Assembly: GCF_024832785.1 (NCBI RefSeq)
Contig: NZ_CP116615.1
Span: forward strand, 248,001 to 312,000
Length of the DNA: 64,000 nucleotides
Direction of reading: 5' to 3'
Origin: Fontisphaera persica
Lineage (GTDB): Bacteria; Verrucomicrobiota; Verrucomicrobiia; Limisphaerales; Fontisphaeraceae
The notes under the pieces were generated by a model, which was not told the origin of the DNA, ran no database searches, and saw only the letters and a list, made by a program, of their open reading frames with translations. The translations under genes were made by a program, and so were the position numbers. Shown here piece after piece: positions 1 through 64,000 of this stretch; position 1 is the stretch's first letter, and each line of letters starts with the position of its first letter.

Positions 1-784
1 CCACCATCACCGCCCGCCGGAGGTTGCGCTTGATGCCTCCTTCACTGGAAGCCAGATAGCCTGTCAAACCGCCCACGAAAGAATCGCCGGCGCCGGTGGG
101 GTCCACCACCTTGCGCAAGGGATAGGCGGGAGCCAGGAAAAAACCATCCGGGCCGGAAAGCATGGCGCCATGTGAGCCTTTTTTGATGATGACCCAGGCC
201 GGTCCCAGGCGATGGATGCGTTCAGCCGCAAGCCGCAGGTTGTCGGTTTTGGTCAGTTGTTGCGCCTCGCTTTCATTCAAGACAAGGGCGTCCACGCGCT
301 TCAGCAACTTCATCAAATCTGGCAGGGCGATGTTCAGCCACAAGTCCATGGTGTCGGCCACCACAAAGCGGGGGCGGCGCATCTGAGCGAGCACCTGCAA
401 TTGCAGCGCGGGAGCGATGTTGGCGAGCAGCACGTAGGGCGAGTCCCGGTAGGCACGGGGCAGGGTGGGGGTGAATTGCTCCAACACGCCCAGTTCTGTT
501 TTCAAGGTACGCCGCTGGTTCATGTCAGCCAGGTATTCACCGCTCCAATGAAAAGTTTTGCCTTCTGCGCGCTGCAATCCCTGCAGGTCAATGCCATGCC
601 GCTCGTAAAGCCGCCAGTAAGCCGCGGGAAAATCGCTGCCCACCACCCCCACCAGACGCACGGGGGCGAAAAAACTCGCCGCGACGGCTGCGTGGCTGGC
701 GGAGCCACCCAGCAATCGTGGATTTTCGCGGTGGGGCGTCTTGATGGAATCCAGCGCCGTGGTGCCGACAATGAGTACGCTCAT
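1..784 (-). CDS. PfkB-family carbohydrate kinase (C-terminus cut by window edge)
   Basis: Translating the minus strand from the ATG at 784 gives an uninterrupted frame that runs off the window start, so about 261 residues are present and the C-terminus is missing. The N-terminus opens with a Rossmann-type strand (MSVLIVGTTALDSIK) and a GGSASHAA segment typical of the sugar-binding part of ribokinase-like enzymes. The family-defining PfkB signature DPTGAGDSFVGG lies near residues 233-244 and supplies the catalytic Asp and anion hole. The family phosphorylates sugars or nucleosides with ATP in the cytoplasm; the substrate cannot be told from the sequence. It is the most downstream member of the minus-strand block seen here. 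Family is secure, substrate unknown. Confidence 0.85.
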   Translation of the reverse strand, partial: MSVLIVGTTALDSIKTPHRENPRLLGGSASHAAVAASFFAPVRLVGVVGSDFPAAYWRLYERHGIDLQGLQRAEGKTFHWSGEYLADMNQRRTLKTELGVLEQFTPTLPRAYRDSPYVLLANIAPALQLQVLAQMRRPRFVVADTMDLWLNIALPDLMKLLKRVDALVLNESEAQQLTKTDNLRLAAERIHRLGPAWVIIKKGSHGAMLSGPDGFFLAPAYPLRKVVDPTGAGDSFVGGLTGYLASSEGGIKRNLRRAVMV

Positions 785-896
785 GCTTTGTTGTATAATT
801 TAATGCGGGAAAGGTAAAAGACGCCCTGCCGTTACGGCAAGCATTTCCCGGTGGGGCGGGCGGCAATGAGGGGTGAGGGGCCGTGACTGGCGTGGC

Positions 897-1364
897 TTAA
901 TCCGCAAACAAATCGCGAATGGTCACGCCCAGTTTGGGCAGCAAGGCTTCAGTCAGGCGTTCGCGTCCGGCCAGGATGCCCCGCAGGGCCATGCCGTAGG
1001 GGCTGCCGTGATACACTTCCACGTTGTCGTAGCGGGGGTCCACCATCCACAAACGAGGCAGGCGGGTTTCTTCGTAAAGGCTTTTCTTCACCACCGTATC
1101 CGCGCGATGGTCTTCCGAATCCACCACTTCCGCAATCAGCCAGGCCTTGCCAGTGGCGGTAGCGATAAGGGTGATGTCCGGCCGCACAATGGTGCCGGGG
1201 CGCAGTTCGATGGGCGCACGCACCTCCAGCAGCCGGCTGGTGGTGACGCCCACCAGCGCATCGGCCACGAGGGCATGAAGCCGTTCACAAATCAATTCGT
1301 GGCGAGGCCCCGGCGGATACCGCAAGAGGGTTTCGCCGTCCACCACTTCTTCATAATAGTTCAT
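897..1364 (-). CDS. Uma2 family (DUF820) nuclease-fold protein
   Basis: A 155-residue protein with the Uma2/DUF820 layout: N-terminal helical part, then RPDITLI (about 61-67), AEVVDSED (79-85), a Lys pair at 93-94 and LPRLWMVDP near 103-111. These match the PD-(D/E)xK restriction-endonuclease-like core of the family, with Asp63, Glu79 and a Lys as likely metal and catalytic residues. Family members are abundant in Cyanobacteria, Planctomycetes and Verrucomicrobia and most have no proven role. Its ATG overlaps the stop of the upstream UvrA-type gene by 4 bp, so the two are probably translationally coupled. That pairing hints at DNA metabolism but does not prove it. Confidence 0.8.
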   Translation of the reverse strand: MNYYEEVVDGETLLRYPPGPRHELICERLHALVADALVGVTTSRLLEVRAPIELRPGTIVRPDITLIATATGKAWLIAEVVDSEDHRADTVVKKSLYEETRLPRLWMVDPRYDNVEVYHGSPYGMALRGILAGRERLTEALLPKLGVTIRDLFAD

Positions 1365-4036
1365 GGATGCAGGGCGGTGGCCTGTTTCAGGGTCGCGCGG
1401 AGGTACTGGCCGGTGTGAGAGGTGGGGCAGGCGGCGACGGTTTCCGGCGTGCCTTCCACGACGAGGCGTCCGCCTCCCGCGCCGCCCTCCGGCCCCAGGT
1501 CAATGACCCAGTCGGCCTCGGCAATCAAGTCCAGGTTGTGCTCGATGACAATCACTGTGTGCCCGGCATCCACCAGCCGGTGCAGCACGTCCACCAGCCG
1601 CTGCACGTCGGCCATGTGCAGGCCGATGGTGGGCTCCTCGAGGATGAACACGTCTCCTTGGGCGGCCTTTTTCCGGGGCGCGCGGTTTTCTTTGGCGGTC
1701 GTCAAGCCGCCGAGCAGATGGGTCACCAGTTTGACACGCTGAGCCTCGCCCCCGCTCAGGGTGGGGCTGGTTTGGCCGAGCTTGAGGTAGTCCAGGCCGG
1801 TGTCATGCAATGCCTCCAGGGCACGGCGCACGCGTGGCACGGCCGCAAAGAACTCGAGGGCTTCGGCCACGCTCAGGTCCAGCACTTGGGCGATGTTCTT
1901 CCCGCCGTAGGTGACTTCCAGGGTTTCGGCGTTGAAGCGCAGCCCCTGGCAACGGCTGCATTTGACCAGGGCGGGCGGCATGAAACTCATTTCCAGTTTG
2001 ATGACGCCCGCGCCTTCGCATTCAGGGCAGCGTCCCTGGGGGCTGTTAAAGCTGAAGCGGCCGGGCCCATAGCCGCGCATGCGGGCCTCGGGCGTTTGGG
2101 CAAAGAGGGCGCGAATGTCATCCAGAAAACCCACATAGGTGGCGGGCGTTGAGCGCGGGGTGCGGCCGATGGGGGATTGGTCCACCTCGTGGACTGCCCG
2201 CACCAGCGCCAGACCGGTGGTGATGCGGCCGCAGTCCTTGGGCGGCTGGCGTTGTTTCAAGGCGGCTTGCAACGCCGGCAGGAGACAGTCGCGGATGAGC
2301 GTGCTTTTGCCGGAGCCGCTGATGCCGGTGATGACCACGAGCCGCTGCCAGGGAAAACGGACGGTCAAATGGCGGAGGTTGTGCCGCCGGGCCCCTTTCA
2401 AGGTGAAATAGTGGCCCTTGCGGAATTGCACGGGGCGCCGCTGGCCGCGGCTGGGATGCGCCACGGGATGGCGCAGGCAGTGGCCGGTCAGCGAGGAGGG
2501 GTGCTGCAAGAGCTCCGGCAGCGTGCCGGTGGCCACCACCTGGCCGCCGTGAATGCCGGCGCCGGGGCCAAGGTCCACGATATAATCCGCATGGCGCATG
2601 GTGGCGTCGTCGTGCTCCACCACGATGACCGAATTGCCGCGCGCCTTGAGCCGCTCCAGGACCCGCAGCAGGCGGTCATTGTCCCGCGGATGCAGGCCAA
2701 TGGTTGGCTCATCCAGCACATACAACACGCCGGTGAGGTTGGAACCCAGTTGCGCCGCCAACCGGATGCGCTGCGCCTCGCCGCCCGAGAGGGTGGGCAC
2801 GCCGCGACCCAGTTCCAGATACCCCAGGCCCACCTCGTGCAGGAAGCGGAGGCGCTCCCGGATTTCCGGGAGGATGTCGCGCGCGATGCGGGCGGCGTCA
2901 CCGCGAAATTCCAGGTGGTCAAAGTAATCCTGCGCCTCGGCGATGGTCATGCGGCCGAAGGTTTCGAGGGTGGGCGCCTTGGCCAGCTCGCGGTCGGTGG
3001 CTTGCGGATGCGCGGGCAGTCGCACCGCGCGGGCCACGGGGTTGAGCCGGGCGCCGTGGCACTGGGGGCAAAGCTCGCGCCGCCCTTCCATCCATTCAAA
3101 CCAGGATTCTTCGATGGCGTCGGCGCGGGCGCCGCGGTCCACGTCGGGCATGTCAAAAATTTCGCCAAAACCGCGGCATTGGGGGCACCAGCCGACGGGG
3201 GAGTTGTAGCTGAAATGCTTGGGGTCCAGCGCCTCGAAAGAGCGCTGGCAGCGGGTGCAGCAGCGCTCGGTGGAATACACCACCAGGCGTTCTTTGGCGT
3301 CCAGGGTCATCACGGTGCCCCGGCCCAGCTCCAGCGCTTGTAGAATGATTGGGTTTGGCTCCGTCGGGGCAGAGTCAAGCCTGCCGCCAGTTTTGGGTGC
3401 TCGCACCGTGCCCATGGCGGCCTCGATGGTGTGCTCGCGGTAGCGGTCCAGGCGCAGGTGGGGCGTGACTTCCATGAGCCGGCCGTCCACGCGCAACTGG
3501 GCGTAACCATGACGATAGGCCCATCGGCCAATGTCCGCGTGAAAACCCTTGCGATGCCGCACCAGGGGGGCCAGCACCAGCAAGGGGCCGCATTTTTGGG
3601 CGTTCCTGAGCACTTGGGCGCAGACTTCCTGCGGCGTTTGCCGGCGGACAGGCACCTGGCAGTCGGGGCAGAAAATGACCCCCAGCCGTGCAAACAACAG
3701 GCGCAAAAAATGTTGAATCTCGGTGACGGTGGCCACCGTGCTTTTGCCGCCGCCCCGGCTGTTGCGTTGTTCGATGCTCACGGTGGGGGGCAGGCCGGCA
3801 ATTAAATCCACCTCCGGCCGGCTCAACTGCTCCACGAATTGCCGGGCGTAAGTGTTCATGGAGTCCAGAAACCGGCGCTGTCCCTCGGCAAACAACAAAT
3901 CGAAGGCCAGCGTGCTCTTGCCGGAGCCGCTCACGCCCGTGATGACCACCAATTTGCCGCGGGGAATGGCCAGCGAGATGTTTTTGAGATTATGCTCGCG
4001 CGCGCCCTGAATCCAGATGGCCTCGCCGCTATCCAT
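1361..4036 (-). CDS. uvrA: UvrA-family excinuclease ABC subunit A
   Basis: A 891-residue protein with the full UvrA plan: first Walker [10 protein letters not shown] (34-42), zinc motif 1 of the CxxC type before [13 protein letters not shown], first signature [12 protein letters not shown] with [12 protein letters not shown], second Walker [10 protein letters not shown] (about 569), zinc motif 2 (CPEC...CSRC) and second signature [12 protein letters not shown]. UvrA recognises damaged DNA and loads UvrB in nucleotide excision repair. I start it at the ATG at 4036 because the family begins close to the [10 protein letters not shown] motif; a GTG at 4054 would add six residues. The second Walker B reads LEEPT instead of LDEPT. 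It is shorter than E. coli UvrA (940 aa) and could be a paralogue rather than the only UvrA of the genome. Confidence 0.88.
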
Positions 4037-4135
4037 GTCACTTTGCCATCGCACACCCTATCAGTATCACCATTTTCAGGATTCTCAACGTCCAACTGCC
4101 AGAAGTCCGGGCAGAGGAACGTGGCTGGCAGGTGC

Positions 4136-5650
4136 TCACGCGGCGGGAAAAATCATGGCTTCACCATAGATGTCTGCGAAGCCCGGGCATTCATGGAGCG
4201 AAACATGCCGGCCCAGGTGGCGCAGGGTGGGGTAGCCGGCCAGCACACTTTTCCAGTCAAACAACGCCAGCTTGGCTCCGCGCAGCGCGGTGTTGCCGGC
4301 AGGAATCACTTTTTCCGGTGGGAAGGGCAGCAGTCCGATGCGACGGGCGCTCGCGCGGCTGATGTAGTTGCCAAAGGCGCCGGCCAGCCAGATGCGGTGC
4401 AGGCTGGAGAGTTCCGCGCCCGCCTGCCCGAGCAATAAATGGATGCCGGCAGCAATGGCGCCCTTGGCCAATTGCAATTCGCGCACGTCCTGTTGCGACA
4501 AGTGCAGGGAAGGGGTGAGGGGCAGGGTGGTGCCACAAGTTAACCGGCCGGAGGGCGCAATCCACTTCAAGTCCAGGGCTGCGGCCACGGCGTCCACCAG
4601 ACCGCTGCCACATATCCCGCGCGGGGGCAGTCCGCCCAGCGTGTGGCATTCCAACGCGCCCCGGCTGGCGGTTACCGCGGAGATGGCGCCGGCTGCCGCG
4701 CGCATGCCGCAAGTGATGCGCGCGCCTTCAAAGGCCGGTCCGGCGGCGGTGGAGGCGCAAACAAAACCCTGGGTATTCCCCAGGACCATTTCGCCATTGG
4801 TGCCCAAATCCACCAAGAGCGAGAGCTTTTCTTGTTGCGGGAGGCCGGTGGCCAGCAAGCCGGCCAGAATATCGCTGCCGACAAAACCACCCAGGCATGG
4901 AAGAAAAGCCACCTCCACGGAGTCCGGCAAGTTCCAGCCAAGGCAGGACGGGTTAAAAACCAGTGTGCCGTCAGTGGCAGGTTCAAAGGGAAATTGGGCC
5001 AGAGGGGCAAGGTTCAACCCACCGAAGAGATGGTGCATCACCGTATTGCCCACCAGCGCAATGCGGCGCAGACGCTCGGGCGGAGCGCCGGCCTCGCCCA
5101 GCAAATCCGTCACCATGCCGCCGAGGTGCTCGCGGATGAGGCGTGTCAGCGTCTGGGCACCTTCTGGCGCCAGCGCGTATTCCACACGGCTCATAATGTC
5201 GGCGCCATGCCGGGCTTGCGGATTGAGGGAAGTGCGCACGGCCAGGACGTTGCCGGTCTCCAGGTCCACCAATTGCGCGGCGAGGGTGGTGGTGCCGACA
5301 TCCACCGCGATGCCCAGCCCTTCCTGCGGCACGAAGTGAAAAGGCGATTCATCCTGGAGGATGGCGGTTTCCCACTGCGCCAGCTCGAGTTTGAGCGGGC
5401 CATGGACCTGGTGGCGGCAGCTCAGCCGCCAGCCCTCGGCCAGCGCGGCGGCGGAGAGGAGGCGTTGCTCTTCAGGGGTGGGGTCAAGGGCGCCGTGGAG
5501 GAGTTTGACCCGGCAACCGCGACATTTGCCACGCCCGCCGCATGGGAATTCCACACCCAGGGGAAACAGGACATCGGCCAGCGCGGTGCCGGCTTCCACG
5601 TCCACCGTCCGCCCCCATGGCAGCAGCTCGACTGGAAAATGGACCTTCAT
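4136..5650 (-). CDS. RACo-like corrinoid activation protein: 2Fe-2S ferredoxin domain + DUF4445/ASKHA ATPase
   Basis: A 504-residue protein. Residues 1-85 form a plant-type ferredoxin domain with Cys37, Cys43, Cys46 and Cys78 in the CGGRGKCRGC pattern, a 2Fe-2S ligand set. The rest matches the ASKHA-fold part of reductive activators of corrinoid proteins, with IAVDVGTTTLAAQLVD (a DxGTT phosphate-binding loop), VGNTVMHHLF and LVDLGTNGEMVLG. Known family members (RACo, RamA) use ATP and a low-potential electron to reduce inactive Co(II) corrinoid to Co(I) in methyltransferases. No corrinoid protein or methyltransferase is encoded in this window, so the partner must lie elsewhere. Family assignment is good; physiological role is inferred. 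Confidence 0.8.
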   Translation of the reverse strand: MKVHFPVELLPWGRTVDVEAGTALADVLFPLGVEFPCGGRGKCRGCRVKLLHGALDPTPEEQRLLSAAALAEGWRLSCRHQVHGPLKLELAQWETAILQDESPFHFVPQEGLGIAVDVGTTTLAAQLVDLETGNVLAVRTSLNPQARHGADIMSRVEYALAPEGAQTLTRLIREHLGGMVTDLLGEAGAPPERLRRIALVGNTVMHHLFGGLNLAPLAQFPFEPATDGTLVFNPSCLGWNLPDSVEVAFLPCLGGFVGSDILAGLLATGLPQQEKLSLLVDLGTNGEMVLGNTQGFVCASTAAGPAFEGARITCGMRAAAGAISAVTASRGALECHTLGGLPPRGICGSGLVDAVAAALDLKWIAPSGRLTCGTTLPLTPSLHLSQQDVRELQLAKGAIAAGIHLLLGQAGAELSSLHRIWLAGAFGNYISRASARRIGLLPFPPEKVIPAGNTALRGAKLALFDWKSVLAGYPTLRHLGRHVSLHECPGFADIYGEAMIFPAA

Positions 5651-5726
5651 GGGGCGGGACGGGCAGAGGCACAGGCAGGCTTTCCGCCGCTCCCGCAGAG
5701 CAGGCAGCGGCCGGCCGCCATGGGCC

Positions 5727-6290
5727 TCAGACCGTCATGATTTCCTTTTCTTTGTGGACGAGGTGCTGGTCAATTTTTTGAATGTAGGTGTCGTGCAGCT
5801 TCTGGAGGTCTTTTTCCGCATGCTCCACATCTTCTTCGCTGACTCCGCCTTGCTTGGATTCTTTTTTGATGTGCTCCAGGGCGTCGCGGCGGATGTGGCG
5901 GATGGCAATGCGGGAATCTTCGGCCATCTTGTGCGCCACCTTGACCAGCTCCTTGCGCCGCTCCTCGCTGAGTTCGGGGAAGACGAGGCGGATGACCTTG
6001 CCCTGCACGACGGGGTTGAGGCCGATGTTGGCTTTTTGAATGGCCTTTTCAATGGCCGAGGTGGTGCTGGCGTCCCACGGTTGAATCACCAGCATACGTG
6101 GCTCGGGCGAGGTGATGCCGGCCAGCTCGCGGATGCGCATCTGCGAGCCGCCATAGACTTCTGCGGTGATGTTTTCCACCAGGGCCGGGGAGGCTTTGCC
6201 GGTGCGCAGGCCGGCAAACTCGCGTTGCAAAACCTCCTCGGTCTTCATCATTTTTTCTTCCGCTTCCAACAGGATGTCGTCGAGTGCCAT
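5727..6290 (-). CDS. frr: Ribosome recycling factor
   Basis: A 187-residue protein matching ribosome recycling factor over its whole length, with normal family size (about 185). Recognisable stretches are the N-terminal FAGLRTGKASPALV, the domain II IQPWDASTTSAIEKAI and the C-terminal helix ending KIDQHLVHKEKEIMTV. RRF works with EF-G to split post-termination ribosomes in the cytoplasm. It commonly follows pyrH, but here the region upstream (6291-6482) is a divergent intergenic stretch and no pyrH is present. Confidence 0.97.
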   Translation of the reverse strand: MALDDILLEAEEKMMKTEEVLQREFAGLRTGKASPALVENITAEVYGGSQMRIRELAGITSPEPRMLVIQPWDASTTSAIEKAIQKANIGLNPVVQGKVIRLVFPELSEERRKELVKVAHKMAEDSRIAIRHIRRDALEHIKKESKQGGVSEEDVEHAEKDLQKLHDTYIQKIDQHLVHKEKEIMTV

Positions 6291-6482
6291 AGGTTGTGAG
6301 GGTTACAAGTAGCAAAGAGCCGGCCTGCTGGCAAGTGCTGGTTCTGGCTGGCAGAGCGGCCGCCGGGGGTCCGGGGCGCCAGCAGTATGGGGTTGGGGCT
6401 GGTGCGTTGACGAAGGGAAGTTCAATCATTACATTGGCGCAGGTGGTTGATAACTCAAGATGACGGGCTGCTAAGGGGATTT

Positions 6483-7262
6483 ATGACCACACCGAGCCAG
6501 ACGGTGATTGAAGTGGAGAATCTGGTGGTCGAGTATCCGGCACGCGAGCGGAACGGGCCACCGGTGCGCGCCGTGGATGGATTGAATCTACAAGTGCGAC
6601 AGGGCGAAGTGTTTGGTTTTTTAGGCCCCAACGGCGCCGGAAAAACCACCACCATGCAAGTGTTGCTGGGGTTTTTGCCGCCCACCGCGGGCTCGGCCCG
6701 CCTCTTGGGCAGGGATGTGCGCCAGCCCATTGCCCGGCAGCGGCTGGGTTACCTGCCCGAGCTGACTTATTACTATAAGTTTTTGACGGCGGAGGAGCTG
6801 TTGCGATTTTACGCCGATTTATTCCAACTGCCTCGCGACCTTGCCGGGCGGCGGATTGACGAACTGTTGAAGCTGGTGGAGCTGGAGCCGGTGCGCAAGC
6901 GGCTGATTCGCACTTACTCCAAGGGCATGCAGCAACGGGTTGGGCTGGCCCAGGCCCTCATCAATGATCCCGATTTATTGATCCTCGATGAACCCACCAG
7001 CGGCCTGGACCCGCTGGGGCGCATGAAGGTGCGCGATATCATTCAGCGACTTAAAAACGAGGGTAAGACCGTGTTGTTTTCCTCCCATGAGTTGGGAGAG
7101 GTGGAACTCATTTGCGATCGGGTGGCCATTTTGCATCAGGGCCGCTTGCGGGCGGTGGGGGCGGTCAAGGATTTGCTGGGGCAGTACCAGATGAATCTGG
7201 AGCAGGTTTTTCTGCATTTGGTGGGCTGCAACGGGGGAAAGGAGGGAGCGGTATGCGGGTAA
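6483..7262 (+). CDS. ABC transporter ATP-binding protein (ABC-2 exporter type)
   Basis: A 259-residue ABC ATPase with Walker A GPNGAGKTT (48-56), a Q-loop region, signature YSKGMQQRVGLAQAL, Walker B LLILDEPTSGLDP and a switch-His SSHELGEVE segment. The C-terminal tail LEQVFLHLVG is typical of ATPases that partner ABC-2 permeases of the CcmA/NatA/gliding class. I start it at the ATG at 6483, preceded by AAGGGG; an upstream in-frame start at 6447 would add a non-conserved leader. It overlaps the following permease by 10 bp, so the two form one transporter. Cargo unknown. Confidence 0.92.
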   Translation: MTTPSQTVIEVENLVVEYPARERNGPPVRAVDGLNLQVRQGEVFGFLGPNGAGKTTTMQVLLGFLPPTAGSARLLGRDVRQPIARQRLGYLPELTYYYKFLTAEELLRFYADLFQLPRDLAGRRIDELLKLVELEPVRKRLIRTYSKGMQQRVGLAQALINDPDLLILDEPTSGLDPLGRMKVRDIIQRLKNEGKTVLFSSHELGEVELICDRVAILHQGRLRAVGAVKDLLGQYQMNLEQVFLHLVGCNGGKEGAVCG

Positions 7263-8029
7263 TTTGGGCCATGGCGCGGGTGGTGATTTTGGAATTGATC
7301 CGGCGCAAGGATTTTTACGTGCTTTTCACCCTGGCGGCCGTGCTCACTTTGCTGGCGGGGTCGGTCAATATCTTTGATGACCGCCAGATTGCGCGGTATG
7401 TGGTGGAGCTGAATTATCTGCTGGTCATGATTTCCAGCCTGGTGATTGCAATCACCACCACCGCCCGGCAGATACCGAGCGAGTTTGAACAGCGCACCAT
7501 CCTTTCGCTGCTGGCCAAACCGGTATCGCGGGCGCAGGTGCTGGCGGGCAAATTGCTGGGCGCCTGGGTGGCCTGCGGATTGTGCCTGGTGGTGTTCTAT
7601 GCCTTCCTGATGTTGTTGACCTATTCCAAACAGCACGGGCTGGGGCTGCCGTTGTTGGTTCAAGCGGCGTGGTTGCATTGGATTATGCTGGGGGTGGTGA
7701 TTGGCATGGCGCTGGCCGGGTCGCTGGTGTTTGCCGCGCCGTCGTCCAATGCCACCATCTGCCTGGTCGTGGTGGTGGGGCTGTTGGGCGTGGGGCGGTA
7801 TTTGGACAAACTGGCCCTGAGTGCTGCCGAGCCACTGCAATCGTTGCTGCTGGCCGCGTATTATGCGTTGCCCCATCTGGAGTTTTTTGACCTGCGGGAG
7901 CTGTTGATTCATCACTGGCCGCCGGTGAAATGGTGGGCGGTGGGATTGGCCACGTTGTATGGGCTGGGTTATATGGCCCTATGCTATGGTCTGAGCTGCT
8001 GGCTGTTTCAGCGCAAACGCATGCAATGA
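7253..8029 (+). CDS. ABC-2 type permease subunit
   Basis: A 258-residue membrane protein starting at the ATG at 7253, behind a strong GGAGGGAG ribosome site inside the end of the ATPase gene. The N-terminus MRVIWAMARVVILELIRRKDFYVLF is followed by about six hydrophobic segments. The fragment EFEQRTILSLLAKPVSR fits the cytoplasmic loop of ABC-2 permeases. It should form the transmembrane half of the exporter with the upstream ATPase. The start of the next gene overlaps its stop (ATGA), suggesting tight coupling of all three. Substrate unknown. Confidence 0.88.
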   Translation: MRVIWAMARVVILELIRRKDFYVLFTLAAVLTLLAGSVNIFDDRQIARYVVELNYLLVMISSLVIAITTTARQIPSEFEQRTILSLLAKPVSRAQVLAGKLLGAWVACGLCLVVFYAFLMLLTYSKQHGLGLPLLVQAAWLHWIMLGVVIGMALAGSLVFAAPSSNATICLVVVVGLLGVGRYLDKLALSAAEPLQSLLLAAYYALPHLEFFDLRELLIHHWPPVKWWAVGLATLYGLGYMALCYGLSCWLFQRKRMQ

Positions 8030-8919
8030 TTATGGCGCGTCCCGCGTTCCTTATGGCCACACTGGCGGCGGGTGTCCTGACTCTGGCGGTCAGTCTGGGG
8101 CGCATGGGATGGCCAGACATGCTGGCGCCGCGGGGACGGGACAGTTTGACGGCGGTTTTTCTGGGGGAAACGCGCCGGCTGCTGGCCAATCACTTTTTCA
8201 TTAAGGCCGATGCCTATTTTCACGGCGGCTATTATCCCTCTGTTTTTGACAATCAGAATGCCTACCAGACCGCGCACTTTGTGGAGGATGCCGGCCACGC
8301 CGAGAGTAAAAATGAGGGCGACGAGCATGATTTTCTGGGGCGTCCGCGCAACTGGTTAGACCGCTTTGGCCGGCATTTTTATCCCTCGGAGCACATTCAT
8401 CTTGGGGAGGACAGCGAGCATCGCCATGACCATGGGCACGGTGAAGAGCGCGAGATTTTACCCTGGCTGCGGCTGGCGGCGACCTTGGACCCGGAGAATC
8501 CCGTGACGTATGCCTCCACGGCATATTGGCTGCGGCGCATGGGCAAGGTCAAGGAAGCCGAGCAGTTTTTACGGGAGGGTCTGCGGCATTTGCCGGGGGA
8601 CCCCCAAATCCTTTTCGAGCTGGGCCAAATTCACCGGGAAGCCAACCAGGACTTGGCCAAGGCCCGCAACCTGTGGGAGGCGGCCTTGCGCCGCTGGGAG
8701 GAACGGGAAGCCTCCAAAGCCGAGCCTAATCTTTTTTTGCTGAATCAAATCCTTGCCAACCTGGCCAAATTGGAGGAGGAGGCCGGACGAAATGCCCAGG
8801 CCGTGATTTATTTGCGCCGTTTGAAGTCCGTTTCGCCTTTTCCGGAATCCATCCAACAATGGCTGGACCGGTTGTCTTCCCCTTCAGGCGCTTCGCCCGC
8901 GCAAAAGCTGAAGCCGTGA
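8026..8919 (+). CDS. TPR-repeat protein with His/Asp-rich segment, coupled to ABC-2 transporter
   Basis: A 297-residue protein whose ATG overlaps the permease stop codon; an alternative ATG lies two codons on. A hydrophobic N-terminal segment (about residues 4-22) looks like a signal anchor. Near residues 115-142 is an unusual stretch rich in His, Asp and Glu (HRHDHGHGEE) that could bind metal. The second half has tetratricopeptide-like helices, for example YASTAYWLRRMGKVKEAEQF and the segment DPQILFELGQIH. Tight linkage to the ABC genes suggests an accessory role in the exporter complex. I do not recognise a specific family; the metal-binding idea is inference. Confidence 0.7.
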   Translation: MIMARPAFLMATLAAGVLTLAVSLGRMGWPDMLAPRGRDSLTAVFLGETRRLLANHFFIKADAYFHGGYYPSVFDNQNAYQTAHFVEDAGHAESKNEGDEHDFLGRPRNWLDRFGRHFYPSEHIHLGEDSEHRHDHGHGEEREILPWLRLAATLDPENPVTYASTAYWLRRMGKVKEAEQFLREGLRHLPGDPQILFELGQIHREANQDLAKARNLWEAALRRWEEREASKAEPNLFLLNQILANLAKLEEEAGRNAQAVIYLRRLKSVSPFPESIQQWLDRLSSPSGASPAQKLKP

Positions 8920-8943
8920 GCGCCATTGCCGTCGGGCAGAGGC

Positions 8944-9492
8944 CTAACTAATGACCATGGCCCATACCTCGCAGGGCCGCTCGTCAGCCAGCCGCCGGCG
9001 GAGAAACTCCACAATCTGGTCGCTTAACTGCTCGCACTCGGTGGTCCAGCGCCGTGTGCCGCGAAGATGTTTGACGCAGTCGCGCAGGCCACGCAGGCGG
9101 AGCAGACGAGGGGATTTGCGCAACTGGCGGCGCAATTCATCGTGGAGGGAGGGGAAGAACATCAGCTCACAGCCGCCCGAGACGGCAGTGGCAAGGTGAA
9201 ATAAATCCATGTCGGCGGCGCGCAGGTGGAGTTGTCCCTTGTGATTCCAATGGAGACCAAAGGCCTTCAAGGCATGCTCCAGCGCTTGAATGAACTCGCC
9301 GAGGGTTACGGTTTCACGGCCTTGCTCGTGTTTGAAATAGTGCAGCACCGCTGCCGTGGCCTGTCTGACCAGCTCCTTGGTGCCGGGGCCAAACACATCG
9401 CCCAAGATTTCCGCCGCCAGCTTTTCCACGTGCGCAGGCTGGCCTTCGCCGTGGCCCTCAAACACCAGGCAATCGGAGTGTAGCTGTATCAT
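8944..9492 (-). CDS. Uncharacterised protein overlapping nrdR
   Basis: A 182-residue protein I do not recognise. It has no signal peptide and no membrane segment and looks mostly helical, with charged stretches such as LHDELRRQLRK and CVKHLRGTRR. The ATG at 9492 is preceded by GGAG at about 8 bp, which supports this start even though it overlaps the end of nrdR by 35 bp. The overlap and shared orientation suggest co-expression with the ribonucleotide reductase repressor. The coding frame is real in appearance (consistent codon usage, good ribosome site) but function is unknown. Confidence 0.65.
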   Translation of the reverse strand: MIQLHSDCLVFEGHGEGQPAHVEKLAAEILGDVFGPGTKELVRQATAAVLHYFKHEQGRETVTLGEFIQALEHALKAFGLHWNHKGQLHLRAADMDLFHLATAVSGGCELMFFPSLHDELRRQLRKSPRLLRLRGLRDCVKHLRGTRRWTTECEQLSDQIVEFLRRRLADERPCEVWAMVIS

Positions 9493-9943
9493 GTTTAATC
9501 TCCAATTTCTTTACGGCCTGCACAAAATCCGTGGCTTCCTGGAAGCGGCGATACACGCTGGCATAACGAACATACGCCACTTCATCCACTTCGCGCAACA
9601 AATTCATCACCATTTCGCCAATGGCGGTGGAGGGCACTTCAGATTCGTACTCCGCAGTAATCTGGTCGAGGACGCGGCTGCCGATGTCATGAAGCTGCTC
9701 GTTGCTGATGGGCCGTTTTTCAAAAGCCTTCTGGATGCCGGCCATTAACTTGTCGCGGTTGAGTGCCTCACGGCGCCCATCCCGCTTAACCACCATTAAA
9801 TGGGTGTGTTCAATCTCCTCGTAGGTGGTGAAACGATGGCCACATTTCAGACATTCCCGCCGACGGCGAATGGTGGCACCTTCGCGCGAGCTGCGCGAAT
9901 CAATAACCTTATCATCCTGTCCGCCGCATTTGGGGCAACGCAT
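9458..9943 (-). CDS. nrdR: Transcriptional repressor NrdR
   Basis: A 161-residue protein with the complete NrdR pattern. The N-terminal zinc ribbon has Cys3, Cys6, Cys31 and Cys34 (MRCPKCGG ... CLKCGHRFTTYE), followed by the ATP-cone domain from about residue 49 (VVKRDGRREALNRDKL ... YVRYASVYRRFQEATDF). NrdR senses dATP/ATP and represses ribonucleotide reductase genes by binding NrdR boxes. No nrd gene is in the window. Length matches the family (about 150-160). Confidence 0.97.
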   Translation of the reverse strand: MRCPKCGGQDDKVIDSRSSREGATIRRRRECLKCGHRFTTYEEIEHTHLMVVKRDGRREALNRDKLMAGIQKAFEKRPISNEQLHDIGSRVLDQITAEYESEVPSTAIGEMVMNLLREVDEVAYVRYASVYRRFQEATDFVQAVKKLEIKHDTATLRLPGV

Positions 9944-10130
9944 ACGTCATCCGCTATCTCAATCCCGACCCCACAGGTAGTGCCATGTCGCCAATAAAGC
10001 CACAATCCGTAGCGGTGTCAATCCTCAATTGTAAACATGCACCTTGGCGGGGCTCAGCGTTGATTTTCAGGGGGGCCTCAAAATCTGATGGGACACAGGG
10101 TATTACCTTCATTGCCGAAGCCAGGCAAAG

Positions 10131-13100
10131 TTATCGGCTGGGGGGTGGTGAGGCGCGCAGGGGATGGGGGTACAAGCCCATGGCGCTCACGGGCAATGGC
10201 CGCCAAACGACGCGGTCATATAGGACGGAGTTGTCTGGAAGCCTGAAATCGCCCTTTGGCGCATTGGCAAAACCGAGGTCTTTGGCGTGGGCGCTGATGT
10301 AGTTGTCGAGCAGCTCGGTGACAGCCGGGCTGCGCATCAGGAATTGGCGGCATTGGATGACAGCGTTGCGCCAGATGAAATTGCGGTCGGCGTGGCTTTC
10401 CAGGTCCGCCACGCCGGGATAACGGGTGGAGTAGGGGGGAGATTGCAAGTCAACCTCCTGGGTGGTCTTGCGCCGGGTTTCCGGGGTGGAGAGAAATTCC
10501 TTCCATCGGCGGGCGCCCCAGGAGGAAAAGCTCACTGCGCCCTGGCAGTCCACAAAGAGATTGTAATCCACAATGTTGTCCTTGCCGCCGTGGATTTGCA
10601 CGCCGCCGAACAAGCCTTCGGCGCAGCGGAAGAAAACGTTGCCATAGACGAGCACGCCGCAGATGGCATCATCCAGGCGAATGCCGGCCTGGCCGACCTC
10701 CCGCTGGTTGCCGATGTCATGCCAGAAATTGAAGCGATAGACCACGCCGCGGTAGGTGGGATTGCCCCACATATCCGCGCCGCCCTGGTCGTCGGATTCG
10801 CGCACGACATTGAAGATTTCATTGTATTCGATGAGGTGGTCATTGCCTTCGATGCGCATGGCGCTGCTAGGGCAGGTATGCATTCGGTTGTGCCGGATAC
10901 GAATGCCCACGCCTTCGGCCAGAATGGCCGGGGTGTAGGTGGGTTTGAAGCGGGACATTTCGTAGATGTGGCAGTTTTCCACCCAATGGCCGGAGGATTG
11001 CAAGGTGCGACGCTCACCTCCGCGGACGATGGTGCCGTTGCGGCCCAGAGTGAAGATGTCGCAGCCGAACAGGGTACACTGGTTGCCACCGTTGATGACC
11101 ACGCCATTTTCGCCAAAACGAGCCACGGTGCATCCCAGCAAACTGACATTGGTGCAGCCGGTCAGGAGCAGGCCGTCGCCCCGGCCTTCCTCAAATTGCA
11201 GGCCCACCAGCGCCACCTCTGCCACCTGGGCGAGCGTGACCATGGGGCCATCCAGCATGGACAGCGTGATGCGCGTGCCGGCGAGCGGGCCGGGGGGCCA
11301 GAGATAGAGGCATCCGGTGGTGCGGTCCAGGTACCATTCTCCCGGCTGGTCAATTTCCGACAAGAGATTCAGGGCATAATAGGGCTGGCCCTCGTGGTAG
11401 CCATAACTGGCGGCGGGGGGCGCCAGGGTAAAACTGCGGTTTGGCACATCCAGCGTGGCCACGCGCTGGTAATCCTCGGCCCAATCCCAAAACCAATAGC
11501 CATGCAGCCAGATTTCCGGCTCCTGCTGCCACCGCGCCGGCCGGTCATAATTAAAGGTGAAGCGTCCTTCACGGCTGCCGCGGCGGGCGTGGATATTCAT
11601 GGCGGCATTGGTGCCGCCAAGTAGTTGGCCCACCTGTACCCAATTCGTATTAGGCCAGCGAGCCAGCGAAAGGCGTGTGCCATTAAAATACAGGTCCGCC
11701 CGCCTCCCTGTGGCGGTCACAGAGCCAAAATTAGTGATGCCTTGGGCGCGCAAATCGCATTGCATGACGTGGAGACGGGCGGTCTCCGGCAGGCGTGCCA
11801 TGACACCAGCATCGGTGACTGGTGAAAAGCCGCCCAACCTCTGACTGCCGATGAAGCGGGGTTTTTGATTGGGGGCCGCGCGGTAAACAATGGGGCGTCC
11901 CGGCGCGCCAGAGTCTCCAGCCTCCAGACGGAAAGGTTCGCGCATCAAGTACTCGCCGCCCTGGACGAGTACCGTGACCCCACCAGGGGGCAGCGCGTCA
12001 CGGGCTTTGAGGGCACGAATGGCGTCGCGAGCGCGCTGGAGGGTGGCAAAAGGTTGGGCGGCGGTGCCGGGATGAGCATCGTTGCCCTGAGGCGCGACAT
12101 GGAAGGTCAGGCCCGGCTTGGGCAGCTCGGGAAGCTGCATGTGTGTGGCTTCCATATCCATGGCGGGCAGACCGCGCTGGAGGCGGCTGATTTCCGTGAT
12201 GGCGCGGCGGGCTTCCTCCAGCCAATGGGGAGGGAGGTCGGGCATGGTTTCGAGTTTGCGGTATTCCTCTTGTGCCCGGGCGAATTGCTTTTCTCGTTCA
12301 AACGATTGGGCCAGGCGCATTTGCGCCAGACCTTTGAACAAGGCTGGGGTTTCGGCGTCGGCCAGGAGGCGCTGGCACTCCGCGCGTGCAGCATTAAAGT
12401 TGCGCGCTTCAAAATGCGTGTGCACCAGCGCCATGCGCGCTTCCAGGCGCTCGCGGGGACTGGCTGCGGCGGCCTTGGTCAGGGCTTCATAATTTTGAAC
12501 GGCATCAGCCCACTGGCCAGCCTCGCGATAGGCTTGGGCCAAAACCCGTTGCGCTGTCAGCCGCTCCTTGTCACTCAAGTCCGTTAGCTTTAACACGCGC
12601 TCGGCGACAGCGGCAGGAACCGGTGCTCCGCCGGAGTCCATGAGCAGACGGCGCAACAACTCGTCAGCGGTGGCGGCGAGCGGCGGGGGCGCGGTTTGGG
12701 CGGTTTGCAGCAGGAGGTGGGCGGCGTCGCCAGGCTGCCGTTGCAGACGCAACAGCTCCGCCCGGCGCACGTTGCCAAGGGCGGCCAGAGGGGAGGGCTG
12801 CGCGGGGAGCCGGCTCAAGGCGAGACTGGCAGACGGGAAATCATTACTGGCCAGCGCCAGCCGCGCGGCTTCCAGGTGTTGTGCCGCATTTCCTGGCAGG
12901 GCATAGGACCACCACGCCAGGGCCAGGATTTCGGTGGGGGATAGAGCCTTGCGATAGAGGAGGCATTCATCCACATCCAACAAAAGGGAACCGACACCCG
13001 CGTTCAAATAACCGATGCGGAAGGCGTTGCCGGCGGCGGGTGTGTAGTTGCCGTTATAGGGAGTGGCGGCTACACAGTCTCCATTTAGATACAAACGCAT

Positions 13101-13700
13101 CTCCTGGCCGTCCCATGTGGCGGCCAGATGCACCCATACTCCATCGGGCCAGAGACCGCCGGACAAGCCCTTGGCGTTGGAGGGTTGCGGACGCCCAATT
13201 TCAAAGGTGACATATTTTTGCGGATAAGCGGACCATACCCGCCAGCCTGCCCAATAACCGTCGCCCACGCCCAGGACCGCGCCATTGGGCGATTGATTGT
13301 TGCCGCGGTGGGCACCCGGGCCGTTTTTGCGAAACCATCCGGCCACCGTGAAGGCGCGGTGGGTGGGATTCAATGCTGGTCCCACCAAAGCCCCGGCATC
13401 CAGACGCACGGCGGTTTTGCCCGGCCATCGGCCTTGGATGATTTGCAGGGTTTCGGCGGGTTTCCCGGTCACGGGCGCAGCTTGAAACCGCAGCGGCGCG
13501 CCGCCGCGAGCATCCGGGATTTGGTCGGTTTGAGGGCTGAGGTGGTCAAACAAATAGCAACGTTCGATTTCGGGGTGTTGGAGGTAGCTTTCCGCAAACT
13601 TGCGCCAGGCGTTGAGGCTGGATGGTGTTTCGGCGGCTTGGGCCGCCAGGACGGCCAGAAACATCGCTCCAATTAGCCGAAAAAAAACTGTGGCTTGCAT
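10131..13700 (-). CDS. Large secreted protein: LamG + TPR + right-handed beta-helix
   Basis: A 1189-residue protein with a clear signal peptide (residues 1-22, cleavage near AQAAE). Residues about 75-265 form a LamG/concanavalin-like sandwich (FTVAGWFRK, WVHLAATWDGQEMRLYLNG, DVDECLLYRKALSPTEI). Residues about 275-510 are helical repeats of TPR type. From about 540 onward the segment FHVAPQGNDAHPGTAAQPF begins a right-handed parallel beta-helix of the pectate-lyase-like superfamily, with repeated N-rich turns (IRHNRMHTCPSSAMRIEGND). Such proteins bind or cleave polysaccharides; no catalytic residues can be assigned by eye. A TPR block between LamG and beta-helix in an exported protein is unusual. 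Probably periplasmic or cell-surface. Confidence 0.82.
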   Translation of the reverse strand: MQATVFFRLIGAMFLAVLAAQAAETPSSLNAWRKFAESYLQHPEIERCYLFDHLSPQTDQIPDARGGAPLRFQAAPVTGKPAETLQIIQGRWPGKTAVRLDAGALVGPALNPTHRAFTVAGWFRKNGPGAHRGNNQSPNGAVLGVGDGYWAGWRVWSAYPQKYVTFEIGRPQPSNAKGLSGGLWPDGVWVHLAATWDGQEMRLYLNGDCVAATPYNGNYTPAAGNAFRIGYLNAGVGSLLLDVDECLLYRKALSPTEILALAWWSYALPGNAAQHLEAARLALASNDFPSASLALSRLPAQPSPLAALGNVRRAELLRLQRQPGDAAHLLLQTAQTAPPPLAATADELLRRLLMDSGGAPVPAAVAERVLKLTDLSDKERLTAQRVLAQAYREAGQWADAVQNYEALTKAAAASPRERLEARMALVHTHFEARNFNAARAECQRLLADAETPALFKGLAQMRLAQSFEREKQFARAQEEYRKLETMPDLPPHWLEEARRAITEISRLQRGLPAMDMEATHMQLPELPKPGLTFHVAPQGNDAHPGTAAQPFATLQRARDAIRALKARDALPPGGVTVLVQGGEYLMREPFRLEAGDSGAPGRPIVYRAAPNQKPRFIGSQRLGGFSPVTDAGVMARLPETARLHVMQCDLRAQGITNFGSVTATGRRADLYFNGTRLSLARWPNTNWVQVGQLLGGTNAAMNIHARRGSREGRFTFNYDRPARWQQEPEIWLHGYWFWDWAEDYQRVATLDVPNRSFTLAPPAASYGYHEGQPYYALNLLSEIDQPGEWYLDRTTGCLYLWPPGPLAGTRITLSMLDGPMVTLAQVAEVALVGLQFEEGRGDGLLLTGCTNVSLLGCTVARFGENGVVINGGNQCTLFGCDIFTLGRNGTIVRGGERRTLQSSGHWVENCHIYEMSRFKPTYTPAILAEGVGIRIRHNRMHTCPSSAMRIEGNDHLIEYNEIFNVVRESDDQGGADMWGNPTYRGVVYRFNFWHDIGNQREVGQAGIRLDDAICGVLVYGNVFFRCAEGLFGGVQIHGGKDNIVDYNLFVDCQGAVSFSSWGARRWKEFLSTPETRRKTTQEVDLQSPPYSTRYPGVADLESHADRNFIWRNAVIQCRQFLMRSPAVTELLDNYISAHAKDLGFANAPKGDFRLPDNSVLYDRVVWRPLPVSAMGLYPHPLRASPPPSR

Positions 13701-13864
13701 ACGGGCTTAAAATGACAGTTTCCCGCTTGAATGACGATAAAAACCTGGCTTGCGGCGAGGGCAGGAGAGGCAGTTGAAGTCACGTCAAATACGCTCCAGG
13801 ACAAGCTTTGGCCAAAATTGAGAGATTTAGACCAAGCAGGGGGTAGTTTCTGACCACTGTGGAA

Positions 13865-15322
13865 TCACGAGGGCGGGAGTGATTTCAACAGCGCGGCCAG
13901 GCGTTGATTGGCGGCCTCGGCCAGCGAGCTTAAGAGATTGCGTTTTTCCAGATGCAGCTCGTCCTGGTCATCGCGGTGGTGCAGATAGAAATCCAAGCGC
14001 ATGCCGGTGTCGCTAAATTCATGGGTTTCCACGGGCAAGTCTTTGACGGTGGAGATTTCGGGTTGCAACCAGAGGTGTTCGGCGGCGGCGTGATGGCCAT
14101 TGGCCGGCCAGGAGATTTTGAAGCCGGGCTTTTGGTATTCCTGGCAGACCATTTGCAGGATTTGCGGGATTTGTTGCACATCGTTGGCCAGCGCCAATTT
14201 GCATTTGGCCAGTTCCGCCACATGGTAGAGAAACTTGAATTGCAGGCGCTCGGGCGACTTGCCCAACTGGCTCAGGGCCTTCCAATAGCCGAGGGCGCGC
14301 AATCCGGCAAACAGCACCACAAAAAGGGCGGCAAATCCAAAGGCCATGCCCATACTATTTTCCATGACGGTCACCAGCGCCACCAAACCGCACAAGAGGC
14401 AAAAGGCGTAAATGATTAAAGAGGCCTGGCGGTGGCTCAAGCCGCGGGCCAGCAGGCGGTGGTGGATATGGCCGGCATCGCCACTAAACATGGATTTGCC
14501 GCGCACCGCCCGCCGCACCATGGCCAGGAGGGTGTCAATGACAGGGAATCCCAAGACCAGCACTGGAATAAGCAAGGAGGCGGCCAGCGTGCCTTTTTGA
14601 GATGTCAGCAAGGAACTGACGGCGAGGGTCATGCCTAAAAACAGGCTGCCAGTGTCTCCGAGAAAAATGCGGGCAGGATTGAAGTTGTAGGGCAGGAATC
14701 CCAGACAGGCGCCCGCCAGGGCGGTCATGATGACTGCGCCCACCACGTTGTCATTGTAAATGGATATGACGGCGATGGTGGTGGCGGCAAAGAACGCCAC
14801 CCCGGAGGCCAGGCCATCAATGCCGTCCACCAAATTAATGGCGTTGGTGATGCCCACAAGCCAAAGCAGGGTGAGGACAGGTCCCGCCCAGCCGAGCGGC
14901 ACGCTGCCTAGAGAGGGGATGGTAATGGATTCAAAGCCCACGCCTGAGATGACCAGGACCAGCGCCACGGGCAATTGCGCCATTAATTTCTTGCGGGCAT
15001 TGAGGCCTCGCAAATCGTCATAAACCCCCAGCAGCAACATGGCCAGCCCGCTGAGGAGGATTTGCAGCACCATGCCCTCCCGTGCCCGCAAGAAGGCGGC
15101 CACGCGGTTGTCGTACAGCCACAAGGCGGTGATGGGCAGCCACATGGCCAGCGCGATGGCCAGACCCCCCAGCAAGGGGATGGGGCGGTGATGGATTTTG
15201 CGCGTGCCGGGGTGGTCCAACACATTGGCCCGGAGAGCCAGCCGCCGAATGAGGGGAGTCAACACCAAGGCCAGTCCACAAGACAAGGCCACGAGCACCG
15301 CATATGTCTTATAATTTCCCAT
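13865..15322 (-). CDS. Polyprenyl-phosphate GlcNAc/MurNAc-1-phosphate transferase (MraY/WecA/TagO family) with C-terminal extension
   Basis: A 485-residue polytopic membrane protein starting at the ATG at 15322, preceded by GAGGTG; an upstream in-frame start at 15376 lacks support. Family motifs are present in order: HHRPIPLLGGLA, the catalytic-region DD of GVYDDLRGLNARKK, NAINLVDGIDGLASG, FLGDTGSLFLG and the cytoplasmic HIHHRLL. These enzymes transfer a sugar-1-phosphate from a UDP-sugar to undecaprenyl phosphate to start O-antigen, teichoic acid or exopolysaccharide synthesis. After the last membrane helix (about residue 345) there is a soluble extension of about 130 residues not typical for WecA. 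The sugar substrate is not known. Confidence 0.9.
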   Translation of the reverse strand: MGNYKTYAVLVALSCGLALVLTPLIRRLALRANVLDHPGTRKIHHRPIPLLGGLAIALAMWLPITALWLYDNRVAAFLRAREGMVLQILLSGLAMLLLGVYDDLRGLNARKKLMAQLPVALVLVISGVGFESITIPSLGSVPLGWAGPVLTLLWLVGITNAINLVDGIDGLASGVAFFAATTIAVISIYNDNVVGAVIMTALAGACLGFLPYNFNPARIFLGDTGSLFLGMTLAVSSLLTSQKGTLAASLLIPVLVLGFPVIDTLLAMVRRAVRGKSMFSGDAGHIHHRLLARGLSHRQASLIIYAFCLLCGLVALVTVMENSMGMAFGFAALFVVLFAGLRALGYWKALSQLGKSPERLQFKFLYHVAELAKCKLALANDVQQIPQILQMVCQEYQKPGFKISWPANGHHAAAEHLWLQPEISTVKDLPVETHEFSDTGMRLDFYLHHRDDQDELHLEKRNLLSSLAEAANQRLAALLKSLPPS

Positions 15323-15419
15323 GCACCTCGCCGCTACCACCCAACAGGTCTTTGTTACCGCTGCTGAGGCGCCCAAGTCAATCTGCTTATCGGTATTTTA
15401 CGGACTGCCCTAGAGGCGT

Positions 15420-15448
15420 TTGACCCTCGCCGGCAGCCGTGGCAGTAT
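15420..15448 (+). promoter_or_regulatory. Candidate sigma70-type promoter of dps
   Basis: TTGACC (15420-15425) matches the -35 consensus in five of six positions and lies 17 bp before CAGTAT (15443-15448), a weak -10. It sits 30-58 bp before the dps start in the divergent gap with the glycosyltransferase gene. No test possible here; the -10 match is poor. Confidence 0.3.
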
Positions 15449-15477
15449 GAGCACAATTGAATAAAAAAGGAAAGATT

Positions 15478-15951
15478 ATGAAAAGAAATGTTGCGAATAA
15501 AAACGCCGCGCCCCGCGAAGCCCTCGCAGCAAGTCTCAATCAAGTATTGGCAGATTCGTATGCGCTCATGGCTCTCACCCACGCGGCGCATTGGAATGTG
15601 GAAGGGCCGGGTTTTTTTGCGCTGCACACCGCCTTTCAGACGCAGTACGAGGAATTGTTTGCGGCGATTGACGAAATTGCCGAGCGCATTCGCGCTCTGG
15701 GCGCCTATGCCATGAGCGGGTTGACGGCGTTTGCCAAGGCTGCCGGCATGGAGGAATTTGCCGCGCCGCTTGCGCAGGAGGAATACGTGCGCCGGTTATT
15801 GCAGGCGAATCAGAAACTGATTGCCGATGCCGAGAAAGCCCGGGACCTGGCGGGGGAAGCCAATGACATGGAGAGCCAGGATTTGATGATTCAGCGCATC
15901 ACGCTGCACCAGAAAACGGTCTGGATGTTGCAGAGTTTTCTGAAGAGCTGA
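15478..15951 (+). CDS. dps: Dps-family ferritin-like DNA-protection protein
   Basis: A 157-residue protein from the ATG at 15478, which has AAGGAAAG just upstream; an earlier TTG at 15457 is less likely. The ferroxidase signature of Dps is visible in [12 protein letters not shown] and [15 protein letters not shown]. Dps dodecamers oxidise and store iron with peroxide and shield DNA during starvation. The 3' end overlaps the 3' end of the convergent copper ATPase gene by 53 bp. The neighbourhood combines iron and copper stress functions, and perR-katG occurs later in the window. Confidence 0.93.
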
Positions 15952-18286
15952 TGTCCGGCGAGTTGTGGTGAACGGGAATGGGCGGCTGCCAGCGATAGAG
16001 GCGCAGAGAGTTGCCAATCACGATTAAATCGCTCAATCCCATGGTGGCCGCGCAAAGGACGGGACTTAAAAAGCCCATGGCCGCCAGCGGAATGGCGGCG
16101 GCATTGTAAAAGAAAGCCCAAAATAGATTTTGTTTGATGACGCGCAGGGCTTGTTGCGCCAGACCCAGCGCGGCGGGGACGGCCGCCAGGTCGGATTGCA
16201 GCAGCAGAATGTCCGCAGCTTCACGGGCCACGTCACTGGCGCGACTGACGGCGATGCCCAGGTCGGCCTGTTTCAGGGCGGGGGCGTCGTTGATGCCGTC
16301 GCCCACAAAGGCCACCTTTTCTCCCCGGCTTTGCAACTGGCGGAGCACTTCAGCTTTTTGTTCAGGCCGGACGCCCGCGAACACGTGTTCCTCTGCAATG
16401 CCAGCCGTGCGGGCAATGGCATGGGCGGTGTGAGGGTGATCGCCGGTGATCATGCCCACTTTTTTGCCGTGTTGTTGGAGTTGCGCCACGATTTCCGCGG
16501 CGGCGGGCTTCAAGGAATCCTGAAGCGCGAAAACTCCGAGCAGGCGCCGCTCCAGGCTTAATCCCACCACGGTGGCGGCGCGCTGGCCCCATTCCCTGGT
16601 GAAATGGGCGGCGGGGGACAAATCCACCCCTGCTTCTTCGAGCCAGGAGAGGGAACCCAGGCGGAGCACGCCATTGCCACGGCCGGGAGCAGATTCCCAA
16701 ACTGCTTGAACGCCCTTGCCGCGATGCTCCTGCCATTGGCTTAGCGTGGGCAGTTCCGTTGGGGCCAGCCGGGCAAGGGTTTGGCTCAGGGGATGGGCCG
16801 AGGGGCGGGCCAGGGCTGCGGCCAAAATTTTCACGGGCGGCAGGTCCGCCGGGTTGCCGGCCAGTTCCAACACCTCCGCGCAGGTCACTTGCCCGCGGGT
16901 GAGCGTGCCGGTCTTGTCAAACAAGACCATGGTAATGCGTCCGGATTTTTCCAGGGCCTGGCCGTCACGGATTAGGATGCCCTTGCGGGCAGCGACATTG
17001 GCGGCAGCCATGATGGCGGTGGGAGTGGCCAGACCCATGGCGCAGGGACAGGCGACAATGAGCACGGCAACCGCCTGAATGATGGCCGCGGCCAGAGCGG
17101 TGGCGGGTACCATGGCGGGCCAGAGGAAATGAGCCAGTTGCCGGCTGGTTGCGCTGGCGGACTCGTAGTTCAAGCCCCACCACAGGCCGGTCAAGATGGC
17201 CACTAGCACCACCACGGGCACAAAGATGCTGCTGACGCGGTCACCCAGCCGTTGAATCTCCGCCCGGCTGCTTTGGGCGCGTTCGACGGCGGCAATGATG
17301 TGCGCGAGGGCCGTTTGCTCCCCCGTGGCCTGCACCCGGACAAGGAGGCGTCCGCTTTGGTTGACGGTGCCGGCATACACGCTGTCCCCGCGCTGCTTGG
17401 GAACCGGCAGGGGTTCGCCGGTCAGCATGGATTCGTCCACGGTGCTTTCGCCGAAAGATACCTGGCCGTCGGCGGGCACACGGTCGCCGGGGCGCAGCAC
17501 CACTGTATCGCCCGGCCGCAACTGGCCGATGGGCACTTCCACTTCGGAGAGCTGGCGTTGCACGCGGGCGGTGGGCGGCGCCAGGGTCATGAGGGTTTGC
17601 AACGCGGAGGCGGCTTTGGCGGAAGTGCGGGCTTCGAGCCAGTGGCCAACGCTGATCAAGGTAATAATGGCGGAAGCCTCCAGGAAATAAAGATGCCCGG
17701 GATAATTGGTCACAAGCCCCCACACGCTAAAGCCATACGCCGCTGAGGAACCAAGGGCGACCAACAAATCCATATTGGCCTGCCAGGCTTTCAACTGCCG
17801 CCAAGCCGCCTGGTAAAACCGTGCGCCACATACGAATTGCACAGGTGTGGCCAGGGCCAGGGAAAGCCATAAAAACCATCGTTCCATGCTCCAATGGGTG
17901 GCCCACTCTCCCAGCAGCAGGACGAGGGTGACCATGCCGCCCAACCCCACATTCAGGCCCCAGCCCGCCCAGAATGGTGAACCGCCCATGCGGCCCGTGG
18001 CGGAAGCGGAGGCGGAAGCCTCTCCGGCCCGGGGTGGCGCAGCTTCTTGGATGCCGTAGCCGGCCTGGCGCACGGCCAAGATTACCGCCTGAGCATTGGG
18101 CGCGGTATCGGTTTGCCAGCGCACGGTGAGCCGTCCAGTGTCCACTTGCGTGGAAACCGAGGCCACGCCGGCCACGCTCTGGGCCGCCTGCTGGACTTTG
18201 CGGGCGCAATTCTGGCAGGTCATCCCTTCCACCACAAAATGCGTGGCATGAGGGATTTCGGCTGCCGCGGTTGAGTTTTCGGACAT
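15899..18286 (-). CDS. copA: Copper-type heavy-metal translocating P1B ATPase
   Basis: A 795-residue ATPase with one N-terminal heavy-metal-associated domain (GMTCQNC, Cys24 and Cys27), then about eight membrane segments. The metal site [10 protein letters not shown] defines the Cu(I)/Ag(I) class. The phosphorylation loop DKTGTLTRG, the [12 protein letters not shown] motif and [18 protein letters not shown] are all intact. It should export monovalent copper from the cytoplasm using ATP. The last 17 codons lie within the end of dps on the other strand. Copper rather than silver is inferred from the family norm. Confidence 0.95.
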
Positions 18287-18336
18287 AAAAATGTCGAATT
18301 TTCCTGCCTGCTGTGTTAAGTTGAGCAGGCAAGTTT

Positions 18337-19218
18337 ATGCAAATGATAGCACACATGGCAACCCGTCGAAACGTGGCCGGGGGAATACTGGGCTGCCTGC
18401 TTTTGCTGGCCGCGGCAGGGTGGAGTGCAGATAAGGAAGTAGCCAAAGGGATTTGGCAGGTGGGCGTGATTGATCCGATTGGGTTGCGCGAGTGCTCGGG
18501 CGTGGCGGCGGTGCGCGGGCGGACCAACCTGTTTTGGATGCACAGCGACGGGCATCGCCCGGTGTTGTACCTGGTGGGGCGGGACGGTCGGGATGGACGG
18601 CAATATGTAATTGAGGGGGTTGCACTGGTGGACTGGGAAGATTTGGCAACGGATTACCGCGGACATTTATATGTGGCGGACATAGGTAACAATGAGGCGC
18701 AGCGCGTGGAGTTGGCGGTGCATCAAATTCCTGAACCAGATTTGGCGAAACCAGAATACCCGCTCCAGGTAATTCGCTCGTGGCGGCTGCGTTTTCCGGG
18801 GGCGCCTTTTGACTGCGAAAGCCTTTTCATCCATGAAGGTTATGGCTACGTCATTTCCAAGGTTTTTAATGATGCGGCGGCTGAGTTGTATCGGTTTCCC
18901 CTCCAACCGGCGGACAAACCGGTGGTATTGGAACGGCTTGGCGCTATGTCCATTACGTCACCGGTGACCGGCGCTGATATTTCCCCCGATGGACGATACC
19001 TGGGCGTGGCCGCCAAGAATGGGGTTTACCTCTTTGAGGTGCAAGGGCGTCCTGTCAATGCCATTGGAAAACCTCCCGCTGTGGCGCGATTCAAAGATCG
19101 GCATATAGAAGGCATTTGTTACACTCCTGCAGGATGGATTGTTACCGCGGAAACTCGCCACATTTTTCTATTTTCGGAGCGCGCCTTCAGCCGTCCGAAA
19201 GAGAGCAAGAAACCATAG
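18337..19218 (+). CDS. Secreted beta-propeller-like protein of unknown function
   Basis: A 293-residue protein with an N-terminal signal peptide (GGILGCLLLLAAAGWSA). Starts are possible at 18337, 18343 and 18355; I keep 18337, which has AGCAGG upstream. The mature part has repeated beta-strand segments of propeller type: LFWMHSDGHRPVLYLV, GHLYVADIGNNEAQR, GYGYVISKVF, GADISPDGRYLGVAAK and IEGICYTPAGWIVTAE. These resemble SdiA-regulated-like and NHL/YWTD-like propellers with Asp-Asn loops. No catalytic residues are obvious. It diverges from copA with only 50 bp between them, so regulation may be shared. Confidence 0.7.
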   Translation: MQMIAHMATRRNVAGGILGCLLLLAAAGWSADKEVAKGIWQVGVIDPIGLRECSGVAAVRGRTNLFWMHSDGHRPVLYLVGRDGRDGRQYVIEGVALVDWEDLATDYRGHLYVADIGNNEAQRVELAVHQIPEPDLAKPEYPLQVIRSWRLRFPGAPFDCESLFIHEGYGYVISKVFNDAAAELYRFPLQPADKPVVLERLGAMSITSPVTGADISPDGRYLGVAAKNGVYLFEVQGRPVNAIGKPPAVARFKDRHIEGICYTPAGWIVTAETRHIFLFSERAFSRPKESKKP

Positions 19219-19362
19219 GCGTTTCCGTGGCCTGGGGCGTTGGCGGTGGGAATAATATGTTGGTAATGGGGGGGGCCTTATTGAGGCGCCGGCATACCTA
19301 ATGATTTATTCGGCCACCCCGTGCTTTGGAGAAACGCGGCAAGATTCTTGCCAGAGGGGTAA

Positions 19363-19408
19363 TGTTACATTTATGTTTCCATTCCGACGTTGCACTGTAA
19401 CATTCATC
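19363..19408 (+). promoter_or_regulatory. Candidate Pho-box-like direct repeat upstream of phoU
   Basis: Two similar 13-mers, TGTTACATTTATG (19363-19375) and TGTAACATTCATC (19396-19408), lie in the 212-bp gap before phoU. Their starts are 33 bp apart, close to three helical turns, so a regulator could bind both on one DNA face. The position ahead of a phosphate operon suggests a PhoB-type operator. The rest of the gap (19219-19362) shows nothing I can name. Confidence 0.35.
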
Positions 19409-19430
19409 ACGTAAATCAACCCTCGTGTCT

Positions 19431-20555
19431 ATGCCAAGTCATTATGAAGAGACCTTGCAACGGGATATTGAACGTATCCGTGGCAAGGTCAACCAGATGG
19501 CCGGTCTGGTGGAACAAGCCCTGCGGGATGGTTTGAAGGCCCTGCAGGAGAACAACCGTCAACTGGCATACCTTGTCATCCTTCGCGACCAATCCGTGGA
19601 TGATCTGGAGCGGGAAGTGGACCGGCTGTGTCTGGAATTTCTGGTGCGCCAACAGCCGGCAGCCGGCCATTTGCGGTTTGCCTATGTGACCATCAAAATT
19701 AATCAGGAGCTGGAGCGGATTGGGGATTATGCCGAGAGCATTGCCCGGCAGATGCTCAAACTGGCGCCGTTAAAACTGGATTTTGTGATGCCGCGCCTGG
19801 CGGAGATTGCCAATCTGGCCATTCCCATGGTGCACGACGCAGTGGCGGCGTTTCTGGACCAAAACGTGGAATTGGCCCGCAAAACGCTGGAGGCCGAAGC
19901 CAGCGTCAATGCCTTGCGTGATCAATTGATTCAGGAAATCAACCGGTGGCTTTCCGACAAGCGCATTCCACTGGAGGCGCTGCATCCGCTGAGCACCATT
20001 GTGCGGCGTTACGAACGGGTATCGGACCAAAGCAAAAATATCTGCGAAGAAGTCATTTACATGGTGACCGGCGAGTACGCCAAGCATAAGACCAGCGAAA
20101 TTTTCCGGGTGCTATTCGTGGATGAGGACAATGCCTGCCTGAGCCGCATGGCGGAAGGGGTAGGGATGGCCTTGCGGCAGGATAAATTCCTATTTTCCAG
20201 CGCCGGGTTGAATCCGCAGCCCATTTCCGAAGCGACCGCGCGCTTTTTTGCCGAGAAAAACCTGCCCATCGTGCGCCAGACGCCGGTGTCCTTGGCGCAT
20301 GTGCCGAATCTCGAATACTACCAGGTGGTGGTGACTTTTACCCCGCAAGCCCGGGCGGCATTGAGCCGTTTGCCGGCCAAGGTGGTGGTGTTTGAGTGGT
20401 TGTTGGACAACCCGGCCAAAGCCGCAGGGTCAGAAGCGGAGGTGCGGGCGGCCTACGAAGCGGCCTATCAATATGTGGATGTGCACGTGCGCGATTTGAT
20501 GCAGGCCATCCTGGGCCATGAGATTTCTTCCGGGACGGAAGCGAAACCGGTGTGA
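19431..20555 (+). CDS. phoU: PhoU-type phosphate regulator fused to an inactivated LMW-phosphatase/ArsC-like domain
   Basis: A 374-residue protein. Residues 1-215 are two PhoU three-helix repeats (ERIRGKVNQMAGLVEQAL, KINQELERIGDYAESIARQ, VRRYERVSDQSKNICEEV) carrying the E/DxxxD metal-cluster pattern. Residues about 225-365 resemble low-molecular-weight tyrosine phosphatase/ArsC proteins: LFV (228-230), a P-loop position, MAEG (240-243), SSAGL (256-260) and a late DNP (326-328). In the P-loop the nucleophile Cys is Asp231 and the Arg is Leu237, so catalysis is unlikely. PhoU normally restrains the phosphate two-component system and Pst transporter; the extra domain may sense an anion. First gene of the pst operon. 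ATG at 19431 is chosen over a GTG at 19425. Confidence 0.88.
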   Translation: MPSHYEETLQRDIERIRGKVNQMAGLVEQALRDGLKALQENNRQLAYLVILRDQSVDDLEREVDRLCLEFLVRQQPAAGHLRFAYVTIKINQELERIGDYAESIARQMLKLAPLKLDFVMPRLAEIANLAIPMVHDAVAAFLDQNVELARKTLEAEASVNALRDQLIQEINRWLSDKRIPLEALHPLSTIVRRYERVSDQSKNICEEVIYMVTGEYAKHKTSEIFRVLFVDEDNACLSRMAEGVGMALRQDKFLFSSAGLNPQPISEATARFFAEKNLPIVRQTPVSLAHVPNLEYYQVVVTFTPQARAALSRLPAKVVVFEWLLDNPAKAAGSEAEVRAAYEAAYQYVDVHVRDLMQAILGHEISSGTEAKPV

Positions 20556-20593
20556 ACCACAATAACCAAATGATTCAATAGAAAAGATTGCGT

Positions 20594-21508
20594 ATGAAAT
20601 ATATCAACCTCAAAGCAGGCGTGGTGAGTGCATTGCTGGGCGTGGCTGTAGCTGCGTTCTGGGGCACGGGTTGCAAACCGTCGGGTTCGGGGGGCAGCGG
20701 GAGCGGCGGCGGGCGCGCCACCATTATTCAAAACCGTGGCTCGGATACGATGGTGAATCTGGCCCAAGCCTGGGCGGAGGCATACAGCAAAGCCCATCCT
20801 GAGGTGAAGGTGGAAGTCGGGGGCGGTGGTTCGGGGGTGGGCCTTGCCGCGCTCATCAGGGGGACGGTGGACATCGCCAATTCCAGCCGGGACATCAAAC
20901 CGTCGGAAGTTGAACAAATGAAGAAGAACACCGGCAAGGAGCCCAAGGAGTTTACCGTGGGCTATGATGCGCTGGCGATTTTTGTGCATCGCAACAATCC
21001 CCTGGACAACATCACCACCGAGCAACTGGCGCAGATTTACATGGAGGGGGGGAAGATTACCAAGTGGTCGCAATTGGGAGTGACCCTGCCGGGCGGCGGC
21101 GATGACATCGTGCGGGTGAGCCGCCAGTCCAGCTCGGGCACGTACGAGTTTTTCCGCGAGCACGTTCTTAAAAACAAAGATTTCAAACTGGGGTCCCGGG
21201 ATATGAATGGCTCGAAGGAGGTGGTGGAGCTGGTGGGCAATACACCGACGGCCATTGGTTACAGCGGCATGGGGTATGCCACCGACAAGGTGAAAATGCT
21301 CAAGGTGGACGGGGTGCCGCCGACGGTGGAAACGACGATGAACCGCACCTATCCGATTGCCCGTGCCCTGCATTTATACACCTTGGGCGAGCCTACGGGC
21401 GCGGTGAAAGATTATATCGAGTGGATTCTGAGTGAGCCAGGACAGACCCTGGTGCAAAAGACGGGCTATGTGCCCATCCCCAAGGATAAATGGCATAAGA
21501 AACCTTAA
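20594..21508 (+). CDS. pstS: Phosphate ABC transporter substrate-binding lipoprotein PstS
   Basis: A 304-residue protein starting at the ATG at 20594 with GAAAAG upstream. The signal sequence ends in a lipobox-like GTGC, followed by a Gly/Ser linker, so it should be lipid-anchored. Phosphate-binding segments are visible: GSDTM near the N-terminus, GGGSGVGLAALIRGTVDIANSSR and SRQSSSGTYEFF. PstS captures phosphate outside the inner membrane and delivers it to PstCA. It lies 38 bp after phoU. Confidence 0.94.
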   Translation: MKYINLKAGVVSALLGVAVAAFWGTGCKPSGSGGSGSGGGRATIIQNRGSDTMVNLAQAWAEAYSKAHPEVKVEVGGGGSGVGLAALIRGTVDIANSSRDIKPSEVEQMKKNTGKEPKEFTVGYDALAIFVHRNNPLDNITTEQLAQIYMEGGKITKWSQLGVTLPGGGDDIVRVSRQSSSGTYEFFREHVLKNKDFKLGSRDMNGSKEVVELVGNTPTAIGYSGMGYATDKVKMLKVDGVPPTVETTMNRTYPIARALHLYTLGEPTGAVKDYIEWILSEPGQTLVQKTGYVPIPKDKWHKKP

Positions 21509-21546
21509 GGCTCAGGCCAGCTTGGCCCGCAAAGCCCTCACACCTC

Positions 21547-22479
21547 ATGGAAGCATCAGCCCGTGCAACGGCTCAGCGGCGTCCGACTCGTCCCGCGTGG
21601 GCCATTTATGGTGAGAAAGCGCTGGAATGGGTCATCCGCGTGGCGGGGGTCAGCGCCATCATTTTCGTGCTGGCCATCTTTTTCTTTGTATTCCGGGAGG
21701 CGGCGCCCATCCTGGTCAGCAAAGACTTCAGCCTGACCGAGTTCTTGTTCAGCACGGAATGGTATCCCACCTCGGCGGTGAATGTGCGTTACGGCACGCT
21801 TGCGCTGACGGTGGGAACCTTCAGTGTGACCATTCTGGCGATGGTCATCGCGGTGCCGTTTGGACTGGGCGGGGCGATTTTTGTCAGCGAGTTCTGCGGG
21901 CCTAAAACGAGGGAGGCGCTCAAGATTATCATTGAACTGCTGGCGGCGATTCCCAGCGTGGTCTGGGGATTCATTGGCCTGACGGTGATGAGCAAAATCA
22001 TCATGAAACTGACCGGGGCGCCGGTGGGGGTCAACATGCTCAACGGGGCCATCATTCTGGCGCTGATGAGTGTGCCCATTATTGTTTCCATTGGTGAGGA
22101 CGCGCTGAAGGCGGTGCCAGACAGTTACCGTGAGGCGGGTTTGGCGCTGGGGGCGACGCAGTGGCAACTGGTGTATCGGGTGCTGATTCCGGCCGCCAAA
22201 AACGGGTTGTTGGCAGCGGTGCTGCTGGGCGTAGGCCGGGCGGTGGGCGAGACCATGGCGGTGCTCATGGCGACGGGGCACGCGGTGCATATTCCCACCA
22301 GCATCCTGGATTCGGTGCGCACGCTGACCGCCAACATTGCGGCGGAACTGGGCGAGGCGCCGGCCGGGTCGCCGCACTACCGGGTGCTGTTTCTTACCGG
22401 GGTGTTGCTGTTCAGCATTACTTTCGTCGTCAACCTGGCCGCGGACCTGGTCGTGCGCGGCATTCGCAAGAAAGGCTGA
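21547..22479 (+). CDS. pstC: Phosphate ABC transporter permease PstC
   Basis: A 310-residue permease with about six membrane helices. The EAA loop typical of Pst permeases is EDALKAVPDSYREAGLALGA, followed by the family's RVLIPAAKNGLLAAVLLGVGRAVGET-type segment. It forms the membrane channel with PstA. The stop overlaps the start of pstA (TGATG). Confidence 0.94.
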   Translation: MEASARATAQRRPTRPAWAIYGEKALEWVIRVAGVSAIIFVLAIFFFVFREAAPILVSKDFSLTEFLFSTEWYPTSAVNVRYGTLALTVGTFSVTILAMVIAVPFGLGGAIFVSEFCGPKTREALKIIIELLAAIPSVVWGFIGLTVMSKIIMKLTGAPVGVNMLNGAIILALMSVPIIVSIGEDALKAVPDSYREAGLALGATQWQLVYRVLIPAAKNGLLAAVLLGVGRAVGETMAVLMATGHAVHIPTSILDSVRTLTANIAAELGEAPAGSPHYRVLFLTGVLLFSITFVVNLAADLVVRGIRKKG

Positions 22480-23438
22480 TGGGCATGGCTGACACAACTG
22501 CCAATCTCAAATCGGATGCAAAAGCGGCGCCCGCGCCATTGGCGGTGGACCAACTTTTCACCGAGACACCCCTGGTGCGGGAGAAGCTGCGCAGGCAGAA
22601 GATTGCCAAGGTCATTTTTGGCGCCATGTCGGTGGGCATGATTCTGCCCCTGCTGCTGATTATTGGGTACCTGGTGGAGCGGGCCTGGCCGTCGTTGAGC
22701 CTGGAGTTTTTGTTGGATGTGCCGCGGGCAGGGATGACCGAGGGCGGCATCTGGTCAGCGCTGGTGGGCACGATTTATCTGGTCATCATCTCGCTGGCGG
22801 TATCGGCGCCCATCGGCATCATGGCGGCCATTTACCTGAATGAGTACGCGAAAGACAACTGGTTCAACCGCATCATCAACCTGGCGGTCATCAATCTGGC
22901 CGGGGTGCCGAGCATTGTGCATGCGCTTTTTGGGCTGGGCGCTTTTGTGTACGCGGCGCAGATGGGGCTTTCCATCATGGCGGCGTCGCTGACGCTGGCC
23001 ATCATGACGCTGCCGGTGATTATTGCCAGCACCCGCGAGGCGCTGGCGTCGGTGCCCATGGCGTTTCGCGAGGCCTGCTGGAACGTGGGCGCCACCCGCT
23101 GGCAGACAATCAAGTCCATTGTGCTGCCCAACTCGATTAGCGGCATTTTGACCGGCGTGATTTTGCAGGTCAGCCGCGCGGCAGGCGAGACGGCGCCCAT
23201 CATGTTCACGGGGGTGGCCTTCTACAAGGCAGTGGAGCGGGGCACCTTGTTTCCCTATTACCTCAACGAGCAGTGCATGGCGCTGTCCATGCACCTGTAC
23301 ACCTTGTCCACGCAGGTGCCGGACGTGAAGGAGTCCATGCAATTCGCCACTGCGGTGGTGTTGCTGGGAGCGGTGTTGCTGGTCAACGCCACCGCCATTG
23401 TCCTGCGGGTCTATTTGCGTTCGCGGAAAAAATGGTAA
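22479..23438 (+). CDS. pstA: Phosphate ABC transporter permease PstA
   Basis: A 319-residue permease beginning at the ATG at 22479, which overlaps the pstC stop; a second ATG lies at 22485. A cytoplasmic N-terminal tail of about 45 residues precedes six membrane helices. The EAA loop reads TREALASVPMAFREACWNVGA and is followed by SRAAGETAPIMFTG, both PstA hallmarks. It pairs with PstC. Confidence 0.94.
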   Translation: MGMADTTANLKSDAKAAPAPLAVDQLFTETPLVREKLRRQKIAKVIFGAMSVGMILPLLLIIGYLVERAWPSLSLEFLLDVPRAGMTEGGIWSALVGTIYLVIISLAVSAPIGIMAAIYLNEYAKDNWFNRIINLAVINLAGVPSIVHALFGLGAFVYAAQMGLSIMAASLTLAIMTLPVIIASTREALASVPMAFREACWNVGATRWQTIKSIVLPNSISGILTGVILQVSRAAGETAPIMFTGVAFYKAVERGTLFPYYLNEQCMALSMHLYTLSTQVPDVKESMQFATAVVLLGAVLLVNATAIVLRVYLRSRKKW

Positions 23439-23451
23439 CCCTCTGGAACTT

Positions 23452-24219
23452 GTGAGCGAGTCTCGAACCCAACGTGTCGAAGTACAGGACCTCCGGCTGT
23501 CCTACGGCAAGAAGGAGGTCATTCACGGCATCTCCTTCGATATTTACGAGCGGGAAATCCTGGGCATCATCGGCCCCGCGCAATCGGGCAAAACCTCGTT
23601 GCTGCGCTGCCTCAACCGCACCATTGATTTCGTGGCCAGCGCGCATGTGAGCGGCACCATCAAGGTGGATGGGGAGGATGTGCGCAAGGTGCGCGACATT
23701 TACGCGCTGCGGCGCAAGATTGGCATGGTGGCCCCCCTGCCGGTGGGGCTGCCGCTGAGCATCTATGATAATGTGGCTTTTGCCCCGCGCTGCGCCGGCT
23801 TGACCAATAAATCCGAGCTGGATGCCATGGTGGAAAAATGCCTGCGTCAGGCGGCGTTGTGGGATGAGGTGAAGGACCGGTTGGACAGCCTGGGCACCAA
23901 GCTTTCCGGCGGCCAGCAGCAGCGGCTGACCATTGCCCGCGCGTTGTCGCACCAGCCGGAAATTTTGTGCCTGGACGAATTTTCCATCGCGATTGACCCG
24001 GTGACCACCATGCGCATCGAGGAGGTGCTCAAGGAATTGCGCAAGGAAATCACCATCATCCTGGTCACCAACCTGACCCAGCAGGCCCGGCGGCTGGCCG
24101 ACCGCACCATGTTCTTGTGGAATGGTGAAATCGTCGAGCTGGACCGTAATGAGGTCATCTTTTCGGACCGGCCGGCCAATCGCAAAACCTACGACTATAT
24201 CAACGGAGTTTTTGGATGA
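23452..24219 (+). CDS. pstB: PstB-like phosphate transporter ATPase, copy 1 (Q-loop and switch-His lost)
   Basis: A 255-residue PstB homologue. I start it at GTG 23452 (MSESRTQRVEV); a TTG one codon earlier and a start within pstA are possible. Walker A is GPAQSGKT (41-48), the signature LSGGQ (151-155) is intact, and Walker B is CLDEF (173-177) instead of LDEP. The Q-loop Gln of the usual MVFQ motif is absent (MVAP, 92-95), and the switch His of VTHN is Asn207 (VTNL). It would bind ATP and supply a good signature motif but should hydrolyse poorly at its own site. Its stop overlaps the next pstB (ATGA), which has the complementary loss. Confidence 0.9.
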   Translation: MSESRTQRVEVQDLRLSYGKKEVIHGISFDIYEREILGIIGPAQSGKTSLLRCLNRTIDFVASAHVSGTIKVDGEDVRKVRDIYALRRKIGMVAPLPVGLPLSIYDNVAFAPRCAGLTNKSELDAMVEKCLRQAALWDEVKDRLDSLGTKLSGGQQQRLTIARALSHQPEILCLDEFSIAIDPVTTMRIEEVLKELRKEITIILVTNLTQQARRLADRTMFLWNGEIVELDRNEVIFSDRPANRKTYDYINGVFG

Positions 24220-25001
24220 GCGCCGAGGTTACCAGCAGCCCCTACAGCATCACCACGCGCAACCTGAATTTGTGGTACGCCAAGTTTCAGGCATTGATTA
24301 ACGTCAACGTGGACATCAAGCATGGCATCATCACCTCGTTGATTGGCCCGTCCGGCTGCGGCAAGACCACCTTGTTGCGCTGCTTCAACCGGGTCAATGA
24401 ACGGTATGGGTATGTGACCACCACGGGCGAGATTAAGGTGCTGGGCAAGAACATTTACGATCCCGATGTGTCGCTGGTGGAGCTGCGCAAGTCAGTGGGC
24501 ATGGTGTTTCAGCGGCCCAATCCGCTGCCCATCAGCGTGTATGAAAATGTGGTCTTCGGTCTGCGTATTCATCTCCCCGTGGAGCAACTGACCCGCTCGC
24601 TGCTGGACGAGGCCGTGGAAAAGGCGTTGACGGAGGTGGGGCTATGGAAGGACCTCAAAGACCGCCTGGACCACAAAGCCACCAGTCTGCAATTGGAGCA
24701 GCAACAGAAGCTTTGCATTGCCCGCCTGCTGCCCCTCAAACCGGAAATTATTCTGATGGACGAGCCGTGCTCGGCGCTGGACGTGGAGGGGACCCGGGCG
24801 ATTGAGGAATTGATGTTCACCCTGCGCGGGCGGTACACCATTGTCATTGTGACCCACAACATGATGCAGGCCCGCCGTGCCAGCGACGAGTGCATCTTCA
24901 TGCTCATGGGCGAATTGGTGGAGCATGGCCGCACGGAGCAGGTGTTCCTCAATCCCAAAAATCCCAAGACCGCCGAGTACATTGAAGGCCGGTACGGTTG
25001 A
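24216..25001 (+). CDS. pstB: PstB-like phosphate transporter ATPase, copy 2 (signature motif lost)
   Basis: A 261-residue PstB homologue with canonical Walker A GPSGCGKT (44-51), Q-loop Gln99 in MVFQRPNP, Walker B LMDEP (180-184) and switch His214 in VTHN. The ABC signature is degenerate: LQLEQ (158-162) where LSGGQ is expected, although the following QQKLCIARLL is preserved. Its Walker motifs would need the intact signature of copy 1 to form a working ATP site, which argues for a heterodimer. Last gene of the operon; the convergent subtilase gene begins 18 bp further on. Confidence 0.92.
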   Translation: MSAEVTSSPYSITTRNLNLWYAKFQALINVNVDIKHGIITSLIGPSGCGKTTLLRCFNRVNERYGYVTTTGEIKVLGKNIYDPDVSLVELRKSVGMVFQRPNPLPISVYENVVFGLRIHLPVEQLTRSLLDEAVEKALTEVGLWKDLKDRLDHKATSLQLEQQQKLCIARLLPLKPEIILMDEPCSALDVEGTRAIEELMFTLRGRYTIVIVTHNMMQARRASDECIFMLMGELVEHGRTEQVFLNPKNPKTAEYIEGRYG

Positions 25002-25019
25002 TTTACCCTCGCGGGCAAA

Positions 25020-28000
25020 TCAGGGCACACGCAAACGAAAGAATTGCTGGAGTTCCGTGGCGGGAAACGGGTGGCGCAAGGTTTCCCAGGCGGGGGAGGC
25101 GTTGGTCAAAATGGGCAGCCATTCCCAGAGATTGGTGGAGGTTTCCAGAATCATTTCCCTTTCCGGCACTGCGGGCAGCGCAAGCTGCAAGCGGCCGTCC
25201 TGCCAGGACCATTCTAATTGGGGGAGAGGCTGTCTATGCAGCTCCACCGGCAGGCGCACCACCAGGTTTGTGTCACTGAGCACTTCCACATAATTGGTGG
25301 CCGTGCCCGGGCCTTCTGGCAGGGCGGGCAGGTTCAGCCGGACCCACAACGAAGTGCTGCGGTTAGCCGCTACGGTTCCCTCGGCAGGCGAGACTTCCAG
25401 CCATGGGGATTCCATTTGGGCGCTCCAAGCCACAGCAAGGTCTCCGTGATTGGTCAACCCGAGAGGGTGCGCCTCGGGCCAGAGGGGGCCTGCAGTGAAA
25501 CCATAAAATCGGAGCAAAGGAGGCGACTCCACCAGGGCCAGCCGTCCGGGAGCGGGTTGCAAATTCAAGATGACCTGGAGGACATTGGTCTGGGAGCTTC
25601 CGTTCAAACTGAGCAGACGCACTTCATTGGTGTACACACCAGGGGTCAGTGCATGCAGGTTGGTCGTGAGGTTAAGGGTTAATTCCACACTTTCCCCGCT
25701 GGCCAGACGCCCATCCGCAGGCAGGATTTCCAGCCATGTTTCGGATTCTTCGGCGCTCCAGAGGAGTTCTGTGCCCCCGGCGTTGCTGAGTGTAACCGAA
25801 GGGGCCGTCTGGGGAAAGGCTTCGCCGCGGATGTGAGTGAGGACCAGCCCTGGCTCGGCGGGGGGGAGCAGGATGAGGCGTCCCGGCTCAGGATTCAACT
25901 GGAGACTCAGCGCGCGCAGCGTGTCTCCAGCGCCGCTGGTCAGATTGGCGAAGTGCAGGACGCCCTGGTAATCACCGGGCGGCATCGTGGAGACATGGGG
26001 GGTCCACCGGACGAGAACGTTGGTGATGGCGCCGGGCGCCAGGTCGCCATGCGGCGGTTCGGGTTCGGCCCAGGGCACGGTTGAAATGGCTCGCCATTGC
26101 AGGGCATGGGGGCCGGTGTTGCTCAATTGGTAGGTGGTCTGCGCCGGCAACGGGGTGTTGCCCGTGACGGCTTCTCCGCTCCAGCCGGCATCCGGGGCCA
26201 CCACCAAAACGCCGGGGCGCGCGGCCACGTCCAAAAGGACAAGGCGTTGCAGGGGGGCATCGCCGGTGGTCTGGTTCACCCATTGAACCAGGCCGGTGTG
26301 AACGCCGGCGGGCAAAAGCATGGCCGTTGGACTGATGGCCACCGTAAGGGTGTCACTGCCGCCGGCCGGGAGCCGGCCTGCAGGGGCGGTCAATTCAAGC
26401 CAGGGCACATCGGTTTGGGCGAGCCAGGCTGTTTCGGTGTCGCCCGTATTCATGAGCGTGTAGAGAAAGCTGGCAGGGGCAAAAGGACCGCCTTCGTATC
26501 CACCGGTCAGGTAGGGCGTTTCGGGGCTGATGCTCAGAGCGGCATTTGTGCCCCGAATCGTCAAAGTGGCTGAGCGCGCTGCCAGCGGAGCTTCCTGGCC
26601 GCTGAGAAAGAAGCGGGCCAGGGCGGTATGTTGTCCGGGAGGCAAGGCGTTGGCGGCTGGGGTGAGGGCCAGGGTGATGGGCAGGCGCTGGCCCACCTGC
26701 AAAACGCCGCCGGTGGGGGAAACTTCGAGCCAGTCGGCATTTTTATCCGACCACCACGGCAGGGGGGTGTTGCCCAGGTTGGTCAGTTCAAATTGGGCGG
26801 CTTGGGGAAGCAGCGGGCCACCGGCCGGGCCAGCGGCCAGCAGATTGGTGGCCGGCAGAAGTTCCGCTGCGGGCGCAGCGAGGGGGGCGAACACAATGGC
26901 GGTTTGATTGGCCAGGACAAAAGGGCTGCCGTTGACGGTGTAGCGCGCCGCCTCTTCGCGGGCGCCACTGCCGCGGATGCCCACCGTGGCACTGCGTCCG
27001 CCGCCGCCGGTGAGTATGCGGTTGGGTTGCACCTCCTGATACTGGAAGACCACGGTTTGCGCGGATTCATTCAATACGGCCTGAAAGGTCAGGCGGGTGC
27101 TGGAGGAACTGGCCCGCGGCACGCCCAGCCAGCTCACCACCACCTGCCGATGCGGAGGCTCTCCCCGCACGCCCCAGGTCACAGAGCCGCTGCTGGCCGG
27201 GTTCAAGTCATCCCAGTACGGGCAAAGGACGTGGACGGGGTCTGCGGCGCCGCTGAAATCGGTGTTGGTGGCGAGGTTGAGACCCGCGGGTGAAAAGCCC
27301 AGCAGGCCATTGGCGCCGACGTAAAGCTCAGTGAAATTGCGCCCATACACATTGAACACAAAGGGCAGGGGCAGGGCCGGGCTGACGCTGTCATGGCTGA
27401 GGGTCAGGGTTTGGGCGTTCGTCAGCGTAATCCAGGCGTAATTGGTGGTCAGGATTTGATAATTGGCGAGGGCCCGCCGCAGGTTGACGCGCCCGCCCGT
27501 GCGGCATTTGCCGGCCAGGGAGGGCAGCACCTCCACGGCGTCCAACATCCGGCGGATGATTTGAGTGTGATGTTCGAGGGGAAATCGGGCGCGCATCAAG
27601 GCGAGGACCCCGGCGACATGCGGAGCGGCCACGGAGGTGCCGCTCAGGTACACATAGCTGTTGTCCGCGTCATAATAGGTGGAAAAGATGCTCTGACCGG
27701 GGGCGGCGAGGTGGACGGTGTTGCTGCCATAATTGGAAAAGGAGGCCAGGTTGTCAAAGCGGTCGGTGGCGGCCACGGCCACCACATTATCGCGGCCGCG
27801 CAGCACGCCCAGGCTGGCGGGATAAAATGGGGTGGCGTCATTATTGGCGTTGTCGTTGCCGGCGGCGGCCACCACGATGATGCCGGCGTTGCGGCAGGAG
27901 TTGATGGCGGTGTCCAGCGCCGAGGAATATTCGGACGAACCAAAGCTGGCATTGATGATTTTGGCGCCGTTGGCGCGGGCATAATCGAAACATTCCACCG

Positions 28001-28796
28001 CATCGGAGATGTAACCATGGCCGGTGGCATCCATGAATTTGCAAATCATCAACTGCACCCGCCAGGCCACGCCGGCGCCGCCCAGGCCGTTGTTGCCCAC
28101 CGCGCCAATGATGCCGGCCACGTGCGTGCCGTGGCCGAGGTCATCCCAGAGATTGGTGGAATGGGGAGAGCCGATGGCATTGAGGCCATGAATATCATCC
28201 ACCAGGCCGTTGCCATCGTCATCGCGCCCGTTGCCGGGGATTTCACGGGGGTTCACCCATAAATTGCCCGCCAGGTCTTCATGGGTCAGCCGGAGCCCAC
28301 TGTCCACCACCGCCACGATGATGTTGGAGGCGCTGTTTTGGATGTCCCAGCCCTCGGGGGCATCCAAATCGGCGTCGGCCTGGGTGTTGTGCAAGGCCCA
28401 TTGGGAGCCGTCCAGCAGGCGGGGGTCGTTGGGCAGGACCAGCGCCGGGCGGAGGCGGTAATCCGGCTCCACAAACTCAAACCAGCCGGTGGCCTGGAGG
28501 CGCGGTAACAGCTCCGTCGCGCGCACACCGGGCGGCAGCTCCAGAACGGTGAGACCCCCCATGTCTGGAAACTGCCGGCGGAGGTTAACCCCCAGCCGGT
28601 GGAGGCCGGCCGTCCAAACGGCTTGCGCCACCTCCGCCCGGGGCAGCAGCAGCAAACGGTCGTCTCGCCACGGAGTCGTGGCGGCCGGGGCTTTGAGCGC
28701 GCCCAACCCCACGGCGAGCAGACCGAACAGCCCGCCAACCCATAACACCCTGCTATTCCATCGCATACTCGCCAAGGTGACTGACGCCATAAACAT
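25020..28796 (-). CDS. Secreted subtilisin-like serine protease (S8) with Ig-like/BACON-like repeats
   Basis: A 1258-residue exported protease. I start it at the ATG at 28796, with AGGAG upstream; later ATGs at 28790 and 28766 also keep the signal helix. A propeptide-like segment precedes the S8 catalytic domain. The triad motifs are VAVVDSGLRLTHED (Asp near 164), GHGTHVAGI (His near 223) and SGTSVAAPHVAG (Ser near 385). Residues about 480-640 look like a beta-sandwich with FVFNVYGRNFTELYVGANG. Then come about five repeats of roughly 100 residues of the type WLEVSPTGGVL or WLELTAPAGRL, resembling BACON/Ig modules. The C-terminus ends in FFRLRVP, shared with other secreted proteins here. Confidence 0.9.
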   Translation of the reverse strand: MFMASVTLASMRWNSRVLWVGGLFGLLAVGLGALKAPAATTPWRDDRLLLLPRAEVAQAVWTAGLHRLGVNLRRQFPDMGGLTVLELPPGVRATELLPRLQATGWFEFVEPDYRLRPALVLPNDPRLLDGSQWALHNTQADADLDAPEGWDIQNSASNIIVAVVDSGLRLTHEDLAGNLWVNPREIPGNGRDDDGNGLVDDIHGLNAIGSPHSTNLWDDLGHGTHVAGIIGAVGNNGLGGAGVAWRVQLMICKFMDATGHGYISDAVECFDYARANGAKIINASFGSSEYSSALDTAINSCRNAGIIVVAAAGNDNANNDATPFYPASLGVLRGRDNVVAVAATDRFDNLASFSNYGSNTVHLAAPGQSIFSTYYDADNSYVYLSGTSVAAPHVAGVLALMRARFPLEHHTQIIRRMLDAVEVLPSLAGKCRTGGRVNLRRALANYQILTTNYAWITLTNAQTLTLSHDSVSPALPLPFVFNVYGRNFTELYVGANGLLGFSPAGLNLATNTDFSGAADPVHVLCPYWDDLNPASSGSVTWGVRGEPPHRQVVVSWLGVPRASSSSTRLTFQAVLNESAQTVVFQYQEVQPNRILTGGGGRSATVGIRGSGAREEAARYTVNGSPFVLANQTAIVFAPLAAPAAELLPATNLLAAGPAGGPLLPQAAQFELTNLGNTPLPWWSDKNADWLEVSPTGGVLQVGQRLPITLALTPAANALPPGQHTALARFFLSGQEAPLAARSATLTIRGTNAALSISPETPYLTGGYEGGPFAPASFLYTLMNTGDTETAWLAQTDVPWLELTAPAGRLPAGGSDTLTVAISPTAMLLPAGVHTGLVQWVNQTTGDAPLQRLVLLDVAARPGVLVVAPDAGWSGEAVTGNTPLPAQTTYQLSNTGPHALQWRAISTVPWAEPEPPHGDLAPGAITNVLVRWTPHVSTMPPGDYQGVLHFANLTSGAGDTLRALSLQLNPEPGRLILLPPAEPGLVLTHIRGEAFPQTAPSVTLSNAGGTELLWSAEESETWLEILPADGRLASGESVELTLNLTTNLHALTPGVYTNEVRLLSLNGSSQTNVLQVILNLQPAPGRLALVESPPLLRFYGFTAGPLWPEAHPLGLTNHGDLAVAWSAQMESPWLEVSPAEGTVAANRSTSLWVRLNLPALPEGPGTATNYVEVLSDTNLVVRLPVELHRQPLPQLEWSWQDGRLQLALPAVPEREMILETSTNLWEWLPILTNASPAWETLRHPFPATELQQFFRLRVP

Positions 28797-29006
28797 GCGA
28801 CAGAATGGCTCCTGATGCAAAGCCGGCAAGTGGGCGTCCACGGTGCTCCAAAAGAAAGCCGGTTTTAGGCAAAAGATGTGCAGCCGGCCGACATGGTTTA
28901 ATGTAAGTGTAAATATTGAAATGTGGTCCCTGCTTTCGCTGTGGCTGCCGGAAAAGACGGTGGGCGGCGCAGCACACGCTCGTGGGCCGCACCATTGTTG
29001 CCGCCT

Positions 29007-30056
29007 ATGAAATCATCGCTGTTTTTGCGGGCCGGCTTCCTGCTGGGCTGGCTCAGCCTGTTGACCTCGCTTTCGCCCGCCGCCACGGATGGCACCGTCA
29101 GACTGGACACCACTCTATTGGATTACAACGGCACGGGCGCGAAGCATTGGACGGTGGTATGGGTGACGACGGAGGGCGGGCAATTTATCAAGACCCTGCG
29201 CAAACAAGGCCCGAGCAGCTTCACCACCAGCCACTGGAACAGTCATTGCTCGGCGTGGGTCACGGCGCGCGGAGGATTAAGCGCCAACACTGCTTTTGAC
29301 GGCTACACCAGCGCCACGGCCAACGATTACGCCGGCACCAACAGCCCGCTGGTGATTTATTGGAACTGCCGTGATGGCAATAACAGCCTGGTGGCGGATG
29401 GTAATTACAAGTTTTGGGTGCAGTACGCCGAAGACAGCGGCCAGGGGCCTTACACGACCAGCGGTTTGCTGTGGACCAAAGGGCCGGCGGCGGCCACGAA
29501 TACCTACCCTGACCAAGCCGGCAACTTCACCAACATGAAGGTGACCTGGGTGCCTTCAGGGCCGCCACCGCAGGCGCCCTCCATCACCAGCGCGCCACTT
29601 CCGGCCAGCGGCATCGTGGGCGTGCGATTTCAATACCAATGCCAGGCGGCCGGGTCTCCGCCGCCGGGATTCTATGCGCTGAATCTGCCGCCTGGGTTGA
29701 GCATCAGTTCAGGGGGATTGATTAGCGGCATTCCCACCGTGGCCGGCACCTTTAGCGGCACAGTAATCGCCACCAATGGAGTGCCACCGAATGCAACGCA
29801 ATTGTTCTCGATTACCATTGCCGCGGTGCCGCCCGTCTTCCAACCCTTGCGCCTGGGCGGCCAGGAACTGGTGCTGGAAGCCAGCGGCCCGCCGGGGGGC
29901 CAATGCCGGTTGCTCACCGCCAGCCAGCCGGCCGCCGATGCCGGAGCGTGGACGGTGTTGCAAACCAATCAGTTTGATGCCTTTGGGCAACTGCGGCTGA
30001 CTCAGCCCGTCAATTCATCTCGGCCCAGCCAGTTTTTCCGCTTGCAGATTCCTTGA
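29007..30056 (+). CDS. Secreted DUF2271 protein with putative Ig domain
   Basis: A 349-residue protein from the ATG at 29007 with a signal peptide (SSLFLRAGFLLGWLSLL). Residues about 28-165 match the DUF2271 pattern: WTVVWVTTEGGQFIKTLRKQG, YWNCRDGNNSLVADGNYKFWVQYAEDSG. Members are exported and often neighbour ApbE or PepSY proteins in respiratory or flavinylation loci. Residues about 190-275 form a putative Ig domain (LPPGLSISSGGLISGIPTVAG). The C-terminal part ends in FFRLQIP. The next gene, 21 bp on, is apbE. I see no clear FMN-attachment motif of the (S/T)GA(S/T) type. Confidence 0.75.
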   Translation: MKSSLFLRAGFLLGWLSLLTSLSPAATDGTVRLDTTLLDYNGTGAKHWTVVWVTTEGGQFIKTLRKQGPSSFTTSHWNSHCSAWVTARGGLSANTAFDGYTSATANDYAGTNSPLVIYWNCRDGNNSLVADGNYKFWVQYAEDSGQGPYTTSGLLWTKGPAAATNTYPDQAGNFTNMKVTWVPSGPPPQAPSITSAPLPASGIVGVRFQYQCQAAGSPPPGFYALNLPPGLSISSGGLISGIPTVAGTFSGTVIATNGVPPNATQLFSITIAAVPPVFQPLRLGGQELVLEASGPPGGQCRLLTASQPAADAGAWTVLQTNQFDAFGQLRLTQPVNSSRPSQFFRLQIP

Positions 30057-30077
30057 GTTGGCGGCGGAGTCAATCGC

Positions 30078-31142
30078 ATGCAGCTTATCTTGAATTGCTG
30101 GCGATTTTTTCTCTTTTTTTGGTGGGCCTCCATCCTTGGCATGACGGCGGCGGATTTGCCCACCTGGACCTGGACGGGTGAAACCATGGGGTCACGTTAC
30201 CGGGTGACGGTGGTGGCGCCGCCGGATTCTGCCGAGTTGCGCGCGCGCCTGGAGCGGGAGGTGGAGCAGCGGTTGCAGGAAATCAACCGCCAGATGTCCC
30301 ATTACCTGCCCGACAGTGAATTATCCCGCTTCAACCGTGCGCCGGAAGGCGAGGCGGTGCGGGTTTCGGCGGAGCTGGCGACGGTGACCCGGTTTGCGTT
30401 GGAGATGAGCCGCCGCTCCGGGGGGGCTTTTGATCCGACACTGGCGCCGCTGATCAACCTGTGGGGTTTCGGGGAGCAAGGGCCGGTGCTGGCGCCGCCC
30501 TCGGAGGAGGCGGTGCAAAAGGCCCGCGAGCGGGTGGGCTGGCAGGCGATTGAGGTGACGCCGCAAAACGAGCTGCGCAAGCGGAAGGCCGGGGTCTCGC
30601 TGAACTTGAGCGCGCTGGCCAAGGGCTATGCGGTGGACGAAATGTGGCGGGTGTTGCAGCGCCATCAACTGACGAATGTTTATGTGTCCATTGCCGGGGA
30701 AATTCGCGTGGCCGGGCATAATGCACGGGGCGGTCCCTGGCGGATTGGGATTTCGGCCCCCCTGGAGCTGTGGCGGGAAAAGGACCCCCTGGCCGCCGCC
30801 GTGGGGTTGCGGGACATGGCCATTTCGACTTCCGGCGATTACCAGAAATTTTTCCATGATGCGCAGGGAAGGCGGCTGGCGCATATTTTGGACCCGCGCA
30901 CCGGGCGGCCGGTGCAGCACCAGTTGGGCAGCGTGACGGTGGTGGCGCCGGAGGGCATGCAGGCGGACGCGCTGTCCACCACGTTGTTTGTGCTGGGGCC
31001 GGAGGAGGGGCTAAAGTTTGTGGAGGGCTGGACCAATGCCGCGGCGCTGTTCATTGTGCGGGAAAAAGAGGGGGAGGTCTTTCGCCTGATACCGAGTTCC
31101 CGCTGGGCACGGTTTACGGGCTGGCAGGCGCCTGGGAATTAG
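30078..31142 (+). CDS. apbE: FAD:protein FMN transferase (ApbE family)
   Basis: A 354-residue exported protein with an N-terminal hydrophobic signal. ApbE motifs are present: GETMGSRYRV, YLPDSELSRFN, GGAFDPTLAPLINLWGFG, LNLSALAKGYAVDEM, AHILDPRTGRPV and ALSTTLFVLG. The enzyme uses Mg2+ to transfer FMN from FAD onto Thr or Ser of partner proteins outside the cytoplasm. It probably forms an operon with the preceding DUF2271 gene. The 20-bp gap to the convergent M60-type gene contains a small 6-bp-stem hairpin (31152-31167). Confidence 0.95.
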   Translation: MQLILNCWRFFLFFWWASILGMTAADLPTWTWTGETMGSRYRVTVVAPPDSAELRARLEREVEQRLQEINRQMSHYLPDSELSRFNRAPEGEAVRVSAELATVTRFALEMSRRSGGAFDPTLAPLINLWGFGEQGPVLAPPSEEAVQKARERVGWQAIEVTPQNELRKRKAGVSLNLSALAKGYAVDEMWRVLQRHQLTNVYVSIAGEIRVAGHNARGGPWRIGISAPLELWREKDPLAAAVGLRDMAISTSGDYQKFFHDAQGRRLAHILDPRTGRPVQHQLGSVTVVAPEGMQADALSTTLFVLGPEEGLKFVEGWTNAAALFIVREKEGEVFRLIPSSRWARFTGWQAPGN

Positions 31143-31162
31143 GGGGTGGGCACTGACGGGAG

Positions 31163-32701
31163 TCAGTCTTCGAGCTGGGTAAGGTCCACCGCTGGCTTGG
31201 GGTATTTTTTGCCGGCAATGTAGGCTTTGGTTTCGTCCACCATGGCCTGGGTAATGCGAAATTGGTAGTTGCGGTAATCGTTGACGGTCAACTCGCCCAC
31301 CCAGAAGAACCCCCATTGTTCAAAGAAATCGGTGAGGTCCAACTGGGCCACGTCGCAGCAAATCTTGATGAATTCTAACTGGTTGCGAATGGAGTCATTG
31401 CCGGTGCCGGCATGGGGGCGGCGGCGCATTTCCTCCATGACATCGGCGTAAAAATCGGGGCGTCCCTGGCGGGAGAAATAGAGGTGAAGCTGCCAGAAGG
31501 GGACCAGGCGGTTGAAGACGTCCTTGTCGGCCAGGTAGGAGATTTTGGGGTTGGCCTCGATGATGGTTTTGCGGGCGGCGCTGTAATTTTTCTGGGCCAG
31601 GAGACGGCTGGGATTGCCCATGGCGGTGGTGGTGTACATGGTGAAGATATTGCAGCTCACCTCCGTCATGCCGCCCCAGGTGATTTGCGGTTGCATTTGC
31701 AGCACATGGCCGGTCTCATGGCAAAAACCCCAGCAGGGATCGCCCTTGATGACCACGTCTGGATCGGCCACCTTGCGCATGGTGCTCTTATCGCCCAGGT
31801 AGGCCACTCCATCCCCATCACGAAACATGTAGTAATTGAAGTTCACGCGGGCGAGGATGCGATTTTGGGGAACCTTCTTGTACTTCACCAGCCCCATGAG
31901 GGTGTAGTGGTGGTGGAGCAGTTTGTCATAGTTGTTGATGAGCTCCACCCCTTTGCCGCGGGTATAAACCTTGAACCACTCGACAGGGTAGGCCACCTGG
32001 ATGTGGCGGCCACGGGCATCCAAGATGGGGCTGACGGCTTGCTCCAGGAGGCGGTCCCAATCGGTGTTGGTATGGCGGGTGATGTCAAAATAGCCGTTCA
32101 CCTGGCCGGTCAGGAAATGCACGGTGATGGGCGGCGCCGTTTCCGGGTCGTCGTCAAAGTAATCCAGGTAGGCATTGCTGCTGTTGGTGACAGTGATGAC
32201 GTTCAGGCCGGGATGGAGAGGAATACGCTGGCGTTTCAGCCCCCAGCCATTGGGGTCCTTGGTGGGTTCCACGCCGGGGGGTGGTTTGCGCATCCACTGC
32301 GGGATGAGCAGGGCCAGGGATTTGCCGCCGGTATCTCCCACCAGGACGAGGTGTTCCCCGGCTTCCAGGTACATGCCGGTGATGTTTTCGTAACGGCTGA
32401 AGCCCTCGCCCAGTTTGAGGGTGCGCGCGAGGGCGCGGGGTGAGGGGTAGGCCTCATAGCGGGCGGCGCGATTAGTCCGGTCATACGTGCCGTCCAGCAA
32501 ACCGGCGGCCACCTGCCGGAGGACTTCGCTTTGAAAGCGGGCAAGGTCAGCCCTGCCGAGGCCGGGCTTAAGCTGAGTACAGGTGACATCGGTGAAATGG
32601 GCCATGTCGGCCTTAAGGGCCTGCACGTCCACTGCCGCCCGGGCGTGGAATGGCATGTTACCGCCCAATATCAGGCATAATAGAACAAGACAACGCCGCA
32701 T
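31163..32701 (-). CDS. Secreted M60-like (enhancin-type) metallopeptidase
   Basis: A 512-residue protein from the ATG at 32701, with a signal peptide (RRCLVLLCLILGG) ending near ARA. The zinc motif HETGH (His328, Glu329, His332) is followed after 14 residues by Glu347, fitting the M60 gluzincin pattern HExxH-x(8,24)-E. The region before it holds the extended M60 fold with conserved aromatic strands (YMFRDGDGVAYLG). M60 enzymes cleave mucins and other glycoproteins. An alternative start at 32737 would precede the signal peptide. Host or dietary glycoprotein as substrate is inference. Confidence 0.88.
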   Translation of the reverse strand: MRRCLVLLCLILGGNMPFHARAAVDVQALKADMAHFTDVTCTQLKPGLGRADLARFQSEVLRQVAAGLLDGTYDRTNRAARYEAYPSPRALARTLKLGEGFSRYENITGMYLEAGEHLVLVGDTGGKSLALLIPQWMRKPPPGVEPTKDPNGWGLKRQRIPLHPGLNVITVTNSSNAYLDYFDDDPETAPPITVHFLTGQVNGYFDITRHTNTDWDRLLEQAVSPILDARGRHIQVAYPVEWFKVYTRGKGVELINNYDKLLHHHYTLMGLVKYKKVPQNRILARVNFNYYMFRDGDGVAYLGDKSTMRKVADPDVVIKGDPCWGFCHETGHVLQMQPQITWGGMTEVSCNIFTMYTTTAMGNPSRLLAQKNYSAARKTIIEANPKISYLADKDVFNRLVPFWQLHLYFSRQGRPDFYADVMEEMRRRPHAGTGNDSIRNQLEFIKICCDVAQLDLTDFFEQWGFFWVGELTVNDYRNYQFRITQAMVDETKAYIAGKKYPKPAVDLTQLED

Positions 32702-32775
32702 GTTGTCTTTGACGGCAACCTGAGCCTGAAGATTCAAGGCATCCCCTACACGGGCCGGAAAATAAAGCTAACGTG

Positions 32776-34284
32776 ATGGACAGGCGGGGCGGGATCGCTA
32801 ATATGACGGGGAAAAATCAAGCCTGTATGCCGCACGCCTCATGCTCGTGGTTCCGTCCCTCATGGCGGAGCACCATCGGGAGCCTGCTGACCGTCCTTTG
32901 CACCTTTGCCGCACTGGCGCAGACGGAGCGGCAGCGGGTGTTTGTGTTGACCGACATCTCCAACGAGCCAGATGATGAAGAATCCATGGTGCGTTTTCTG
33001 GTCTATGCCAATGAATACGACATCGAGGGATTGGTGGCCACCACCAGCACGTGGCTCCGCAAGACCACGCGGGTGGATTTAATCCATCGCCAACTGGATG
33101 CCTACGGGCAGGTGCGTCCCAACCTGCTTAAGCACGCGCCGGGTTTCCCGGCAGTGGAGGCATTGCGCGCCGTCACCGCCACGGGGCAGCCCGGCTACGG
33201 CATGGCAGCGGTGGGTGAAGGCAAAAGCTCTCCCGGCTCCCGCCTTCTGCTGGCCGCCGCAGACAAAGCGGATCCGCGCCCCTTGTGGGTGAGTGTATGG
33301 GGAGGCGCCAATACGCTTGCCCAGGCGCTGCTGGATGCGCGCCGGGAGCGTTCACCGGCGGCGCTGAAATCTTTGGTGGCCAAATTGCGGGTGTACACGA
33401 TTTCAGACCAGGATGATTCAGGGCCGTGGCTGCGCCGTGAATTTCCTGATTTGTTTTACATCGTCAGCCCCAGCGGCCCGGATTGGAAGGAGTATTGGCG
33501 GGCCACGTGGACCGGCATCAGCGGCGACCGCCACTACCGAAATGGCCCCGGCCACAAGTTCCACCTGGTGGACAACCCCTGGCTGGAGGAGAACATCATT
33601 AAAAATCACGGCCCCCTGGGCGCGCTCTACCCGCGGCTGGAGTACATCATGGAAGGGGACACGCCATCGTTCCTTGGCCTCATCCAAAATGGATTGGGCT
33701 GGCATGTGAGTCCCGCTTATGGCGGGTGGGGCGGCCGCTACGCCCTTTATCAGGCGTATGGAGAAACGCGCCCCATCTGGACCAACAACCAAGACAGTCG
33801 CGACCTGGTCACCGCTGACAACGGGCAGACCCAATGCACGGACATGGCCACCATCTGGCGCTGGCGCGAGCATTTTCAGCATGACTTTGCGGCGCGGATG
33901 GATTGGTGTGTGGTGGACGATTACGCCCGGGCCAATCACAACCCCATCGCCGTCCTCAATGGCGACACCTCCAAAGAAGTCCTTGAAATCCAGGCGAAAC
34001 CCGGCGAGACAGTGGCGCTTTCCGCGGAGGGGACGCGTGATCCGGACGGCCATGCCGTGGAGGTGCGCTGGTGGATTTATCCCGAGGCCAGCACCTTGCG
34101 CGATGCGCGCGGAAGGCAATTTCCGCCCGAGGTGGCCTTGAGCCATACTCAAGGGCTGAGCACACGGCTCACCGTTCCGGCGGTTAAACCACCGGCCACC
34201 ATTCACATTATTTTGGAAGTGCAGGACCGCGGCACGCCGAGCCTCTGGGCCTATCGGCGGGCCGTGGTGAACATTCAGCCTTGA
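32776..34284 (+). CDS. Secreted DUF1593 protein (nucleoside-hydrolase-like fold)
   Basis: A 502-residue protein with a signal peptide after a polar leader (IGSLLTVLCTFAALAQ); starts at 32773, 32776 and 32803 are possible. The mature N-terminus RVFVLTDISNEPDDEES is the hallmark of DUF1593, related to nucleoside hydrolases whose Asp cluster binds calcium. Other conserved pieces are WVSVWGGANTLAQAL, ISDQDDSGPWLRREFP and GDTPSFLGLIQNG. The last 110 residues form an Ig-like module (AEGTRDPDGHAVEVRWW). Homologues include the cellulose-binding Sde182 group; the true substrate is unknown. It faces away from the M60 gene and is likely part of a glycan-use secretome. Confidence 0.85.
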   Translation: MDRRGGIANMTGKNQACMPHASCSWFRPSWRSTIGSLLTVLCTFAALAQTERQRVFVLTDISNEPDDEESMVRFLVYANEYDIEGLVATTSTWLRKTTRVDLIHRQLDAYGQVRPNLLKHAPGFPAVEALRAVTATGQPGYGMAAVGEGKSSPGSRLLLAAADKADPRPLWVSVWGGANTLAQALLDARRERSPAALKSLVAKLRVYTISDQDDSGPWLRREFPDLFYIVSPSGPDWKEYWRATWTGISGDRHYRNGPGHKFHLVDNPWLEENIIKNHGPLGALYPRLEYIMEGDTPSFLGLIQNGLGWHVSPAYGGWGGRYALYQAYGETRPIWTNNQDSRDLVTADNGQTQCTDMATIWRWREHFQHDFAARMDWCVVDDYARANHNPIAVLNGDTSKEVLEIQAKPGETVALSAEGTRDPDGHAVEVRWWIYPEASTLRDARGRQFPPEVALSHTQGLSTRLTVPAVKPPATIHIILEVQDRGTPSLWAYRRAVVNIQP

Positions 34285-34459
34285 TGAGTGCGATGCCCCG
34301 CTGCTGCATGGTCTCTGGAAACGGGGGGAATGGCCCCCCGGCCGCAAGGCGCGCACATGATAAGCAGAAATCGCGGCGGCTGTGTTTCTGCCGGTCACGC
34401 CTCTGGTAGGGAGGGAGGGCTTTTTCGGAGCTTTGCCAGGAGTCCGGCATGGGAAAAAA

Positions 34460-35884
34460 ATGGTAAATGTTATCATAAACTTCATGAAGAGCACCGGCCA
34501 GAGTAGCAGGCTGAAGTTCTTATGGGCGCTGGTTCTGTTGCCCTGGTGCGTGGCGGGGGCAGCCGGCAGCGGCAACATGGTCTTTACTCTGGCCTATACC
34601 TCCGCACCGCCAGACAACCCCCTGAAGGGGTTTGTGCCCTATTTACGCGAGGACAGGACCTTTCCCCACAGCATGGAGTGGGATTACACGCGGCTTTCGG
34701 AGGTAATGACGGGCCCCACGAATTTCAACTGGGCGGTGTTTGAAGCAAAACTCAATGCGGCGGCCTCGCGCGGGCATCAGTTTATTGCGCGGTTTTATCT
34801 GGAATGGCCCGGCAGGAAAACGGGTGTGCCCCAATACCTGATTGACGCCGGCTTGACTTTGCGGCGCTGGACCAACACCAACACGCAGCCATTTCCGCCG
34901 GCGGTGGATCACACGCCGGATTACGAAGACCCGCGTTTGCGGGCGGCGTTGACGAATTTCATTCATGCCTTGGGCCGCCGTTATGATGGAGACCCGCGAC
35001 TGGGGTTTGTTCAACTGGGGCTGCTGGGGACCTGGGGGGAGTGGCACAATTATCCCAACGAAAAATGGTTTGCCTCCAAAACGGTGCAACGCGAGGTGAT
35101 GGACGCCTACGAGGCCGCGTTCAAAAAAACCAGGCTCCTGGCGCGTTACCCGGCCGGGCCTAATGATTCCAGGTATGTAGACAACAGCCGGCGGCCCCTG
35201 GGATACCACGATGATTCATTCGCCTGGGCCACGGTGCACACGGGTAAAAAGGGGAACGAATGGTTTTTCGAGACGCGGCTGCGGGCGGCCAACGCGGTGG
35301 ACAAATGGCGGACGCAACCTATAGGCGGCGAGGTGCGCCCGGAGGTTTGGAAGTGCCTGTTTGATGAGCCTTCCTGCGCGCCCGCGGGGCAGGAGTTTGA
35401 ACGGTGTGTGGAGGTGACGCGGGTCTCCTGGCTATGCAATGAGGGGGTGTTTCGTGGCAAAGTGCAAGGAGCGGCCCGTGAGCGGGCGTTGCGGGCGGTG
35501 CAACGCATGGGCTACGAGCTGCATGTGGCCCGAGCGGAAATCGTGGCTGCCGGGGGAAAACTGGCGGCAACGCTCATGGTCACCAATACCGGCGAGGCGC
35601 CCTTTTATTACGACTGGCCGCTGGAATTGGGTTTGGTGAACGCGGCCCATGAGCGCGTGGTCACATGGAAAACGGACTGGCGATTAACCACCGTCATCCC
35701 CGGTGAAACGGCGGCGGCATGGCGGCATGAGGGCAGTGTTGCCGGGCTTTCCGCCGGCACATACCACCTGGTGTTGCGGGTGGTTAATCCCCTTCCCAAC
35801 GGGTTGCCGTTGCGCTTTGCCAATGCAACCCAGGACCGACATCTGCCCGGCTGGCTAAGTCTGGCGGAGTTACGCCTGCCCTGA
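34460..35884 (+). CDS. Secreted DUF4832-type protein (glycosidase-like barrel)
   Basis: A 474-residue protein. I use ATG 34460 (GGGAAAA upstream); ATG 34484 would give a tighter signal peptide. The leader FLWALVLLPWCVAGAAG is followed by NPLKGFVPYLRED, a conserved opening of DUF4832/DUF4874 proteins. Later segments FIARFYLEWPG, DPRLGFVQLGLLGTWGEWHNYP and FAWATVHTG suggest a TIM barrel with carboxylates at strand ends. The C-terminal 130 residues are a beta-sandwich (ATLMVTNTGEAPFYYDW). Catalytic activity has not been shown for the family to my knowledge; a glycan substrate is inferred. Confidence 0.82.
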   Translation: MVNVIINFMKSTGQSSRLKFLWALVLLPWCVAGAAGSGNMVFTLAYTSAPPDNPLKGFVPYLREDRTFPHSMEWDYTRLSEVMTGPTNFNWAVFEAKLNAAASRGHQFIARFYLEWPGRKTGVPQYLIDAGLTLRRWTNTNTQPFPPAVDHTPDYEDPRLRAALTNFIHALGRRYDGDPRLGFVQLGLLGTWGEWHNYPNEKWFASKTVQREVMDAYEAAFKKTRLLARYPAGPNDSRYVDNSRRPLGYHDDSFAWATVHTGKKGNEWFFETRLRAANAVDKWRTQPIGGEVRPEVWKCLFDEPSCAPAGQEFERCVEVTRVSWLCNEGVFRGKVQGAARERALRAVQRMGYELHVARAEIVAAGGKLAATLMVTNTGEAPFYYDWPLELGLVNAAHERVVTWKTDWRLTTVIPGETAAAWRHEGSVAGLSAGTYHLVLRVVNPLPNGLPLRFANATQDRHLPGWLSLAELRLP

Positions 35885-35966
35885 GGCGGGTTTTAAGGGC
35901 ATGACCTCCTTGACGAGGCGGGCGTCTGTGAGAGAGTGCTGGCTGCTGAATCCATAGACTGGTGCC

Positions 35967-37094
35967 ATGAAAAAGCTCATGATTCATTGGATTTCTCTTG
36001 TGGGGGCGGTGTGGGGATTGGCAGGCGGGCAAGTTGCCGCCCAGGCCGTCATGCCGTCGGAGGGGGCGAGTGCGCCGTCGCTGCCGGAGACGCTCTTGTT
36101 GAAAGATTATCGGCCCCGGCCCATTCACAAAATCCCGGTCACGGAGGTGCGCCGGGCGCGATTTTCGGCGATTGACATGCACGTGCATACCTATGCCACC
36201 ACCCCGCAACAAGTGCAGGAGTGGATCAAGACCATGGATGAGGCTGGCATTGAAAAATCCATGGTGCTGACGGGGGCGACGGGCGAGCGTTTTAACCAGT
36301 GGGTCCAATTATATGGCCCGCATAAAGACCGCTTCGAGTTGTGGTGTGGCCTGGATTTAAGCGGATGGGACCAACCCGGTTTCGGCCCCGCCGCGGTGGC
36401 CGAATTGGAGCGGTGCTTCCGCGCGGGCGCGCGCGGCATTGGTGAGATCAGCGACAAGGGATCGGGCATCACTCGCTCCGCGGACCCCAAGGCGCGCCTC
36501 CACCCGGACGATCCGCGGCTGGATCCGATCTGGCGCAAGGCCGCCGAGCTGGGGTTGCCCGTGAACCTGCACGTGTCGGATCCAGTGTGGGCCTACCAAC
36601 CCATGGATCGTCACAATGACGGGCTGATGAATGCCTACCGGTGGCGGCTGGACAACAAACCGGACATTGTGGGCCATGAAGGCATGATTCAGATTCTCGA
36701 ACGAACGCTCCAGCGGCATCCGCAAACCATTTTTGTGGCCTGTCATCTGGCCAATCTGGATTATGACTTGGGGCGCCTGGGCAGGCTGTTGGATGCGCAT
36801 CCCAACCTATATGTGGATGTGTCGGCGCGTTTCGGGGAAATGGCGGCCACCCCGCGGGCCACGAGCGCGTTTCTGACCCGTTACGCGGACCGGGTGGTTT
36901 ATGGGACGGATCAGGGGCGGGCGGCGCGCATGTACCGCAGCTCGTTTCGCATTTTGGAGACGGAAGACGAACATTTTTATGAACTTGACCTCTACAATTA
37001 CCATTGGCCGCTGGCGGGATTTGGATTGCCCGAGGCGGCGCTGAGAAAGATTTACCGGGAGACGGCCATGAAAATACTATGGCGGCAACCGTGA
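35967..37094 (+). CDS. Exported amidohydrolase-family (Amidohydro_2) metal-dependent hydrolase
   Basis: A 375-residue protein with signal peptide (WISLVGAVWGLAGGQVAAQA). The metal-binding barrel motif IDMHVHTYA follows at about residues 69-77. Further likely ligands are in VNLHVSD, FVACHLANLD and VYGTDQG. This matches amidohydrolase-2 enzymes, which act as hydrolases or decarboxylases. It lies 82 bp after the DUF4832 gene in the same direction and may be co-transcribed with it. Substrate unknown. Confidence 0.88.
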   Translation: MKKLMIHWISLVGAVWGLAGGQVAAQAVMPSEGASAPSLPETLLLKDYRPRPIHKIPVTEVRRARFSAIDMHVHTYATTPQQVQEWIKTMDEAGIEKSMVLTGATGERFNQWVQLYGPHKDRFELWCGLDLSGWDQPGFGPAAVAELERCFRAGARGIGEISDKGSGITRSADPKARLHPDDPRLDPIWRKAAELGLPVNLHVSDPVWAYQPMDRHNDGLMNAYRWRLDNKPDIVGHEGMIQILERTLQRHPQTIFVACHLANLDYDLGRLGRLLDAHPNLYVDVSARFGEMAATPRATSAFLTRYADRVVYGTDQGRAARMYRSSFRILETEDEHFYELDLYNYHWPLAGFGLPEAALRKIYRETAMKILWRQP

Positions 37095-37184
37095 GCCATT
37101 TCCACCGTGAGCAGGCAAACCCTTTTTACGCTGGTGTGAAAACGCGGGAAGAGTTTCTTGATGGGCAAAGACCTGAAACACGGT

Positions 37185-40100
37185 TCAAGGGCTGCGCAGG
37201 CGGTAATATCCTGCCGGCTGGCGTTCAGCCAGGGGAAGGTTGAACTCCAGCCTTCCGTTGGCATCAGCGGTAATCATTTGCAGGAGCGTCCAATGGGTGA
37301 GATTGGAGGATGCCAGCAGGGAGAAGGTGGCATTGGGCAGGCTGTGAAAGCCCACGGAGAGGGTTGAACCGCCGGTTAATTGAAGGCGTTCCAAACGGGG
37401 TGGGGACCCGGCAGGGGCTTCGTAAATGGTGATGTCGTCCAACCGTAATTGGTCGCGCGGTCCGCTGGCGCCGCTTTGCCAGTAATATTTCCAGCGCAAC
37501 TGGACGTAGGACTGGTTGCAGGCGGAGGCCGGCAGGGGCACAGGGCCAAGCAGGGCCGAGTGGCCGGCGGTGGGGTGGCGCGGGTATTCAACGGGCTGGC
37601 CTGCGAGGTCGAGCAGGTCGGTCCAGGCTTCGGTTTGGCCCACCCGATATTGGAGGCGGAGGGCGTAATGGCGGCTGTTGGGCGTGACGGTGCCACCACG
37701 CCAGACGACGCATACGTTGGTTAAACCCGTGGTTTTGAGGGCGAGCACGGCTGCGCCGAGGTAGCCGCCCCCGTCGGCCTGTGGGTCGCTGGTGTTCAAA
37801 AAAGCCAAGCCCTCCTCGTTCAGGCCCGAAATCCGGCTTCGGCTGGTGCGGTCATAGGGGAGGACCCAGAGATTGGTGAATTCGGTTAACAGGCCCGGGT
37901 CGGGCGAGGCGTTGGTGGCGGTCTGAAGAAAAATCATGTTGGGGGGATAAGTGCCTGCGGGTGCGCTGGCATCCCACCGGGTGAATACATATGGACCGCG
38001 GGTGAGGTCATGGGGCAGGGGCACGGGAGGATTGGTGCTCGGGGCCACTTCAAAATTGGCCATCACGGTCAAATTGCCGGTCAGGAGAATGGTATTGGAT
38101 TGATTGGTGGCCAGCGGGCCAAAGAAACCCTGCCAGTTTTTGAATCGGTAACCGGGCCGGGGCTCCGCGGTAAAAGTGACCGGGTTATCCCTGAAATAAA
38201 TCCCACTCCAGGGAGCGCTGGCCGGCGCGGCCAGCCGGAGGGTATTGAGCCGGATGGCGCCGGCGTTCGTGTCGTTCACGCTGAGGGAGACGTTGACCCA
38301 GCCGCGAAGCCCAAATTGATTGGTGAGGTGCCGGCGCATGTATTCGGGACGCTGAATGGCAAATTGTTTCAGAAATTCGACATTATTGCTCCAAGTGGCA
38401 TAGTCCGTGGGAAACCGCCAGCGGGCACAGTGCTCGGCCATGACCGGCGCGATTTCCGCCGCCATGCGCGCGATGAAATTGGTCAAGCGGGCGGTGGCGA
38501 GCGTGGTGTTCATCAAGTCGGCGCAGCGGTTGATGAAATCGCGTTTGAAGTCGGGATTGGTCATGAGCGCCCGCAATTGAAAGGTGATGGACGGGGCGTT
38601 GTGGTCGTTACCGGGCCGGTAATGAGTCCACGGACCGTTGGGTTCCAGGTTATAGGCCAGCATGTTGAAGGTCCAGGGCGCTTCCGGTGGCTGGCTCCAG
38701 AAACCGCCAAAGCCTACGTCGCAATCGAAGAGAATCCAGCGCAGCCGGCCGTTGGGGGTCCGGGGCCGCCAGACGCGCTGATTGCCGATGTCCCAGCGGT
38801 AATAAAAGGTTTCCACGATTTTATAGTCGCGGTAGTTGTCCACCTCCATGAGCGACTGGACGACAGCGAAGTTGGTGGCCTGGCGGAGGTCGTGGGTTTG
38901 CAGGAAGAGGGTCAACTGGTCAAACCAAGCCGAGTCGCCTTCATAAGTGAAGGCGCCGGGAGAGTAGCCTTCCAAGTAGTCAATGGCCTCCGGGTCCACG
39001 CCCGGGTGATGCTGGGCAAAGTAGTTTTTCTCATAGGCTTCCTGGAGATTGTGGAGGCCCCAAAATTCGCCGTTGAGAAAAACGACGGCCGGACGATAGC
39101 CCTGCAAATCGAAACCCAACTCGCGGACCAGGTTTTGCATCAGACCATCGCGCATCATGGTCAGGTAATGGTCATGGCCGGAGGGCCGCAGCAGCAGGCG
39201 GTGAAACTCGTAGATGGGCAGGTCGGGGAAAATCTGGTAGCGGAAGGGTTCGGTGCCTTTCTGATTCAGGGGATGGAGTCGGAGGGCTTTGATGGGAAAA
39301 CCGAAGCTGGTGTTGCCATGCATGCGGACGCCGCTTTCCTGGGCGATGACGCGCAAACCGTTGGTCTCGAAAAATTCCACGTGCACGGGGCGTTCCCAGG
39401 CATCACCGCCTTGCGCATAGTTGCAACCGGGGGTGTTGCCGCAGACGTAGATGCCGGTGTTGGGGTCAAAAAAGTGTTTGCGGTCAGTCACCAGCGAAAT
39501 GACGGGCAGGGGATAACGGGCGCGGCCAAGAGGGTCCACCGCATAAGTGGCCGTGGTGGTGGGGCTGGGCAGGGCGTTGGTGCGGAAAGCGCGGGCACGC
39601 AGGACATGGATTTTATAGACCTCGCCCACGGGGGGCTGCCAGCCGCCGGCGGTGGGAATGAGGGACAGGTCATTGGGGGTGCCGGCACGGGTGGTGAAGG
39701 TGAATGGCGAGGTGTACAGGGGGGAATTCGTGGTGGGCTCCGAGCCGTCCAAGGTGTATCGGATTTGGGCGCCGGCGTTGGTGCTCTCTATGGCCACGGT
39801 AATGGCTTGGGTGTAAAAGCCGGCCGGCAGGCTGAATTGTGGCGGCGACAGGAAGTCGGTGGCGCCGGGGGTGATGTTGGGTCTGCCGGGGGTGGGCTGG
39901 TCAAAAAAGAAGAAACTGTTGCTGCCGTCCGGCTGCCGACCATAGGAGACATCGCGCGGGATGGCGATGGCCGGCACAAAATCTTCCGGCACTCCATTGG
40001 GCCGGGTGAGCAGCAACGGTTCGCCCTCGGTGTTAATCTTGAAGCTGGTGTGGTAATGGCGGGGGAACACGAGGCCATATTCATGGGCGAAGTGCTGCTG

Positions 40101-41228
40101 AAGGCCCAACAGCTCGTCATCAGTCAAAGCGCGGTTGTAGTAGAGAATTTCGGCAACTTCCCCGGAAAACGCGCCGTAAGCACCGGAGCCGATTTCCACC
40201 GGCGCGGTCACATTGGTGCGGGCGGAGAAAAAACCACGCGCCGCCAGGTTGCCCTGAATCCAAAGGGTGGGTTGGCGGTTGGAGTAGTTCATGATGACCA
40301 CCGCGGCGCCGGCGCCCACCTGGCCGCCCACCGCCAGCGCGGGCATGTAGCCGGAGCCATGCTCGTAAATGCTGGCGCCGTTGGTGCCGAGGCTCAGACC
40401 CGCGCCGGCGCTGTAATCGCCGCCATGCGCTGCGCCCAGAAGGTAACGCTGGCCGGAAACACCGTCCACGCCGGTGGCGGATTGGGGGTCAATTTGGTGT
40501 GAGGTGTTGGGGCGGGCCACGGCGATGATGCAAAAGTTGTTGGCGGCGGGGACGGCGGGCAGCACCACAAGGTCATCCACCCCGTCAAAACGGAGTGCCG
40601 GGCGGTGATTGAAGGCGGGGAGGGACGGCAGCCACTGGGGTTGGCGGCCTTCGGTATCCTGCCGGGCATGGAAGGCGTTGCCGCTTTGGTCGAGCCAACC
40701 GCGCACAAACAAGTTGTCGGCCGCCGGGCGAGCTTGGGTGGGGTCATTGGTTGCCACCGCCTCCGCACGCAACCACACGCGCAAACCGGGCACATTAGTT
40801 GGCGCCAAGGGTGAGGCGGTGCCGGGCTGCCGGTTCAAACCGGAGGCGTAGATTAACAACAGTTCACCAGGCCCCAGGGTGGCGTTGGTGAAGACCCACT
40901 TGAACGGGGTGGACAAATCATCGGAAAGTCCCCAACCATGCAAGTCCACGGTGTTGGTGCCGGTGTTGTAAAGCTCCACCCAATCCGGAGTGCTGGTGGT
41001 GTCATCGGTGAGCGTGCTGCCGTTGGAGGCCTGGATTTCGTTGATGCGGATGGTTTGGGCAACCACGGGTGCTATTCCAGCCAGCAGCAGGATTGCGGCC
41101 AGCAGCAGGGCTGAAACAAGGGCCGGGTCTTTTTTCGAGCGCCATTGAAAGGTCGGCGAGGAGAGTGCCGCGTTGCGTTTCGGCGCCCAATTTGCGGCTG
41201 AGAATATCACGTCACCTGTCATTGACAT
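37185..41228 (-). CDS. Large secreted lamin-tail / LamG / CotH-kinase protein
   Basis: A 1347-residue protein, or 1345 from the second ATG at 41222. A long N-region precedes a signal helix near 38-57 (ALLLAAILLLAGIAPVVAQ). Residues about 60-125 are a lamin-tail domain (IRINEIQASNGST, DWVELYNTGTNTVDLHGW). A LamG-like domain follows (about 140-400), then chitobiase-type Fn3 (AQIRYTLDGSEPTTNSPLY). From about 575 to 850 lies a CotH-kinase domain: VRMHGNTSFGFPIKALRLHP, ELGFDLQGYRPAVVFLNGEFWG and FDCDVGFGG. CotH proteins phosphorylate secreted proteins in spore formers; activity here is inferred. The end is GYYRLRSP. Confidence 0.86.
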   Translation of the reverse strand: MSMTGDVIFSAANWAPKRNAALSSPTFQWRSKKDPALVSALLLAAILLLAGIAPVVAQTIRINEIQASNGSTLTDDTTSTPDWVELYNTGTNTVDLHGWGLSDDLSTPFKWVFTNATLGPGELLLIYASGLNRQPGTASPLAPTNVPGLRVWLRAEAVATNDPTQARPAADNLFVRGWLDQSGNAFHARQDTEGRQPQWLPSLPAFNHRPALRFDGVDDLVVLPAVPAANNFCIIAVARPNTSHQIDPQSATGVDGVSGQRYLLGAAHGGDYSAGAGLSLGTNGASIYEHGSGYMPALAVGGQVGAGAAVVIMNYSNRQPTLWIQGNLAARGFFSARTNVTAPVEIGSGAYGAFSGEVAEILYYNRALTDDELLGLQQHFAHEYGLVFPRHYHTSFKINTEGEPLLLTRPNGVPEDFVPAIAIPRDVSYGRQPDGSNSFFFFDQPTPGRPNITPGATDFLSPPQFSLPAGFYTQAITVAIESTNAGAQIRYTLDGSEPTTNSPLYTSPFTFTTRAGTPNDLSLIPTAGGWQPPVGEVYKIHVLRARAFRTNALPSPTTTATYAVDPLGRARYPLPVISLVTDRKHFFDPNTGIYVCGNTPGCNYAQGGDAWERPVHVEFFETNGLRVIAQESGVRMHGNTSFGFPIKALRLHPLNQKGTEPFRYQIFPDLPIYEFHRLLLRPSGHDHYLTMMRDGLMQNLVRELGFDLQGYRPAVVFLNGEFWGLHNLQEAYEKNYFAQHHPGVDPEAIDYLEGYSPGAFTYEGDSAWFDQLTLFLQTHDLRQATNFAVVQSLMEVDNYRDYKIVETFYYRWDIGNQRVWRPRTPNGRLRWILFDCDVGFGGFWSQPPEAPWTFNMLAYNLEPNGPWTHYRPGNDHNAPSITFQLRALMTNPDFKRDFINRCADLMNTTLATARLTNFIARMAAEIAPVMAEHCARWRFPTDYATWSNNVEFLKQFAIQRPEYMRRHLTNQFGLRGWVNVSLSVNDTNAGAIRLNTLRLAAPASAPWSGIYFRDNPVTFTAEPRPGYRFKNWQGFFGPLATNQSNTILLTGNLTVMANFEVAPSTNPPVPLPHDLTRGPYVFTRWDASAPAGTYPPNMIFLQTATNASPDPGLLTEFTNLWVLPYDRTSRSRISGLNEEGLAFLNTSDPQADGGGYLGAAVLALKTTGLTNVCVVWRGGTVTPNSRHYALRLQYRVGQTEAWTDLLDLAGQPVEYPRHPTAGHSALLGPVPLPASACNQSYVQLRWKYYWQSGASGPRDQLRLDDITIYEAPAGSPPRLERLQLTGGSTLSVGFHSLPNATFSLLASSNLTHWTLLQMITADANGRLEFNLPLAERQPAGYYRLRSP

Positions 41229-41270
41229 GCCAGCACTGGCCGGTGGGTAATGGCCAAGACATCATAGGGC

Positions 41271-41299
41271 TTGCGGCTCAGTTAAGCATAGTTTAATAT
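41271..41299 (+). promoter_or_regulatory. Candidate original promoter of the 42531 gene, now separated by the insertion sequence
   Basis: TTGCGG (41271-41276) and TAATAT (41294-41299) have 17-bp spacing and point toward the insertion site 14 bp further on. Removing the insertion would put this about 25 bp upstream of the 42531 start codon. Consensus matches are moderate (3/6 and 4/6). Confidence 0.3.
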
Positions 41300-41312
41300 T
41301 AAGCTCAACCCG

Positions 41313-41327
41313 AAATAAACTGGCCAT
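41313..41327 (+). repeat. Left copy of 15-bp target-site duplication
   Basis: AAATAAACTGGCCAT here is identical to 42518-42532 and directly abuts the left inverted repeat of the insertion sequence. Exact duplication at both ends is the mark of transposition. Confidence 0.92.
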
Positions 41328-41362
41328 TGGGAAAGACTGGGTAGATCATGACCCCCCCGTGG
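41328..41362 (+). repeat. Left terminal inverted repeat of the insertion sequence
   Basis: Matches the reverse complement of 42486-42517 apart from the outermost base, one extra A and differences in the C-run. Core shared block is CTGGGTAGATCATGACCCC. Confidence 0.88.
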
Positions 41363-41399
41363 TTAAGATCAACGTGTTGAGTGCACGCCGCAAGGATGA

Positions 41400-41433
41400 G
41401 CTGCTGCACCTCCTCCGGAGGAGGTGCAGCAGC
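41400..41433. repeat. Perfect 34-bp palindrome near the left end of the insertion sequence
   Basis: Each 17-base arm is the exact reverse complement of the other with no loop; the right arm contains GGAGGAGG, a strong ribosome-binding sequence. It lies 28 bp before the likely transposase start. In RNA it would form a stable hairpin hiding that site. Confidence 0.85.
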
Positions 41434-41461
41434 GGCGCGCCCCATCTGCTATCCTCCCGGC

Positions 41462-42519
41462 GTGCACACCACCTACTTTGAATTGTACCGTATGCGCACC
41501 CACCGCCATTGGTTGCGACAAAAACTCGTCGCCTTCGCCAAAACCCACGGCATCAAAGCCGCCGTCCGCGAGTTCGGCTGTTCCCGCAACACCGTCCGTA
41601 AATGGCTCCGACGCCACGTGCCCGGCAAGCCCTCCTCCCTCCAAGAACACAGCCGCCGCCCACGACGCTCCCCCCGCCGTATCCCCTCCGGCCTCGAAGG
41701 CCAAATCGTCAAACTCCGCCACCAAACCGGCTTCGGCGCCGAACGCCTCCAGCGCGAATCGCCCTCCCCTGCAGCCACAACGCCATCGCCCGCGTCCTCC
41801 GCCAACACCATCTCCTCCGCCCACGCAAAAGAAACCCGCCACCAAAAACTCCTCCGCGCCCTCAAACGGAACTGGCCACTCTTCTCCCAACTCTCCGCCG
41901 ATACCAAGTATTTACAGGACATTCCCCATTACTGGCCCCAAATGAACCGCCTCCACCTCCCCGCTTCCAATACACCGTCCGCGAACCAGTCTCCGGCGCC
42001 TGCTTCACCGGCTACGCCGACGAACTCTCCAAATCCTACGCCACCCTCCTGGCCACACAACTCTCCGCCCACCTCGCCGCCCACGGCGTCAACCTCACCA
42101 CCCTGGTCTGGCAAACCGACAACGGCAGTGAATTCCAAGTCAACCAACACCACCAAGGCCTCCCCGCCACCGTCCGCGCCCTCGGCTCCGACCACCGCTT
42201 CATCCCTCCCAAACGCTACACCTGGCAAAGCGACGTCGAAACCGTCCACCGCCTGGTCGAAGACGAATTCTTCGACCGCGAAACCTTCTCCAGCCCCCAA
42301 GACTTTTGGGCCAAAATCACCACCTACTGGCTGTACTTCAACCTCGTCCGCCCCAACCGCGGCAAAGAATGGCAAAGCCCACTCCAAATCCTCAACGCCA
42401 AGGCCCCAGCCCTCGCCGGGGCCCTAATCCACTGGCTCCCCCTCAACCTCTCCCAACCCCACCATCCCGACTTGCCTCCACCCCTCCACCGGGGTCATGA
42501 TCTACCCAGCTTTCCCTAA
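41462..42519 (+). pseudogene. Frameshifted DDE transposase
   Basis: Transposase sequence is spread over two frames and needs three single-base shifts. The N-terminal helix-turn-helix (FAKTHGIKAAVREFGCSRNT) is in one frame up to about 41756. A second HTH part (CSHNAIARVLRQHHLLRP) follows in another frame to about 41835. The first returns for NWPLFSQLSADTKYLQDIP up to about 41962, and the second carries the rest of the rve core (TDNGSEF ... DVETVHRLVEDEFFD) to the TAA at 42517, whose last two bases are in the duplicated target. Shifts in both directions rule out a simple programmed frameshift. Either real decay or consensus errors in C runs. Start is GTG 41462 or ATG 41492. Confidence 0.85.
42486..42517 (+). 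repeat. Right terminal inverted repeat of the insertion sequence
   Basis: Reverse complement pairs with 41328-41362; ends directly at the right target duplication. Confidence 0.88.
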
Positions 42520-42532
42520 ATAAACTGGCCAT
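42518..42532 (+). repeat. Right copy of 15-bp target-site duplication
   Basis: Identical to 41313-41327. Its last two bases (AT) are the first two bases of the ATG of the next gene, so the duplication rebuilt that start codon. Confidence 0.92.
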
Positions 42533-45500
42533 GAAAACCTCATCTCCTCTGCTGGTATTTTTCCTGTCAGGTGTCATTGCAAGCACTGTTTGGGCGGCGG
42601 GCACTTCACGGACCATATTCCGCGACACCTTCGAGGTATCGGCGCAAAGCAACAACATAAATTTTGAGAACACCGGAGGCCGCCAGAGCGGGACCGCTGC
42701 CCCCTTGAGTTACCTGGACAACGATGCCGGTGATGATACGCGGTCCCAGGTGGGCGCCGCTGAGGCCCCGGGTCAGTTGCGACTGGCGGGGGCGGGATTC
42801 GTGGCGGTTTCGCCCAATTACAATTTTACCGAAGGGGGCCGTTTTACCATTGAGTTTGACCTGGACGCCGGCGTGAATGACCCCGGCGGCACTTCCAGCG
42901 ACTGGGCCTGCATTGTTTTTGGCGCCACTTCACCGCTGGCATTTGTGAACGCCTCCGATGGCATGGGAATTCTCTTTCGCCACAATGGCGGCATCCAGGT
43001 TTTTGATGGCTCTACTGACACGGGGGGACAGGCGGCTTTGCCGCTGGGACAGATTCACGTGCGCATTGAGGTGGAAAGCGCCGGTTTTCAAGGCAACAGC
43101 GCCGCCACGGTACGGATGTTCGTCAATGACACTCCGGTACAACTGGCGGCCGGTTCCACGGAATACATCAAGACGGGGGGCTTCCGGGGTAATTATATAA
43201 CCTTGGGGATGGGTGCCTACGGAGGCAACTGGGTGAACGTGTTTGACAATTTTACGGTGAGCGCCATTCCGTGCATCCGGCCGGCGACCTACCTTGTTAC
43301 CAGCTATCCGGGCCAGACCAATCAAACGATTAGCGTGCGCATACCCGAGGAACTAACCGCCACCCAGGCGGTGGAGGTGGTGGTCACGAGCCAGCAGCCG
43401 TTGATTGCCGAGCCAAGAGGCGCCACGGGCGGCAGTCTTACTCTCAACTTTCCCGTGGGGGTGACCGTTCGAGAATTCGGGGTTGACGCCCGGCTGCGGG
43501 GCAGGACGGTGTTTAACTTGTCGAGTGCGGCCGAGGCCTGCATCGGGGGATATATCGAAGTGGTGGTGGGCCCCACCTTGGTGGCCAATCCCAGCTTTGA
43601 AAACAATTACAACCCCACGTGGCCGCACTACGGGCCGATTGACGGTTGGACGCAAATTCCAGGCGGCAACACGGGGGTCAATGAAGCTGATGGGCCTTTT
43701 CACGACAATGGCGCCATTCCTGACCGCGGGCGGGTGGGATTCAATCAGGGGAACGGCGGTCTGTCGCAAATGATTTCAGGCTTGGTGCCCGGCCAGCAGT
43801 ATTGGCTGCAATTCCGATACAACAAGCGTCAGGGCGGAACCATGGCCTTGAACACGCGCTTTGCGGGGGTTCAAATTGATAGTATCCCCTCCATAACTTC
43901 TGTTGGAGGGAGCAATCCTTATCACTACCGGCAAGTGGTGTTTACCCCTGCCACGGAGTCGGGCCTGTTGGAATTTCTTACCTTGGCGGGGGGCGATGCG
44001 ACGGTGTTGCTGGACGCGGTGACGCTGGTTCCCCGTGGCGCCAACCAGGTGCAACTATGGAATCCAAGTTTCGAAGCCAGTGGCGATGTTCCTTCGCCTG
44101 GGGTGGTCAGTCCGGCTTCCATTTCAGGGTGGGTGGGCACCGGCACCTATGGAATTAATCGGGTGGGAGCGGATTTCACGGCGGGCGGGGGCCTCAACCC
44201 AGATCAAGATCATGTAGCCTTCCTTCAGGGCAGTGGTTCCTCACTAAGCCAGACAGTATCCAACCTGGTGGCAGGTCAGGAGTATCAAATCTCTTTTTCC
44301 ATCAGTGCCGCGGTCAATGATTCTCCGCTGTATCGGGTGTGGATGGGGGGCGAAGCAATTTGGACGGATGTTGCGGTGCCGGTCAATCCTGCGGAGCCGT
44401 ATCCGCGGCTGAGTCTGCGCTGGGTGGCGTCGGCGTCCACCGCCGAGTTGAAGTTTGAGCATGCGGACGTCATGGGGGGCACCATTTTACTGGACGATGT
44501 GCAGATTCTCGGGCTGGCTTTGCCGCCGCTCCAGACGGAAATCTCGGCCACCACCGTGGAGATGTTCCGCGGGCAGCCGTTGGGGAGCAATCAGGTGACA
44601 GTTTCTCTGCCGCGATATCTGACTGCCACTCAGGCGGTGGACATTCTCGTGATTAGCACGGATCCCACCGTTGCCGTGCCAGTAGGCGCTCAGGATGGCA
44701 CCCTGGTGCTGCATTTGCCGGCGGGTTTGACAAACTCGGCCTCTTTTGCCGTGAGCGCTTTTCGCTCCGGCGTGGTGACTTTTCTCATCACCAACAACGT
44801 AGGGGTGCCGGGCACGACGCTCACGGTGCGCAACCGTTCCGCTTATGTGCGGAATCCCAGTTTCGAGGATAATAGCACGGAGAACTGGCCGGGTTACTTT
44901 GATATCGAGGGCTGGACGGAGGTGGGCGGTTGTGGCTTGAATCCCATCACGGTGGACCATCCCAATGGCCGCAGCCCCTTTGCCGACAATGGCGTGATTC
45001 CGGATCGCGGGCAGGTGGCCTTTTTGCAAGGGCTGGCAGCGCTGTCGCAGGCGATATACGGTTTGGATACCAACCGGACTTATTGGCTGCAAATGCACTT
45101 GAACGCCCGCAATTGTTGTGGGGATTTCCCTGGTGCGGCAGCGCGATTCAACGGAGTTGAACTGGCCAGCACACCGACGGTACCGTTGGTGGGCGGGAGC
45201 AACCCCTACTATTTTGTGAACCTGCCCTTTGTTCCCAACTCGCCCACGGGGTTGCTGGAAATTATCAGTGGCCCTTCGTTAAATAATGGCGACCGGACGT
45301 TGCTGGTGGACGCGATTAGTTTGATTCAACGCGACACCAACCAGGTGGTGGTGGCTAATCCCAGCTTTGAGGCCAGTGGCTCGCCTCCCTGGCCAGGGTA
45401 TGTGTCGCCGGCGTCGTTGGCGGGCTGGGCTGGCGGGGGTAGTTATGGTGTCACCATGGCAGCGGCCGGTTCCTTTGCGGACAATGGAGCCTGTCCAGAG

Positions 45501-46034
45501 CAGGACCATGTGGCCTTTTTGCAGGGGCAGAACTCCTACTTGAGCCAGACTCTTCGCGGTCTGACGCCCGGCCAATCTTACGTCCTCGCCTTTGCCTACA
45601 ACGCCCGCAGCGGTAACGCGCCCCGGCTGGTGGTCACGTTGGATGGCAGCCCGGTGATGGATGAGAACGTTGCGCCCGTGGGCGGCAACGCGCCATACCG
45701 CACGGCCACCATCCCATTTACCGCGGCCAACGCCACCGTGGTGCTGGCATTTACGCAGGCAGCGGAGGGGGATCAGACGGTGCTCTTGGATGACGTGCGG
45801 GTATTGCCCGGGCAGCCGCCTGCGCCACCACGCCTGAACATCCGGTTTGTCGCGCCGGACGCGGTTCGCATCTCATGGCCGGTCAGCGCCGGGGCGGAGT
45901 GGGTGCTGCGCGCGTCGCCGACGCTGGCTGCCCCATTCCAGGAGGCCGGTTTGCCGGTCCAGACCGAGGGAGAGGAATACGCGGTTTATGACGGTCTAAG
46001 TGGCGCGAGCAGGTATTACCTGCTGGCGAAATAA
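42531..46034 (+). CDS. Large secreted repeat protein with four NPSFE (CBM/DUF642-like) modules
   Basis: A 1167-residue protein with a signal peptide (LLVFFLSGVIASTVWAAG). Residues about 25-245 form a LamG-like sandwich (GGRFTIEFDLDAGVND). The rest is a unit repeated twice: a Calx-beta-like domain containing LTATQAV, then two modules that open with NPSFE, contain GW and VAFLQG-type segments and end in a LLDAVTL/LLDDVQI strand. Module starts are near 43588, 44058, 44850 and 45358. Such modules resemble galactose-binding-like CBM or DUF642 domains, so carbohydrate binding is likely. The end is RYYLLAK. Its ATG lies inside the target duplication of the adjacent insertion sequence, so its native upstream region is displaced. 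Confidence 0.82.
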   Translation: MKTSSPLLVFFLSGVIASTVWAAGTSRTIFRDTFEVSAQSNNINFENTGGRQSGTAAPLSYLDNDAGDDTRSQVGAAEAPGQLRLAGAGFVAVSPNYNFTEGGRFTIEFDLDAGVNDPGGTSSDWACIVFGATSPLAFVNASDGMGILFRHNGGIQVFDGSTDTGGQAALPLGQIHVRIEVESAGFQGNSAATVRMFVNDTPVQLAAGSTEYIKTGGFRGNYITLGMGAYGGNWVNVFDNFTVSAIPCIRPATYLVTSYPGQTNQTISVRIPEELTATQAVEVVVTSQQPLIAEPRGATGGSLTLNFPVGVTVREFGVDARLRGRTVFNLSSAAEACIGGYIEVVVGPTLVANPSFENNYNPTWPHYGPIDGWTQIPGGNTGVNEADGPFHDNGAIPDRGRVGFNQGNGGLSQMISGLVPGQQYWLQFRYNKRQGGTMALNTRFAGVQIDSIPSITSVGGSNPYHYRQVVFTPATESGLLEFLTLAGGDATVLLDAVTLVPRGANQVQLWNPSFEASGDVPSPGVVSPASISGWVGTGTYGINRVGADFTAGGGLNPDQDHVAFLQGSGSSLSQTVSNLVAGQEYQISFSISAAVNDSPLYRVWMGGEAIWTDVAVPVNPAEPYPRLSLRWVASASTAELKFEHADVMGGTILLDDVQILGLALPPLQTEISATTVEMFRGQPLGSNQVTVSLPRYLTATQAVDILVISTDPTVAVPVGAQDGTLVLHLPAGLTNSASFAVSAFRSGVVTFLITNNVGVPGTTLTVRNRSAYVRNPSFEDNSTENWPGYFDIEGWTEVGGCGLNPITVDHPNGRSPFADNGVIPDRGQVAFLQGLAALSQAIYGLDTNRTYWLQMHLNARNCCGDFPGAAARFNGVELASTPTVPLVGGSNPYYFVNLPFVPNSPTGLLEIISGPSLNNGDRTLLVDAISLIQRDTNQVVVANPSFEASGSPPWPGYVSPASLAGWAGGGSYGVTMAAAGSFADNGACPEQDHVAFLQGQNSYLSQTLRGLTPGQSYVLAFAYNARSGNAPRLVVTLDGSPVMDENVAPVGGNAPYRTATIPFTAANATVVLAFTQAAEGDQTVLLDDVRVLPGQPPAPPRLNIRFVAPDAVRISWPVSAGAEWVLRASPTLAAPFQEAGLPVQTEGEEYAVYDGLSGASRYYLLAK

Positions 46035-46222
46035 ACCCCTTCCCAGATTCTGTCCGTCACGGCGAACAGGGCCAGCGGGGAGACCTTTCCTCGGCTGGCG
46101 CTGGAGCGGCGTATTTTATCCTGGAAACATGCTGCGGCAGGCGGTTTTTGCCGTCATTTGCCATTCCTGCTTGACCGTGTCACTTTGTGCCTTAGCATCG
46201 CGCGCCGGTGCGGGCTCATGAC

Positions 46223-47383
46223 ATGAAAGCAATTTTGGCGCTGGAAGACGGGACGGTATTTCACGGCAAGGCGTTTGGGGCGAAAGCCTCGGCCTGCGGG
46301 GAGGTGTGTTTCAACACCTCGATGACCGGGTATCAGGAAATCCTCACAGACCCCTCCTACAAGGGACAAATTGTGACGATGACCTACCCGTTGATTGGCA
46401 ACTACGGCATCAACCGTCAGGATGTGGAATCATGGCGTCCGCATGTGGCGGGTTTCGTGATTCGTGAGCTTTCGCCGGTGGTGAGCAACTGGCGGGCGGA
46501 CGCATCCCTGCCGGAGTACCTGGAGGAATACGGCATTCCCGGGATTCAGGGCGTGGACACGCGCGCGCTGACCAAGAAATTGCGGGTGGTGGGCGCGATG
46601 AAAGGTTTTATTAGCACGGAGCCGGGCATGACGGATGCGGAGGCGGTGGAGCGGGCGCGGGCGTGGCATGGGATGGTGGGCATGGACTATGTGAAGGATG
46701 TCACGCATGCCGAACCGTTCTTGTGGGACGAAAAAGATGAGATGAGCGCCAGTTTCCGGCTGGTGCAGGGCACGGCGCCGGTCAATCCCCGGGAGGTGCG
46801 CGCGCCCTTGCCGCCGGCGGATATTCCCATTGTGGCTTACGATTTCGGGATGAAGTACAACATCCTGCGGCGCCTGCGTCAGCATGGTTTCCGGGTGCAG
46901 GTGGTGCCGGCGCACACGCCCGCGGCGGAGGCGCTGAAGTACAAGCCCGCCGGTATTTTCCTGTCCAACGGCCCCGGCGATCCGGCGGCTTTGCATTACG
47001 CGGTGGCGGCGGTGCGGGAACTGGTGGCCACGGGTTTGCCCATCTTTGGGATTTGTCTGGGACACCAGATTTTGGGGCAGGCGCTGGGGGGGCGGACGTT
47101 CAAGTTAAAGTTTGGACATCGCGGGGGCAACCAGCCGGTCAAAGATTTGGAGTCGGGGAGGGTGGAAATTACTTCGCAAAACCATGGATTTGCCGTGGAC
47201 CCGGCGTCCCTGCCAGCGGAGGTGATGGTGAACCGCATCAACCTGAATGACCAAACGGTCGAGGGGTTGCGGCACAAACATAAGCCCATCTTTTGCGTGC
47301 AGTATCACCCGGAAGCCTCGCCCGGGCCGCATGACTCAACGCCCTTGTTTGCCGAATTCCGGCAGATGATTGAGCGGCATTGA
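46223..47383 (+). CDS. carA: Carbamoyl-phosphate synthase small subunit
   Basis: A 386-residue protein from the ATG at 46223 ([19 protein letters not shown]). The N-terminal CarA domain shows [20 protein letters not shown] and [10 protein letters not shown]. The class-I glutamine amidotransferase triad is Cys278 (GICLGHQ), His362 and Glu364 (YHPEAS). It produces ammonia from glutamine for the large subunit in arginine and pyrimidine synthesis. carB is not in the window. The 188-bp gap before it (46035-46222) shows no feature I can name. Confidence 0.97.
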
Positions 47384-47412
47384 GCGGCGGCTGGGTAGAA
47401 AGCGGGCGGCGC

Positions 47413-48216
47413 TTAGGGGGACACAGGGGCGGCGGGCTGCCACAGTTGAAGGCGGACCAGTTCAGTTTTCAAAACGCCGGCCCATTTGGCGTAGCCCGCC
47501 GCGTTGGGGTGGAGCAGGTCGGGAAATTCTTCCGGTTTGGCATCTCCCTGGGCGTTGGCAAAGAGGGTATAAGTGTCCAGCAGCGTCACTTGGGGGTCGC
47601 CTTTCACGGCGGCCGCGTACAGTTCATTGATGCGGCGGATTTTGTCGGCCGGCCGTTTTTTGGTCGCTGAGCTGGGAAAGACCTGACAGAGGAGAATGGG
47701 CATGCGGGGGTTGTGGCGTTTCAGCTCGCCCAGAATCAACTTAAGATTGGCGGCGATGGTTTCCGGGTCGGCTCCTTCTTCCAGGTCATTCGTGCCAATG
47801 AGCAGCACGACGCCCTTTGGGTTCAACGCCAGCACATCTTCCTTGAGGCGGATGAGCACGCCGCGGGTGGTATCGCCGCTGATGCCCCGGTTGGCGGCTT
47901 TCAGGCCAGGGAAATGCTTTTTAAGCTGCTCGCCCCATCCCTGGGTGATGGAATCGCCCAGAAACACGACGGCGTTTTGGTCTTGTTCCACCTGTTTGGC
48001 CCACAGGGTACGCCGTTGGAGCCAGAGGTTTTTGAACCAGTCATAGCGGCGGATGGGGCCGGCGCCGGGTAGGCCATCGTCATGGGCGGGCAAGGCCAGG
48101 CGTTGCTCAAGCGCGGGCGGGGTTTCCGGGGAGGGGGCGGCGAGGCCGGGCCATGAAAACAGGGCGCCGGCGGCGATGACCAGCGCGCCCCACCATCCAC
48201 TGATGCGATTCAACAT
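47413..48216 (-). CDS. Secreted SGNH/GDSL-type hydrolase
   Basis: A 267-residue protein starting at the ATG at 48216, preceded by CAGGAT; a signal peptide (WWGALVIAAGALFSWPGLAA) follows. All SGNH blocks are present: block I FLGDSITQGW with the catalytic Ser, block II NRGISGDTT with Gly, block III IGTNDLEEG with Asn, and block V DLLHPNAAGY with Asp and His. The closest style is the platelet-activating-factor acetylhydrolase-like/GDSL_2 group, often acetyl esterases of glycans. Substrate not determined. Confidence 0.9.
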   Translation of the reverse strand: MLNRISGWWGALVIAAGALFSWPGLAAPSPETPPALEQRLALPAHDDGLPGAGPIRRYDWFKNLWLQRRTLWAKQVEQDQNAVVFLGDSITQGWGEQLKKHFPGLKAANRGISGDTTRGVLIRLKEDVLALNPKGVVLLIGTNDLEEGADPETIAANLKLILGELKRHNPRMPILLCQVFPSSATKKRPADKIRRINELYAAAVKGDPQVTLLDTYTLFANAQGDAKPEEFPDLLHPNAAGYAKWAGVLKTELVRLQLWQPAAPVSP

Positions 48217-48432
48217 AATTAATCCTGAGTGTGTGTGTGGTAAAATTTGCTTCATTTTGCGCCACATTTCAGCAACTGGCAAGTCTGGCGGCAGAGACCT
48301 TCACCGCTGGGAGGGGTTGCGTCATTGGGGCCATTCCATGTGGGGGGCATGCCAGCCAACGGGTTCGGCCGAGGCACGCCGGCCAATTCACAAAAGGGTG
48401 GCGTAATTTTGGGAAGCCGGTTAAATACTCCC

Positions 48433-49935
48433 ATGAACCTCGCGCAACAAAAACGGCTGTTTTTCTTTTTATTCTCCCTTGTTTCTGGCCAGGACGCCCG
48501 GCGTTTGATTTGCGGCCTTGGGGTGGGTGTGGGGATTGCATTGGCTGGTGGCGCGCCCGCCCAGTCTCCGGAACCGTTGAACTGGACGGCGCAGCAGGAT
48601 CACCGGCAGATGATGGAGCAGTTGGGGATCACACGGTTGCGGCCCGGCCCCAGCTCCCAACCGGGGCGCACAAATTCCGCGAATTATGACCCGGCCCTGG
48701 CCAACCCGTACCCCGATTTGCCGGACGCGCTGACTTTGAAAAATGGCCAGAAGGTCACCACCGCCGAGCAGTGGTGGAAGCTGCGGCGCCCGGAGATTGT
48801 GGAGGATTATGAGCGCGAGGTGCTGGGCCGGGTACCCAAAAATGTACCGAAGGTAACCTGGAGTGTGGTAACGCAAGCCAATGATCGGGTGGTGGGGAAT
48901 TATCCGGTGCTGGCCCGGCGGGTGGTGGGCCGGGTGGATAATTCGGGATTTACCAATATCAGCGTGGAAATCCAGCTCACGGTGGTTACGCCGCTGGATG
49001 CCAAACGGCCGGTGCCGTTATTGATGATGTTCGGCGGGTTTGGCAGCGGTTTTCCCCGCCGGCCAGGAGAGGCGGCGCCCGGGCCGCCCGGCTTTTTTGG
49101 CGGCGGCAATCGCAGTGGGGAACCGCCTTCCACCGAACAATTGATTTCCAACGGTTGGGGATACGCGATTTTGAATCCTAACAGCATCCAAGCCGATAAT
49201 GGAGCGGGGTTGACCCGGGGCATCATAGGCTTGGTCAATAAAGGGCAGCCGCGCAAGCCGGAGGATTGGGGGGCTTTGCGCGCATGGGCCTGGGGCGCGG
49301 CGCGGGCGCTGGATTATCTGGAGACGGACCCGGCCGTGGACGCCAAACGGGTGGGCATTGAGGGGGTGTCGCGGTATGGCAAGGCCGCGCTGGTGACGCT
49401 GGCCTTTGAGCCGCGTTTTGCGGTGGGCTTCATTGCGTCCTCGGGCAAGGGCGGTGCGACTTTGTTGCGGCGTCATTTTGGCGAGGCGGTCGAGACGCTG
49501 GCCAGCTCGGGCGAGTACCATTGGATGGCGGGGAATTTTTTGAAGTACGCCGCCGCCGAGGGCAAATGGGGCAACAAAACCCCGGCGGACTTGCCGGTGG
49601 ACGCGCATATGTTGATTGCACTGTGCGCTCCACGGCTGGTGTTCATCAGTTACGGGATTCCCGAGCGGGGCGATGCCTTATGGCTGGACCAGCAGGGCAG
49701 CTTCATGGCGGCGGTGGCGGCGCAGCCGGTGTTTCGCCTTTTGGGCGCCCGGGACTTGGGGGTGAAGGAGGATTATCGCACGGCCCAAATGCCGGCAGTG
49801 GGCGTGGGGTTGTTGGAGGGGGAATTGGCCTGGCGGCAGCATGACGGCGGCCATGAAAGCCAGTCCAACATGAAACATTTTCTGGCCTGGGCGAATCGGA
49901 TGCTGCGGCACACGCCGCCGACGCGCACTCCGTAA
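48433..49935 (+). CDS. Secreted CE15-like glucuronoyl esterase / alpha-beta hydrolase
   Basis: A 500-residue protein from the ATG at 48433; upstream in-frame starts lack a signal peptide context. The leader ICGLGVGVGIALAGGAPAQ fits export. The nucleophile motif is GVSRYGKAAL, matching the CE15 pattern G(C)SRxGK, and the catalytic His is probably in QHDGGHES. CE15 enzymes split ester links between lignin and glucuronoxylan. Other segments typical of the family are NGWGYAILNPNSIQADNGAG and AWGAARALDYLETDPAVD. It fits a plant-polysaccharide-degrading lifestyle; methyl-glucuronate specificity is inferred. Confidence 0.86.
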   Translation: MNLAQQKRLFFFLFSLVSGQDARRLICGLGVGVGIALAGGAPAQSPEPLNWTAQQDHRQMMEQLGITRLRPGPSSQPGRTNSANYDPALANPYPDLPDALTLKNGQKVTTAEQWWKLRRPEIVEDYEREVLGRVPKNVPKVTWSVVTQANDRVVGNYPVLARRVVGRVDNSGFTNISVEIQLTVVTPLDAKRPVPLLMMFGGFGSGFPRRPGEAAPGPPGFFGGGNRSGEPPSTEQLISNGWGYAILNPNSIQADNGAGLTRGIIGLVNKGQPRKPEDWGALRAWAWGAARALDYLETDPAVDAKRVGIEGVSRYGKAALVTLAFEPRFAVGFIASSGKGGATLLRRHFGEAVETLASSGEYHWMAGNFLKYAAAEGKWGNKTPADLPVDAHMLIALCAPRLVFISYGIPERGDALWLDQQGSFMAAVAAQPVFRLLGARDLGVKEDYRTAQMPAVGVGLLEGELAWRQHDGGHESQSNMKHFLAWANRMLRHTPPTRTP

Positions 49936-49987
49936 ATAAAAGGCATGCTGGCGCCGTCCAAGAGGGACAACCTGTGCATTCATACAC

Positions 49988-51325
49988 ATGAAACAGATGG
50001 CTGAACTTCGAGGGACCCTCAGGATGGGTGGGCTGATGGCGGGCGTATGGCTATGGACCCTCCTTGGCTGGGGAGCCGATTTTTATTGTGACCCGCTGCG
50101 CGGCTCGCCCCAGGGCGATGGCAGCGCAGCCCGGCCGTGGCGGACGGCGCAGGAGGTGATTGCAGCACGCTTGATTGAATCGCGTGACGCGCAGGGCCGC
50201 CCCATCAACGCGGGGGCGCCGGTGAAAGCAGGCGACACGCTCTGGTTGCGCAGCGGCTGGCATGGGGTAATCCGTCTGGCGGGCGGACACAATGCGGAGT
50301 TCATTACCCTGGCGTCCGAGCGCGGTCATACGCCGCAGGTGGGATGGGTGGAGATTGCCGGGGGCAGCCGCTGGCGCATCAAGGGGCTGACCATTTCTCC
50401 CTCGCTGGCACCCGCGCCGCTGGAGAAACCACCCCATAGCCTCGTGATGTTGGGAGAGCGGGGCGACGATACCTGCCATGAATTGGTGGTGGAGGATTGT
50501 TTTGTCTTTAGCGTGTTGGATACGGCGTCGTGGACGGCGAAGGACTGGGTGACCAGACCGCAAAGCGGCATCTGGCTGGGCCGGCATGGACGGGGGCATG
50601 TGGCGCGCAACAATTACGTGCTCAACACCCGGTTTGGCATCAACTTGTGCGCCCCGGAGGTGGTATGCGAAGGCAACGTGGTGGCCAATTATTCCGCCGA
50701 TGGCATCCGCGTCACCCGGGACGGGCAGAAGGTGCGGATGAACGTGGTGAAGAACAATTTTGTGGGCGCAGACGAGGGGGATGACAACCACGATGATGGC
50801 ATTCAAGCCTTTCTGTTCAACGTGGGGCGGGGGACCTTGCGAGGGGTGCGGGTTGAAGGCAACGTGATTGTGGCGCGGGAACGGGATGACCTGCCCTTTC
50901 CCAATCCCTTACAGGGCATCGGTTTTTTTGATGGGCCGCTCGTGCAGTTTGGGGTGGAGCGCAACGTGGTGCTGGTGAATCACTGGCATGGAATTACATT
51001 GGGGGATGCCCAGCAAAGCTTGGTGCGCAGCAACGTGGTGTACAGCCGCTGGACGGCGGAGAAGCCCAAGCCTTGGATTATGTTGGGCCAGAAACAGAAA
51101 CTGGCGCGGGGCAATACGGCCGTGGACAACTGGGCCCATTCCTTCTCCTTCAAGGACGATGCCGAGGTCAAGGCCGAGCGCAATCAACCTGTAACCGAGG
51201 CGCTGTTTCGGGAAAAGTTGCTGGCGCTGATGAAAGAAATCGAGGCCGAGTTTGGAGCGCGGCATCCGGTGGCAGGACGGCCACGCCTGGAAATGCCGTG
51301 GCTGGAGGCGGGCAGGGGGAATTAA
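49988..51325 (+). CDS. Secreted right-handed beta-helix protein
   Basis: A 445-residue protein with a signal peptide (GGLMAGVWLWTLLGWGA). The start of the mature chain DFYCDPLRGSPQGDGSAARPW resembles the opening of many parallel beta-helix polysaccharide-active proteins. Repeated turns such as NNYVLNTRFGINLCAPEVV, GNVVANYSADGIRVTR and RNVVLVNHWHGITL show the helix. It could be a lyase or a binding protein; catalytic residues cannot be assigned by eye. It sits 52 bp after the CE15-like gene, so co-transcription is likely. Confidence 0.83.
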   Translation: MKQMAELRGTLRMGGLMAGVWLWTLLGWGADFYCDPLRGSPQGDGSAARPWRTAQEVIAARLIESRDAQGRPINAGAPVKAGDTLWLRSGWHGVIRLAGGHNAEFITLASERGHTPQVGWVEIAGGSRWRIKGLTISPSLAPAPLEKPPHSLVMLGERGDDTCHELVVEDCFVFSVLDTASWTAKDWVTRPQSGIWLGRHGRGHVARNNYVLNTRFGINLCAPEVVCEGNVVANYSADGIRVTRDGQKVRMNVVKNNFVGADEGDDNHDDGIQAFLFNVGRGTLRGVRVEGNVIVARERDDLPFPNPLQGIGFFDGPLVQFGVERNVVLVNHWHGITLGDAQQSLVRSNVVYSRWTAEKPKPWIMLGQKQKLARGNTAVDNWAHSFSFKDDAEVKAERNQPVTEALFREKLLALMKEIEAEFGARHPVAGRPRLEMPWLEAGRGN

Positions 51326-51332
51326 AAAGAAA

Positions 51333-51361
51333 ACCGGCGCTGAATTTTTTTCAGCGCCGGT
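51333..51361 (-). terminator. Rho-independent terminator for the Spy-like gene
   Basis: A 12-bp stem (51333-51344 with 51350-51361, ACCGGCGCTGAA arm) around a T-rich loop. Read on the minus strand it is followed by TTTTCTTTTT, a good U-tract, and it begins 22 bp after the minus-strand stop. It may also slow the plus-strand beta-helix transcript. Confidence 0.75.
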
Positions 51362-51382
51362 GGAGTCAATTCGTGGGAGGGA

Positions 51383-51940
51383 TTATTGGCGATTCTGGCC
51401 GCCGCCACCGCCACCACCCCCGCGTTGTCCGCGGCCGCCTTGACCGCCCGGACCGCCAGGAGCTGCACCGGGACCACCTTGTCCACCGGGGCCGCCTTGC
51501 CGCATGCCCATGCCGGCGCCGGGGCCACCCATCATGCCGCCCTGGAGCATCATGAAGCTGAAGCGGTTTTCAATCATTTGCTCCTTCTGTTCAGGTTTGA
51601 GGGTGGGGTTGATGCTGGCGAATGCCTTGGCGCGCAGCACCATGATGTCGGTTTGAATCTTGGACACGGCCTCGGCTTTTTCGCGGATTTTCTTTTCATC
51701 CTGCTTTTCGGCCAGGACTTCTTTCATCAATTCGCGTTGGGCCGCCTGCAGTTTTTCGTTCAGTTGCTGCACCGCATCCTGCTGTTTTTGCATTTCCTCG
51801 CGCAGGGTGTTGCGCTGTTGTTCGTCCAGCCCAAACCCGCCGCGACCGCCGCCGGCCGGTTGCGCCTGGAGCGCTGAAGCCAGCATGGACACAGCGCCGG
51901 CCAGGGCCAGGGTGAAGGCATACTTAACCATGTTTCTCAT
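51383..51940 (-). CDS. Small secreted Spy/CpxP-like helical protein with Gly-rich tail
   Basis: A 185-residue protein with a signal peptide (KYAFTLALAGAVSMLASALQAQ). Residues about 38-125 are a charged helical hairpin (LREEMQKQQDAVQQLNEKL, AEAVSKIQTDIMVLRAKAF, LKPEQKEQMIENRF), recalling periplasmic Spy/CpxP/ZraP proteins with the LTxxQ style motif. The last 55 residues are a low-complexity tail of Gly, Gln, Pro and Arg. Family members act as periplasmic chaperones or metal-stress proteins; here that is inferred. Gene has its own terminator. Confidence 0.72.
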   Translation of the reverse strand: MRNMVKYAFTLALAGAVSMLASALQAQPAGGGRGGFGLDEQQRNTLREEMQKQQDAVQQLNEKLQAAQRELMKEVLAEKQDEKKIREKAEAVSKIQTDIMVLRAKAFASINPTLKPEQKEQMIENRFSFMMLQGGMMGGPGAGMGMRQGGPGGQGGPGAAPGGPGGQGGRGQRGGGGGGGGQNRQ

Positions 51941-52223
51941 AGGTGTTTTGATGTTTTATCCGGGCCAGTTTGCCGCCCGCCGGGCTGCCCGTGGCTCCGG
52001 CTGGCGTGGCCGCCCAGACCGGCATCTGGAGATGCCCGGCCTGCGGCCAGCACTGTTTGATGCGTTAGACGAAGGCTGGGGAAAGATGGTTACACAAAAA
52101 TGAGAAATTGCAGAAGGGTTTGATTCCCAAGGGCTAAAAAAATGGGGGCGGGCCATGAAAAGGCGTTGCGAAAATGTAACATTTGTGTTTTCTTTCAGCC
52201 AAAGCAATCACCCAAAAAAGCGT

Positions 52224-55200
52224 ATGTTGCGAACTGGTCTGCGTTTATTGTTAGGAGGAATCTTGGCATTTTTTGTTTTGGCCTCCTCCGTTTTCTCCCA
52301 GGATCGTTTGTTAATCACCGAATTCATGGCCGCCAACCGTTCCACGCTGGCTGACGAGGATGGGGCTTTTTCCGACTGGGTGGAGATTTACAATGCCGGG
52401 ACCAACACGGTGAATATGGAGGGGTGGTATCTAACCGACAGCGCCAATGATTTGACCAAATGGCGTTTTCCGGCCACCAACCTGGCGCCCAACCAGTATC
52501 TCATTGTATTCGCGTCCGGCAAGGACCGCCGGGTGCCGGGGCAGCCCTTGCACACCAGTTGGCAGCTTTCCACCGGCGGCGAATATCTGGCGTTGGTCAA
52601 ACCGGACGGCACCAACGTGGTGTTTGCTTATGCTCCGGCTTTTCCGCGTCAATTCAATGACATCTCCTTTGGCATCAGCACGTTTGCTGACCCGACGATT
52701 CTCGTGGGCACCAACTCGCCGGCGCGCGTTCACGTGCCGGCCAGTGACGGCCTGGCGTTAAGCTGGACGGAATTGACCTTCAATGACACGGCGTGGGTGG
52801 CCGGCACCAATGGGATAGGTTACGATGGCAATCCGAACGAGGCCGGCCAATCTTTTCAACAGCCGGTGCATGTTTACTCTTTTGACGCCAGCAATGCGCA
52901 GGACACGGTGGGGACGCTGCATGGGACTCTGGAGGGCGGCCCCAGTTTTGTGGCGGACCGCACCGTGGGGCGGGCGTTGAGCCTCAACGGCACCAGCCAG
53001 GCGGTGACGTTCCCGAACTGGGATTTCACCTCGCGTTTCACTCTGGCACTGTGGTTGAAGCCAGCCAACCGGTTTAACATTCAGAATGTGGTGGCCAATG
53101 TGGCGGGTGGTTATACCACGGCCGGTTTCAAGTTTTTCGTTAACAGTTACAACACCCAGGATGGGCTGCTGGTCTTTGAGCATGGCAACGGCAGTTCGGG
53201 CCAGGTGGCCAAGTCGCTGGTGGCGGTGGATTTTGACCAGTGGAATCACGTGGCCATCGTGGTGGACCGGACAGCGGGGCGCATCTGGTTTTACAAGAAT
53301 GGCGTGGATGTGACGGACCCGGCCCAGAGTTTTGTGCGCAACGATTTCACCACCAGCGGGGCATGGTACTTGGGGAAGATGGCCAACAATGTTTACTGGT
53401 ATGGCGGGCAGATGGACGAGCTGTTGATTTTCACCAATACGCTGTCCGCCTCGGAAATTGCGGGCCTTTACAATGGCAATGTGGGCGCTCCTTACCGCGC
53501 GTTGATTAAGACGGATGTGTTGAACCTGATGTCGAATGTCAACGCCTCGGTGTACATCCGCCTGCCGTTTGTGATGGAGGACCCCGGCGCGGTGGACGCA
53601 CTGACCTTGCGCATGAAATATGATGATGGTTTTGTGGCCTATCTAAACGGGGTGGAGGTGGCCCGCCGCAACGCGCCCAGCGCAGCGTCCGGAGGGGAGG
53701 TGGCCAACTTCACCAATGACTTTTCAGGTTTGCAGGGCATCAACAACTGGTATCACGGAATTTACAACGCGACCACGGATGCGAATCAGCGTTATGACAC
53801 GGCTGATTTCCAGCCTTTTGCCAGTTCCTATTGGACGGGCAGCGCGTGGGATTTGACCCCGTCCGGCGCCCCGTGGACGACAATCAGCCCGGGCAACACG
53901 CATCCCAACGGCAGCAACAGTGGCAACATCCATTGGGCCGTTTCCCGCTGGGTCAGCGAGGCCAACGGCTCGGTGGCGGTCTGGATTCACCTGCGCAAAC
54001 GCGACACCGCCGGCGGCAACGGCGTCACCGGCAAGCTTTTTGTCAACGGGGTGGAGCGGTTTTCCCGCACCATTGCGAGCACGGATGGGACGGGGGTCAC
54101 CACCAATCTGGTCATCACCGGCGTCAATGTTGGCGACCTTTTTGACTTCGCCCTGACGCCGCGTGGCACGGACAACGCTGACACGGATAGTAATGACAGC
54201 TCGATATTTCAATTTACCATCACGCAGTTGCCCGGGCAGGACCTGACCTGGAATTCACGGGCCACCGGCTTGCATGCGGATGATTTGGCGCTGCAATACG
54301 AGACTTTTGACATCACCTCGCTGCGCGGGGCTTTGCAGGCGGGAACCAACATCCTGGCGGTGCATGGGCTGAATGTGGCCGAAAACAATGTGGATTTTCT
54401 GATTTTGCCGGAATTGAGTTACCGCACGCGGCTGTTCACCACGGACCGGTTGCGGTATTTTGCCCAGCCCACGCCCGGCGCGTTGAATGCGTTTGGCACG
54501 TCCGCCCTGGGCGCGCGCATTACCGAAGTGCAGCATACGCCGCCGGAGCAGCCCCCTGGGCAGCCCTTGACGGTGACAGCCCGGGTGACTCCCACCATGG
54601 ATGCCATTCAATCGGTCACCTTGTTCTACCGCATTATGTTTGGTCCGAATGTGCCGGTGCCCATGAAGGATGACGGCACGGAGGGGGACGCCGTGGCGGG
54701 GGACGGCATTTATACGGCCCGGATTCCTGGCGGTCTGGCGGCGCCGGGGCAGATGATTCGTTATTTTGTGCAGGTCGAGGATGCCAGCGGGGTGGCGTCG
54801 CGCTGGCCGTTGTATGAGGACCCGGTCAATTCGCCGCAGTATTTGGGCACCATCGTGGCCACGAACATTACCACCCCTTTGCCGGTGCTGCATTGGTTTG
54901 TGCAAAATCATGATGCCGCCGGCACCAGCGCCGGCACCAAGGGCGCATTGTATTATCTGGGCGAGTTTTACGACAATCTGACCTTTAACCTGCACGGCCA
55001 AAGCAGTGCGGGGTTCCCCAAGAAAAGCTACGATGTGGATTTCAACCCGGGGCATGGTTTCCTCTGGGCGCCCGGCCAGGAGCGGGTGGATGACATTAAC
55101 TTGATGACGACCTATCCGGACAAGGCGCGGATGCGCAATATACTGGCTTATGAAACTTATCGGGACGCCGGTTCACCTTATCATTTCACCATTCCGGTGC

Positions 55201-58200
55201 GGGTGCAGACCAATGGTGGATTTTATGGCGATTACCACCTGATGGAGAACGGGGATGCCGGCTATTTGAAGCGCAATGGGTTGGATCCGCGCGGGGCTTT
55301 TTACAAGATGTACAACACCTTCAGTTCCGCCGCGGATACCACCATCGGCATCAACGGCAACTACGCCGAAAAGAAAACCCGCAAGAACGAAAACAACGCC
55401 GACCTGCTGGAGTTTCTCAATGGCGCCGTGCTGCAAAGCGGCAATGCGCGGGTGGCCTGGATTATGGACAATGTGAACCTGCCGGCGGTGATTAATTACC
55501 TGGCAGCTCGCATCGTGACCGCCGACCGGGATTGCTGCCACAAGAATTATTACTTTTATCGTGATACCGAAGGCAGCGGCCAGTGGTCCATGTTTGCGTG
55601 GGACGTGGACCTGAGTTTTGGCCGTTCCTGGACGAACACCTGGACTTACTGGGATGACCGGGTGACCTGGGACAATCCGCTGTTCAGCGGGGGCAACAAC
55701 GGTTTTGTCAATGCGCTGTTTAATATTCCACAAACCCGCCAGATGTATTTGCGCCGTATTAAACAGCTTCATTTTCAGCTCATGCAGGCGTCTTCCACGC
55801 CCGCGCATTTGCTGCGCTATGAACGGCGGGTGGATGAACTGACGGCGATTCTGGCGCCAGACGCGGCGCTGGACCTCGCCAAGTGGGGCACCTGGGGGCA
55901 AGGGCAGGCCTCGAGCACTTGCTGCGTCATGACTCAACCCCAGGCCGCCGAGGTCATTAAAACCAATTTCCTGGTCAACCGGCGCCTGTTTATCGAGCAA
56001 AACATCTACGTGGGCTACAGCGGCGAGATGCCCGCGCAATCTCCCAATGCGGTGATACGCTTTTTTGACATGGATGCCAATCCGGCCAGCGGAAATCAGG
56101 CCCAGGAGTATTTGTGTTTCACCAATCCGCAGCCGTATGCGCTGGATGTTTCCGGCTGGCGTATTCGGGGCGGGGTGCGGTTCACCTTTGAGCCGGGTAC
56201 AGTGATTCCCGCCAACAGTGTGATTTATGTGGCGAAGGATTTGAAGGCTTTCCGCACCCGCACCGTGGGGCCGCGCGGGGGACAGATGCTGTTTGTGCGT
56301 GGCAATTACGAAGGCCAGATGTCCGCCTGGGGCGAGGCGCTGGAGGTGGTGGACGACACCGGGCGGCTGGTGGCGTTCACCAATACGCCGGCCACGCCCA
56401 GCCTGGCGCAGCAATTTTTGCGGGTGACGGAAATCATGTATCGTCCTTCACCATGGCCGGGGAGCAGTCTGGATGCCGATGAGTACGAATATATTGAGCT
56501 GGCAAACATCAGCTCCAATGTCACCCTCAATTTGGCGGGTGTGCATTTTGCGGAGGGCATCCAGTTCAATTTCACCGGCGCGGCTATCACCAACCTGCCT
56601 CCCGGCGGGCGGGTATTGGTGGTGAAAAATCCGGCGGCCTTTGCGGCCCGTTTTGGGACAAACCTGCCAGTGGCGGGCACTTACACTGGTAACTTGAATA
56701 ATGGCGGGGAGATGCTGCGCCTGAACGATGGCCAAGGAGAAAAGATTCTCGAATTTGCGTATGACAATCGCTGGTATCGGCTGACCGACGGATTGGGTTT
56801 TGCGTTGGCGGTGGTGGATGAATACGCTCCTTGGACGGCCTGGTCCGAACCAACTCAATGGCGGCCGTCGGGACAGCTTGAAGGGTCGCCAGGACTTGCC
56901 GATTTGGCGCCGCCCCTCCTGTTGCCGGTGTATGTCAACGAAGTGCTGAGCCGCCCGCTGGTCGGCGGACTGGACGCAGTGGAACTTTACAATCCCAATG
57001 ACCAGCCGGCGGCTATAGGCGGTTGGTTCATTACGGATGACTTTCGCACGCCGCAGAAGTTTCGGATTCCTGACGGCACGGTGATTCCTCCCGCCGGTTA
57101 CCTGGTGTTCACCGAAGCCGATTTTCAATCTACGCCAGACCCGGCCAAACGCTTTGCCTTGGGCGCGAAAGGGGATGAAGTGTACCTCTTCTCGGCTGAT
57201 GCACAGGGACGGTTGACGGGCTATTACCACGGGTTTGATTTTGGCGGTGCGGCGGCGGGGGTGAGTTTCGGGCGCCACGTCATCAGCACTGGGGCGGACC
57301 ATTTTGTGGCGCAATCGGCGGTGACGCTGGGGACCAACAATGCCGGCCCGGCGGTGGGGCCGGTGGTCATCTCCGAGGTGATGTATCATCCCCAGGATTT
57401 GTCATTTTACGGATACCGCTACAATAATCAGCAGCATGAGTACGTGGAACTGCACAATGTCTCTGGCAGTCCGGTGGATATGGGCCAGCCGGGGGCGGGC
57501 TATCGTTTGCGGGATGGTGTGAGTTTTGCATTTGCCCCCGGAACCCTTATCCCGCCCGACGGGCGTTTGTTGGTGGTTAATTTTGATCCGATCTTGCAGC
57601 CTGAGCTGTTGGCTGACTTTCGCGCTCGTTACCAACTGGCGGCCTCGGTGCCCATAGTGGGGCCATACCAGGGAGATTTAAGCAACGGCGGGGAGAGTGT
57701 GGAATTGGCGCAGGACCAGCCGTTTGAAGATAACACCACGGACCCGGTGCTGGTGGACAAAGTGCGCTATGATGACGGCCAGGAATGGCCTTGTGGGGCC
57801 GACGGCACGGGTCTCTCCTTGCAACGTTTGAACAGTCAGGCCTACGGCAACGATCCCTTGAACTGGGTGGTGGCGCTGCCTACTCCGGGCGCGGCGACTG
57901 TGCCCCAGATGCCGGGGGTGCCTTCCATTACCGCCCAACCCCAGGCCACCAGTGTGGCCACCAACGGAGTGATCCAGCTTGCGGTGGAAACCTGCTCCAA
58001 TCGCGGCCTGAGCTATCAATGGCTGCGTAATGGCGAGCCTATTCCCGGCGCAAATCAGCCAGTGTACCTCAAGCCGGGGGCCACTTTGGAGGATAGCGGT
58101 TATTATGCGGTGATTGTGACCGGGCCACATGCCAGTGTGACCAGCCAGGTGGCCTGGGTCTCGGTGCAGGTGCCGCCGGTGATCGTGGAGCAGCCGGCGA

Positions 58201-60122
58201 GTCAGGCGGTGTTGGCATTTAGCGATGCGGTGTTGCGGGTGGGGGTGGGGCCGACGCCGCCGTACTGGGTGCAGTGGCGGTTGAACGGGGCGAATTATTA
58301 TCTGAGCACGAATTTGACGCTGGTGTTGACGAATGTGCAGAAGGGGCAGCAGGGGCAGTGGCAGGCGGTGGTGTGGAATGCGGCGGGGGTGGTGACGAGC
58401 GCGGTGGCGAACCTGGTGGTGAACGTGCCGGCGCGGGTGGTGGGGCCGGTGGGGGAGGTGGTGGCGACCAATGGGAACACGGCGGTGTTGCGGGCGGTGG
58501 TGGTGGGGGAGGCGCCGGTGGGGTACCAGTGGTATTTTGAGGGGGCGCCGGTGGGGGGATGGGCGACGGCCAGTGGGACGAATGTGGTGTTGAGTTTGGC
58601 GAATGTGCAGGAGGGGCAGGCGGGGCGGTACTGGCTGGTGGTGAGCAATGCGTATGGGATGGACACCAGTGCGGTGGGGCGGTTGGTGGTGTATGTGCGG
58701 GCGGGGTATGCGGTGCAGCCGGTGCATGAGCTGGTGACGCAGGGGGAGGAGTTGGTGATGCGGGTGGTGGTGACGGGGACGCCGCCATATCGGCTGGTGT
58801 GGCAGCGGCAGGCGACGCCGGTGTGGACGAACGACACGTGGGTGGGGGAGAGTGTGTTGCGGTGGGGGCGGATGTTGTTGCAGGAGGCGGGTTTGTATCG
58901 GGCGGTGGTGACGAACATAGCGACGACGGGGGGTGGGTTGTCGAGCAGTTTTGGCAATGTGACGGTGGTGGAGCCGGTGGGGGATCGGGAGGTGGTGTTG
59001 GGGAGCAATGTGGTGATCCGGGCGGTGGTGGCGGCGGTGGGGAGTGTGAGTTACCAGTGGCGGCGGGAGGGGACCAATGTGCCTGGGGCGGTGGGGACGA
59101 ATTTGGTGTTGAGTCCGGTGGTGGCGGAGCATGGGGGGCAGTGGAGTTTGGTGGTGAGCAATCCGGCGGGGCGGGTGAAGGAGTATCCGATGCGGCTGGT
59201 GGTGCGGGAGGGGGCGGTGGGGCCAGGGGTGGTGGTGGGGCCGACGAATGTGAGCGGGCCGGTGGGGGGCAAGGCGTTGTTGCGGGTGGTGGCGAGCGGG
59301 ACTGAGCCGTTGAGCTACCAGTGGTGGCGGGAGGGGACCAACGCGGTGGTGGGGGACGAATGCGTTTTGGGGTTGCTGGGATTGGGGGCGAGCAATGTGG
59401 GGGCGTATGTGGTGGTGGTGAGCAATGCGGCGGGGGTGGTGACGAGCGGGGTGGCGGTGGTGAGTTTGGAGGAGGGGCCGCGGGTGGTGGCGGGGCCGAG
59501 CAATGTGGTGGTGCGGGTGGGGGTGAGTTGCGGTTGGGGGTGGTGGCTGGGGAGTGAGCCGTTGAGCTACCGGTGGTATCGGGAAGGGGTGTTGGTGGTG
59601 GGGGCGACGGGGTCGGAGCTGGTGGTGCCGGGTGTGGGGCTGGGGGATGGGGAGTTATTGGGTGGTGGTGAGCAATGCGTATGGGGTGGTGACGAGCGGG
59701 GTGGCGGTGGTGACGGTGGAGGGGGGAGTGGTGGATGTGGATGGGGACGGGTTGCCGGACGAGTGGGAGGTGGCGCATGGGCTGGTGGTGGGGGTGGACA
59801 ATCGGGATGGGGATTTGGATGGGGACGGGATGAGCAACTGGGAGGAGTATGTGGCGGGGACGCATCCTGGGGTGCGGGAGAGTGTGTTGCGGCTGGGGGC
59901 TGGCGGGGTGGTTGGGGGAGGGTGGGGGTTTGACGCTGCGGTTTGAGGCGGTGTCGAACCGGGTGTATGTGGTGGAGTATTTGGGGAGTTTGGGGGACGA
60001 ACTGGCTGACGCTGGAGAGTGTGCCGGCGGGGGGGAGCAACCGGTGGGTGGAGGTGCCGGTGCAGAGCGGTGGCAGCGGACAACGCTATTACCGCCTGGG
60101 CGTAACCCTGCCCGGCCCATGA
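52224..60122 (+). CDS. Giant secreted lamin-tail / LamG / CotH / Ig-repeat protein (3' end frameshifted)
   Basis: The open frame runs from ATG 52224 (signal FFVLASSVFSQ) to an in-frame stop at 59933, but homology continues to TGA 60120-60122, about 2630 residues if repaired. Order: lamin-tail (about 29-130), LamG (218-427), CotH-kinase (886-1142, FNLHGQSSAGFPKKSYDVDF, WDVDLSFG), four further lamin-tail domains (1280-1850), Ig-like repeats (1902-2470, SYQWWREG type), a calcium-binding TSP3-like segment (DVDGDGLPDEW, DLDGDGMSNWEEY) and a last domain ending RYYRLGVTLPGP. The final parts lie in different frames, needing about five single-base changes at G runs after 59515. From about 58150 codons end almost only in G. 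A surface adhesin or kinase scaffold is plausible. The 283-bp gap before the gene holds only a TGTAACATTTGTG motif like that upstream of phoU. Confidence 0.82.
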
Positions 60123-60185
60123 GTTCGGGCTGGACAGTGGCCGGGTTAGGGCTTATTGGTAGCCCTACAAAATTAATACACGCTT

Positions 60186-61043
60186 ATGTTGAAAACCAAT
60201 CGTCGGCAATTTGTGCAAACCACGGCTTTGGCCGCGGCGGCCTTGAGTGTGGCACCGCAAGTGCTGGGAGCAGCCCGGAAGAAACTTCCCATTGCGCTGC
60301 AGCTTTATTCTGTGCGCCAGGACTGTGCCAAGGATTTCGATGCGGCCCTGGAGCGGGTGGCCAAAATGGGGTTTGAGGGGGTGGAATTTGCCGGGTATCA
60401 CAATTACGGCGGCAAGGCCAAGGAATTGCGGAAGCGCCTGGATGATTTGGGGTTGAAGGTGGCGGCAACGCACATTGGGACGGGAAGTTTCCGGGGTGAG
60501 AACCTGCAGAAGACCATCGAGTTTCATCAGGTGCTCGGTTGCAAGTTTTTGATTGTGCCCGGGGATGGGGACTTTACCAATCCAGACAAGTGCAAGGCGC
60601 TGGCGGACTTGTTCAATGAGACGGCGGCGAAGTTGAAGCCGCTGAACATGTATTGCGGGTACCACAACCATACGGCGGAGTTCAAGAAATTCGGGGAAAC
60701 CACTTTCTGGGACTTCTTTGCCACCAACACCAGCAAGGATGTGGTGTTGCAGCAGGACTGCGGCTGGACGGCGGCTGCCAAGCTGGACCCGGTGGCCATG
60801 ATGAAGAAGTATCCGGGGCGGATGAAGAGCACGCACTTCAAGCCGACGGTGGTGGGGAATGAGCCGGGCAAGAAGGCGTTCATCGGGCAGGACTCGGTGG
60901 ATTGGAAGGCGGTGATTGCGGCGTGCATCGAGTTCGGCGGGACGGAATGGATTACGCTGGAGCAGGAGGCGTACCCGGATGGCAAGTCGCCGATGGAAGC
61001 CACCGAAATTTCCTTCAAGGCTTTGAAGGAGATGGTGGGTTAA
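60186..61043 (+). CDS. Tat-exported sugar phosphate isomerase/epimerase-like TIM-barrel protein
   Basis: A 285-residue protein with a twin-arginine leader (NRRQFVQTTALAAAALSVAP). The body is a xylose-isomerase-like/AP-endonuclease-2 TIM barrel: IALQLYSVRQDCAKDF, GFEGVEFAGY, YCGYHNHTAEF, VVLQQDCGWT and WITLEQEAYPDG, with the usual Glu, His and Asp metal ligands. Many secreted family members in Verrucomicrobiota and Planctomycetes act on sugars but few are characterised. It is followed by a strong terminator hairpin. Confidence 0.9.
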   Translation: MLKTNRRQFVQTTALAAAALSVAPQVLGAARKKLPIALQLYSVRQDCAKDFDAALERVAKMGFEGVEFAGYHNYGGKAKELRKRLDDLGLKVAATHIGTGSFRGENLQKTIEFHQVLGCKFLIVPGDGDFTNPDKCKALADLFNETAAKLKPLNMYCGYHNHTAEFKKFGETTFWDFFATNTSKDVVLQQDCGWTAAAKLDPVAMMKKYPGRMKSTHFKPTVVGNEPGKKAFIGQDSVDWKAVIAACIEFGGTEWITLEQEAYPDGKSPMEATEISFKALKEMVG

Positions 61044-61068
61044 AAAACGAGTGATTGCATTTCTGGCG

Positions 61069-61108
61069 ACGGCACGCTGGCGGGGCTGGCGTGCCGTTTG
61101 CCTTTTGT
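61069..61108 (+). terminator. Rho-independent terminator after the TIM-barrel gene
   Basis: A 9-bp perfect stem (61069-61077 with 61089-61097, ACGGCACGC arm), loop of 11, then TTTGCCTTTTG. It lies 25 bp after the stop codon and separates this gene from perR. Confidence 0.65.
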
Positions 61109-61204
61109 GGGGCAGCGGATAATTTTAGGCAGACCAGGCAGTCTCAACGCGGGGGAGGCACGAAGGGAGGGGCGGGCCTGGCCGGCGGCAAAAACTTATT
61201 TGCA

Positions 61205-61222
61205 TATCATTATCAACTGATA
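61205..61222. promoter_or_regulatory. Candidate PerR/Fur operator upstream of perR
   Basis: An interrupted inverted repeat TATCA-N8-TGATA in an AT-rich island within an otherwise GC-rich gap, 20 bp before the perR start. The match to a classical Per box is partial. A perfect -10-like TATAAT lies at 61239-61244 and overlaps the ATG at 61243, so the transcription start or the chosen start codon may need revision. Confidence 0.35.
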
Positions 61223-61242
61223 CATCTTCTCATCGCGGTATA

Positions 61243-63985
<2,743 letters not shown>

Positions 63986-64000
63986 TTGTCGTCGCACGGC

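Follow-up and report, generated by a model that had tools for sequence, protein, structure and literature searches.

In enteric bacteria PhoU is described as bridging PstB and PhoR, and the PhoU changes within PstSCAB-PhoU-PhoR that control signalling are described in the same source as still unclear (PMC9239213). Some Pst importers have two pstB genes. PstBA and PstBB of B. subtilis are assigned to one Pst importer (PMC11466899), and the paired PstB1 and PstB2 of E. faecalis are described with all motifs present (PMC12096839). ABC proteins with a degenerate ATP site have been reviewed for heterodimeric exporters (PMC7756269); among importers, RbsA and NupO are reported examples (PMC11466899). 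Phosphatase domains that have lost catalysis are described among eukaryotic receptor phosphatases: the dead D2 domain of RPTP-gamma occludes D1 (PMC2638020), and PTPRU binds substrates without catalysis (PMC7320164).

The window analysed here is a 64,000-nucleotide stretch of the Fontisphaera persica genome (NZ_CP116615.1, positions 248,001 to 312,000). It carries a phoU gene, designated phoU*, whose product continues into a domain of the ArsC/LMW-PTP fold, and the genes of a phosphate importer:

19363..19379, + strand: PhoB-box-like repeat TGTTAC-n5-TGTTTC, one mismatch to TGTNAC-n5-TGTNAC
19431..20555, + strand: phoU*, PhoU plus ArsC-fold pseudoenzyme domain, 374 aa (translation, TIGR02135, AlphaFold, Foldseek)
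19431..20084, + strand: PhoU half, residues 1-218, six helices (TIGR02135, model, Foldseek)
20097..20513, + strand: ArsC/LMW-PTP-fold domain, residues 223-361 (PDB sequence matches, Foldseek, VIA-align)
20121..20141, + strand: P-loop remnant D231-E-D-N-A-C-L237 (translation, homologue alignment)
20588..21508, + strand: pstS, phosphate-binding protein, PBP_like_2 (family search)
21547..22479, + strand: pstC permease (family search, locus map)
22479..23438, + strand: pstA permease (start picked by eye within a longer frame)
23398..24219, + strand: pstB1 ATPase, Q-loop Gln replaced by Pro, H-loop His by Asn, LSGGQ intact (start uncertain)
24216..25001, + strand: pstB2 ATPase, LSGGQ replaced by LQLEQ; Walker A/B, Q-loop and H-loop intact

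The gene order is phoU*-pstS-pstC-pstA-pstB1-pstB2. With PstS, PstC, PstA and PstB encoded in one operon, the locus qualifies as a Pst phosphate importer, although both window PstB proteins (282.1 and 327) fall below the TIGR00972 cut-off of 343.2. All six genes occur in this order in 48 of 64 non-duplicate fusion loci, including L091, where pstB2 is in two pieces, and L129, where only the start of pstB2 is present at the contig end. Fifteen of the 64 hit a contig end no more than 532 bases past the last gene found, and L125 is the one locus that does not fit, its order breaking after pstC. The original prediction had placed the gene first in a pst operon with divergent ATPases, and the reading frames, family matches and locus maps all agree with it.

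The window genome has a canonical pstS-C-A-B-phoU-phoB-phoR cluster elsewhere (phoB and phoR named by eye), which encodes a normal PstB. There phoU follows pstB, whereas phoU* opens its operon. A further match to the window protein (E 1e-10 or better) is present in 48 of the 61 fusion genomes of the order sample. No ars genes were noticed beside the window operon, the flanks of which lay outside the family search; upstream of phoU* is a gene for a 293-aa protein (18337-19218, same strand).

Of the 64 regions upstream of the fusion gene, 22 contain the repeat TGTNA-n6-TGTNA on one strand or the other, the window not among them: 14 have it on the gene's strand, 14 on the opposite strand and 6 on both. 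About 0.4 regions are expected from Markov resampling, and ten other spacings gave 0 to 3 regions, so the enrichment is confined to the 11-bp period. From the E. coli Pho box, we take this repeat to be a probable PhoB box. The operon encodes a second Pst importer, probably under PhoB control.

The segment 19431-20552 translates into 374 residues, including D231, C236 and L237. GTG at 19425 is a further possible start in the same open frame; three homologues start at the residue equivalent to 19431. The protein belongs to the PhoU family, scoring 159 bits against TIGR02135 (cut-off 130.25), and shares with known PhoU proteins (1t72, 4q25) the six-helix fold and both ERxxD motifs (E95-D99 and E195-D199). 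The additional C-terminal ArsC-fold domain sets it apart from them. By analogy, we infer that the PhoU half would bind PstB and PhoR and repress Pho signalling.

In sequence, the C-terminal part resembles thioredoxin-type arsenate reductases, though the similarity is low. TIGR02691 (arsenate reductase) gives 44.9 bits (E 1.3e-11) against a far higher cut-off of 174.3. Pfam LMWPc scores 13.0 bits on the whole window protein and 15.3 on the domain alone; its cut-off of 23.2 is passed by the homologues L006 (38.4) and L005 (31.6) but not by L007 (19.4). The closest PDB sequences, 8p5n (E 5.4e-6) and 1jl3 (E 6.7e-6), are both ArsC. AlphaFold, run on the window protein with three homologues alongside, produced a full-length model (mean pLDDT 86.6) in which a domain of alternating strands and helices comes after the six helices of PhoU. 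Foldseek matched the same chain to PhoU 1t72 (TM 0.92) and to ArsC 1jl3 (TM 0.86, both by target). Modelled separately, the domain reached pLDDT 89.2, and VIA-align superposed it on B. subtilis ArsC 1jl3 with Z 19.8 over 137 residues at 2.0 A.

These structure matches rule out a chance hit or a wrong fold. Fold and sequence kinship together place the domain in the LMW-PTP/ArsC superfamily, as the original prediction had it for this PhoU fusion; an unrelated predicted fold, named there as grounds for rejecting that claim, was not obtained. The domain descends from a thioredoxin-type ArsC and has lost the catalytic cysteines. Like ArsC proteins (1jl3, 1ljl, 8p5n), it has the fold and, in most rows, the SAG motif and the late DP motif; unlike them, it lacks the nucleophile Cys and the redox pair, has often lost the Arg and is joined to PhoU.

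The state of the catalytic residues was followed through 65 non-duplicate rows including the window (L006 and L007 were left out as same-contig duplicates of L096 and L107). The nucleophile position holds Asp in 62 rows, Glu in 2, Gly in 1 and Cys in none; with duplicates counted, Asp 64, Glu 2 and Gly 1 (n=67). The P-loop Arg is present in 26 rows and absent in 39, while the second P-loop Cys is retained in 39. In the window protein the nucleophile has become Asp231 and the Arg Leu237, just as predicted from the translation, and the second Cys is kept. With D231, L237, T304 and L311 at the ArsC sites, this protein does not have the residues of an arsenate reductase, and the absence of the nucleophile from all 65 rows leaves no Cx5R loop of the LMW protein tyrosine phosphatase kind. 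A comparison of 62 fusions (three rows with a domain shorter than 110 residues dropped) with 26 ArsC-like relatives (L008, which carries Asp, omitted) gave the nucleophile Cys in 26/26 relatives and 0/62 fusions, and the two ArsC redox cysteines in 25/26 and 24/26 relatives against 1/62 and 0/62 fusions; the Arg persists in 25 of the 62. As both the nucleophile and the redox cysteines have been lost family-wide, catalysis by the domain is very unlikely, and an active arsenate reductase or phosphatase is ruled out on sequence.

Could the window copy be a recently mutated member of an otherwise active group of fusions? An intact Cys-x5-Arg loop in close homologues was to be the sign of such a lone mutant, and it is present in none of the 65 non-duplicate homologues, window included. 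The fused domains moreover group apart from the Cys-keeping relatives. Since we found nothing in support of recent mutation, and the sampled genomes refute it, we give this explanation next to no credence.

The replaced positions have had different histories. On a family tree that left out the P-loop columns (the trees were of a quick kind), 1 change suffices for the acidic state at 231, and the retention or loss of the Arg takes 10. Counted per column, 3 changes fall at position 231, one of the best conserved (tied at ranks 8-12 among 132 columns), and 20 at position 237 (rank 74; median 17.5). An acid so fixed, unlike the mere drift of a dead site, reads as selected. Because the catalytic Cys has given way to an acidic residue throughout the family, the domain has the look of a conserved auxiliary part of the PhoU regulator, not of a broken enzyme. 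As the original prediction proposed, it has probably turned regulatory; the trait runs through the family and looks selected. In a single same-genus pair, where dS is near saturation, dN and dS are 0.068 and 1.59 for the domain and 0.048 and 0.99 for the PhoU half; judged from this pair, both parts are under purifying selection. Mean column entropy in the 65 rows is higher in the domain (1.86) than in the PhoU half (1.41), meaning that the domain is conserved less and would have a subsidiary role at best.

The fixed acid could itself be the working residue: phosphorylated or metal-binding at the end of strand 1, it would make the domain act as a switch, much like a receiver domain, where a dock would be passive. 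The acid is kept in 64/65 rows while the pocket Arg and the second Cys decay, and Asn234 (54/65) and Ser238 (59/65) of the old P-loop are largely kept. At the same time, the Arg needed to hold a phosphoryl group is missing in 39 rows, positions 232 and 233 beside the acid are variable throughout the 65 and provide no fixed second acid, and we know of no kinase partner. Such a switch seems unlikely to us, if worth keeping in mind.

An anion sensor, also put forward in the original prediction, fares worse. Members that keep the Arg would weakly bind phosphate, arsenate or polyphosphate and report to the PhoU half, which suits the phosphate uptake setting and the 26 rows concerned. The carboxylate, however, occupies the very spot at which an anion would come up against the nucleophile, which argues against oxyanion binding; the Arg column evolves at the pace of an average column, and the window protein itself has Leu237. 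As a general explanation we regard anion sensing as improbable. With the acid in 64/65 rows and the Arg absent in 39/65, sensing through the P-loop is unlikely in most members and conceivable in the 26 with Arg.

Another reading sees the domain as a structural appendix, there only to stabilise or dimerise PhoU without passing on any signal. A241, F255, W323 and S257-A258-G259, which are among its most conserved positions, do look structural. A role confined to the core leaves the fixed charge at 231 unexplained, though, and of the positions that the fusions conserve but ArsC relatives do not share (F255, K276, P292 and E343) the last three also speak against it. We therefore consider a purely structural part rather unlikely.

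A survey for the same fusion found it in at least 61 of 293 genomes of the order sample (counting matches that extend past residue 260; G587 is clipped by a contig end and G622 starts at residue 43). In the phylum sample, at least 4 of 387 genomes have a fusion recognised among the 30 matches with loci: the window's own genome and three from elsewhere in the phylum. Beyond the phylum, the distribution comes from a short-peptide scan of named genomes, which added L005, L006 and L007 (the last two on the contigs of L096 and L107), and from a plasmid search, in which 81 records matched, all below 60% identity and none reaching 80% query coverage. One fusion is in a record titled Acidobacteria (title only).

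In a quick tree of few columns, the 62 fused domains are split from 27 other ArsC-like domains (L013-L038 and L008) by one branch with support 100. With all fused domains on one side of it, the fusion probably arose once. L039, L040 and L041 come from outside the window's class, yet are placed within the order's fusions, on a tree where several forks are weak; this placement suggests horizontal transfer of the operon to these genomes. Among the matches listed from the open-licence literature, neither a PhoU-ArsC fusion nor an asymmetric PstB pair appears in any title or abstract start, which does not imply absence from print.

ArsC-like domains were also seen in other arrangements. In a Bacillota record (L008:7995-9815) such a domain is N-terminal to a PAS/sigma-54 activator/Fis-HTH regulator and has the same Cys to Asp change as the fusions, plus Arg to Ala; the adjoining ORF presumably encodes a hybrid cluster protein, which it resembles. 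Long frames with a Cys-keeping ArsC-like domain near the start occur in L013, L015, L016 and L038. The Arg is replaced in L015 and L038, and the L015 frame reads as the same kind of regulator as L008. L035 has two tandem ArsC-like domains within one open frame.

The two ATPases of the operon differ in a complementary way. In the 64 fusion loci, PstB matches were counted if they reached 58% identity over 200 residues. All 50 PstB1 proteins so counted have LSGGQ intact, with Pro in place of the Q-loop Gln and Asn in place of the H-loop His; all 46 PstB2 proteins lack LSGGQ (LQLEQ in 43, LLLEQ in 2, LQLDQ in 1) and retain the Q-loop Gln and the H-loop His. Without the identity limit, some exceptions appear (PstB1 with the H-loop His in 3/56, PstB2 with LSGGQ in 6/55), and all are wrong picks: in L110, L123 and L124 the contig's sole PstB is part of a different pst cluster and was miscounted as both PstB1 and PstB2, and in L077, L086 and L129, where PstB2 is cut short, PstB1 was taken in its place. 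Each ATP site of an ABC pair brings together one protein's Walker side and its partner's signature. The complete site would therefore combine the Walker side of PstB2 with the signature of PstB1, leaving the other degenerate, so that the pair is predicted to have one consensus and one degenerate ATP site.

Such complementary loss is, at the level of sequence, what is found in heterodimeric ABC ATPases with one degenerate site. In the systems described so far under that heading, as far as the cited accounts go, the likeness is one consensus plus one degenerate site; here the protein is a phosphate importer and the halves lie on separate PstB proteins. With the B. subtilis and E. faecalis pairs it shares two pstB genes per Pst importer, but compared with the E. 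faecalis pair, reported to have all motifs, each PstB here is without what its partner keeps.

A coupled change of the fusion and the divergent ATPases had been thought plausible. In the order sample (n=293) both traits occur in 53 genomes, the fusion only in 8, the ATPase type only in 6 and neither in 226; these genomes are related, so a Fisher value for the association overstates independence. Thus 53/59 PstB1-type genomes are fused, and in all 8 fusion-only genomes the contig stops before pstB1. The association is strong, but strict coupling is ruled out: a plain PhoU accompanies the asymmetric pair in L136 and L137, where it lies 3' of the operon, and in L138, L140 and L142, where it is divergent, which amounts to 2/6 PstB1-type genomes of the phylum sample and 3/6 fusion-less ones of the order sample. 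The two traits are therefore separable, and the pair does not require the fusion. The remaining fusion-less loci of the order sample are L141, which runs off the contig, and L139 and L143, in whose fetched stretches no PhoU is seen. The divergent case is L143: its PstB2, of signature LSLEQ, is only 52% identical, and the motif patterns matched neither the Q-loop of its PstB1 nor the H-loop of its PstB2. In L138 (6648-7298), L140 (6423-7193) and L142 (227-1003), pstB2 is followed by a third frame that resembles an ABC ATPase.

A selected non-catalytic role, docking or switch, is most likely for the domain. As our best explanation, which we believe to have about an even chance of being right, we propose that PhoU* is the dedicated PhoU of the second Pst importer and that its domain is a non-catalytic docking or switch module. 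The PhoU half would dock on the transporter ATPases, as PhoU does in other bacteria; the domain, its nucleophile replaced by a fixed carboxylate, would make a second contact, either with the asymmetric PstB1/PstB2 pair or with a signalling partner (PhoR, for instance), and this contact would help to set when import is allowed or reported. Computation supplies the fold, the kinship, the lost catalytic residues, the conserved acid, the operon and the motif asymmetry of the ATPases; docking, partner and direction of effect are what we infer here, binding of the domain to the transporter being plausible. Asp231 may serve in a contact, cap the structure, bind a metal or be a phosphoacceptor. The existence of the PstB pair without the domain and the persistence of the Arg in 26/65 rows count against this proposal. 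The receptor phosphatases, according to the accounts cited, likewise use a dead or near-dead phosphatase fold in protein binding; being eukaryotic, of another PTP class, with other partners and often a retained Cys, they are an analogy for how the domain may work and nothing closer.

More speculatively, and doubtful as it is, the pseudo-ArsC domain might recognise one particular ATPase or a signalling kinase, with import and signalling gated at separate sites of an asymmetric complex. If true, this would be a sided Pst system, in which one ATP site works, the other is degenerate and PhoU has a second, acid-fixed domain.

The picture that emerges is of a second Pst system whose ATPases are complementary and whose PhoU carries a conserved pseudo-ArsC domain. 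A curated model alone would annotate the phoU* product simply as PhoU, and its C-terminal tail could be mistaken for an arsenate reductase. The domain is a clear bacterial pseudoenzyme, in which the nucleophile position became a fixed acid instead of drifting after catalysis was lost. With ATPases that can be told apart and an extra PhoU domain that can be removed, the family offers a natural handle on PhoU control.
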